Source: Gammaproteobacteria bacterium | GTDB taxonomy: Bacteria; Pseudomonadota; Gammaproteobacteria; Pseudomonadales; Porticoccaceae | Length of the DNA stretch: 40,968 nt | NCBI GenBank assembly: GCA_003645535.1 | Contig: QNFP01000008.1 | Span: 1-40,968 of the forward strand | Reading direction: 5' to 3' | Shown: piece after piece, positions 1-40,968 of the stretch | Numbering within the stretch: position 1 is the first letter of the stretch | How the letters are laid out: the number at the start of each line of letters is the position of its first letter | Made by a program: the position numbers and the translations under genes | The notes under the pieces: model-generated | Told to the model about the DNA's origin: nothing | Seen by the model: only the letters and a program-made list of their open reading frames with translations | Databases searched by the model: none

Positions 1-1164
1 ATTCGGGTACTGGATTTCGGGCGATATATCGCCGGGCCTTATTGCGCACAATTACTGTCGCAGTTCGGAGCTGAGGTAATTCGCATCGAAAAGTTGGCGG
101 GTAGTGAGGATCGCTACACCACGCCGGTAACTGAAGACGGTCAGGGTGCGTTATTTTTGCAGATGAACTGTAATAAACGCGGTATGACACTCAACCCCAC
201 TAAACCGGAAGGCCGCGAAGTAGTAAAAAAACTGGTGGCGACTGCCGATGTGGTACTAGCAAACCTGCCGCCCCCAACCCTGGTGCAGATGGGCATTGAC
301 TACGAGTCTTTAAAAGCTGTTAAAGAAGATATTATCTTCACCACGGTGTCTACTTTTGGTTCGGTGGGCCCTTATAGCGACCGCCTCGGTTTTGATGGTA
401 TTGGTCAGGTAATGTCGGGCTCAGTACACATGGGCGGCTTTCCGGGGCAACCGATCAAATCTTATGCCCCTTATGTAGATTTTGGCACCGCCACTTCTGC
501 CGCGCTGGGTACTTTCGCTGCGATTATGGCTCGCCAGCAAACTGGCAAGGGGCAGATGGTTGAAGGTGCTCTGTTGCGCACCGCGCTGTGTTACTCAAAT
601 TCGCTGATGATTGAGCAGGTGTTACTCGATATAAATCGTACCGGAACCGGTAACCGGGCGCAGAACGCTGGGCCGGGTAATATTTTTAACACTAAAGATG
701 GAGCGATTATTATTCAGGTGATCGGTCAACCGCTGTTCAAGCGCTGGGCGGAACTGGTGGGCGCAGAGGACTGGATCGATGATCCCCGCTTTGCCACCGA
801 CGCGTTGCGTGGCGAAAATGGTGAAGTCATCAGCGAACGTGCGGCTGCCTGGTGCGCCGAACGCAGCACTGAAGAAGCACTGGCCGAGCTCGAAGCGGCG
901 CGGGTGCCTGGCGGCCCGGTATTAACGTCGCAACAGGCTTACGATGATCCCCATGTACAGGCAATGGGAGTTTTGAATCCTGTTGAATACCCCGGGTTAT
1001 CCAAAGCTGCTCCGGTAGCAGGGACGCCTGTGGTGCTTTCAGAAACACCCGGCACGATAAGACACCGCCCTCCCACACTGGGAGAACACACCGATGAGGT
1101 CCTTACTGAATTAGGTTATTCGGAGCAGGAGATCGCGGAATTAAGAGATAAACGTGTTATTTAG
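1..1164 (+). CDS. Family III CoA-transferase (CaiB/BaiF type), 5' end cut off
   Basis: The reading frame is open from base 1, so the gene starts outside the window; 387 residues are visible, close to the usual length of about 400. The first residues (VLDFGRYIAGPYCAQLLSQFGAEVIRIEK) are the standard N-terminal block of the CaiB/BaiF family. Later come a GFDGIGQVMSG block and a GKGQMVEGALL block. The C-terminal half has the usual ARVPGGPV segment and ends with a 'LGEHTDEVL' motif. These enzymes move CoA between organic acids through an acyl-enzyme anhydride on an Asp. Here the residue at that place is Glu (codon 562-564). The substrate cannot be told from sequence; a role in fatty-acid, carnitine or steroid breakdown is an inference. 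A convergent small gene follows after 51 bases. Confidence 0.93.
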   Translation: MRVLDFGRYIAGPYCAQLLSQFGAEVIRIEKLAGSEDRYTTPVTEDGQGALFLQMNCNKRGMTLNPTKPEGREVVKKLVATADVVLANLPPPTLVQMGIDYESLKAVKEDIIFTTVSTFGSVGPYSDRLGFDGIGQVMSGSVHMGGFPGQPIKSYAPYVDFGTATSAALGTFAAIMARQQTGKGQMVEGALLRTALCYSNSLMIEQVLLDINRTGTGNRAQNAGPGNIFNTKDGAIIIQVIGQPLFKRWAELVGAEDWIDDPRFATDALRGENGEVISERAAAWCAERSTEEALAELEAARVPGGPVLTSQQAYDDPHVQAMGVLNPVEYPGLSKAAPVAGTPVVLSETPGTIRHRPPTLGEHTDEVLTELGYSEQEIAELRDKRVI

Positions 1165-1215
1165 CGACATGTTATTGATATGAACGCACTCTACTAAAGT
1201 ATGATAGCGGAACAA

Positions 1216-1527
1216 TTATCGACCGCTAACATCGCCAAACAAATCCGTACTATCTTCATCGCCCTTTAGTCGCCGCTGGGCCTCTCTAATCGAGGGGTCA
1301 TATTGGGTGTAACCGCTATACATACCAGCCCACTTACTGGTTTTACGGCACTGGTAGCTGTGGGTCTTGCTGAGCCGGGCACGTTCGACGCAGTCTTTTT
1401 TCAAATATATATTTGTTTCTATCAGTGTGAAGGTTTCACCCGTTGGTTCTTTGACGATATAAAGATCATAGGTAGGGAAAAACACATACACAACTACCAG
1501 TATCAATGCGATCAAAATAAACTTCAT
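1216..1527 (-). CDS. Small membrane-anchored protein of unknown function
   Basis: I do not recognise this 103-residue protein. Residues about 3-19 form one hydrophobic segment right at the N-terminus, best read as a signal anchor. The rest is polar and probably periplasmic, with two cysteines (46 and 60) that could pair, and a charged C-terminus (REAQRRLKGDED). A good ribosome binding site (AAGGAGG) lies about 8 bases before the ATG, which supports a real gene. It stands alone between the convergent CoA-transferase gene and the DUF1820 gene, about 190 bases from the latter. An inverted repeat (TAGCGG/CCGCTA, 1205-1228) covers its stop codon but has no T-run. No function is offered. Confidence 0.7.
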   Translation of the reverse strand: MKFILIALILVVVYVFFPTYDLYIVKEPTGETFTLIETNIYLKKDCVERARLSKTHSYQCRKTSKWAGMYSGYTQYDPSIREAQRRLKGDEDSTDLFGDVSGR

Positions 1528-1721
1528 GCCCTGCCCCTCCTTGCTTACTGGGCATCATGTAACGTCGCCCTTACCTCACGTGCTAGCCTCACATAACGGA
1601 ACACCCGGGCTAACCGAGGGTAGTTATATTTATAGTTTCAATTTTACGGGCGCACTCCTGCAACAAGGCTCCTTTTCTTTTTCCTGAGCCATTTTATATC
1701 GCCCCCAATTCTGGGCTTGCG

Positions 1722-2057
1722 CTAGTCCGGCTTATGCGAACCGGGCACAATGGAGGAAAACGGCAGCGCCGTCACATTACCGCCTTTTACCTCGGTGATT
1801 TTACAGGAGCCTTCTTTTTCTACTTCATCAATGCGCACCACCGCGTGAACGGGAATAAAGCTGCGTTTGATCGTGGCAAATTCATTTTTTAGTTTCTCTT
1901 CAGCAGGATCCACAATGACCTGGGTTCGCTCGCCAAAGACAAATTCTTCTACTTCAAGAAAACCCAACAAATCACTTTGATAAACATTTCGGGCATAAAG
2001 CTCATACACTTGTCCCTGATTGTAAAATATTACTTTGTAAATCGGATCATTCGCCAT
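1722..2057 (-). CDS. DUF1820 family protein
   Basis: This 111-residue protein matches the DUF1820 pattern I know from Pseudomonas and relatives: an N-terminal 'IYKVIFYNQGQVYELYAR' block, then VYQSDLLGFLEVEEFVFGER, and a C-terminal part rich in short strands. Function is not established. It has no signal peptide or membrane segment, so it is probably cytosolic. It is divergent from miaB with 148 bases between the starts, an arrangement often seen in related genomes. No clear Shine-Dalgarno sequence precedes the ATG, but an in-frame stop lies just upstream, so this is the first possible ATG start. Confidence 0.88.
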   Translation of the reverse strand: MANDPIYKVIFYNQGQVYELYARNVYQSDLLGFLEVEEFVFGERTQVIVDPAEEKLKNEFATIKRSFIPVHAVVRIDEVEKEGSCKITEVKGGNVTALPFSSIVPGSHKPD

Positions 2058-2141
2058 GGTTCATTTGGTTCATTGTTTGAAGGAGAACCGCACATATTAA
2101 CACAACGCTGCGAATACCACTGTGAACGGGAGCAGATCAGT

Positions 2142-2170
2142 TTGGTCCGCCAGGCTCAAACCACTATAAT
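2142..2170 (+). promoter_or_regulatory. Sigma-70-type promoter of miaB
   Basis: A perfect -10 hexamer TATAAT (2165-2170) sits 17 bases downstream of a TTGGTC -35 box (2142-2147). Spacing is optimal. Transcription would begin near 2177, giving a leader of about 30 bases before the miaB ATG at 2206. Confidence 0.7.
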
Positions 2171-2205
2171 GAGCGGCCAGCTAAACCCCTGATATCGATT
2201 TTACT

Positions 2206-3579
2206 ATGAGCAAAAGCTCGATCAAAAAAATACACATTGTCACCCATGGCTGCCAGATGAATGAGTACGATTCGGCACGCATGAAAGATTTGCTTGGCGA
2301 AGATCAGCAGGTAGTCACTACCGATGATCCAGCCGAAGCGGATGTGCTTTTACTCAACACCTGTTCGATCCGAGAAAAAGCCCAGGAAAAAGTATTCCAT
2401 CAACTGGGCCGTTGGCGACGCTTCAAGGAAATCAACCCAAATCTGATCATTGGCGTGGGCGGTTGCGTAGCGAGCCAGGAAGGAGCGGCCATTGCCAGGC
2501 GCGCACCTTATGTCGATCTAGTGTTTGGCCCACAGACACTACACCGTTTACCTGAAATGATCGCGGAGCGGCGCCGAGGTAGTGTGGTAGTAGTCGATGT
2601 GAGCTTTCCGGAGATAGAGAAGTTTGATCGCTTACCCCAGCCCGATGCTGACGGGGTAACGGCTTTCGTGTCCATCATGGAAGGCTGCTCCAAGTACTGT
2701 AGTTTTTGTGTCGTACCCTATACTCGTGGCGAGGAGGTTAGTCGGCCGGCCACTGATGTACTGGCCGAAGTGGCACATCTGGCTGAACAGGGTGTTCGAG
2801 AAATCAACCTACTGGGCCAAAATGTCAATGCATTTCGCGGCGCCATGCCGGGAGGGAGTAATCCGGGAGGTTCTCTCTGTGACCTGGCCGAATTAATTGG
2901 TTATGTGGCACAAATAGACGGTATAGACCGCATTCGCTTCACCACTTCACATCCCATCGAGTTCAGTGATTCTCTGATTGCTGTTTATGGGGAGGTGCCA
3001 GAGCTAGTCAGCCATCTGCACCTTCCGGTGCAAAGCGGCGCCGATCGGGTATTAGCTGCCATGAAGCGCGGCCACACTATCCTCGAATACAAATCCATCA
3101 TTCGCAGGCTCAGAAAGATCCGGCCCGACATCTGCCTGTCATCTGATTTTATCGTCGGCTTCCCTGGCGAAACAGAAGCTGACTTTGCGGCGACGATGAA
3201 GTTAATTGAAGAAATCGGTTTCGACCACTCTTTCAGTTTTATATACAGCGCACGGCCAGGCACGCCGGCAGCAGAGTTACACGATGCCACACCGCCCGAA
3301 ATATACAAACAACGCCTGCAGATCCTGCAGACGCGGATAAATCAACAGGCAATGGCCATCAGCCAAAATATGGTGGGCAATACCGAGCGATTATTGGTCA
3401 CGGGTATCTCAAAAAAAGATGCAAGCCAGCTGCAGGGCCGTACCGAGAACAATCGCGTGGTCAACTTTTCCAGCCTCGACCACAGCCTGATTGGTCAATT
3501 CATCGATGTACAAATCGATGAAGCATTGCCTAACTCATTGCGTGGGTCACTGCGAACAGAAAATAGCCAAATCGCTTGA
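2206..3579 (+). CDS. miaB: tRNA-2-methylthio-N6-dimethylallyladenosine synthase MiaB
   Basis: MiaB is a radical-SAM methylthiotransferase that adds the 2-methylthio group to i6A37 in tRNAs reading codons that start with U. All family marks are visible in 457 residues. The N-terminal UPF0004 domain carries Cys16 (HGCQMNE), Cys53 (NTCSIRE) and Cys87 (GGCVAS), which bind the auxiliary cluster. The radical-SAM cluster motif is C161-x3-C165-x2-C168 (CSKYCSFC). A C-terminal TRAM domain begins near residue 385. It has its own promoter and lies upstream of phoH-ybeY-corC-lnt, the same order as in E. coli. No clear ribosome binding site is seen; the start is set by homology. Confidence 0.98.
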
Positions 3580-3593
3580 GCACCGTTGCTCAA
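3576..3593 (+). other. Stem-loop over the miaB stop codon
   Basis: Perfect 7-bp arms TTGAGCA (3576-3582) and TGCTCAA (3587-3593) enclose a 4-base loop, and the miaB TGA lies in the left arm. No T-run follows, so it is not a typical intrinsic terminator; it may protect the 3' end of the message. Confidence 0.45.
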
Positions 3594-3613
3594 ACTCACT
3601 TGCTCGAACTCAC
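3586..3613. repeat. 14-bp tandem repeat, two copies, after miaB
   Basis: TTGCTCAAACTCAC (3586-3599) is followed directly by TTGCTCGAACTCAC (3600-3613); the copies differ at one base. It begins 6 bases after the miaB stop codon and lies just before the phoH promoter. Confidence 0.85.
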
Positions 3614-3616
3614 TTG

Positions 3617-3644
3617 TTGATATATAAACTGCCTTTGCTATAGT
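3617..3644 (+). promoter_or_regulatory. Sigma-70-type promoter of the phoH-ybeY-corC-lnt operon
   Basis: TTGATA (3617-3622, five of six consensus bases) and TATAGT (3639-3644, five of six) are 16 bases apart. The predicted start lies near 3651, about 60 bases before the phoH start codon. Confidence 0.6.
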
Positions 3645-3711
3645 TTTATTTTTTAGCCAAAGCCGCTATCCTTAGCACTGGCTGGTTAACCTGAGGTCCC
3701 AACAGAAACAT

Positions 3712-4716
3712 TTGAACACTAATCCCGCAGCGTACACCGTTACTCTGGAACCTAACGATACTCATCGACTCGCCCAGCTCTGCGGCCAGTTTGACGAACA
3801 CCTTCAGCAGATCGAGCAACGCCTCAATATTCAGATCAAAAATCGAGGCAATGTATTTGCGCTTTATGGTGATCCTGAGTGTACTCGCGCCACCGCCAAC
3901 ATTCTTCAACATCTGTACGATGAAACCCGCTCTTCCAGTGAATTGAGCCCAGGCCAGGTGCACCTGTGCCTTCAGCAAGCCGACATGGAACTCTATATGG
4001 AAACACCCGCTTCCAACGACAATGTAGTGAGATCTTTTGCCGTTATCCGCACCAAAAAAGGTAATGTGACTGCACGTGGAGAAAATCAGCAACATTATGT
4101 CCACGCCATACAAAGGCATGATATCAACTTTGGTGTGGGACCTGCCGGTACAGGAAAAACTTATCTGGCCGTCGCCTGCGCTGTAGAGTCATTCCTGCGC
4201 CATGAGGTAGAGCGAATACTGCTGGTCAGACCCGCCGTTGAAGCGGGTGAGAAACTCGGCTTTCTACCCGGCGATTTGTCACAAAAGGTCGACCCTTATT
4301 TACGACCTCTGTTTGACGCGCTCTACGAAATGATGGGTGTAGAAACCGTCGGCAAACTGATTGAGCGCAATGTCATTGAAGTGGCCCCGTTAGCCTATAT
4401 GCGCGGCCGCACCCTGAACAATGCCTTTATTATTCTCGACGAAAGCCAGAATACTACCCGCGAGCAGATGAAAATGTTTCTCACACGTATCGGTTTTGGC
4501 TCGACGGCGGTAATTACTGGCGACGTCACCCAGATCGATCTTCCCCGTGGCACCCAATCTGGCCTGGTACATGGCTGTAAGGTGCTCGACGGTGTGGCTG
4601 GCATTTCGTTTACTCATTTTGAATCCAGGGATGTGGTTCGTCACCCACTGGTGCAAAAAGTAGTCGATGCCTACGCTAGTTACGAAAAGAATAATGACAG
4701 TACTGATCAACCATGA
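3712..4716 (+). CDS. ybeZ: PhoH-like ATPase (YbeZ)
   Basis: YbeZ is a cytosolic PhoH-family NTPase that works with the endoribonuclease YbeY in rRNA maturation and RNA quality control. The 334-residue product aligns along its length with E. coli YbeZ. The Walker A motif GPAGTGKT is at residues 143-150 and the Walker B region AFIILDESQN is near 237-246; the blocks RPAVEAGEKLGFLPGDL and APLAYMRGRTL are also intact. The start is TTG, chosen because the first residues (MNTNPAAYTVTLEP) match the family N-terminus. A GAGG sequence lies 15 bases upstream, further than usual, so translation initiation may be weak. It overlaps ybeY by 4 bases (ATGA), showing an operon. Confidence 0.96.
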   Translation: MNTNPAAYTVTLEPNDTHRLAQLCGQFDEHLQQIEQRLNIQIKNRGNVFALYGDPECTRATANILQHLYDETRSSSELSPGQVHLCLQQADMELYMETPASNDNVVRSFAVIRTKKGNVTARGENQQHYVHAIQRHDINFGVGPAGTGKTYLAVACAVESFLRHEVERILLVRPAVEAGEKLGFLPGDLSQKVDPYLRPLFDALYEMMGVETVGKLIERNVIEVAPLAYMRGRTLNNAFIILDESQNTTREQMKMFLTRIGFGSTAVITGDVTQIDLPRGTQSGLVHGCKVLDGVAGISFTHFESRDVVRHPLVQKVVDAYASYEKNNDSTDQP

Positions 4717-5207
4717 CCGCCACTGTCGTCATTGATAATTGCAGCGAGGAAGAAGCGCCAGACCCCGACTCGATAAGGTCCTGGGTCGATAGCGCTCTGG
4801 CAGGCCGCGCAGAAGAAGCAGAACTTGGTATTCGTATTGTTAGCGAAGCTGAGAGTGCTGAGCTGAACACACGCTATCGCAGCAAACGTGGAGCGACCAA
4901 CGTATTATCGTTTACTGCAGACTTACCCGACATCGTGCCCTTGCCACTGTTGGGAGATATTGTTATCTGCGCACCGGTAGTGCTCAGGGAGGCTCGCGAG
5001 CAAGGCAAACAAGTGCAGGCACATTGGGCCCACATGGTCGTTCATGGCACACTGCATTTGCTCGGATATGACCACGACAGCGAACACAAAGCACTAATAA
5101 TGGAAGCTATCGAGACCGATATATTAACCTCGCTGGAATTTCCACCCCCTTATGCAACAGAAGCAATTACAGATATAAAAACCCGCCTCGAGAACCAAAA
5201 TCCGTGA
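4713..5207 (+). CDS. ybeY: Endoribonuclease YbeY (rRNA maturation factor)
   Basis: YbeY is a zinc-dependent endoribonuclease needed for processing of the 16S rRNA 3' end and for 70S ribosome quality control. The 164-residue product carries the metal-binding motif H111-x3-H115-x5-H121 (HGTLHLLGYDH). The conserved block TNVLSF lies around residues 62-67 and the GDIVI block near 81-85. The ATG overlaps the end of ybeZ and the stop overlaps the GTG of corC, so the three genes are translationally coupled. The C-terminal tail after residue 135 is less conserved. Confidence 0.97.
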   Translation: MTATVVIDNCSEEEAPDPDSIRSWVDSALAGRAEEAELGIRIVSEAESAELNTRYRSKRGATNVLSFTADLPDIVPLPLLGDIVICAPVVLREAREQGKQVQAHWAHMVVHGTLHLLGYDHDSEHKALIMEAIETDILTSLEFPPPYATEAITDIKTRLENQNP

Positions 5208-6049
5208 ATAGCGACAGCAACAGTGACCCAAGCCCGTCCTGGTTTACACGCCTGGCTCAGGTATTTTCTTCCAAACCAACCAACAGAGAAGATATCGCTG
5301 AGCTACTACGCGATGCTCATAACAACAAAATTCTCGATCGCGAAGCGCTGGAGATCATGGAAGGCGCACTCTCCGTCGCCGATCAGCAGGTCAGAGAAAT
5401 CATGATCCCGCGCTCACGGATGACTGTTATCCCTCAAACTGCTGACACAGAACAAATACTGTCACTGGTCACTGAATCCAAACACTCACGATTTCCTGTT
5501 ATCGGTGAGTCAATAGACGACATCAAAGGGATACTATTAGCCAAGGATTTACTGCCCCTGGCGCTAGCGGGCGACGATAACTTCGTCCTTGAGCAGGTCA
5601 TCCGTCCAGCGACCATTGTTCCGGAAAGCAAACGCCTGAATGTATTGCTCAAGGAATTTCGGGAACAGCGTTACCATATGGCGGTAGTGATGGATGAATA
5701 TGCCAGTGTTGCCGGCCTGGTTACCATTGAAGATATTCTTGAAGAAATTGTCGGCGAAATCGAAGACGAAACAGACCTGGAAGATCGTCAGCATATCAGC
5801 CAACAGCAAGATGGCACCTATGTGCTGGCTGCGCTCACGCCTATCGAAGAGTTCAATGAATATTTTGACACCGGTCTAAGCGAAGATGAATTCGACACGA
5901 TTGGGGGTATCGTTACCCGCGCCTTTGGGCACCTTCCACAAGTTGGCGAATCAACAGCACTCGATAATTACCAGTTCAAAATAGTAGCAGGGGACGAACG
6001 GCAGATACATCTCCTGGAAATGCAGCTGATTACCGCCGATCCCAGCTAG
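5204..6049 (+). CDS. corC: CorC/HlyC-type CBS-domain protein (YbeX)
   Basis: This 281-residue protein has two CBS domains (about residues 65-190) and a C-terminal CorC_HlyC transporter-associated domain (about 200-275, with the FDTIGGIV motif). It is the soluble, short type without the N-terminal DUF21 membrane domain. The E. coli homologue is linked to magnesium and cobalt efflux and also to ribosome metabolism. The signature VREIMIPRSRM precedes the first CBS domain, and MDEYASVAGLVTIEDILEEIVGEIEDE closes the second. Translation starts at a GTG that overlaps the ybeY stop (GTGA). lnt follows after 35 bases. Confidence 0.95.
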   Translation: MNSDSNSDPSPSWFTRLAQVFSSKPTNREDIAELLRDAHNNKILDREALEIMEGALSVADQQVREIMIPRSRMTVIPQTADTEQILSLVTESKHSRFPVIGESIDDIKGILLAKDLLPLALAGDDNFVLEQVIRPATIVPESKRLNVLLKEFREQRYHMAVVMDEYASVAGLVTIEDILEEIVGEIEDETDLEDRQHISQQQDGTYVLAALTPIEEFNEYFDTGLSEDEFDTIGGIVTRAFGHLPQVGESTALDNYQFKIVAGDERQIHLLEMQLITADPS

Positions 6050-6084
6050 CCCACCCCCACTAACGATCCCCATAAATCAACAGG

Positions 6085-7614
6085 ATGGCAAAAGCGACCA
6101 CAACAACCATCTCTCGGTGTGCAGCAGCGCTGAGCGGTGCATTGCTACCCCTGTCTTTTGCGCCTTTTTCCTGGTGGCCCATCGCCATTATCTGTTGTGC
6201 TGTACTCGCTATCACGCTACGCAATACCAGGTCCCGCCAGGCATTTATGGTTTGCGCCCTGTTTGGCGCTGGCCTCTACGGCACCGGCGCATCATGGGTC
6301 TACGTGAGCATACATCAGTATGGCCAGGCATCAGTGCTACTTGCCACCTTACTTACGGCATTGTTTGCTATCTCACTTGGCGCTCTATTTGCGCTGCCAA
6401 TATTTCTTTACGCGGGTATCCACTTACGCAATCGCTGGGATCACAATCCTATCCGTTCATCGCTGGTTTTTGCCGCTATCTGGGTGCTGGGAGAATGGTT
6501 TCGCGGATGGTTTTTGACCGGTTTTCCCTGGCTCTATCTGGGTTACGGTTTTATCGACACCTGGTTGGCGGGCTGGGCACCACTTGGCGGCGTGCTATTT
6601 ATCAGTGGCATAGTTGCTTTTAGTGGTGCATTACTGGGCCACACCCTGCTGATCTGGCACCGACACCAGCAGCTCCGAGCGATGAGAATGATCACCCTGT
6701 TACTGAGCACACTCTGGTTAGGCGGGCATTTTTTACAGGAAAAAACATGGACACAGGCAGCGGCCACAACTCCCCTGACAGTTGCCCTGGTGCAACCCAA
6801 TAACCCTGTGCTGACGAAGTGGGGACAAAACACCCTACCGACAATACTCGCAGATATCCGCGAGAAAACCCTGACACTTGGCGATCATGACCTCATTGTG
6901 TGGCCGGAATCTGCCATTCCGGCTCTACAGGGTAGTGTGCAGAACTGGCTGACGGAACTGGATGACCTTGCCAGCCCCCAACAAACAGCACTGATCGCAG
7001 GCATTCCGAACAGATCTGACAAAGGCGAGTATTTCAATTCCGTTATTGGCCTCGGCCTGGCCACTGGCAGCTACCAAAAACGCCACCTGGTGCCATTTGG
7101 CGAGTACGTGCCACTGGAATCATTACTGAGAGGTGCAATTGCCTTTTTTGATCTACCCATGTCATCGTTTAGTAGCGGACCTGACCAGCAAACGCTGATA
7201 AAAATTGGCCCATACAAAGTAGCCTCCGCCATTTGTTACGAAATCGCTTATTCCGCACCAATTGCTGCGGATGCCCGTCATGCAAACCTGCTTTTAACTA
7301 TTAGTAACGACACCTGGTTTGGCGATTCTCTGGGGCCTCACCAGCATCTGCAAATTGCCCGCTTCCGGGCACTGGAAACAGGGAAACCGTTGCTGCGCGC
7401 AACTAACGACGGCATTACAGCGATTATCGATGAACACGGCGGTGTCATCGTTAAACTACCTCGCTTGGTAGCCGATGTGCTATCTGGACACATCATGCCC
7501 AGGCGAGGCGCAACGCCCTATAGCAATTGGGGGGAATTACCAGTTGTCTATGCGTGTCTGCTAATTTTTCTGTGGGCTCTGGGACTCTCCAGGCTGTTGA
7601 AAAAGCCGTCCTGA
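6085..7614 (+). CDS. lnt: Apolipoprotein N-acyltransferase Lnt
   Basis: Lnt performs the last step of lipoprotein maturation in the inner membrane: it adds a third acyl chain, from a phospholipid, to the N-terminal cysteine of apolipoproteins. The 509-residue product has several hydrophobic segments in the first 210 residues and one near the C-terminus (about 480-500). Between them lies a periplasmic nitrilase domain. The catalytic triad is visible: Glu275 (WPESAIP), Lys332 (YQKRHLVPFGEYVP) and Cys384 (ICYEIAY). It is the last gene of the ybeZ operon. The periplasmic lipoprotein LptE encoded after leuS would be one of its substrates. Confidence 0.97.
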   Translation: MAKATTTTISRCAAALSGALLPLSFAPFSWWPIAIICCAVLAITLRNTRSRQAFMVCALFGAGLYGTGASWVYVSIHQYGQASVLLATLLTALFAISLGALFALPIFLYAGIHLRNRWDHNPIRSSLVFAAIWVLGEWFRGWFLTGFPWLYLGYGFIDTWLAGWAPLGGVLFISGIVAFSGALLGHTLLIWHRHQQLRAMRMITLLLSTLWLGGHFLQEKTWTQAAATTPLTVALVQPNNPVLTKWGQNTLPTILADIREKTLTLGDHDLIVWPESAIPALQGSVQNWLTELDDLASPQQTALIAGIPNRSDKGEYFNSVIGLGLATGSYQKRHLVPFGEYVPLESLLRGAIAFFDLPMSSFSSGPDQQTLIKIGPYKVASAICYEIAYSAPIAADARHANLLLTISNDTWFGDSLGPHQHLQIARFRALETGKPLLRATNDGITAIIDEHGGVIVKLPRLVADVLSGHIMPRRGATPYSNWGELPVVYACLLIFLWALGLSRLLKKPS

Positions 7615-7628
7615 CTTTTTCAAAGCAC

Positions 7629-7712
7629 GCAAAGGATAAAATACGATTTCTCCTTTGCTCCCAAAATCAATGACTTACAGCCTTCGATTTTGCCGGTATA
7701 TCCCTATACCGG
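7629..7712. other. Cluster of three adjacent inverted repeats between lnt and leuS
   Basis: In the 283-base gap three perfect inverted repeats lie side by side. They are GCAAAGGA/TCCTTTGC (7629-7658, 14-base loop), CAAAATC/GATTTTG (7662-7692, 17-base loop) and CCGGTATA/TATACCGG (7693-7712, 4-base loop). None is followed by a clear T-run. They start 15 bases after the lnt stop and lie upstream of the likely leuS promoter, so they probably belong to the 3' end of the lnt message. I see no credible gene in the rest of the gap. Confidence 0.6.
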
Positions 7713-7830
7713 TAGCACAGCAAAGCAAGTCCTCCGGCAGCATAATCACAAACTATTCGCGCTGCTTAAAATACAGCCAAAAACTACACTGTGCGAGAAA
7801 TGCGGACTGGGTATAGCTCCTGCTTTCGCC

Positions 7831-7836
7831 TATAAT
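7831..7836 (+). promoter_or_regulatory. Likely -10 box of the leuS promoter
   Basis: A perfect TATAAT is found 61 bases before the leuS ATG. The hexamer 17 bases upstream (TGGGTA, 7808-7813) is a poor -35 match, so the promoter may be weak or need an activator. Confidence 0.45.
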
Positions 7837-7897
7837 TTCGCCCTTGTGCCACCGCCCGGGGACTACTGTGCCCGGCCATTTTTCAAGACGAGTGCCC

Positions 7898-10363
7898 ATG
7901 CAGGAACAATACCACCCGAAACACGTTGAGCGGAAGGTTCAGCAATATTGGCAGGAACACCAGTCATTCAAGGTCGAAGAAGATAGTAGCCGCGAAAAAT
8001 ACTATTGTTTGGCCATGTTCCCCTACCCCAGTGGTCAGCTACACATGGGCCATGTCCGCAACTACACCATCGCTGATGTAATTAGCCGCTATCAACGCAT
8101 GCTCGGCAAGAATGTCCTGCAACCTATGGGTTGGGATGCATTCGGCCTGCCAGCGGAAAATGCTGCCATTCAAAATCACACAGCACCCGCGCCATGGACC
8201 TATGAAAACATCCGTTATATGAAGGAACAGCTCAACTCGCTGGGCTTTGCTTATGACTGGAATCGAGAGCTAGCCACCTGCAAGCCAGAGTATTACAAAT
8301 GGGAACAGTGGTTTTTCACTCGTCTATATGAAAAAAATTTAGTGTACAAAAAAACCAGCGCCGTCAACTGGTGTCCTAATGACCAAACCGTCCTTGCTAA
8401 TGAACAGGTGATTGAAGGCTGTTGCTGGCGCTGTGATACGCCGGTGGAACGCAAGGAAATTCCCCAGTGGTTTATTCGTATAACCGACTACGCCGAGGAA
8501 TTACTCAACGGTCTGGATAAGCTCGAGGACTGGCCAATCCAGGTGCGCACTATGCAACGCAACTGGATTGGTAAAAGCCGGGGCGTCACCATGAGCTTTG
8601 GACTATCCTCCCCAGTTGCCGGCTGCGACCACTTTGAGGTGTACACCACACGACCGGATACGCTGATGGGCGTAACCTACCTGAGCCTGGCCGCCGAGCA
8701 CCCCATCAGTCTGGCGCTAGCAGATACAAACGTCCAGCTGGCCGAATTTATCGCCACCTGCAAACGCCAGTCCGTCGCCGAAGCTGACATGGCCACCATG
8801 GACAAAGCAGGCGTGGATACAGGCATCCGCGCAATCCACCCAGTTAGCGGGAAGGAAGTGCCTGTCTGGGTCGCCAATTATGTATTGATGGGTTACGGTT
8901 CCGGCGCTGTGATGGCGGTGCCCGCCCATGACCAACGGGATTGGGAATTCGCAAAAAACTATCAACTACCCATTGAGCAAGTCATAACTCCCATAGATGA
9001 CACCCCCTGCAACATCGAACAGGAAGCTTTTGTCGCCAGGGGCCGGTTAATCAATTCCGGACAATTTAACGACCTGGAATTCGACCAGGCCTTTGATGCT
9101 ATCGCCAGCGAACTCGCCAAACGTGACAAAGGGCGGGTTAGCACCAACTACCGCCTGCGAGATTGGGGGGTATCACGGCAACGCTACTGGGGCTCACCAA
9201 TCCCGATGTTGTACACACCGGACGGAGAAGAAATACCCGTACCTGCAGACAAACTTCCAGTGTTGCTGCCGGAAGATGTCGAAATGGATGGCGTGCATTC
9301 GCCAATAAAGGCCGATACCGAATGGAAAAAGACCTCACTTGAAGGCCAGCAACTGGAACGAGAAACCGATACATTTGATACTTTTATGGAGTCTTCCTGG
9401 TATTACGCCCGTTTCACCTGTCCAGACAGCTCAGATGCCATGCTCGATTCTGATCGTGCTAACTACTGGTTACCTGTCGATCAATACGTCGGTGGTATCG
9501 AACACGCCATACTGCATCTCCTCTATGCCCGCTTCTACCACAAACTAATGCGTGATGAAGGGCTGCTCAATTCGGACGAACCTTTTACCAAGTTACTCTG
9601 CCAGGGCATGGTGCTAAAAGACGGCAGTAAAATGTCCAAGTCAAAGGGCAACACTGTTGACCCACAGGGCCTGATTAATCAGTATGGCGCCGACACTGTG
9701 CGCATGTTTACCATGTTTGCCGCCCCCCCTGAACAGTCTCTGGAATGGTCCGATGAAGGAGTCGCGGGTGCTTCCCGTTTCCTGCGTCGCCTGTGGAAAG
9801 CCCTGCATAATCATATAACCGGCGACGCAGCCAGGCCTCTAGACCTGGATATAGAAAGCCTTGTTCCCATCGAACGCGAGGTGCGCCGCAAAGTCCATAG
9901 CACTATCGCCAAGGTCAGTGATGATTACGGGCGCCGTCAAACTTTTAATACCGCGATTGCGGCAGTGATGGAATTACTCAACGAACTCAACAAGCTGAAT
10001 GAAAATACTCCTCAGGCCAGAGCTGTCACCCATGAAGCCATGGAAACAGCGGTATTATTACTGGCGCCCATCGCTCCCCACCTGTGTCATGTCGCCTGGG
10101 CCGCTCTCGGTCATAGTGAACCGGTGATCGACGCAAGCTGGCCCACCGTTGATGAGTCCGCGCTGGTGCGCAGCAGTATTCCGATGGCGGTACAGGTAAA
10201 CGGAAAAGTGCGGGGGCAAATCGAAGTCACTGTCGGTGCCCTGCGCGAAGCTATTGAACAGCTCGCGCTTGAGGATACAAATGTGCAGCGCTTTACGGAA
10301 GGAAAAGGCATCCGTAAAGTAATCGTCGTGCCCGAAAAACTGGTTAACATAGTTACCGACTGA
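7898..10363 (+). CDS. leuS: Leucyl-tRNA synthetase
   Basis: LeuRS charges tRNA-Leu in the cytosol. I place the start at the ATG at 7898, because MQEQYHP matches the E. coli N-terminus exactly at its start; an ATG 54 bases further upstream gives an unconserved extension. The product has 821 residues. The class I HIGH motif is HMGH at 49-52. The CP1 editing domain is present ([12 protein letters not shown] near 250, [15 protein letters not shown]). KMSKS is at 578-582. The distance from CQGMVL to KMSKS is only four residues, so the leucine-specific domain of about 50 residues seen in E. coli and Pseudomonas is missing. The stop codon lies inside a 15-bp tandem repeat. lptE and holA follow in the usual order. 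Confidence 0.98.
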
Positions 10364-10412
10364 ATGATTACCGACTGAATGATTACCGACTAAATGGTCA
10401 CCGACCAAACTG
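10353..10412. repeat. 15-bp tandem repeat covering the leuS stop codon, four copies
   Basis: The unit TTACCGACTGAATGA occurs at 10353-10367 and, identical, at 10368-10382. A third copy (10383-10397) has two changes and a fourth (10398-10412) is more diverged. The unit is five codons long and contains the leuS TGA, so in-frame stops recur at 10376-10378 (TGA) and 10391-10393 (TAA). The fourth copy has CAA at that place. Each stop is followed directly by ATG, giving tiny frames that read M-I-T-D-stop. Confidence 0.93.
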
Positions 10413-10443
10413 GCGACGGATAACAAGATTACAGGATCTCTCC

Positions 10444-10986
10444 ATGAACAAAACGGTAGTTTCTACTTGCATGCTTGCGTTGCTACTCTCTACGGTGAGC
10501 GCCTGTGGCTGGCACTTACGCGGCTCCACCGGCAGTGCCGCTAACGCCAACTTCAACTTTGACCGCATACATATCAGTGCTCAAAACCAGCGTAGCGATA
10601 CCGTCCGCCAGCTGAACAGACAGCTACGCGCAAGCGGTGTGAGCCTGTCCGACATCGCCACAGACGCCAGCTACAGGCTGGTTATCATGAAGGAGAGGAG
10701 CGATCAACGCACTGCAACAGTAAGCGCCAGCGCGCGTATTTCAGAGCTATCTTTGACCGAGACAGTAGAATTTACTGTGCTGGATACAGACGGCAAACCG
10801 GTTATTCCACCCACCCTGCTCAAGGTAGAGCGAATATTTGAATACGATGAACACAATGTTCTCGCCACCGCAGATGAGTCACGAATGCTCAAAAGCGAAA
10901 TGCGCGGGGATCTGGCAGGGCAGATATACAATCGTTTGCGCCGCCTGAAGAAACCTGCTGCAGCTAGCAATGCGCCTGCCAGCTGA
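10444..10986 (+). CDS. lptE: LPS-assembly lipoprotein LptE
   Basis: LptE is the outer-membrane lipoprotein that plugs the LptD barrel and completes the LPS translocon. The 180-residue product begins with a lipoprotein signal peptide; the lipobox VSAC places the acylated cysteine at residue 21, followed by the typical GWHLRG start of mature LptE. The rest has the expected LptE size and alternating strands. A Shine-Dalgarno AGGA lies 8 bases before the ATG. It follows leuS and overlaps holA by 17 bases, the standard order in Gammaproteobacteria. Its partner lptD is encoded about 9 kb away at 19743, and its acylation would need the Lnt encoded at 6085. Confidence 0.95.
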   Translation: MNKTVVSTCMLALLLSTVSACGWHLRGSTGSAANANFNFDRIHISAQNQRSDTVRQLNRQLRASGVSLSDIATDASYRLVIMKERSDQRTATVSASARISELSLTETVEFTVLDTDGKPVIPPTLLKVERIFEYDEHNVLATADESRMLKSEMRGDLAGQIYNRLRRLKKPAAASNAPAS

Positions 10987-12016
10987 GCAACTGCAAAATA
11001 ATTTAAACCAGGGGCCCGGACCGGTGTATGTGGTCACGGGCGATGAGCCTTTGCTGGTTCAGGAAGTCTGCGATACCATCCGTAGTACCGCACGAGCTAA
11101 TGGTTTCGGTGACCGGGAGCTGTTTGAAGTCAATCAACATTTCGATTGGCACCAGGTACTCAACGAAGCCAACAGTCTGTCACTTTTTGCTGACAAAAAG
11201 ATCCTCGAACTACGCATTCCTTCTGGCAAACCCGGCAGGGAGGGTGGCAAGTTTTTTGACGAGTATTGCCAGAACATAAACACCGATAACTTGCTGCTCA
11301 TCATACTCCCCAAACTGGATAGAGCGGCGACCAATAGCAAATGGTTTCGAACCCTCGATAGTCACGGAGCGATCGTACAAATTTGGCCGGTCACTGCGAC
11401 GCAAATGCCCAACTGGATTAACCGCCGTCTACAGGCGGCGGGAATAAAAGCAAACAAACAGGCTATTGAAGTACTGGCCGACCGTGTAGAGGGCAATTTG
11501 CTGGCAGCCAGCCAGGAAATCGAAAAACTTAAGCTGCTCATTGAAGACGGTGTTATCGATGTTGAAACCATGTCGACGGTAGTCGCTGACAGCGCACGTT
11601 ACAGCGTCTTCAATTTGGTTGACCGAGCGCTGTCCGGCGACAGCGAAGCTGCTGCGCGAACGCTTTTCGGCTTGCGCAGCGAAGGTACTGAACCGAGTAT
11701 CGTGTTGTGGGCACTGACTCGCGAACTGCGTACGTTGGTGAAGGCCAGTGAACAAATCGCTGCGGGGGCGCACACTGATTGGGTATTGAAAAGTCTTGGC
11801 GTATGGAGCAAGCACCAACCACTGATACGTAGTGCCTTAAAACGATTGAGGCCAGCGCAACTGGTGATGCTGTTACGCCAGGCCGCAGGTGTCGATCGCG
11901 CCATAAAAGGTTTGAATCCAACTTCGCCCTGGCAGGAATTGACTACTATTATATTAAGCATGAGTGGCGACAACCCCATCCACCCACAAAACTTACGCCT
12001 GGGCTTGCGCCAGTGA
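10970..12016 (+). CDS. holA: DNA polymerase III subunit delta
   Basis: HolA is the delta subunit of the clamp loader; it opens the beta sliding clamp. The 348-residue length and the layout fit the family: an N-terminal domain (YVVTGDEPLLVQEVCDTIR, residues about 19-37), a 'SLFADKKILELR' block that contacts the clamp (about 70-81), a central domain with EGNLLAASQEIEKL, and the C-terminal collar domain. The ATG lies 17 bases inside the lptE frame, so the two genes are coupled. Little conserved sequence follows, only a decayed gene remnant. Confidence 0.96.
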   Translation: MRLPAEQLQNNLNQGPGPVYVVTGDEPLLVQEVCDTIRSTARANGFGDRELFEVNQHFDWHQVLNEANSLSLFADKKILELRIPSGKPGREGGKFFDEYCQNINTDNLLLIILPKLDRAATNSKWFRTLDSHGAIVQIWPVTATQMPNWINRRLQAAGIKANKQAIEVLADRVEGNLLAASQEIEKLKLLIEDGVIDVETMSTVVADSARYSVFNLVDRALSGDSEAAARTLFGLRSEGTEPSIVLWALTRELRTLVKASEQIAAGAHTDWVLKSLGVWSKHQPLIRSALKRLRPAQLVMLLRQAAGVDRAIKGLNPTSPWQELTTIILSMSGDNPIHPQNLRLGLRQ

Positions 12017-12043
12017 ACCCGCTTTTAAAATAACAGGACTATC

Positions 12044-12178
12044 ATGATCAGCTGCGAAAGCCACTTCGTTAAATGTCCCGACTCAGCGCTGGCAAAAGGC
12101 TGTTTCAAATTAGTCACCCTCGAGGTGCCAGACCAGCTTGAAGACGAACAGGTGCTGGTCAAAACTGCCAATGCCTAG
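12044..12178 (+). pseudogene. Remnant of the N-terminus of a medium-chain NADP-dependent oxidoreductase
   Basis: A 44-codon frame begins at an ATG and ends at a TAG. Its residues about 11-40 fit the first block of zinc-free MDR oxidoreductases (CurA/leukotriene-dehydrogenase type): P-x7-x-F-x-L-x5-P-x2-L-x3-QVLVK. In intact proteins the next residues are typically 'YLSVDPYMR'. Here the codon where Tyr is expected is TAG, the Ser two codons on is kept (AGT), and the rest is lost. I read this as a decayed gene of which only the start survives. It could instead be a short expressed peptide; the match is partial and made from memory. Confidence 0.45.
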
Positions 12179-12279
12179 ACGAGTCACCTACTCTTTACCA
12201 ACTGTAGATCTGGTTATAGATATTAAATGCTTCAACTCGGGGCTCACATATCTCAGCGTCGCTCAAGGAAACAAGTAAA

Positions 12280-13209
12280 GTGGGCAAAAAAAAGGATCGA
12301 GCGAAGACCGGTCGACTGGGCCTCTATGCACCGCGTTTCTGGCCTTCATGGCTGATAGTAGGCGTAACCTGGTTGCTGGCCAAACTACCAATGAACGTGC
12401 AACACCGTCTTACTAGTGGCCTCACCACACTGGCATTAAAAACCCGCTCGTCCCGGATTAAAATCGTGCACCGAAATATTGAGCTGTGTTTCCCCGAACT
12501 GTCGCCCCAGCAACATGAAGAATTGGTCAAAAAAAATCTGTATTCCACTCTGTTAATGTTATTTGATCTGGTTAATATCGTCTGGAACTCCCGTGAATCC
12601 AACCTTAACCAGGGTCGAATGGTGGGCGAGGAGTATCTGCACCAGGCACTGGCGACAGATAAACCATTACTGCTGGTATCCGGCCATGCCAACTGCTTTT
12701 TACCGGCTATCACTCTAATCTCAACTATTACGCCCTTTTCAGTAGTCTATCGCCGCATGGACAATCCAGTACTGGAAGCACAGCTGTATCAACGCGGACG
12801 CAAGCACTATCCCGTTGAAACTATCCACCGTAAAGAAACTCGCTATATGTTAAAAAAACTGGTCAAAAAAGGCGTGATCCTGGTCATTCCAGATCAGGAT
12901 TTTGGCGGCAAACGAAACCCCTTTATCCCTTTTTTTGGCATCGACACCGCAACCATAACAGCCATTCCCAAATACGCTACGTTCGCTGACGCGAACGTAT
13001 TGCTTTATTACACCCACAGGGAACCAGACGGACGATATATTGTTGAAGTGGAACCAATGCTGGAAAACTATCCATCCGGGGACGATATAGCCGATACAGT
13101 GCTCTGGAGTGACTGGCTGGAGAGAAAAATTCGCGAACACCCAGAAGACTATTTATGGTTACACCGTCGCTTTAAAAGCAGACCCAAAGGCGAGGCAAAG
13201 CTCTACTAA
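12280..13209 (+). CDS. LpxL/HtrB-family acyltransferase with altered catalytic motif
   Basis: The 309-residue product belongs to the lipid A lauroyl/myristoyl acyltransferase family (LpxL/LpxM/LpxP), inner-membrane enzymes that add secondary acyl chains to lipid A. Family marks are an N-terminal hydrophobic segment (about 21-38), HRNIELCFPEL (about 65-75), PDQDFGG followed by FIPFFG (about 206-225), and the C-terminal WLHRRFKSRP block. The usual HX4E catalytic motif is H136-ANCF-L141, so the acidic residue is replaced by Leu. The enzyme may be inactive, use another acid, or act on a different lipid. Translation starts at GTG with AAGGA upstream. Its 3' end is 4 bases from the convergent DUF815 gene. 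Confidence 0.88.
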   Translation: MGKKKDRAKTGRLGLYAPRFWPSWLIVGVTWLLAKLPMNVQHRLTSGLTTLALKTRSSRIKIVHRNIELCFPELSPQQHEELVKKNLYSTLLMLFDLVNIVWNSRESNLNQGRMVGEEYLHQALATDKPLLLVSGHANCFLPAITLISTITPFSVVYRRMDNPVLEAQLYQRGRKHYPVETIHRKETRYMLKKLVKKGVILVIPDQDFGGKRNPFIPFFGIDTATITAIPKYATFADANVLLYYTHREPDGRYIVEVEPMLENYPSGDDIADTVLWSDWLERKIREHPEDYLWLHRRFKSRPKGEAKLY

Positions 13210-13213
13210 AGAC

Positions 13214-14062
13214 TCATCTGGGCATACCGGCCTGGGGGCGATACTGGATCCGAAATTGTTTCGCCGTGCGGCCACTCTTTGAAGCCCGCACCATAGCAAA
13301 CTGTTTGGCTGCAAGGTGCAGGGCGTCCCTTCCGCCAGGGGCGTCCTTTAATGAACCATTTGCTAAATCGTTTGGTGAATCGTTTCGCTGATCTCCAGGC
13401 TGATCTGCCGGGAAGTCGTCAAATAAATCATCCACAATAGCCAGGTACTGAGCCATGGAATTCGGGTAGAAAGACAGCCATAAACCAAACCGGTCAGCCA
13501 ACGACAACTTTTCCTCTACCACGTCACCATAATGCAATTCACCGGCAACGATTTCGACGCCTTCATTGTCAGTCTTTTCCTCACTAATTAGATGGCGGCG
13601 ATTGGAAGTCGCGCAAACCAGCACATTTTCTGGCGGCAACTCTATCGAACCCTCCAACACGCTTTTTAAATGTTTATAGGCTGTTTCACCTTCATCGAAG
13701 GATAGATCATCACAAAAAATCAAAAATCGTTGCGGTAATTCCCGTAGATCATCCACTACCTCAGGCAAATCATCGAGATCATCCTTGTCTATTTCAATGA
13801 CCCGTAGACCCTCCGTGTGGTAGTTGTTCAGTGCAGCTTTAACCAGTGATGACTTACCGGTGCCGCGGCTACCCCACAGCAGGATATTATTGGCCACAGC
13901 GCCACGCAAAAACTGCTCAATATTTGCTTTAAACTCGGCTTTCTGTCGGTCAATCCCTAGCAATTCGTCAAAACCAATAGTATCGATTCGCTTCACCGCC
14001 CGTAAGCTGCCTCGCTTAGGTCGCCAAATTGCAGCCACATCGCTATTCCAGTCGATACTCAT
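13214..14062 (-). CDS. DUF815-family AAA+ ATPase
   Basis: The 282-residue product is a DUF815-type P-loop ATPase: Walker A GSRGTGKS at residues 64-71 and Walker B FLIFCDDLSF at about 113-122, with LLWG before and the sensor-like block VLVCATSNRRHLISE after. The N-terminal segment FDELLGIDRQK is also typical. Function in this family is unknown. I use the ATG at 14062, not an ATG 48 bases upstream, because GGGAG lies 8 bases before it and it overlaps the TGA of the VanZ-like gene as ATGA. Near the C-terminus there is a low-complexity stretch rich in Asp, Asn and Pro (about 225-250) that looks like an insertion in an otherwise compact domain. Confidence 0.92.
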   Translation of the reverse strand: MSIDWNSDVAAIWRPKRGSLRAVKRIDTIGFDELLGIDRQKAEFKANIEQFLRGAVANNILLWGSRGTGKSSLVKAALNNYHTEGLRVIEIDKDDLDDLPEVVDDLRELPQRFLIFCDDLSFDEGETAYKHLKSVLEGSIELPPENVLVCATSNRRHLISEEKTDNEGVEIVAGELHYGDVVEEKLSLADRFGLWLSFYPNSMAQYLAIVDDLFDDFPADQPGDQRNDSPNDLANGSLKDAPGGRDALHLAAKQFAMVRASKSGRTAKQFRIQYRPQAGMPR

Positions 14063-14448
14063 AGTTTTTTCTCCCGCCGCACAGTGAATGCAAAATATCT
14101 TCCTGGCCATCTGGTTATGTACAGGGACAACAGCAAATTACCGATCCCCGCACCGCTTATATTGGCCAACACATCGGCGCCTTCCATAAATCGGTAGCCG
14201 GTGCTGTACTGAAGCAATTCTATCGATACCCCAAAAGCCAACAGACCAAGGTGTATTGCCCAGCGCAACACCGGCCCGGGAAAAGCCAACCAGGCGACAA
14301 TATAAAGACAGGCATAAGTGATGCAGTGCGCTATCTTATCAACACCAACAAACAGTTCATCGCCAGATGCCGGGCTCAATGACGCGTAACTGACAACCAA
14401 TACTGCAACCGCGAGGACCACTCGCCAGAACACCAAAACGACTCCCAC
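14059..14448 (-). CDS. VanZ-like small membrane protein
   Basis: This 129-residue protein has about four hydrophobic segments (roughly 4-22, 38-55, 61-80, 95-112) and the VanZ-family pattern: DKIAHCITYACLY, then IELLQY..GYRFMEGADVLANISGAGIG. The polar residues of these motifs (His, Glu, Gln, Arg, Asp, Asn) are all kept. VanZ itself gives low-level teicoplanin resistance, but most family members have no known role, and I do not infer resistance here. It starts with GTG; only a weak GAGAG precedes it. Its stop overlaps the DUF815 start, so the two form an operon. Confidence 0.85.
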   Translation of the reverse strand: MGVVLVFWRVVLAVAVLVVSYASLSPASGDELFVGVDKIAHCITYACLYIVAWLAFPGPVLRWAIHLGLLAFGVSIELLQYSTGYRFMEGADVLANISGAGIGNLLLSLYITRWPGRYFAFTVRREKKL

Positions 14449-14746
14449 AACTTACTCTCGTCTATCTAGCAAGGTCTCCATTATATGGAAGTTTCAGTAA
14501 ATACTCGCAAATTTGCTGTTTGCAGAAACCAGGTCATTTGAAAATCAAGGCACATTGGTAAAACGGCAATTGCCTATCTCAGTTACCTGCCTCAGTTACC
14601 TGCCTCAGTTGCCATAAGAAAAAGGACTTGCTAGGCTTGCTCGTCCTTATATACACTCCGCCGAACAAAAACCGTCGACACATCAACTATTCTATAGTCG
14701 GCACATTAATTACTAGTATTTTAAAACAGAAAAAAGAGAGGTTAAT
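14449..14746. other. Divergent intergenic region before the acyl-CoA synthetase gene
   Basis: These 298 bases separate the VanZ-like gene from the divergent acyl-CoA synthetase gene. They hold a 10-bp palindrome GCAAATTTGC (14507-14516), a 13-bp tandem repeat (14578-14613) and an AT-rich stretch just before the synthetase start. I find no convincing -35/-10 pair and no gene. Confidence 0.4.
14578..14613. repeat. 13-bp tandem repeat, about 2.8 copies
   Basis: CTCAGTTACCTGC is present at 14578-14590 and 14591-14603, and a partial copy CTCAGTTGCC at 14604-14613. It lies in the divergent spacer and is not next to a stop codon, unlike the leuS and secY repeats. Confidence 0.85.
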
Positions 14747-16285
14747 ATGGATCAGGGTCTGGGGTACTGGCTAACTAAGCGCGAATTGATATCCGGCAAT
14801 CGACTCGCAGTAGTCAATCGTCATAGACGGTTTACCTATAAAGAAATGAACCGGCGCTGTAACCGCCTGGCCAGCGCCCTGCGAGAGAGCGGTGTGCGGC
14901 CCGGTGACCGAGTTTGTTCGCTGTTGATGAACGGCAATGAACAGCTGGAGCTGATCTTTGCTGTCGCTAAACTGGGCGCAATCTTCCTGCCTATCAACTT
15001 CCGCCTGACTGTGCCAGAAATTGAATACATTGTTAAAGATTCGGGCGCACGTTCTATTTTCTTTCACGATGAATTCAGGCATCTGGCTGAGGGCGTACAA
15101 AAGCTAGTGAATTTTGACACTTCGATATACTGCGGAAACGCACGCGCCTGCGACGATGAAGCTGATTATGAAGCTTTTATAGCTAGCGGGTCGGACGCAG
15201 AAATGAACACAGATGTCAGTGCCGACGATGTCGCTTTGCTGATGTATACCTCAGGCACTACGGGTAAACCCAAAGGGGCTATGCTAACTCACGCCGCCCA
15301 CGCCACAAATGTATTCCACACCACACAACGCCTGCCCATTCATTCCGAGACGGTCGCACTCGGCGTAGCGCCCATGTTCCATATCGGTGGTACCAGTGTG
15401 ACTGTATTGCCAACCCTGTACCAGGGCGGCACAGTGGTCACACTACCTGAATTTGATGCCGTCAAGGTACTGGAAGTAACCGAGAAGGAGCGCCTTACCG
15501 GCCTGTTCTGCGTGCCTTCCATGTGGCAGATGATCGTCGAAGAGCTTGATAAAAAAGACTTTGACCTGAGCTCTGTGGAATTCCTGATGACCGGCGCCGC
15601 ACCAACGCCCTTAAAAATTCTCGCCTATTTCAAAGAACGCGGCCTGGATATCTATGAAGGCTTCGGCATGACCGAAATGGCACCCCTGGTGACCATCCTC
15701 GACAAATGGGACTGTGAACGCAAGAACGGCTCTGTAGGTTATCCCGCCTTCTTCGTGGATATTCGCACTGTTGACGACAACGGCAACGATGTTGCGGCCA
15801 ATGAAGTTGGCGAAATCATCTGCCGCGGACCCAACATGATGAAGGGTTACTGGAACAAACCCGAGGCTACAGTCGAGGCCTTGCGCGACGGTTGGTATCA
15901 CTCGGGAGATTTGGGTTATCTTGACGATGAGGGCTTTCTTTACATTGTCGATCGCAAGAAGGACATGCTTATCAGTGGCGGCGAAAACGTTTACCCTGCT
16001 GAACTTGAGCAGGTGATGTACCAACACGACGCCATCGCCGAAGTGGCTGTGATCGGTATACCCCATGAAAAATGGCAGGAAGTCCCCGCCGCCTGCGTTG
16101 TCGTTAAGGAAGGTGCAACGCTGACCGAAAACGAGCTGGTCGAATTCTGTAACGAACGGCTGGCGCGGTTTAAGGTGCCCAAAGCCGTGTACTTCCTGGA
16201 TGAATTACCCAAATCAGGTGCCGGCAAGATTCTGAAGACGGAACTACGCAAAAGTCATGGCGGTATTACCGTAGCTGCAAAATAG
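14747..16285 (+). CDS. AMP-forming acyl-CoA synthetase (long-chain type)
   Basis: The 512-residue product is an ANL-superfamily ligase that activates a carboxylic acid as acyl-AMP and then forms acyl-CoA. Motifs in order: the P-loop YTSGTTGKPKG (about 167-177), APMFHIGG (about 207-214), the adenine-binding YEGFGMTEMAP, YHSGDLGYLDDEGFLYIVDRKKDMLISGGENVYP (about 385-418) with the hinge region, and the C-terminal catalytic lysine in PKSGAGKILKTELR. Chain-length preference cannot be read from sequence; fatty-acid CoA ligase is the safest name. A good ribosome binding site (AGAGAGG) lies about 6 bases before the ATG. The gene stands alone and ends at a strong terminator. Confidence 0.93.
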   Translation: MDQGLGYWLTKRELISGNRLAVVNRHRRFTYKEMNRRCNRLASALRESGVRPGDRVCSLLMNGNEQLELIFAVAKLGAIFLPINFRLTVPEIEYIVKDSGARSIFFHDEFRHLAEGVQKLVNFDTSIYCGNARACDDEADYEAFIASGSDAEMNTDVSADDVALLMYTSGTTGKPKGAMLTHAAHATNVFHTTQRLPIHSETVALGVAPMFHIGGTSVTVLPTLYQGGTVVTLPEFDAVKVLEVTEKERLTGLFCVPSMWQMIVEELDKKDFDLSSVEFLMTGAAPTPLKILAYFKERGLDIYEGFGMTEMAPLVTILDKWDCERKNGSVGYPAFFVDIRTVDDNGNDVAANEVGEIICRGPNMMKGYWNKPEATVEALRDGWYHSGDLGYLDDEGFLYIVDRKKDMLISGGENVYPAELEQVMYQHDAIAEVAVIGIPHEKWQEVPAACVVVKEGATLTENELVEFCNERLARFKVPKAVYFLDELPKSGAGKILKTELRKSHGGITVAAK

Positions 16286-16320
16286 CTGACGGGCAGGCTT
16301 TCGCTTTATTTAGGCGAGCT

Positions 16321-16370
16321 AGACAAGCATTAAAAAAGGGGTTTAATTGCCCCTTTTTTAATGCTTGTCT
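16321..16370. terminator. Bidirectional intrinsic terminator with perfect 21-bp arms
   Basis: Left arm 16321-16341 and right arm 16350-16370 are exact reverse complements around an 8-base loop. The core is AAAAAAGGGG/CCCCTTTTTT, extended by AGACAAGCATT and its complement. A-run and T-run flank the GC core, so it can stop transcripts from both the acyl-CoA synthetase gene and the convergent aminotransferase gene. Confidence 0.92.
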
Positions 16371-16372
16371 TC

Positions 16373-16396
16373 TAATCCACTAACTAATCCACTAAC
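16373..16396. repeat. 12-bp tandem repeat, two perfect copies
   Basis: TAATCCACTAAC occurs at 16373-16384 and again at 16385-16396, directly after the terminator in the spacer between two convergent genes. Confidence 0.85.
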
Positions 16397-16461
16397 GCTG
16401 GTTTCCCGGATATTCGCCGGCAGCAAAACCTCTGCTTGCCTAAATCACCAACAAACCTGAT

Positions 16462-17658
16462 TTAGGGGGCAATCGTCCTGGCAATAGCGGCAGCCACATA
16501 TTCAACATTAGTCTGACTAACGCCAGCAATATTAATACGGCTCGAACCCACCATGTAAATACCATAGTCATCACGCAATTGTCTTACCTGATCCTTGCTA
16601 ATGCCAAGAAATGAAAACATACCGAACTGTTGAGTGATGAAAGAGAAGTCCTTCCCTGCACCAGCCTCAGCAAGTTTTTCTACTAATAACGTTCTCAGGC
16701 TATTAATGCGATTGCGCATAGCCCCCAGCTCATCTACCCAGTTTTGTCGCAAAGCTGCATCCTGCAATATTGTCGCAACGATGGCGCCACCGTGAGATGG
16801 TGGCATGGAATAATTACCCCTCACCACATTGTTGATATGGGTAATAGCTGCCTGGCCATGAGCCTGCTGTGCACTCACTATTGACAAACTGCCAACACGC
16901 TCACGATAAAGACCAAAATTTTTGGAACAGGAACTTGCCACCAGTAGCTCGGGCAGTCTTTCTGCCATTAAGCGAACACCGTAGGCATCTTCAGCAAGGC
17001 CTCGACCAAAGCCCTGGTAGGCCATATCTATAAACGGCAGAAACCCATTTTTTTCTGCCAGTTCGGTAACAGCCTGCCATTGTTGCTCATCCAGATCGGC
17101 ACCACAGGGATTGTGGCAACAACCATGTAATAACACCACATCACCAGCTTTAGTCCTGGTCAGCGCTGACATCATTTCATCAAAGCGCAGCTTGCTTGCA
17201 TGCTGGTCATAATAGGGGTATTGCACCAGTTTCAACCCGGCATTACCGAGCAGTGGTACGTGGTTTGCCCAGGTGGGGTCACTGACCCAGATGGTGATAT
17301 CGTCGGCACAATGGTTGAGAAACTCAGCACCTACTCTAAGCGCCCCGCAACCACCGGGTGTTAATACAGTATTGACTCTGTTGTCCCGCAGCGCAGGGTG
17401 ATCTTCGCCAAATATCAGTTTGCGGATACTTTCGTTGAATTCCGGTACTCCAGCCGGGCCTATATAAGCTTTGGTCTGCTCAACCTGGTGACAGATCGCC
17501 TCGGCTTTTTTGACCGCATCCATGATCGGTGTATGTCCCGACTCATTCTTGTAAACACCGACTCCGAGATCCACTTTATCGGGATTATCATCGCCAACAA
17601 AGTCAGCCAATAAACCAAGAATGGCATCAGCGGGTAAAGCCTCGAGTGACTGGAACAT
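16462..17658 (-). CDS. Aspartate/aromatic-amino-acid aminotransferase
   Basis: This is a class I PLP-dependent transaminase of the AspC/TyrB group that swaps amino groups between aspartate or aromatic amino acids and 2-oxoglutarate. In 398 residues one sees the PLP lysine in SSCSKNFGLYRERVG, the cofactor contacts HNPCGAD and DMAYQGFGRG, and the substrate-carboxylate arginine in SSRINIAGV near the end. I chose the ATG at 17658 because GGAGG lies 5 bases upstream and MFQSLEALPAD is the usual N-terminus; a TTG four codons earlier overlaps that ribosome binding site. The gene is single, with a possible TACAAT -10 box at 17724-17729. Confidence 0.93.
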   Translation of the reverse strand: MFQSLEALPADAILGLLADFVGDDNPDKVDLGVGVYKNESGHTPIMDAVKKAEAICHQVEQTKAYIGPAGVPEFNESIRKLIFGEDHPALRDNRVNTVLTPGGCGALRVGAEFLNHCADDITIWVSDPTWANHVPLLGNAGLKLVQYPYYDQHASKLRFDEMMSALTRTKAGDVVLLHGCCHNPCGADLDEQQWQAVTELAEKNGFLPFIDMAYQGFGRGLAEDAYGVRLMAERLPELLVASSCSKNFGLYRERVGSLSIVSAQQAHGQAAITHINNVVRGNYSMPPSHGGAIVATILQDAALRQNWVDELGAMRNRINSLRTLLVEKLAEAGAGKDFSFITQQFGMFSFLGISKDQVRQLRDDYGIYMVGSSRINIAGVSQTNVEYVAAAIARTIAP

Positions 17659-17890
17659 ACTTGCCTCCAATAAAAGTTCCGGTTAATGATTTTTGCACCA
17701 ACCAAACTGGTTCAGCAGGGCTTATTGTAGCGTTAAACTGTTGCCGAAGAGCAGATTTTAAGCCGCGGAAAAATCGTTCCCTACGCCAGCTGGCCAATAC
17801 CTGGCTTATTTTGGCCAGCCATGAATTGATTGTAGATGCCATCGGTGACGGTTCAAAATGAATGGCTCCAGGACAAACCTGGCAGTGCTC

Positions 17891-18562
17891 CTAAATGACG
17901 TTGAGATAATTTAGCCGATCTACCGTACCGACATCGGACCACTCCCCGCGGTAAAGCTCGCCACTGACTTTGCTGTCAACAATTGCCGGCACCAACACGT
18001 CGATAAGTGGGAATTTCGCGCAGTCGCGGCTAAATAAAGTAAACATTTGTGGGTCAATCAGAGCAATACCGCTGTAAGTCAGAGCTTTTCCGGGCACCTC
18101 TCTCAAGCCCACTGCGCCACCTTTATGGAGCTGAAAATCACCGTCCGGGTGATAGTTCGGGTTGGGCACGAGTACCAGATGTGCAACATTGCCCTCGAGG
18201 TTATGTCGCGCTAATGCAGCAAAAGGATAATCTGTCCACACATCACCATTTACCAGCACAAAAGTCTCCTCGCCCAAGAAGGGCAACGCGCGGCTGATCC
18301 CGCCTCCCGTCTCCAGTGGCAACTCTTCCCGCGACCAGGTAATGCTTACACCAAACCGGGCACCGTTGCCGAGCACACTTTCCAGCTGCTCTCCCAGCCA
18401 GGCATGGTTAATAACAATCTCAGTAATTCCAGCGCTTGCCAATCGCTCCAGATGATACTGAATAAGCGGCTTGCCCCGTACAGGCAGTAGTGCCTTGGGT
18501 GTGTGGTCAGTCAGCGGTCGTAACCGCCGTCCGTAACCGGCAGCCAAAATCATTGCTTTCAT
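17891..18562 (-). CDS. murU: N-acetylmuramate alpha-1-phosphate uridylyltransferase MurU
   Basis: MurU makes UDP-MurNAc from MurNAc-1-phosphate in the peptidoglycan-recycling bypass that skips de novo, fosfomycin-sensitive synthesis. The 223-residue product is a nucleotidyltransferase with the N-terminal signature MILAAGYGRRLRPLT...PKALLPV (residues 4-29), the ETGGGI block (about 83-88), the metal-binding LVNGDVW (about 102-108) and the C-terminal EWSDVGT. Its start overlaps the stop of amgK by 4 bases, the gene that makes its substrate, which strongly supports the call over a generic sugar-nucleotide transferase. Confidence 0.94.
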   Translation of the reverse strand: MKAMILAAGYGRRLRPLTDHTPKALLPVRGKPLIQYHLERLASAGITEIVINHAWLGEQLESVLGNGARFGVSITWSREELPLETGGGISRALPFLGEETFVLVNGDVWTDYPFAALARHNLEGNVAHLVLVPNPNYHPDGDFQLHKGGAVGLREVPGKALTYSGIALIDPQMFTLFSRDCAKFPLIDVLVPAIVDSKVSGELYRGEWSDVGTVDRLNYLNVI

Positions 18563-19596
18563 GCCTCACCTGCCGTATGCCAGTCTTGATACCAATCCTG
18601 TTGCGCGGATATTTCCAGCAGTACCGAGGTAAACCATTGGTAGAAATCTTGTGTGTCAGCATACCGCTGCGCTACTTCGAGGGTATAGCGTATAACCAAT
18701 GGTAAATCGGCCAGATAACCCGATTTACCATCACGCAAGCAGAGCCTTGCAAAAATACCCAGCACCTTGATATGCCGCTGCAGGCCCATCAAATCAAACC
18801 AGCGCTCATACTGTTGCTCGGTTACGTCTTCAGCTGCCAGACCGGCCTCCTTCGCTTTGTGCAAAAACCGGCACATACGCTGATTCACCAGAGATTGTGG
18901 CCAGTGTACATAACAGTCGCGTAGCAACGACACCAAATCATAGGTACTTGGACCAATAACAGCATCCTGAAAATCAATCACACCGACATCGTGGTTGGGC
19001 AACAGCATTAAATTGCGACTGTGAAAATCCCGATGCACCACCACCTGGGGTTGCTCAAGTGCATTGTTGACCAGCACATCGAACAAACGCTCCAACATTT
19101 GCTGCTCAGCGATAGTCAAAGGGTGACCGAGTAGCTCAACTACAAACCATTGGCAGAAAAGCGCCATTTCATCGCGTAAACGATCAACACAATATTCTGG
19201 AAACACATGCGTATCTGCAGGCACCTGCTGTATTTTCAACAATACCGCCTCAGCACGCTCATATAGGCCCTCTGCTGTCTGTGCGGTAAGCGAATCCTGA
19301 TAAAGCTCTGCACCCAAATCTTCCTGCAATAAATATCCATGCTTATAATCCACCGCATAGACCCGGGGCGTATGCACGCCTGCGCGGGAAAGCGCGAGAC
19401 CGATCCTCACAAAGCCTATATTATTTTCCTGCTGCGGTGGTGCATAAGTCGCCACCATCGGTGGTCGGCTATTAATTCGAAAATACTTTCGAAAGCCAGC
19501 ATCACCAGATACAACTGCCAGGTCAATATCATCACCGAGCAGCTGCCCGGGCAGATACTCTTTTATCCAGTTCTTCAGCCCATCGTTATTCAACAT
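18559..19596 (-). CDS. amgK: N-acetylmuramate/N-acetylglucosamine anomeric kinase AmgK
   Basis: AmgK phosphorylates MurNAc (and GlcNAc) at C1, feeding MurU. The 345-residue product has the aminoglycoside-phosphotransferase fold: an N-terminal lobe with SGDAGFRKYFRI, LLQEDLG near residue 95, the catalytic loop VVHRDFHSRNLM and the metal-binding VIDFQDAVIGPSTYDL. The start at 19596 is my choice because it matches the usual family N-terminus and a CAGG lies 5 bases upstream; the ATG at 19629 would add 11 residues and has no ribosome binding site. It is divergent from lptD with 146 bases between. Confidence 0.93.
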   Translation of the reverse strand: MLNNDGLKNWIKEYLPGQLLGDDIDLAVVSGDAGFRKYFRINSRPPMVATYAPPQQENNIGFVRIGLALSRAGVHTPRVYAVDYKHGYLLQEDLGAELYQDSLTAQTAEGLYERAEAVLLKIQQVPADTHVFPEYCVDRLRDEMALFCQWFVVELLGHPLTIAEQQMLERLFDVLVNNALEQPQVVVHRDFHSRNLMLLPNHDVGVIDFQDAVIGPSTYDLVSLLRDCYVHWPQSLVNQRMCRFLHKAKEAGLAAEDVTEQQYERWFDLMGLQRHIKVLGIFARLCLRDGKSGYLADLPLVIRYTLEVAQRYADTQDFYQWFTSVLLEISAQQDWYQDWHTAGEA

Positions 19597-19742
19597 ACAA
19601 ACCTGTTCGCCAATCGAATAAATGAACATTTTAGCCGAATCACGTCGTCAACTCTTCTACCACGCCCAAGTTCAGGTAGAATGTCGCGCTGGGGATATAA
19701 GGCTGGCGTCGCCTGATACCGGCCTTACACTGGACATAAAAT

Positions 19743-22400
19743 ATGCCTTTGAGCGAACAAAGCAACCTGTCTTACATTCAGCTAGTTATGTATAGCGTGG
19801 TAGTTTTCCTTCTTGCTGGTCAATACCCAGCAAGCGTGCTCGCTGAGGCCGAAACCGAAGCCGCACTAGCAGCAAATACACACAACGAATGGGTGTGTAA
19901 AGCGGATGCGGATAACAATTGGCAATGTACTGAAATTACCGTACCAGGCCCAGCTTTTAATAAACCCCCCCACCGCGCCCCTACCCTTACCGCTTCTGCG
20001 GCGCCGTCAGATGAAACGCGCATTCAGGTAGCTCGCAATCTTGACTGGGTCGATGAACGTGCATTGCCAGAAGCACAAAAGGACGCCATTTCGCCAGGAT
20101 GCTGTGGTGCCTACATTGAACCGCCTCGTGACTACCCCGATGGTGAGCTCGACCCGGAGCAGGCAGCGCTAAGTGCCAGCGCAACCAACACAGAGGCCAG
20201 GGATAACGTCGCAACCATGACCGGCGATGTGCAAATTTCTCAGGGTTACAGGCAGGTAAGTAGCGATACTGCTTCCGTTGACCAGAATAACCGCACCGCC
20301 GAAATGAAAGGCAACGTTCAGTTCCGTGAACCGGGCCTGCTAATGCTTGGTGACCGAGCACAGGTCAATCTCGACACGCAGGAAATAGAAATAGAAAACG
20401 CTACCTATGTTATGCACGAACCGGCGATACGTGGTAGTGCCGGGCTGTTGAAACGCGATGTAGACGACCATATCTATATCGACAATGCCGCCTACACCAC
20501 ATGTGAGCCCGGCAATAACACCTGGCGTCTGGTCAGTCCACACATCGACATCAACCCGGATACCGGCCTGGCTACTGCTCGGCATGTACGCATTGAAATC
20601 AAAGATATTCCTGTATTCTACACTCCCTGGTTGCGCTACCCGATAGACGGTCGTCGCGTAACCGGCCTGTTGTTCCCAGAAGTTGGCTACAGTAAGCAAA
20701 ATGGCTTTGACTACGCACAGCCGATTTATTTGAATCTCGCACCAAACTATGATGCCACCATAACACCGCGCTACCTGGACAAACGCGGTGAGATGCTGGA
20801 GGCTGAGTTCCGCCACCTGTCGCGAGTAACAGATCTGGTAATGGGAGGCGCCTATCTGCCGGATGACGACGGCGGCAAAGACCAGGATGAGGATGATTCA
20901 GGGGCAATCGTGGGCGAAGACCGCTGGTTGGCCAACATTGACCAGCATGGCGGAATGGGTCAAGCATGGCGCACAAGAATTGACTATACCAAGGTCAGTG
21001 ACGACGACTATTTTCGTGATCTTGGTAACGGCACCCTGCAGGCCACTAGTCAAACCCACCTAAGACAGCTCGCCGCCGCTGGTTATTACTTTAAAAACTG
21101 GCAGGTTGGAGTTCAGGCTGTTGAATATCAAACTTTGATAAGGAATGAGGATAATCAATACAAACAGTTACCCAGAGTAGATGCCGACGGCAACTACCTG
21201 TTTTCACCGTGGGACCTTGATCTTGAACTCGACCTGGACCACCAATACACAGAGTTTGATCATGATGACTCAAACATAACGGGTACTCGCCTGCGCGCAG
21301 ATTACGGGCTGACCCTCAACAAGCAATGGATGTGGGGTTATGTACGGCCCACGGCCAAGATTAAAAACCTGTACTACGACCTGGACAATCCGGTCCTTGT
21401 CGATGGTGATGAGGATCCTTCAATAACTGTTCCTGTGGGCATTGTCGATGCCGGGCTGTTTTTTGAACGCGACACCACACTTTTAACAAACCTTGTACAA
21501 ACCTTCGAACCACGACTTTATTACCTTTATTCTCGCCATGAAGACCAGATAGATAATCCCGACTTCGATACGGCTTACCTCACTTTTAGCTACCAACAGC
21601 TATTTCGCGATGATCGATTTTCCGGCAGTGATCGCATTGGTGATGCCAACCAGGTTAGTGTCGGCCTCACCAGTCGTTTGATCGATGCAAACACTGGTGT
21701 TGAAAAGCTCCGCGGCAGTATTGGCCAGATTTATTATTTCAAAGATCGTTATGTATCGCTGGACCCCACGCTGAGTGAAGATTTTCTTGATAATATGGAT
21801 GTTACAGACTCTCAGCCCACCCAGGAACAACGCGATATCGCTGATGATCTGGCCAGTGACGAGTCAAATATTGCCGGTGAGCTTGCCGCCCAGTTGAGCC
21901 AATACTGGCGCTTCCAGTCAGACATATTGTTTGATCATGATGACGATAAGATTGATAAAGGTAATGTCAGCCTGCGCTACAACAACGCTAGAAACGCTAT
22001 ATTTAACGCCACTTACCGATATACGAGAGAAAACCCGGATCTTGCCTACGAGGAAGAGGATAGAGAATATAACGCCGATATCGAACAGGCTGATATTTCT
22101 ACCATGTTGCCATTAAATAATAGCTGGAGCCTTATTGGCCGCTGGAATCACGATATAACAAACAGCCGGGAGCTAGAAATTTTTGGCGGTATCGAATACA
22201 ACAGCTGTTGCTGGCGTGGCAGCGTCATCGTACGGCGCTGGCTTGAGCGGGATGATGATCTGGTCAGACCAGAGGACGATCTGGACTACGATGAAGGTAT
22301 TTTCTTTCAGGTTCAGCTGAAAGGACTTGCCGGCACCGGCTCCAAAGTAGAAAGCATTTTGAGCGATGGTATTTATGGTTATGTGCCGCAAGACCCCTAG
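19743..22400 (+). CDS. lptD: LPS-assembly protein LptD
   Basis: LptD is the outer-membrane barrel that inserts LPS, with LptE inside it. The 885-residue product has a signal peptide (hydrophobic segment about 13-26, cleavage probably after ASVLA), an N-terminal jellyroll domain of the OstA/LptA type (about 155-240, with repeats such as ATMTGDVQISQG and AEMKGNVQFREPG) and the large C-terminal barrel, starting with the conserved block IPVFYTPWLRYPIDGRR. The cysteine pair Cys822-Cys823 near the C-terminus matches the paired cysteines that form disulfides with the N-terminal domain. N-terminal cysteines are at 52, 62, 120, 121 and 254. Loop sequences are strongly acidic. surA overlaps its end. 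Confidence 0.97.
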   Translation: MPLSEQSNLSYIQLVMYSVVVFLLAGQYPASVLAEAETEAALAANTHNEWVCKADADNNWQCTEITVPGPAFNKPPHRAPTLTASAAPSDETRIQVARNLDWVDERALPEAQKDAISPGCCGAYIEPPRDYPDGELDPEQAALSASATNTEARDNVATMTGDVQISQGYRQVSSDTASVDQNNRTAEMKGNVQFREPGLLMLGDRAQVNLDTQEIEIENATYVMHEPAIRGSAGLLKRDVDDHIYIDNAAYTTCEPGNNTWRLVSPHIDINPDTGLATARHVRIEIKDIPVFYTPWLRYPIDGRRVTGLLFPEVGYSKQNGFDYAQPIYLNLAPNYDATITPRYLDKRGEMLEAEFRHLSRVTDLVMGGAYLPDDDGGKDQDEDDSGAIVGEDRWLANIDQHGGMGQAWRTRIDYTKVSDDDYFRDLGNGTLQATSQTHLRQLAAAGYYFKNWQVGVQAVEYQTLIRNEDNQYKQLPRVDADGNYLFSPWDLDLELDLDHQYTEFDHDDSNITGTRLRADYGLTLNKQWMWGYVRPTAKIKNLYYDLDNPVLVDGDEDPSITVPVGIVDAGLFFERDTTLLTNLVQTFEPRLYYLYSRHEDQIDNPDFDTAYLTFSYQQLFRDDRFSGSDRIGDANQVSVGLTSRLIDANTGVEKLRGSIGQIYYFKDRYVSLDPTLSEDFLDNMDVTDSQPTQEQRDIADDLASDESNIAGELAAQLSQYWRFQSDILFDHDDDKIDKGNVSLRYNNARNAIFNATYRYTRENPDLAYEEEDREYNADIEQADISTMLPLNNSWSLIGRWNHDITNSRELEIFGGIEYNSCCWRGSVIVRRWLERDDDLVRPEDDLDYDEGIFFQVQLKGLAGTGSKVESILSDGIYGYVPQDP

Positions 22401-23712
22401 CCGTAGTGGCGACAGCAAACGCCGTATAGTCAATTGTCTGGCAATGCTATTGACAATGGTCGTCACGGTGAAAAATGTTCCGGCTGTGTTTGCCGAATTG
22501 CAACAACTGGATCATGTCGTCGCCATCGTCAATGACGGCATCATCATGTCCAGCGAACTGGAAGCCCAGGTATCGGCCCTGTCCAGACAAATGATTCGCT
22601 CACAAAGTCAGATACCGTCTCGTGACGTCATCGTGCCCCAGGTATTAAACAAGCTGATTCAGGACACCCTGCAACTGGAGATCGGTCAGCGGGCCGGTGT
22701 GCAAATTAGCGACGTCGAACTCAATGAGGCCATGACCGATACTGCAAAAAGACAGAATCTGACCCTTGATGAATTTTTGACTTACGCCCGCGAGGATGGA
22801 CTCACACAAGCCCAGCTCCGCCTGCAGTTCAAAAAAGAGATGATAATATCCCGCGTCCAACAGGCCATGGTGAATCGACGTATTGAAATCACCGAACAGG
22901 AAATCAACAATTTCCTTAACTCCGAAGAGGGCAAGCTTATGTCCTCAGCGGAAGTTAACATCGGCCATATTCTGTTGCGGCTGTCACCAGATGCAAATGT
23001 AAACACGGAGAAGGAAGTAATAAGCAAGGCCGAGGCACTCAGATTACAATTGGCCGAAGGTGCGGATTTCAAGCAGCTGGCCCTGATTAACTCAGCGGGA
23101 CCCAATGCTCTGAAAGGCGGACAACTGGGCTGGAGAAAGGCCGCACAATTACCGGCATTGTTTACACAGGCCCTCAACACCCTCTCTCCCGGGCAGTTTA
23201 GTGAGGTTTTACGCAGTGACGCTGGCGTTCATCTGCTAATGCTATATGACCGGCGTGGTGGCGATGAGCAGTTAATTGAACAAAGTGAAGTGCGTCATAT
23301 TTTGATCAAGCCCAACGAAATACGCAGTAATGACGAAGCCCGGCAGTTAGCGGCAAGCCTGCGCAGCAGAATAATCCAGGGCGAGCTTTTTGAAGATCTG
23401 GCTCGCCAGTATTCCGAAGATACCGGCAGCGCGCTCAAAGGAGGGCAGCTCGGCTGGTCAGTGCCCGGGCAATTTGTTGTTGAATTTGAAAATACCGCCA
23501 ATGGCCTGGAGGTGGGCATTGTCAGCGAACCGGTGATGACCGAACACGGTTGGCATATTATTGAAGTCACCGGGCGTCGCAAGCAGGATTTTAGTGATGA
23601 GATCCTGCGCAACCAGGCAGCCAATTATCTCCGCCAGCGCAAATATGCCGAGGAGCTACAAGTCTGGCTTGAAGAAATTCGTAATGAGGCCTTCATCGAA
23701 ATAAAGTCATGA
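22366..23712 (+). CDS. surA: Periplasmic chaperone/peptidyl-prolyl isomerase SurA
   Basis: SurA escorts unfolded outer-membrane proteins, including LptD, through the periplasm. The product (448 residues from this start) has a signal peptide with a long basic n-region and hydrophobic core (about 25-40, cleavage near PAVFA), the SurA N-terminal domain ([18 protein letters not shown]) and two parvulin PpiC domains (about 195-295 and 303-405), each with a GGQLGW motif. Three ATGs (22366, 22375, 22381) lie in the first six codons and none has a clear ribosome binding site, so the exact start is open. All overlap the lptD end. The stop overlaps the pdxA start. Confidence 0.95.
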
Positions 23713-24683
23713 CCTTGCGCCTGGCCGTTACACCTGGGGAGCCGGCTGGTATCGGCCCCGACCTGCTAATCCAGTTTTGCCAACACGGATATACCCACGA
23801 GCTAGTAGTCATCGCCGACCCGGAGCTACTGCTACAACGGGCCAAAATGCTTGACCTGCCCCTGAACCTGCGCGACCCCTCAGGCACTGCCATAGCACCG
23901 GGCGAACTCGCTATTGTCCCCGTAGCACTCCACAAAACATCTACGCCTGGCGAACTGGATGCCAGCAATGCACGAGCGGTGCTCGCCACCCTGCAGGTTG
24001 CAACTCAAGGCTGCCTGAATGGGGAATACGCAGCGCTTATAACCGGGCCCATACACAAAGCGATTATAAACGATGCGGGCGTACCCTTTAGTGGCCATAC
24101 CGAGTATCTGGCCAGGCTAAGCAATACCTCTCGCGTAGTAATGATGCTCGCTACCCAGGGCCTGCGCGTTGCCCTGGCTACCACGCACATACCCCTTGCG
24201 AGCGTGGCGGATACACTCACTACCGACCTGCTCGAAGAGACACTTATCATTATTCATCGTGATCTCAAAACAAGATTTGGTATCGATAATCCCAGCATTC
24301 TGGTCTGCGGCCTCAACCCCCACGCTGGTGAAAATGGGCATATTGGTAGCGAGGAAATATCGGTTATTATTCCCGTTATCGAAAAGCTAAAAAATCGGGG
24401 CATTGCTGTTACTGGCCCACTGCCCGCCGATACAATATTCACCCCCAAACACCTGGCGCAAGGTGACGTAGTGCTCGCCATGTATCATGATCAGGGACTA
24501 CCCGTATTGAAATACAAGGGCTTCGGCAATGCGGTAAATATAACACTGGGGCTGCCATTTATACGCACTTCTGTTGATCACGGCACAGCTCTCGAGCTGG
24601 CCGGCAGTGGGCAGGCGGATACTGGTAGTCTGGCCACAGCAATTGATAGTGCCGCAATGATGGCTATCGCGATGTCCAGCTAA
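23709..24683 (+). CDS. pdxA: 4-hydroxythreonine-4-phosphate dehydrogenase
   Basis: PdxA oxidises 4-phosphohydroxy-L-threonine in the DXP-dependent pyridoxal-phosphate pathway. The 324-residue length is normal. Visible are the N-terminal [12 protein letters not shown] block (about 8-19), the [10 protein letters not shown] motif whose His binds metal (about 125-134), [13 protein letters not shown] (about 202-214) and the C-terminal [14 protein letters not shown] and [13 protein letters not shown] blocks with the remaining metal ligands. The ATG overlaps the surA stop (ATGA). rsmA starts 14 bases after its stop. Confidence 0.97.
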
Positions 24684-24697
24684 CTGTAGATCTACCC

Positions 24698-25504
24698 ATG
24701 ACAGAAACACCGAAGAAAAACCATCACCGAGCCAGGAAACGCTTCGGTCAAAATTTTTTGTTAGACCCCATCGTCATAGACAATATTGTTTCCGTGATCG
24801 CTGCAAAGCCGACCGATCATCTGATTGAAATAGGCCCTGGGCTGGGCGCATTAACCGAACCTTTACTGGAACGCTGCCCAAACTTGACCGTCGTCGAAAT
24901 AGATCGCGATCTTGCTGATATATTGAGCGCTCGTTACGCCCAAAAACCAGGGTTTAAACTGCACCGTGGAAACGCGTTGCAAACAGACTTTGCCGCTCTC
25001 AGCAATCAGAAGCCGATGCGCATTGTCGGTAATTTACCGTACAATATTTCCACACCGCTACTGTTCCACTTGCTGACCTTTAGTCCACTTATTATTGATA
25101 TGTATTTCATGTTGCAAAAGGAAGTCGTTGATCGACTCGCTGCTTCACCTGGCAACAAAATTTATGGCCGGCTCAGTGTTATGATGCAGTACCACTGTCA
25201 GATACAACCCCTTTTTACCGTGCCACCCACAGCGTTCAAACCATCGCCTAAAGTAACATCGGCTGTGGTCAGGCTGGCTCCTCACACGACGCTACCCAGC
25301 CGCGCAGTTGATCCAGTAATATTTGAACGCCTGGTAAAACTTTGTTTTCAGCAACGCCGCAAATCACTTCGCAACAGCTTAAAAATACTGGTTAGCGAAA
25401 CAACTTCGCTTTCAGACTTCGATGTCGATTTAAAGGCACGACCTGAAACACTGTCTGTCGCGGATTTTGTCACACTGTCGAACCAGTTGAGCGCCCTGTC
25501 ATGA
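24698..25504 (+). CDS. rsmA: 16S rRNA dimethyladenosine transferase RsmA (KsgA)
   Basis: RsmA dimethylates two adjacent adenosines in the 3'-terminal hairpin of 16S rRNA (A1518/A1519 in E. coli numbering) late in 30S assembly. The 268-residue product shows ARKRFGQNFLLDP (about 12-24), the SAM-binding IGPGLGALTEPLL (about 45-57), the acidic VVEIDRDLA strand end, and the catalytic motif NLPYNIST (about 112-119). The C-terminal helical domain includes CFQQRRKSLRNSLK. No clear ribosome binding site is present in the short spacer. Its TGA overlaps the ATG of apaG. Confidence 0.97.
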   Translation: MTETPKKNHHRARKRFGQNFLLDPIVIDNIVSVIAAKPTDHLIEIGPGLGALTEPLLERCPNLTVVEIDRDLADILSARYAQKPGFKLHRGNALQTDFAALSNQKPMRIVGNLPYNISTPLLFHLLTFSPLIIDMYFMLQKEVVDRLAASPGNKIYGRLSVMMQYHCQIQPLFTVPPTAFKPSPKVTSAVVRLAPHTTLPSRAVDPVIFERLVKLCFQQRRKSLRNSLKILVSETTSLSDFDVDLKARPETLSVADFVTLSNQLSALS

Positions 25505-25875
25505 GTGATTATCAGATAAAAGTCGACATAAAAACCGAGTATCTGCCACGGCAATCAGAACCCCGTAAACAGCAATATGCCTTCGCCTATCACATCGCAA
25601 TAGCTAATCAGGGGAGCGAGTCCGCGCAATTGATTAGTCGTCACTGGATCATTATCGATGGCAACCAAGCCCGCCAGGAGGTGAAAGGACAGGGCGTCGT
25701 AGGCGAACAGCCGCTAATCACTCCGGGGGAGACTTTTCGATACAGTAGCGGCGTCATTCTCGAAACCGAAGTGGGAACCATGTCCGGAACATACCATATG
25801 CTTAGCGAAACCGGCACGCCCTTCGACGCGCCGATTCCCACTTTTTTGCTAGCGATTCCCAACGCTGTCCACTGA
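25501..25875 (+). CDS. apaG: ApaG (DUF525) protein
   Basis: ApaG is a small cytosolic protein with a fibronectin-III-like beta sandwich; its biochemical role is unsettled. The 124-residue product has the family pattern: YAFAYHIAIANQGSESAQLISRHWII (about 24-49), GQGVVGEQPLITPGETFRYSSG (about 61-82) and the C-terminal GTMSGTYHM. It overlaps rsmA (ATGA) and sits 16 bases before apaH, the standard order. Confidence 0.95.
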   Translation: MSDYQIKVDIKTEYLPRQSEPRKQQYAFAYHIAIANQGSESAQLISRHWIIIDGNQARQEVKGQGVVGEQPLITPGETFRYSSGVILETEVGTMSGTYHMLSETGTPFDAPIPTFLLAIPNAVH

Positions 25876-25891
25876 CCGTGTCAGTCACTAA

Positions 25892-26698
25892 ATGACAGTG
25901 TATGCCGTAGGTGACATCCAGGGCTGTCTCGAGCCCCTGCAAAAACTGCTCGACAAAGTATCATTTGAACCCGGTAAAGATCAGCTTTGGGCAGCAGGCG
26001 ACATAGTTAATCGGGGCCCCCAGTCACTGCACACCATACGGTTTCTAAAAAGCCTTGGCGCTTCCTTTCGAATGGTACTAGGCAATCATGACCTGCACCT
26101 GCTAGCCACTGCAAGAGGCTTTCGCAAACCCACATCAAAAGATACCCTTGGCGAAATATATGTTGCTGGCGATGCCGACGAACTGCTTACCTGGTTACAA
26201 AGTCAGCCATTGCTTATCCATGACCTGGGTTACGTAATGGTACACGCGGGCATCCCACCGCAATGGTCCTTGTCCACGGTAAAAAAGAAGGCTTTAGTCG
26301 TCGAAAAAGCCCTGTTGGGCGAAGGGAGCGATAATTTTTTTGCCGAGATGTACGGCAATACACCAGCGAAGTGGAAAGAAAACCTGTTACCTGCTGAACA
26401 ATTGCGGGTGATCACCAACTATCTTACTCGCATGCGCTTTTGCGATGCCGCGGGAAACCTGGAGTTAACCTGCAAAGCCGGCCCAGACCAGGCCCCCGCT
26501 GGCTACAAGCCCTGGTTTTCACACCGTAAGCGCAAAACTGCGGGTAAAAAAATAATTTTTGGCCACTGGGCGGCTCTTGATGGGCGACCTTGCGGCGACA
26601 ATCTCTTCCCACTTGATACCGGCTGCGTGTGGGGGAAACGCCTACGTTTACTAAACCTCGATACTGGAGCTTACATTCACTATCGGTGTGGGAAGTAA
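25892..26698 (+). CDS. apaH: Symmetrical diadenosine tetraphosphatase
   Basis: ApaH hydrolyses Ap4A to two ADP and also removes Np4 caps from RNA. The 268-residue product has the calcineurin-like phosphoesterase motifs: GDIQGC (7-12), GDIVNRGPQSL (about 36-46) and GNHDLH (about 64-69), with the metal histidine in HAGIPP (about 117-122), and a C-terminal FGHWAALDG block. It closes the lptD operon and ends 104 bases before a bidirectional terminator. In Pseudomonas a glpE gene often follows; here the ribosomal block comes instead. Confidence 0.96.
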   Translation: MTVYAVGDIQGCLEPLQKLLDKVSFEPGKDQLWAAGDIVNRGPQSLHTIRFLKSLGASFRMVLGNHDLHLLATARGFRKPTSKDTLGEIYVAGDADELLTWLQSQPLLIHDLGYVMVHAGIPPQWSLSTVKKKALVVEKALLGEGSDNFFAEMYGNTPAKWKENLLPAEQLRVITNYLTRMRFCDAAGNLELTCKAGPDQAPAGYKPWFSHRKRKTAGKKIIFGHWAALDGRPCGDNLFPLDTGCVWGKRLRLLNLDTGAYIHYRCGK

Positions 26699-26802
26699 GT
26701 TACTTCTGAATATTGCCCACCTGTCGGTTGATCGCATATCTACGAGTGTTTATTGGTGAACTGAGGCTTAAAGATGGGTTATCGCTCTGAGGGGACTTAA
26801 AT

Positions 26803-26841
26803 AAAAAAACCGGGCTTACTCTTACTATAGCCCGGTTTTTT
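26803..26841. terminator. Bidirectional intrinsic terminator between apaH and rplQ
   Basis: AAAAAAACCGGGCT (26803-26816) and AGCCCGGTTTTTT (26829-26841) form a 13-bp stem with a 12-base loop, with A-run and T-run at the two sides. It serves the convergent apaH and rplQ operons. Confidence 0.93.
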
Positions 26842-26884
26842 ACACTCGCCTATCTAACATGCTAATAGTCTAGTAGTCGTTTTT

Positions 26885-27283
26885 TTACTCGTCGACTTCT
26901 TCGAACTCTTCATCAGGTTCTGCCATTATCCGACCAACCAGTTCTATATAGGCCATCGGTGCTTTATCGCCTGTACGGTAACCACACTTGAGTATTCGCG
27001 TATAACCGCCGGGTCGATCTTCGTAGCGAGGCCCGAGGTCAGTAAATAATTTACCCACTGCTTCCTTGCTACGCAGACGGCTAAAAGCCAGCCGACGATT
27101 AGCAACACTGTCCTTTTTAGCCAACGTAATTAATGGCTCGGCTACGCGACGCAATTCTTTGGCCTTTGGCAACGTGGTCTTAATGATTTCATGTTCTACC
27201 AGCGAAGCAGTCATATTTCGATACATCGCCTTGCGATGGGAACTGTTTCGATTTAGTTGGCGGCCACTCTGTCGATGACGCAT
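26885..27283 (-). CDS. rplQ: 50S ribosomal protein L17
   Basis: L17 lines the peptide exit tunnel rim. The 132-residue product begins [20 protein letters not shown], the family signature, followed by a [18 protein letters not shown] block; the C-terminus is a short acidic tail. A ribosome binding site (ACAGGA) precedes the ATG. It is the last gene of the alpha operon, 59 bases after rpoA, and runs into the terminator at 26803-26841. Confidence 0.98.
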
Positions 27284-27342
27284 AGTCTTGATTCCTGTCT
27301 ATCTATCGATAGCCCACATGTTGGTGAGCCTTGCGATCAATT

Positions 27343-28344
27343 TTATTGAAAGTTTTCGCTTTCCTGCCTTAGGCTGGCGGGTGGCCAGTTCTCCAGGCGC
27401 ATGCCCAACGACAGACCTCTGGAAGCCAATACATCCTTAATTTCGGTAAGTGATTTCTTACCTAAGTTAGGCGTTTTTAACAATTCCACTTCTGTGCGCT
27501 GAATCAAATCACCAATATAATAAATACTCTCTGCCTTCAGGCAGTTAGCCGAGCGCACTGTCAGTTCCAGATCGTCAACCGGACGCAGCAGGATGGGATC
27601 GATTTTTTCCTCATGCTCTTCTGGTTCCAACTGTTTTTCACTTTCCAGATCAACAAATACCGCTAATTGCTGTTGCAGAATGGTAGCGGCGCGACGAATA
27701 GCTTCTTCCGGCTCTATGGTGCCATTCGTTTCGATATCTAGAACAAGCTTGTCCAGGTCAGTTCGTTGCTCTACGCGAGCACTTTCAACTGAATACGAAA
27801 CCTTTCGCACCGGGCTATATGACGCATCGAGGCGTAGTCGTCCGATAGCGCGCGTTTCCTCTTCATCATTTTCTCTTGCGTCAGCCGGTTGATAACCACG
27901 ACCCCTGGCTATACGCAGACGCATGTTCAACTCGACATTTCCAGTAATATGCGCGATGACATGATCCGGATTTTTGATCTCTACGTTGCTATCGGCCTGA
28001 ATATCACCAGCGGTGACAGGGCCCACACCCGATTTGACCAGAGTGAGTTCAGCTTCTTCCTTGCCATGTAATATAATCGCGACATTTTTCAGGTTCAGCA
28101 AAATCTCGATGACATCTTCCTGAACACCCTCTATTGCGCTGTATTCGTGCAGCACACCATCGATCTCTACTTCAACAATGGCACAACCAGTCATTGACGA
28201 AAGTAAGATACGCCGCAGTGCATTGCCCAGGGTATGACCGAAACCACGCTCAAGCGGTTCTAGCACTACCCGCGCATTGGTGGCATCATATTCAGTGACG
28301 TCAATCGTGCGTGGAGTTAGTAACTCAGTAACTGAATGTTGCAT
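27343..28344 (-). CDS. rpoA: RNA polymerase subunit alpha
   Basis: The product has 333 residues from the ATG at 28344, which I prefer over a TTG two codons upstream. The N-terminal dimerisation domain includes [24 protein letters not shown] and the [16 protein letters not shown] block. After a flexible acidic linker (about 235-248) comes the C-terminal domain with [11 protein letters not shown] and [16 protein letters not shown], which contacts UP-element DNA and activators. The position between rpsD and rplQ is standard. Confidence 0.98.
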
Positions 28345-28372
28345 AAGCAAAGCTATCCTAGGTTATGTGCTG

Positions 28373-28993
28373 TTACTTGGAGTAAAGCTCTACAATGAGA
28401 TTTTCATTAATTTCGCTGGGCAGGTCACCACGATCTGGTGCGCGTTTGAAAACACCTTCCATTTTGTTAGTGTCTACTTCTACCCACTCAACCTCCCCTC
28501 GCTGTGCAGCAAGTTGCAATGCTGACTGAATGCGCAGTTGAGATTTAGACCGCTCGCGGATACCTATGACGTCATCTTCGCCAACTTGATACGAGGCTAT
28601 ATTGACTTTTTTGCCATTAACCAGAACGCAATTGTGAGAAACCAGTTGCCTTGCCTCTGCCCTGGTCGAACCAAAACCCATTCGATAAACCACGTTATCC
28701 AGTCTTTTTTCCAGTAAGCTCAACAAGTTTTCGCCGGTATTACCTTTAATGCGTGCTGCTTGCTTGTAGTAGTTGCGAAATTGCTTTTCCAGCACGCCGT
28801 ATATGCGACGCACTTTTTGTTTCTCGCGCAACTGCACACCATAATCCGATAACCGAGTGCGACGCTGTCCGTGCTGCCCAGGGATACTGTCAGCGCGGCA
28901 TTTAGATTCTAAGGGTCGAATACCGCTTTTCAGGAACAGATCTGTCCCTTCACGGCGGCTCAGCTTACAGGTCGGTCCAAGATATCTTGCCAT
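28373..28993 (-). CDS. rpsD: 30S ribosomal protein S4
   Basis: S4 nucleates 30S assembly and, in E. coli, represses the alpha operon. The 206-residue product has the same length as the E. coli protein, with [20 protein letters not shown] at the start, [20 protein letters not shown] in the middle and the S4 RNA-binding domain (about residues 95-160). An AGAGGA ribosome binding site precedes the ATG. Confidence 0.98.
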
Positions 28994-29007
28994 CGATTGT
29001 ATTCCTC

Positions 29008-29400
29008 TTAAACGCGACGTTTTTTGGGTGGCCGACAGCCATTATGAGGGATCGGCGTCACGTCGGTGATATTCGTAATTTTCAGCCCGGCGTTATTAAG
29101 CGCCCGAACTGCTGATTCACGACCGGGTCCCGGTCCCTTCACTTCCACGTCTACGTTTTGCAAACCATATTCCTGAGCCGCTACAGCAGCCCGTTCTGAT
29201 GCAACCTGGGCCGCAAACGGCGTACTTTTTCGAGAGCCCCGAAAACCGGATCCACCCGACGTAGCCCAACTCAGCGCATTACCCTGGCGATCAGTAATAG
29301 TGATAATCGTATTGTTAAATGATGCGTGAATATGCGCGATGCCGTCCACCACAGTACGGGCACCTTTCTTTCGCGCTGATTTCGTAGGGGTTGTTGCCAT
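29008..29400 (-). CDS. rpsK: 30S ribosomal protein S11
   Basis: S11 lies on the 30S platform near the mRNA exit. The 130-residue product has the family blocks [18 protein letters not shown] and [16 protein letters not shown], and ends with [19 protein letters not shown] sits 11 bases before the ATG. It is 14 bases upstream of rpsD. Confidence 0.98.
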
Positions 29401-29443
29401 ATCAGTTCAATTCCTGAAATCACTTACTCGACGAAGTGATTTA

Positions 29444-29800
29444 TTATCGCTTGATTGGTTTCCGCGGCCCTTTGCGGGTGCGCGCATTAGTTTTAGTACG
29501 CTGTCCGCGCAAAGGTAAGCTGCGGCGGTGGCGAATGCCCCGATAGCAACCAAGATCCATCAGTCGCTTGATGTTCATGCTAATTTCACGCCGCAAGTCA
29601 CCTTCAACTGTGCGTTGAGTAACTGCGGTTCGCAAACTGTCCAGCTGCTCCTCAGACAATTCCGATATTTTAACCGTCCCATCAATGCCAACCTTTGCAC
29701 AGATGTCTTTAGCTGTTGTGCGACCTACCCCATAAACGTAAGTTAACGAGATCACCGTATGTTTGTGATCAGGAATATTGACGCCGGCAATACGGGCCAT
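29444..29800 (-). CDS. rpsM: 30S ribosomal protein S13
   Basis: S13 sits in the 30S head and contacts 50S and P-site tRNA. The 118-residue product opens [19 protein letters not shown] and ends with the basic tail [22 protein letters not shown] lies 8 bases before the ATG. It is the first gene of the alpha operon: upstream is a 153-base spacer with an intrinsic terminator for rpmJ and a possible TACAAT -10 box, so the alpha operon may have its own promoter here. Confidence 0.98.
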
Positions 29801-29886
29801 CCGATTTACTCCAAATATCTAATAAGTTATTTGTTTGATTGTATGCGCTTAGTTGCTAGTGCCGTTTCCCGGCTTGCCAGCCGCGC

Positions 29887-29911
29887 AAAAAGGCGCAACA
29901 GGATAGCGCCT
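29887..29911 (-). terminator. Intrinsic terminator between rpmJ and rpsM
   Basis: Read on the minus strand, AGGCGC and GCGCCT form a perfect 6-bp stem with a 9-base loop, followed at once by a run of T. It would end or attenuate spc-operon transcripts after rpmJ. A small second stem-loop (CGGCT/AGCCG) lies just downstream, within the region where an S4-responsive leader would be expected. Confidence 0.65.
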
Positions 29912-29953
29912 AACGACGCTAAAATCAATAAAATTAAGCTGATTTGTATCCAC

Positions 29954-30070
29954 TCAACCCTGACGTTGCTTATGTCTGGGCTCAGTATTACAAATGACAC
30001 GGACCACGCCTTTACGCTTGACCACTTTGCAATTGCGACACAATTTTTTTACCGATGCTCTAACTTTCAT
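29954..30070 (-). CDS. rpmJ: 50S ribosomal protein L36
   Basis: This 38-residue protein begins [15 protein letters not shown] and ends EPRHKQRQG. It is the zinc-binding form, with Cys11, Cys14, Cys27 and His33 as likely ligands. The ATG at 30070 has GGGG 8 bases upstream. A longer frame starting at 30151 runs through the secY tail and the tandem repeat and is not real. It lies between secY and rpsM, the standard place. Confidence 0.96.
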
Positions 30071-30084
30071 ATTTTTTCCCCTAT

Positions 30085-30142
30085 TACCGCTAACGAGAGT
30101 ACCGCTAACGAAAGTACCGCTAACGAAAGTACCACTAGCGAG
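30085..30142. repeat. 15-bp tandem repeat covering the secY stop codon, three full copies and a partial one
   Basis: On the plus strand TACCGCTAACGAGAG (30085-30099) is followed by two identical copies of TACCGCTAACGAAAG (30100-30114, 30115-30129) and a shortened diverged copy (30130-30142). The last contains the secY stop codon. Read on the secY strand the unit is five codons, so a TAG recurs in frame three more times after the true stop. Confidence 0.93.
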
Positions 30143-31463
30143 TACCACCACCGTAACCCTTCATATTCGCCTTTTTTAATACGGAATCATATTGATGGGA
30201 CATTAAATGAGACTGTACCTGCGACATAAAATCCATAGTAACTACCACTGCAATCAGCAGGGATGTACCACCTAAATAAAACGGCACATTGAAGTAAACA
30301 TTCAAAAACTGGGGTAGCAAACATACACCCGCTATATAAATGCCGCCAACCATAGTCAACCGTGTCACTACGCCATCTATATATTTGGCGGTTTGTTCGC
30401 CGGGCCTAATGCCAGGTAAGTAGGCCCCGCTTTTTTTCAGATTATCAGCAACTTCCTTAGGATTGAATGTCAATGCCGTATAGAAAAAGCAGAAAAATAT
30501 GATAAGTCCGGCAAATAGCAATATATGTAATGGCTGGCCTGGGCCAAGAAATAACGACACGTCCTGTAACCAGTCTGGTGCTCCAGCGCCTTGCCCAAAC
30601 ATTGCCGCTAGCGTGGACGGGAATAACAGAAGGCTACTGGCAAAAATAGCGGGTATAACACCGGCCATATTTACTTTTAAAGGTAAATGACTACTCTGCT
30701 GGCTGTAAGCTCCACGCCGCTGTTGGCGCTGAGCATAATTGACAGTTATGCGACGCTGCCCACGTTCAATGAAAACAACAAAATAAACCACTGCAATTGC
30801 CAGAACAGCCACTAAAAGCAGTGCAATGATATTCATGTCACCCTGGCGGGCGGATTCAAATGCCTGCCCTAAAGCCCTCGGCAATCCGGCCACAATACCG
30901 GCAAAAATCAGCATAGAAATCCCATTACCAATACCGCGCTCGGTAATCTGCTCTCCTAGCCACATCATGAATACCGCACCGGTAACCAACGAGGTGATCG
31001 CGATAAGGAAAAAGGTGAAGCCCGTATAATAGGCCAGGCCTTGTCCGGCAAGACCATAAGCCATACCAGTACCCTGCACCAAAGCCAAAAGTACTGTGGC
31101 ATAACGGGTCATTTGAGTGATCTTCCGCCGCCCAGCATCGCCCTCTTTTTTAAGCTGCTCAAGCGTTGGTGTAACAGCGGTCATAAGCTGCATAATGATA
31201 GATGCAGAAATGTACGGCATGATTCCCAGCGCCAAAATACTCATGCGCTCCAGCGCACCACCGGAAAACATATTAAACATACCCAGGATCGTGCCCTGAT
31301 TTTGGGTAAACAGTGCGGCAACACGATCCGGATCAATACCGGGCACGGGAATATGCGTACCTATTCGGTATATAATGATGGCCAGCAACAAAAAGCGAAG
31401 GCGAGCCCATAGCTCGCCCAATCCTTTTTCACTGCCGGCAGGCAATTTTGCTGGTTTCACCAT
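30135..31463 (-). CDS. secY: Protein translocase subunit SecY
   Basis: SecY forms the channel of the Sec translocon in the inner membrane. The 442-residue product has ten predicted membrane segments, the plug region [16 protein letters not shown], the cytosolic loop with [15 protein letters not shown] and the [21 protein letters not shown] block. It ends [14 protein letters not shown]. coli ends KGYGR, so three or four residues are added here, next to a stop codon that sits in a tandem repeat. It follows rplO in the spc operon. Confidence 0.98.
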
Positions 31464-31496
31464 TTTACTTCGAACCTGACCTTATCTCTATAATCC

Positions 31497-31937
31497 CTAA
31501 TCTTGCTCTAATACCTGACCGCCCGCAGCTTCAAGTGCAGCTTTCGCACCGGCGGTTATACCAAGACCCTTTATTTTAACGGGGCTATGCAACTCTCCTG
31601 ACAGGAACACTTTGGCTCTGCGTATATTGCAATTAACCAGCCCTGCGCTGCGCAGTGCGGCGAGGTCAACGACATCACTATCAATACCATTGAGCTCGGC
31701 CAGTCGAACATTCGCTGTAACTCGTGCTAGTCGCGAGGAAAAACCGTACTTGGGCAAACGTTTCTGCAAGGGCATTTGGCCACCCTCAAAACCTGGCTTA
31801 ACCCGCCCACCTGAACGCGATTTCTGACCTTTATGGCCACGACCGCAAGTTTTTCCAGAGCCACTGCCGATACCTCGACCAACGCGTTTGGCATTAGGTC
31901 GACTACCCTCGGCGGGACTCAGAGTGTTTAGGCGCAT
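31497..31937 (-). CDS. rplO: 50S ribosomal protein L15
   Basis: L15 is a late 50S assembly protein. The start is the ATG at 31937, giving the usual [22 protein letters not shown] and 146 residues; GAGGAAGG lies 5 bases upstream, while a start 15 bases earlier would overlap that site. Glycine- and arginine-rich blocks ([20 protein letters not shown]) are as in the family. It starts 1 base after the rpmD stop. Confidence 0.97.
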
Positions 31938-31938
31938 C

Positions 31939-32127
31939 TCAACCTTCCTCAACTTTTAACATATAACTAACTTTGTTTATCATGCCTCTTACCGAGGGGG
32001 TATCTTCAACCATCACACTGTGACCGACACGGCGCAAGCCTAAACCCGTCAGGCACGCTTTGTGCGTGGCCAGGCGCCCAATGCGACTACGCACCTGAGT
32101 TACTTTTAACTTTTCTGCTCTACTCAT
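31939..32127 (-). CDS. rpmD: 50S ribosomal protein L30
   Basis: The 62-residue product has the L30 core [27 protein letters not shown] and ends with the helix [14 protein letters not shown]. It lies between rpsE and rplO in the spc operon. Confidence 0.97.
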
Positions 32128-32163
32128 AGTCTTATGTCTACCGTCAGATTAAAGAACTAATCC

Positions 32164-32676
32164 TTACCCGAGAACCTCTTCTACAGATTTTCCGCGCTTG
32201 GCAGCTATTTCTTCGGGTGCACGCATATTCTCCAAACCTTTAAAAGTTGCCCTTACCACGTTCACGGGATTAGTTGACCCATAGCACTTAGCCAGAACAT
32301 TTTGCACACCAGCCAGCTCAAGAACTGCTCGCATGGCACCACCAGCGATGATCCCGGTACCTTCAGAAGCCGGCTGCATATAAATCCTGGACGCGCCATG
32401 GTTAGACCTTATTGCGTACTGCAAGGTGTTATCTTTGAGATCAACCTGAATCATATTCCTGCGTGCCGCTTCCATAGCCTTCTGGATAGCCAGCGGTACT
32501 TCCCGTGCTTTACCTCGGCCAAAGCCAACACGTCCATTACCATCGCCAACAACCGTCAATGCCGTGAATCCGAAAATCCGGCCACCTTTCACAGTTTTAG
32601 CGACTCGATTCACCTCAACCAGCTTTTCCATTAACCCTTCATTAGGGTCCATATCGCGAGAATTATTCTTTGCCAT
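32164..32676 (-). CDS. rpsE: 30S ribosomal protein S5
   Basis: S5 takes part in decoding fidelity and mRNA unwinding. The start is the ATG at 32676 (170 residues, [15 protein letters not shown]); the open frame reaches further upstream into rplR but that part is not conserved. The double-stranded-RNA-binding domain includes [27 protein letters not shown] (about 27-53), and the C-terminal domain includes [19 protein letters not shown]. Confidence 0.97.
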
Positions 32677-32686
32677 TAGCTTGCCT

Positions 32687-33046
32687 TTAAATTTCCAGTC
32701 CGCCAGCACGTGCAGCATCAGCGAGCGCCTTAACACGGCCGTGATACTTAAACCCGCTGCGATCAAAAGCTACCTTGTTAACGCCAGCATTCCGGGCCCG
32801 CTCCGCTATGAGTGCCCCAACTGTTTCAGCAGCTGACATGTTGCCTGTGTTGCCTTTACCACGAATACTGCTATCCAGGGTCGAAGCACTGGCGACGACG
32901 TTATCACCACCAGCAGTGGGCGCTATAATCTGCGCATAAATATGCTTCGACGTACGGAAAACACAAAGACGCGAAGCCTCTTGCTCGCGTATTCTTGCAC
33001 GCCCTCGACGAGCACGGCGCAACCTGGATCGTTTTTTATCACTCAT
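32687..33046 (-). CDS. rplR: 50S ribosomal protein L18
   Basis: L18 carries 5S rRNA into the 50S subunit. The 119-residue product has the basic N-terminus ([18 protein letters not shown]), [16 protein letters not shown], and the C-terminal [20 protein letters not shown]. It starts 14 bases after rplF ends. Confidence 0.97.
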
Positions 33047-33060
33047 GACTTCTAACCCTG

Positions 33061-33591
33061 TTACTTTTTCTTCGCTTCTTTGCGACGCACATATTCGTCA
33101 GCGTATCTCACTCCTTTACCCTTGTAGGGCTCGGGTGGACGGTAGCTTCGAATTTCCGCAGCGACCTGACCAAGCAATTGCTTGTCCGCTGATTTCAACA
33201 CAATCTCAGTTTGACTAGGTATCTCTACACTCACGCCTTCAGGGATTGCATGTTCGATCGGGTGAGAAAAGCCCAGCGTCAGGTTTATTTTCTTACCCTG
33301 CAACTGCGCCCGATAACCCACACCAACCAGCTGCAGGCGTTTTTCGAAACCGGTACTGACACCGATAACCATGTTACTCACCAGCGCCCGCGTAGTACCA
33401 ACAATGGCACTGCTCTTTTCGCCTTCGCGAAGGCGAAATCGCAACACGTTATCTTCCTGGGCCACGGTAACGCTCTCATGACAGGTCAATGACAGCTCAC
33501 CCTGCCCTCCCTTGACCGAGACCTCGCTCCCCCTGAGGGTCACTTCAACACCTTTCGGTATGGGGACCGGATTATTAGCTACTCTGGACAT
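33061..33591 (-). CDS. rplF: 50S ribosomal protein L6
   Basis: L6 binds near the sarcin-ricin loop. The 176-residue product has two L6 domains and the C-terminal signature [22 protein letters not shown] strong ribosome binding site (AAGGAAGG) lies 5 bases before the ATG. Confidence 0.98.
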
Positions 33592-33619
33592 CTTTGCCTT
33601 CCTTTAAAATACAGTCCAC

Positions 33620-34012
33620 TTAGAATACGGTGCACAACACTTCACCACCAATACCAGCGGCGCGAGCTGCAGAGGACGCCATAACGCCCTTACTGGTGGA
33701 CACAATTGCCAGACCCAGGCCACCACGTACGCGCGGCAATTCGTCAGCCCCGGCATAGCGACGCAGACCCGGACGGCTAAATCGGTCAAGCTCTTCAATG
33801 ACCGGTTTACCCTCGAAGTATTTCAATTGAATTGTTAATTCAGGTTTAACGCTATCTGTAACACTAAAACCACTAATATAACCTTCGTCTTTCAACACCT
33901 GGGCTACCGCTATTTTTAGCTTGGCGGAAGGCATTGTGACAGCCTCTTTCGACCGGGCGAGGCCATTACGGATTCGGGTCAGCATATCTGCCAGTGGATC
34001 CTGCATACTCAT
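33620..34012 (-). CDS. rpsH: 30S ribosomal protein S8
   Basis: S8 is an early 30S assembly protein and represses the spc operon in E. coli. The start is the ATG at 34012 (130 residues, [18 protein letters not shown]), with GAGGAG upstream; the open frame runs ten codons further but that part overlaps rpsN and is not conserved. The C-terminus has the [22 protein letters not shown] block. Confidence 0.97.
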
Positions 34013-34035
34013 CGCAAATCGCTCCTCTAGTCCGT

Positions 34036-34341
34036 TTACCAACTTGCCTTAACAAGGCCTGGCACATCTCCGCGCATGGCGGCTTCGCGCAGCTTGTTAC
34101 GACACAATCCAAATTTTCTATACACCCCGTGCGGACGGCCCGTTACGCGACACCGCCGACGTTGTCGCACTGGACTGGCATCCCGAGGTAATTTCTGCAA
34201 TTGCAATTGCGCTTCCCAACGCTCGTCATCGCTAGAATTGACATTAGCAATGGTCGCTTTTAAAGCCGCACGTTTGCCGGCATATCTGGCAACTGTTTTG
34301 GTGCGCTTTTTCTCACGCTCGATCATCGATACCTTAGCCAT
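34036..34341 (-). CDS. rpsN: 30S ribosomal protein S14 (zinc-free type)
   Basis: The 101-residue product is the long S14 form without the CxxC zinc motifs; it ends [21 protein letters not shown]. Blocks [23 protein letters not shown] are intact. It lies 9 bases after rplE and 23 bases before the S8 start. Confidence 0.97.
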
Positions 34342-34350
34342 AATCTGTCA

Positions 34351-34890
34351 TTAACTCCGCAGAGGAAAACCGAAAGCGCGCAGCAGTGCACGACCCTCAT
34401 CATCGGTGCGCGCCGTAGTAGTCATTGCAATATCTAACCCGCGCAATTTATCGACTTTGTCATAGTCGATTTCAGGAAAAACTATTTGCTCGGTCATGCC
34501 CATAGCAAAATTACCGCGCCCATCAAATGATTTGGGGCTAATCCCCCTGAAATCCCTGATCCTGGGAATCGCTATAGCAATCAACCTTTCTAAAAATTCG
34601 TACATCCTGTCCTGGCGTAATGTTACTTTACAACCAATCGGCCAGGCCTCTCTGACTTTGAAGCCAGCGATGGATTTTCGCGCCAGGGTTATGACCGGCT
34701 TCTGACCAGCAATAAGCTGCAGATCATTAACAGCATTTTCCAGCACTTTTTTATCCGCCAATGCCTCACCTACACCCATATTCAGTGTAATTTTGGACAG
34801 GCGTGGCACTTCCATAACATTTTTTAGCCCTAACTCGCTTTTAAGGCGAGGCGCAAGCTCACTTACATAAAGGTCTCTCAGATTAGCCAT
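34351..34890 (-). CDS. rplE: 50S ribosomal protein L5
   Basis: L5 binds 5S rRNA and touches P-site tRNA. The 179-residue product shows [12 protein letters not shown], the [20 protein letters not shown] block and [30 protein letters not shown] strong ribosome binding site (GAGGAG) lies 8 bases before the ATG. Confidence 0.98.
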
Positions 34891-34903
34891 CTCTTTCGCT
34901 CCT

Positions 34904-35227
34904 CTAGGCCTTTACAGGTTCGCCGCTGGATTTAAAAACCCGGATCTTCTTGCCACTTTCAAGCACTTTAAAACCCACCCGACCGGCTTTATTTTCAGCT
35001 GGGTCGAAGACACCAACATTTGATGAGTCGATCGGCGCCTCCTTCTCGATAATGCCGCCAGGCACTCCCATCTGAGGATTCGGTTTTTGGTGCTTTTTAA
35101 CTAACTGCACACCCGATACCAGCAGCCTGCCATCATTCAGCACCTGCAACACTTTGCCCCGCTTACCTTTATCTCGTCCTGCAAGGACAATCACATCGTC
35201 ATTGCAGCAAATTTTTTTCATAGCCAT
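34904..35227 (-). CDS. rplX: 50S ribosomal protein L24
   Basis: L24 starts 50S assembly. The 107-residue product has the KOW motif [18 protein letters not shown] (about 12-29) and the [19 protein letters not shown] block. At residues 7-8 it has CysCys where most homologues have basic or polar residues. A second ATG two codons downstream could also be the start; neither has a strong ribosome binding site. Confidence 0.97.
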
Positions 35228-35257
35228 GTTTTTTGCTCGCTACCTCAACCCAGCACC

Positions 35258-35626
35258 TTAAAGTACTTCTGGCGCCAGGGAAATGATCCTCATAAACTTT
35301 TCACTACGTAATTCCCGCGTGACTGGGCCGAATATACGGGTACCAATAGGCGCTAGTTGGGCGTTTAGCAACACCGCTGCATTATCATCAAATTTGATCA
35401 AACTACCGTCTTGCCGCCGTACACCGCTCCGGGTTCTTACGACAACCGCATCCATAACCTGACCCTTCTGAACTTTACCCCGGGGGATAGCTTCTTTGAC
35501 GGTCACTTTGATGATATCGCCAATCGCCGCATAACGGCGATGCGAACCACCCAGTACTTTTATACACATCACACGACGTGCACCGCTATTGTCCGCTACA
35601 TCCAGATAACTCTGTGTCTGTATCAT
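35258..35626 (-). CDS. rplN: 50S ribosomal protein L14
   Basis: L14 forms part of an intersubunit bridge. The product has 122 residues, exactly the family length, beginning [21 protein letters not shown] and ending with [21 protein letters not shown] lies 5 bases before the ATG. Confidence 0.98.
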
Positions 35627-35664
35627 TTCTTTCCTTTGCTCCGAATCTTTTTAGTCAGCCCGAT

Positions 35665-35925
35665 TCAAACGACTGTCGCGCGCACTACTACATCGACCAG
35701 CTTCCAGGACTTGGACTTTGAAATCGGCCTGGTTTCAGCGATGGTCACCATATCCCCAATACGACACTGGTTTTGTTCATCATGGGCTTTTATCTTAGTA
35801 GAGCGATTAATAATCTTGCCGTACACCGGGTGTTTTACTCGGCGCTCTATCAGCACAGTGACGGTTTTATCCATTCTGTCACTGACTACTTTTCCTGACA
35901 GTGTGCGAGCTTTTTTCTCTGTCAT
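35665..35925 (-). CDS. rpsQ: 30S ribosomal protein S17
   Basis: The 86-residue product has the S17 OB-fold pattern: [29 protein letters not shown] and the [21 protein letters not shown] block. GGGAAG lies 6 bases before the ATG. It begins 1 base after the rpmC stop. Confidence 0.97.
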
Positions 35926-35926
35926 T

Positions 35927-36118
35927 TCAGCTTCCCGAATTCTCGTTTAACACAGTCTTGATACGAGCGATATCACGCCGTACCTGCTTCATTTCGTGAC
36001 TTTGATTAAGCTGCCCAGTGCCACGCCTGATGCGCAGCTTAAACTGTTTTTCCAGCGTAGCCATCAGGCTCTCCTGCAACTCCGCCGCAGACTTTTCGCG
36101 TAGTTCACTAGCTTTCAT
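35927..36118 (-). CDS. rpmC: 50S ribosomal protein L29
   Basis: The 63-residue product is a two-helix protein with [18 protein letters not shown] at the start and [13 protein letters not shown] near the end. It sits at the tunnel exit where signal recognition particle and trigger factor dock. Its ATG overlaps the rplP stop by one base (TAATG). Confidence 0.97.
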
Positions 36119-36531
36119 TACATCACCGATCGCTTGACAAAAGTGGTCTTAATAGGCAGTTTTGCTGCCGCCAGCGTGAATGCTTCCCGCGCGAGATCTT
36201 CGGAGACACCTTCCATTTCATACAACACTTTACCGGGCTGAATTAACGCCACCCAATATTCAACATTGCCCTTACCTTTACCCATGCGCACTTCCAGCGG
36301 CTTTTGGGTAATTGGCTTGTCTGGGAAAACACGAATCCAAATCTTTCCACCACGCTTGACGCACCTGGTCATTGCTCGACGCGCCGCCTCTATTTGACGA
36401 GCGGTCAACCGGCCTCGCCCGACAGCCTTGAGACCGTATTCGCCAAAGCTGACTTTGCTACCACGCAGGGCCAAACCGCGATTACGCCCTTTTTGCTGTT
36501 TTCGGTATTTAGTTCTTTTCGGTTGCAGCAT
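36118..36531 (-). CDS. rplP: 50S ribosomal protein L16
   Basis: L16 organises tRNA-binding sites in the 50S subunit. The 137-residue product starts [19 protein letters not shown] and contains [26 protein letters not shown] and [19 protein letters not shown]. The arginine in the '[12 protein letters not shown]' block, hydroxylated in some species, is kept. Confidence 0.98.
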
Positions 36532-36555
36532 TTAACCCTGCCCTCAATTCCACAA

Positions 36556-37218
36556 TTACTTCTTGGCCGACTTTTCATCAGGCTCTTCTGTACCCAGAAC
36601 CTCGCCCTTAAACACCCAAACTTTAATACCTATAATTCCATAGGTAGTCGCTGCCTCGGCAGTTGCGTAATCAATATCAGCACGCAGCGTATGCAGGGGC
36701 ACACGACCCTCGCGGTACCACTCATTGCGTGCAATTTCCGCCCCACCAAGCCGGCCACCAATACGAATCTTTACGCCCAACGCGCCCTGGCGCATGGCAT
36801 TTTGCACCGCCCGCTTCATGGCGCGGCGAAACATTACTCGGCGTTCTATTTGCTGCGCCACATTTTGAGCAACTAAAGCAGCATCGAGGTCGGGTTTACG
36901 GATTTCCTCGATATTAATGTGCACCGGAATGCCCATTTCTTTAGCTACCGCGGCACGCAACTTTTCCACATCTTCGCCCTTTTTGCCGATAACTATACCG
37001 GGGCGTGCTGTGTGAATCGTAATGCGAGCGGTCTCTGCTGCCCGCTCGATATCCACCCGACTTACTGACGCATGCGCCAAAGTCTTTTTAATGAATTCAC
37101 GAACCCGCAGGTCTGCGTTTAGCTTATCAGCATAATCACCACCATCGGCGTACCAAACGGAGGTGTGCTTCTTGACGATCCCCAACCTTATACCGGTTGG
37201 ATGTACTTTCTGACCCAT
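36556..37218 (-). CDS. rpsC: 30S ribosomal protein S3
   Basis: S3 forms part of the mRNA entry tunnel and helicase site. The 220-residue product begins [16 protein letters not shown], has the KH domain with [18 protein letters not shown] (about 73-90) and ends with [17 protein letters not shown] lies 5 bases before the ATG. Confidence 0.98.
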
Positions 37219-37240
37219 GTCAGCTCCTACTTCCCCGACT

Positions 37241-37573
37241 CTACTGATCGGCTACTTTTACGGTAATGTGGCAGTAACGCTTTAATATTCTGTCGGCCCG
37301 CCCCTTAGCGCGCGGCTTCAGGCGCTTAAGCGTTGTGCCTTCATCGACAAAAATGGTGGACACTATCAACTCATCAACATCCGCGCCTTCATTATGCTCA
37401 GCGTTAGCAATTGCTGACTCGAGCACTTTTTTTACAATGAACGCGCCCTTTCTTTTACTAAAAGAAAGAATATCCAGCGCGTCCTCAACAGACTTACCGC
37501 GGATCTGATCAACAATCAGCCGGGCTTTCTGGGCAGACAAATGCACTCCACTTAATTTTGCAGCAACTTCCAT
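37241..37573 (-). CDS. rplV: 50S ribosomal protein L22
   Basis: L22 lines the exit tunnel. I use the ATG at 37573 (110 residues, the E. coli length), because GGAGG lies 8 bases upstream; a GTG at 37582 and an ATG at 37579 overlap or crowd that site. The C-terminal loop and strands ([26 protein letters not shown]) are typical. Confidence 0.97.
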
Positions 37574-37591
37574 CGTCATCACCTCCCAGAC

Positions 37592-37867
37592 TTAAGATCT
37601 GGCCGTTTTATCTGCAACGTGTCCACGATACGTGCGCGTGGGTGCAAACTCGCCAAGCTTATGTCCAACCATTTCTTCAGACACCGACACAGGCACGTGT
37701 TGCCGCCCGTTATGCACCGCCAGCGTCAAACCGACCATTTGCGGTATCACGATAGACCGGCGCGACCAGGTCTTAATTGGCCTGCGATCATTATTCTCCG
37801 CAGCGACCTCTACTTTTTTCATCAAATGGATATCGATGAAAGGCCCTTTTTTAAGTGAACGTGGCAC
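37592..37867 (-). CDS. rpsS: 30S ribosomal protein S19
   Basis: S19 sits in the 30S head with S13. The 91-residue product begins with [22 protein letters not shown], and has [35 protein letters not shown] lies 6 bases before the start codon. Confidence 0.97.
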
Positions 37868-37894
37868 TGTTAGCTCCTCTCCGACCCGTCGTCG

Positions 37895-38722
37895 TTATTT
37901 CTTGCCGCGACGACGTACGATCATGTTATCTGTTCGCTTGTTTTTGCGAGTTTTATATCCCTTAGCTGGCACACCCCAGGGACTAACCGGATGCCGTCCA
38001 CCTGAGGTTTTGCCTTCGCCTCCACCATGGGGGTGATCTACTGGATTCATGGCCACCCCACGCACCGTCGGTCTCACTCCACGCCAGCGGCTTGCACCGG
38101 CTTTACCAAGTGAACGGAGGTTGTGCTCGCTGTTGCTCACCTCACCTATAGTCGCACGACAGTCCGCCAGCACTTTGCGCATCTCGCCACTGCGTAAACG
38201 CAAAGTGGCATGTCGACCCTCGCGGGCCACTAACTGTGCAGAGGCACCAGCACTGCGCGCCATCTGAGCGCCTTTTCCGGGCTTCATTTCCACGCAGTGA
38301 ATCACGCTTCCCACCGGGATATTTGTCAGCGGCAGCGCATTGCCAGCCTTAATCGCCGCGCTCTGACCGGACTGCAGGATGTCGCCTGCACACAAGCCTT
38401 TGGGTGCGATAATATAGCGCCGCTCACCATCGGTGTAACACAACAGGGCAATATTGGCTGAACGGTTAGGATCGTACTCCAGCCGCTCAACTCTTGCCGG
38501 CACATTGTCTTTATTTCGTTTAAAATCTATCACTCGATAATGCTGCTTGTGCCCACCGCCCACGTGGCGTGTGGTTATATGGCCAGCATTATTTCGACCG
38601 CCCTTTTTCGATTGCTTTTCCAGCAACGGCCCGTGAGGCGCACCCTTATGAAGATCAGGATGAACAACGCTCACTACAAATCGGCGACCCGGAGAGGTTG
38701 GCTTTCTTTTAATTACCGGCAT
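37895..38722 (-). CDS. rplB: 50S ribosomal protein L2
   Basis: L2 is close to the peptidyl-transferase centre and bridges the subunits. The 275-residue product shows the RNA-binding domain with [23 protein letters not shown] and the C-terminal block [29 protein letters not shown], which holds the conserved His near the catalytic centre. GGGGAG lies 5 bases before the ATG. Confidence 0.98.
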
Positions 38723-38733
38723 GAGAACTCCCC

Positions 38734-39030
38734 TTAAACCGCCACTGTAAAGTCTATATCCTGACCTGACGTTAGCCGCACATAGGCTTTTTTCCAGTCA
38801 GCACATTTACCCAGTCCAGTGCGAGTACGCTTCGTTTTACCCTTGACACTGACCACGCGCACACTCAATACATTGACATCAAACAGCTGTTCGACCGCTG
38901 CCTTGATTTCTCTTTTGTTGGCTCGCGAGTCAACTTTAAACACCACCTGGTTGCTGTCTTCGGCCAAACCTGTTGACTTTTCAGTGACCAGGGGCTGCAA
39001 CAACACCGTGAAGATCCGCTCTTTATTCAC
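38734..39030 (-). CDS. rplW: 50S ribosomal protein L23
   Basis: L23 docks trigger factor at the tunnel exit. The 98-residue product begins with GTG ([19 protein letters not shown]) and contains [24 protein letters not shown]. The GTG overlaps the rplD stop as GTGA, so the two are coupled. Confidence 0.97.
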
Positions 39031-39641
39031 CCCAGCATCTCCTCTATCTTCCGCAATGCCGGAACAGTGACCATGACCTTTTCAAAACGGATCAGGCTAG
39101 CCGGATCCATGCCATGAGCATCCCTAACATCAACTTTGTGGAGGTTGCGCGCCGACAGATACAAGTTTTCGTTAACTTCTTCGGTAAGAATCAGTACGTC
39201 ACGCAAGCCCAGTTCGTTGAGCTTTTGCACCAACAACTTGGTTTTTGGTGCGTCCAGTTCAAATGTCTCGACAACCACTAACCGCTCCTGCCTCGCCAGC
39301 TCAGACAGAATAGAACGCAAAGCTGCTCGATACATTTTCCGGTTTAATTTTTGCGAGTGATCCTGAGGCTGCGCAGCAAAAGTGACACCACCGGAACGCC
39401 ATATCGGGCTGCGGATAGTGCCCGCCCGAGCGCGGCCAGTACCTTTTTGTCGCCATGGCTTCTTGCCACCACCAGACACTGCGGCTCGATTCTTTTGCGC
39501 CCGCGTACCCTGTCGGGCACCAGCCAGCACAGCGGTAACTGCCTGATGCACTAAATCTTGATTAAACTCTCTGCCGAAGGCAGCGTCAGAAACAGTGAGA
39601 GTACCACTGCTGCCACCAGGCGTAGCTACACTTAGCTCCAT
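39027..39641 (-). CDS. rplD: 50S ribosomal protein L4
   Basis: L4 reaches into the exit tunnel and, in E. coli, represses the S10 operon by attenuation and at translation. The 204-residue product contains the tunnel loop [29 protein letters not shown] (about 60-88). No special E. coli-like S10 leader is visible in this window, so whether L4 regulates here is open. Confidence 0.97.
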
Positions 39642-39652
39642 CTTCTAACCCT

Positions 39653-40288
39653 CTAGCCTTTCACTGCCGGACGGATGATCACATCGCCACCCTGAGCACC
39701 AGGCACCGCGCCCTTGATCAGCAGCAGGTTTCGCTCAGCGTCAACACGTATCACTTCCAGGTTCTGGGTTGTAACCCGACGGGCACCCATATGACCGGCC
39801 ATTTTCTTACCCTTAAATACCCTGCCAGGCGTCTGGTTTTGACCAATAGATCCTGGCGCCCGGTGAGAGATAGAGTTGCCGTGGGTGGCGTCCTGCATTT
39901 GAAAATTCCAGCGTTTTACGACACCGGCAAAACCCTTGCCTTTTGATACTCCGGTAACATCGACAAACTGGCCAGCTTCAAAGCGATCCACCGTGACAAG
40001 TCCGCCTACCTCAAAAACCTCGTCGACACCTTCGGTGCGAAATTCCCACAAACCACGACCCGCCTCAGAACCGGCCTTGGCATAGTGTCCAACACCAGGC
40101 TTGCTCACACGGGAGGGACGGCGCGAACCTGCAGTTACCTGCAGAGAGGCATAACCTTCTTTCTCGGGGGTTTTGACCTGCGTAACGCGATTGGGCTCAA
40201 CCTCAATCACCGTCACCGGTATCGATACACCGTCATCGCTAAACACGCGACTCATGCCGCATTTGCGACCAACTAATCCAACGCTCAT
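39653..40288 (-). CDS. rplC: 50S ribosomal protein L3
   Basis: L3 is an assembly initiator whose loop reaches the peptidyl-transferase centre. The 211-residue product has [19 protein letters not shown] (about 111-129) and [35 protein letters not shown], including the glutamine that PrmB methylates in other species. GAGG lies 8 bases before the ATG. The spacer to rpsJ is 91 bases and holds a hairpin. Confidence 0.98.
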
Positions 40289-40354
40289 TTTGACAACCTC
40301 TTAGTGTACGGGGCTATTACCCGCTATGGCCGCCCATTTCAGAGCGTTACACCC

Positions 40355-40370
40355 CCGGACAAAGGTCCGG
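40355..40370 (-). other. Stem-loop between rpsJ and rplC
   Basis: CCGGAC and GTCCGG form a perfect 6-bp stem with a 4-base loop, extendable by wobble pairs, in the 91-base gap that is among the longest inside this operon. No T-run follows, so it is not a simple terminator. It may adjust the message level of rpsJ relative to the following genes. Confidence 0.45.
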
Positions 40371-40379
40371 AAAGGGCTT

Positions 40380-40691
40380 CTAACTTAAACTTATCTGCAC
40401 GTCCACGCCCGCAGCCAGATCGAGCTTGGCAAGGGCATCAACTGTTTTTTCTGTAGGCTCAATAATTTCAATCAATCGCTTATGTGTGCGGATCTCATAC
40501 TGGTCACGCGCATCCTTATTTACATGAGGCGAAATCAATACCGTGTAGCGTTCAATTTTAGTCGGCAAAGGAATCGGCCCACAAATCTGCGCGCCAGTGC
40601 GCCTGACAGTTTCGACTATCTCCTCAGTCGAAGCATCAATCAACTTGTGATCAAATGCCTTGAGGCGAATTCTGATACGCTGATCCTGCAT
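40380..40691 (-). CDS. rpsJ: 30S ribosomal protein S10
   Basis: S10 (NusE) is a ribosomal protein and also joins NusB in antitermination. The start is the ATG at 40691, giving 103 residues that begin [19 protein letters not shown]; an upstream GTG or ATG extension is not conserved. Blocks [21 protein letters not shown] and [20 protein letters not shown] are intact. GGAG lies 11 bases upstream. It is the first gene after the promoter at 40774-40800. Confidence 0.97.
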
Positions 40692-40713
40692 TGAACTTAC
40701 CACTCCAGTAACT

Positions 40714-40748
40714 ACAGCTGCTGTCAGAACTGCCGGCGAATAACGCCG
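40714..40748 (-). other. Two small stem-loops in the rpsJ leader
   Basis: An 11-base hairpin palindrome (ACAGC/GCTGT around one base, 40714-40724) and a 5-bp stem with 5-base loop (CGGCG/CGCCG, 40734-40748) lie between the promoter and the rpsJ ribosome binding site. The leader, about 75 bases, is much shorter than the E. coli S10 leader. Confidence 0.4.
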
Positions 40749-40773
40749 ATAGCCCAAAAAATAGAGGCGGAAT

Positions 40774-40800
40774 ATTATACAGGCCCCTGGCCAGTGTCAA
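40774..40800 (-). promoter_or_regulatory. Sigma-70 promoter of the S10 operon
   Basis: On the minus strand a perfect TTGACA (40795-40800) and a perfect TATAAT (40774-40779) are separated by 15 bases, two fewer than optimal. A GC-containing stretch (ATTCCGCC) follows the -10 box. The start of transcription would be near 40767. Confidence 0.75.
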
Positions 40801-40802
40801 GC

Positions 40803-40827
40803 AAAAAGTCCCTTTACTAAAGACTTT
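40803..40827 (-). terminator. Weak intrinsic terminator after tuf
   Basis: On the minus strand AAAGTC and GACTTT pair, extended by wobble pairs to about nine, and a run of five T overlaps and follows the right arm. It lies between the tuf stop and the rpsJ promoter, so it probably ends or reduces read-through from tuf. Confidence 0.45.
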
Positions 40828-40845
40828 CCGCAGACTGAAACGTGC

Positions 40846-40968
40846 CTACTCAATAATTTTAGCGACCACGCCGGCACCGACCGTACGTCCGCCTTCGCGG
40901 ATAGCAAAACGCAGACCGTCTTCCATCGCAATCGGCGCAATCAGCGTCACTTCCATCTGAATGTTGTC
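40846..40968 (-). CDS. tuf: Elongation factor Tu, C-terminal end only
   Basis: Forty codons and a TAG stop are visible; the rest of the gene lies beyond the window. The translated end ([20 protein letters not shown], then [20 protein letters not shown]) is the conserved last strand region of EF-Tu domain 3. Its place directly upstream of rpsJ is standard. Confidence 0.96.

Follow-up and report, generated by a model that had tools for sequence, protein, structure and literature searches.

The HX4(D/E) motif serves as the signature of the acyltransferase superfamily that includes the lipid A late acyltransferases LpxL and LpxM. The role of its acid in the lipid A enzymes is unsettled since LpxL and LpxM mutants need the acid, whereas the LpxM and PatA structures pair the histidine elsewhere. 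In a review (PMC6286764), E. coli LpxL is described as losing activity 1000-fold in H132A, 3000-fold in E137A, 170-fold in R169A and 15-fold in D200A. The same review describes A. baumannii LpxM as having His122 hydrogen-bonded to Asp192 and 7.6 Å from Glu127, which ion-pairs with Arg159; both E127 and R159 are critical, the crystal structure of the E127A mutant (5KNK) has an acyl chain held in the pocket, and each of the pairs may support one of two transfers, LpxM having been reported to be bifunctional. In PatA, the relay is reported to run from His126 to E200 of block 3 and D131A of HX4D to retain 37% activity; the block-3 acid is suggested there to be used by HtrB and MsbB as well (PMC4792965). 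VexE is reported to be active with Tyr at the motif-acid position (HX4Y), to tolerate Phe there and to need its His and block-3 Asp (PMC9597891), and the lack of HX4D/E in LpxJ is linked to a missing second positive residue of block 2 (PMC6148475). An earlier note on the DNA described below, made from the sequence alone, had held that the Glu completes the catalytic dyad in the known enzymes; given the His–Asp192 pair of LpxM, the His–E200 pair of PatA and the active Tyr form of VexE, this is not supported in that form. A search of open-licence papers yielded no description of a clade inside LpxL/LpxM that lacks the acid. The precedents for acid loss, VexE and LpxJ, fall outside the LpxL/LpxM group.

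A full-length LpxL-type gene lacking the motif acid

The gene lies in a 40,968-nt stretch of gammaproteobacterial DNA, hereafter called the window. Its principal features are as follows.

12280–13209, + strand: PF03279 acyltransferase gene, LpxL-type, without the HX4(D/E) acid; intact open reading frame of 309 aa with a GTG start
12685–12687, + strand: His136, the family catalytic base, invariant in 21/21 clade members and 92/92 acid-bearing relatives
12700–12702, + strand: Leu141, replacing the motif Glu/Asp (clade L7 I4 V4 F3 A2 C1; relatives E72 D20)

The codons CAT GCC AAC TGC TTT TTA at 12685–12702 encode H136 A N C F L141, and E. coli K-12 LpxL (MG1655) shows HFLTLE in the matching columns of the alignment. 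Of HX4(D/E), the His is thus present and the acid missing; the codons confirm that the motif Glu is gone, as the earlier note had read, and the His that it described as kept is found throughout the clade. The protein scores 169.3 bits against PF03279 (gathering cut-off 22.3) over profile positions 9–294 of 295, and a Pfam scan with E up to 1 returned PF03279 alone, at residues 16–299. In that scan of the 309-aa protein, neither the LpxJ domain DUF374 (PF04028) nor a VexE-type TPR region joined to the LPLAT domain was found. The top subfamily profile is TIGR02207 (LpxL/HtrB), with 227 bits versus 152 for LpxM. This is below the curated TIGR02207 cut-off of 297.8 bits, as is the 219.6 bits of a second clade member (L074); the cut-off is passed by five of six acid-bearing LpxL-type controls, the sixth (L170) being short by 3 bits. 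An AlphaFold2 model of the protein (mean pLDDT 92.9) matches LpxM 5kn7 with a Z of 28.1 and an rmsd of 2.4 over 253 residues, and PatA 5f2t_A with a Z of 25.0, and the Foldseek matches ranked below acyltransferases are unrelated folds. As modelled, the window protein has the LpxM/PatA fold.

Members, hosts and neighbours of the acid-less clade

Homologues were sought in 38 genomes, the window's own included, and in one scan of 84,980 species genomes, from which the best 80 of 110 relatives were used. In the 38 genomes and these best 80 of 110 relatives, close homologues of the window protein form a separate set at 50–65% identity, the next best reaching at most 41%; with L154, added via its genus, the set amounts to 21 proteins from 20 genomes, mostly of Porticoccaceae. 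The acid at His+5 is absent in all 21 clade members found, versus none of 92 aligned acid-bearing LpxL-type relatives (counted without four distant paralogues, L001, L003, L161 and L164), and position 141 is filled in the clade by six different uncharged residues. A maximum-likelihood tree of 84 of 118 rows (33 acid-bearing rows were taken out by a fixed rule, plus L100), built without the motif and block-2 columns, places the 21 proteins in one clade with 100/100 support, a single state change and a stem branch of 1.04 changes per column. The tree that the earlier note proposed for a separate HX4L group yields such a clade, with position 141 not confined to Leu. The canonical LpxL proteins of the carriers' own taxonomic family sit elsewhere in the tree, away from the clade.

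The proteins are full-length with no internal stops, and His136, Asp205, Arg158, Arg184, His295, Arg297 and Lys299 are invariant in 21/21. Among the 16 clade pairs of lowest dS, 13 have a dN/dS of 0.056–0.094, and the other three, between distant members with dS of at least 1.26, have 0.26–0.32. None of these 16 pairs includes the window gene, so purifying selection on it is inferred from clade conservation. The carrier genomes are mostly fragmented MAGs, which lends some colour to a sequencing error, misassembly or decayed gene. However, independent assemblies share the loss, which an error at 12700–12702 therefore cannot explain, the codons and residues at 141 are varied, and dN/dS is well below 1 in close pairs; this explanation is already refuted and keeps next to no probability. 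A better alignment fares no better as an explanation, there being no clade-common acid from His+1 to His+24 that could be placed at the catalytic position. The loss of the acid is real and clade-wide, and the gene is well preserved, as the earlier note had judged when it called the gene not decayed.

In NCBI, the carriers are mostly MAGs named Porticoccaceae, Cellvibrionales, Pseudomonadales, Methylococcaceae, Cycloclasticus or Gammaproteobacteria. The gene occurs in 16 of 112 genomes of the window's family (genus g1, 6/6; genus g6, 7/7; genus g12, 3/4). In ten of these 16 (G002–G005, G010, G016, G089, G106, G109 and G110), seven of which are at least 93% complete, no other PF03279 gene was found; the MAGs being incomplete, absence from a single genome is weak evidence, and its recurrence in seven well-covered ones carries more weight. 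G107 carries a tandem of two acid-less copies and no other PF03279 gene, and contig L067 is the same by position; its copies, L067:4899–5825 and L067:6001–6927, are mutually diverged (HFNGFV and HFSTFL). A weak PF03279 relative of 27–31 bits with HLGNLE is also found in G001, G021 and G108, that of G001 being present in one search and absent from another. The window's genome (G000) has a distant tandem PF03279 pair with HLSNWE and HFSNWE (loci L001/L003, contig C192, 6 kb), which may be strain-specific or contamination because the other genomes of the genus gave no such pair in the same search. G090 also encodes a 522-aa PF03279 protein with HLGAWN, and the four carriers outside the family set (the genomes of L072, L075, L077 and L078) have one distant paralogue each, with HHCNWE.

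The earlier note had asked for a second, canonical lpxL or lpxM in the same genome. No second, close LpxL beside the clade gene, and no canonical LpxL, was seen in the carrier genomes searched, and the gene therefore looks like an LpxL replacement. LpxC and LpxK were found in 9/9 clade genomes tested and the WaaA N-terminal domain in 11/11, and DUF374 was found in 0/11, Caulobacter being the sole control to give a match. The lipid A genes looked for are thus present in these bacteria, in most of which the acid-less gene is the only known kind of late acyltransferase found. The inventory also bears on the possibility that the enzyme is active on an acceptor other than lipid A, such as another glycolipid, in which case lipid A would stay tetra-acylated or be served by an enzyme of another family. 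The long stem, the score under the LpxL cut-off and the branching apart from the family's canonical LpxL genes all speak for such a change, as does VexE, which works on UDP-GlcNAc. But LpxL beats LpxM by 75 bits as best match and no canonical LpxL stands alongside, and we regard another acceptor as distinctly improbable.

The neighbours, which the earlier note had taken to give no hint, include a lipopolysaccharide transport gene.

10444–10986, + strand: lptE, LPS transport lipoprotein, upstream (PF04390, 56.8 bits)
10970–12016, + strand: holA, the immediate upstream neighbour (PF06144, 68.5 bits)
13214–14110, − strand: DUF815 gene, convergent, downstream (PF05673, 308.5 bits); it adjoins the gene in g1 and g6 loci

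The order leuS–lptE–holA–gene–DUF815–VanZ–AMP ligase is conserved in the g1 and g6 loci long enough to show it, with extra sequence separating holA from the acid-less gene in g6 loci; in L067 this gap holds an oxidoreductase-like open reading frame, named from sequence reading, and the first acid-less copy. In g12 and the four other carriers the gene is sited elsewhere, and conservation of the LPS neighbourhood is limited to g1 and g6. The window also carries lnt and lptD–surA–pdxA–rsmA, named from domain matches. Siting beside LPS genes agrees with a role in lipid A and is no proof of one. Several further genes were observed in passing. An AbgT-family transporter gene lies directly 3' of the acid-less gene, in the same orientation, in two loci (L072:6934–8466 and L077:6945–8471), and L078 has an open reading frame of the same size at that place. 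Nucleotidyltransferase and APH-like kinase genes adjoin lptD at 17891–19629 (− strand) of the window, a pair reminiscent of cell-wall sugar recycling genes. A 179-aa open reading frame without a Pfam match at 35411–35947 (+ strand), opposite ribosomal protein genes, is probably a chance frame.

A candidate His136–Asp205 pair and an altered block 2

Four further residues concern the putative partner of His136 and the site of the lost Glu–Arg pair.

12892–12894, + strand: Asp205 of PDQD, the block-3 acid and proposed partner of His136 (21/21 clade, 92/92 relatives)
12760–12762, + strand: Asp161, a possible substitute acid at His+25, the first clade-common acid past His136 (20/20 in the alignment)
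12793–12795, + strand: Arg172, clade-invariant, at +9 on the block-2 helix, immediately ahead of the family block-2 Arg position
12799–12801, + strand: Arg174, at +11, Arg in the window member only (1/21 clade)

Asp205 aligns with D200 of E. coli LpxL (its number counted from H132), and its counterpart in A. baumannii LpxM is D192. The earlier claim that the other family blocks are intact has to be amended for block 2, the Arg of which is shifted by one residue throughout the clade. At +9 of the block-2 helix, Arg is found in 21/21 clade members versus 1/92 relatives; at +10, in 0/21 versus 92/92, the clade having Ala, Gly, Val, Ile or Leu there. Arg172 is matched to R159 of LpxM (R169 in E. 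coli LpxL) by phmmer, though not by MAFFT. The helix spans residues 163–174 in the window model and Pro149 to 162 in that of a canonical relative, L084, and both begin at an equivalent Pro. A one-residue insertion at 167, considered as a firm clade marker, was rejected: MAFFT shows it, phmmer against LpxM places the gap otherwise, and by DSSP the helix of L084 begins at the same point. The Arg positions are accordingly given as plain offsets along the helix.

A general rule that Glu and Arg are lost together was likewise discarded, being broken both ways by other PF03279 proteins. In L158 and L162 the acid is replaced by Asn and the block-2 Arg is retained, and three weak relatives of ~310 aa (L055, L056 and L166, of G021, G001 and G108) keep the Glu and have no block-2 Arg. 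The former two (L158:715–2310 and L162:811–2376, of G088 and G090) are 522–532-aa proteins with HIGAWN and HLGAWN and a long N-terminal stretch that matches no Pfam family. A further PF03279 protein, L057 of G032, has HVGAWQ, with Gln for the motif acid, and keeps the block-2 Arg.

It is conceivable that the enzyme is active through a rebuilt block 2, in which Asp161, Glu166 or Arg172 forms a new pair replacing the lost Glu–Arg. The invariance of Asp161 and Arg172 would suit this, and several clade-specific invariants (D161, Y170, R172 and H183) are placed in or near block 2. Yet Asp161 is no new feature, since Asp is often found there in the nearest acid-bearing relatives (f6) and also in E. 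coli (NDNP), and Glu166 is replaced by Gln in 2/20; we therefore consider a new block-2 pair unlikely.

From the sequence, the clade, its conservation, the gene inventory and the predicted fold we infer instead, with a probability of roughly 0.55, that the protein is an active late lipid A acyltransferase that pairs His136 with Asp205, has its Glu–Arg pair dismantled or rebuilt and stands in for LpxL in its lineage. His136 would act as general base on the acceptor hydroxyl, and its partner would be the block-3 Asp205, as reported for PatA, VexE and one of the two dyads proposed for LpxM, and not an acid at His+5. The pair of motif Glu and block-2 Arg would have been dismantled or rebuilt, the Glu giving way to a hydrophobic residue and the Arg lying one residue nearer the helix start. 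Should LpxM work by the dual-dyad model, such an enzyme would be expected to add a single secondary chain instead of two. Because the gene is well preserved and often the sole enzyme of its kind found in a genome, it probably uses a different acid, and the earlier suggestion that another acid may serve fits the invariant Asp205. Invariant His136 and Asp205 with a varied position 141 is the pattern expected if a dyad is retained and the position beside it is released from constraint. The clade would thus fit the pattern of the literature, in which the pair serving the His is kept and the other is dismantled or rebuilt.

Other observations argue against this mechanism. In LpxL and LpxM, the two relatives studied best, the lost residue (Glu) matters more than the kept one (Asp); these mutant data oppose an easy loss of Glu and hold our estimate where it is. 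The score below the LpxL cut-off and an LPS neighbourhood confined to g1 and g6 speak further against an LpxL role, and so long a stem allows a change of acceptor. The protein might also be dead or nearly so, and retained as a binder of lipid A or of acyl-ACP, or as an LPS transport partner: a similar change, E127A of LpxM, gave a crystal structure with an acyl chain in the pocket, and the gene is near lptE in g1 and g6. Against this, His136, Asp205 and the C-terminal H295, R297 and K299 are all invariant, were the protein dead, the search would have turned up no late acyltransferase acting on lipid A in the ten sole-gene genomes, and VexE shows that the acid is dispensable in the superfamily. 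A dead protein is in our view rather unlikely.

Comparison with known acyltransferases

Building on the favoured reading, we tentatively put forward, at somewhat under even odds, that a lineage of marine gammaproteobacteria swapped canonical LpxL for an LpxL-type enzyme with a His–block-3 Asp pair and single-site action, the Glu–Arg pair having been dismantled on one stem in convergence with LpxJ. If true, this replacement of LpxL would offer a natural experiment on which acid the His relies on in the late acyltransferases of lipid A. The clade lives without the acid and with the Arg that contacts it changed, which makes the question testable in what is apparently the sole late acyltransferase of most hosts. 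It also counsels caution, the motif alone being no ground for calling a PF03279 protein inactive.

Among the known enzymes, E. coli LpxL (HtrB, Kdo2-lipid IVA lauroyltransferase) shares full-length homology, the His base, the block-3 Asp and the C-terminal HRRFKTRP block with the window protein, whereas the clade has a hydrophobic residue for E137, a displaced R169 and a score under the LpxL cut-off. A. baumannii LpxM (5KN7) is alike in fold, His and block-3 Asp, and at position 141 the window protein resembles the E127A mutant; the Glu127–Arg159 pair reported for LpxM is not present in such a form. Mycobacterial PatA (5F2T and others) shares the fold and is reported to have a His–block-3 relay in which the HX4D acid is structural; unlike the window protein, it keeps D131 and R164, and it acts on PIM1/PIM2 with palmitoyl-CoA. 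VexE, the Vi antigen C-6 beta-hydroxyacyltransferase, is similar in the replaced motif acid and in requiring the His and block-3 Asp that the clade keeps, yet it is very divergent, has a TPR region and uses UDP-GlcNAc, whereas the window protein, at 309 aa, is simply of the LpxL type. LpxJ (DUF374) likewise has no HX4(D/E) and no second positive residue in block 2, with His and a block-3 Asp proposed for catalysis; it belongs to another family, whereas the window protein matches PF03279 only.
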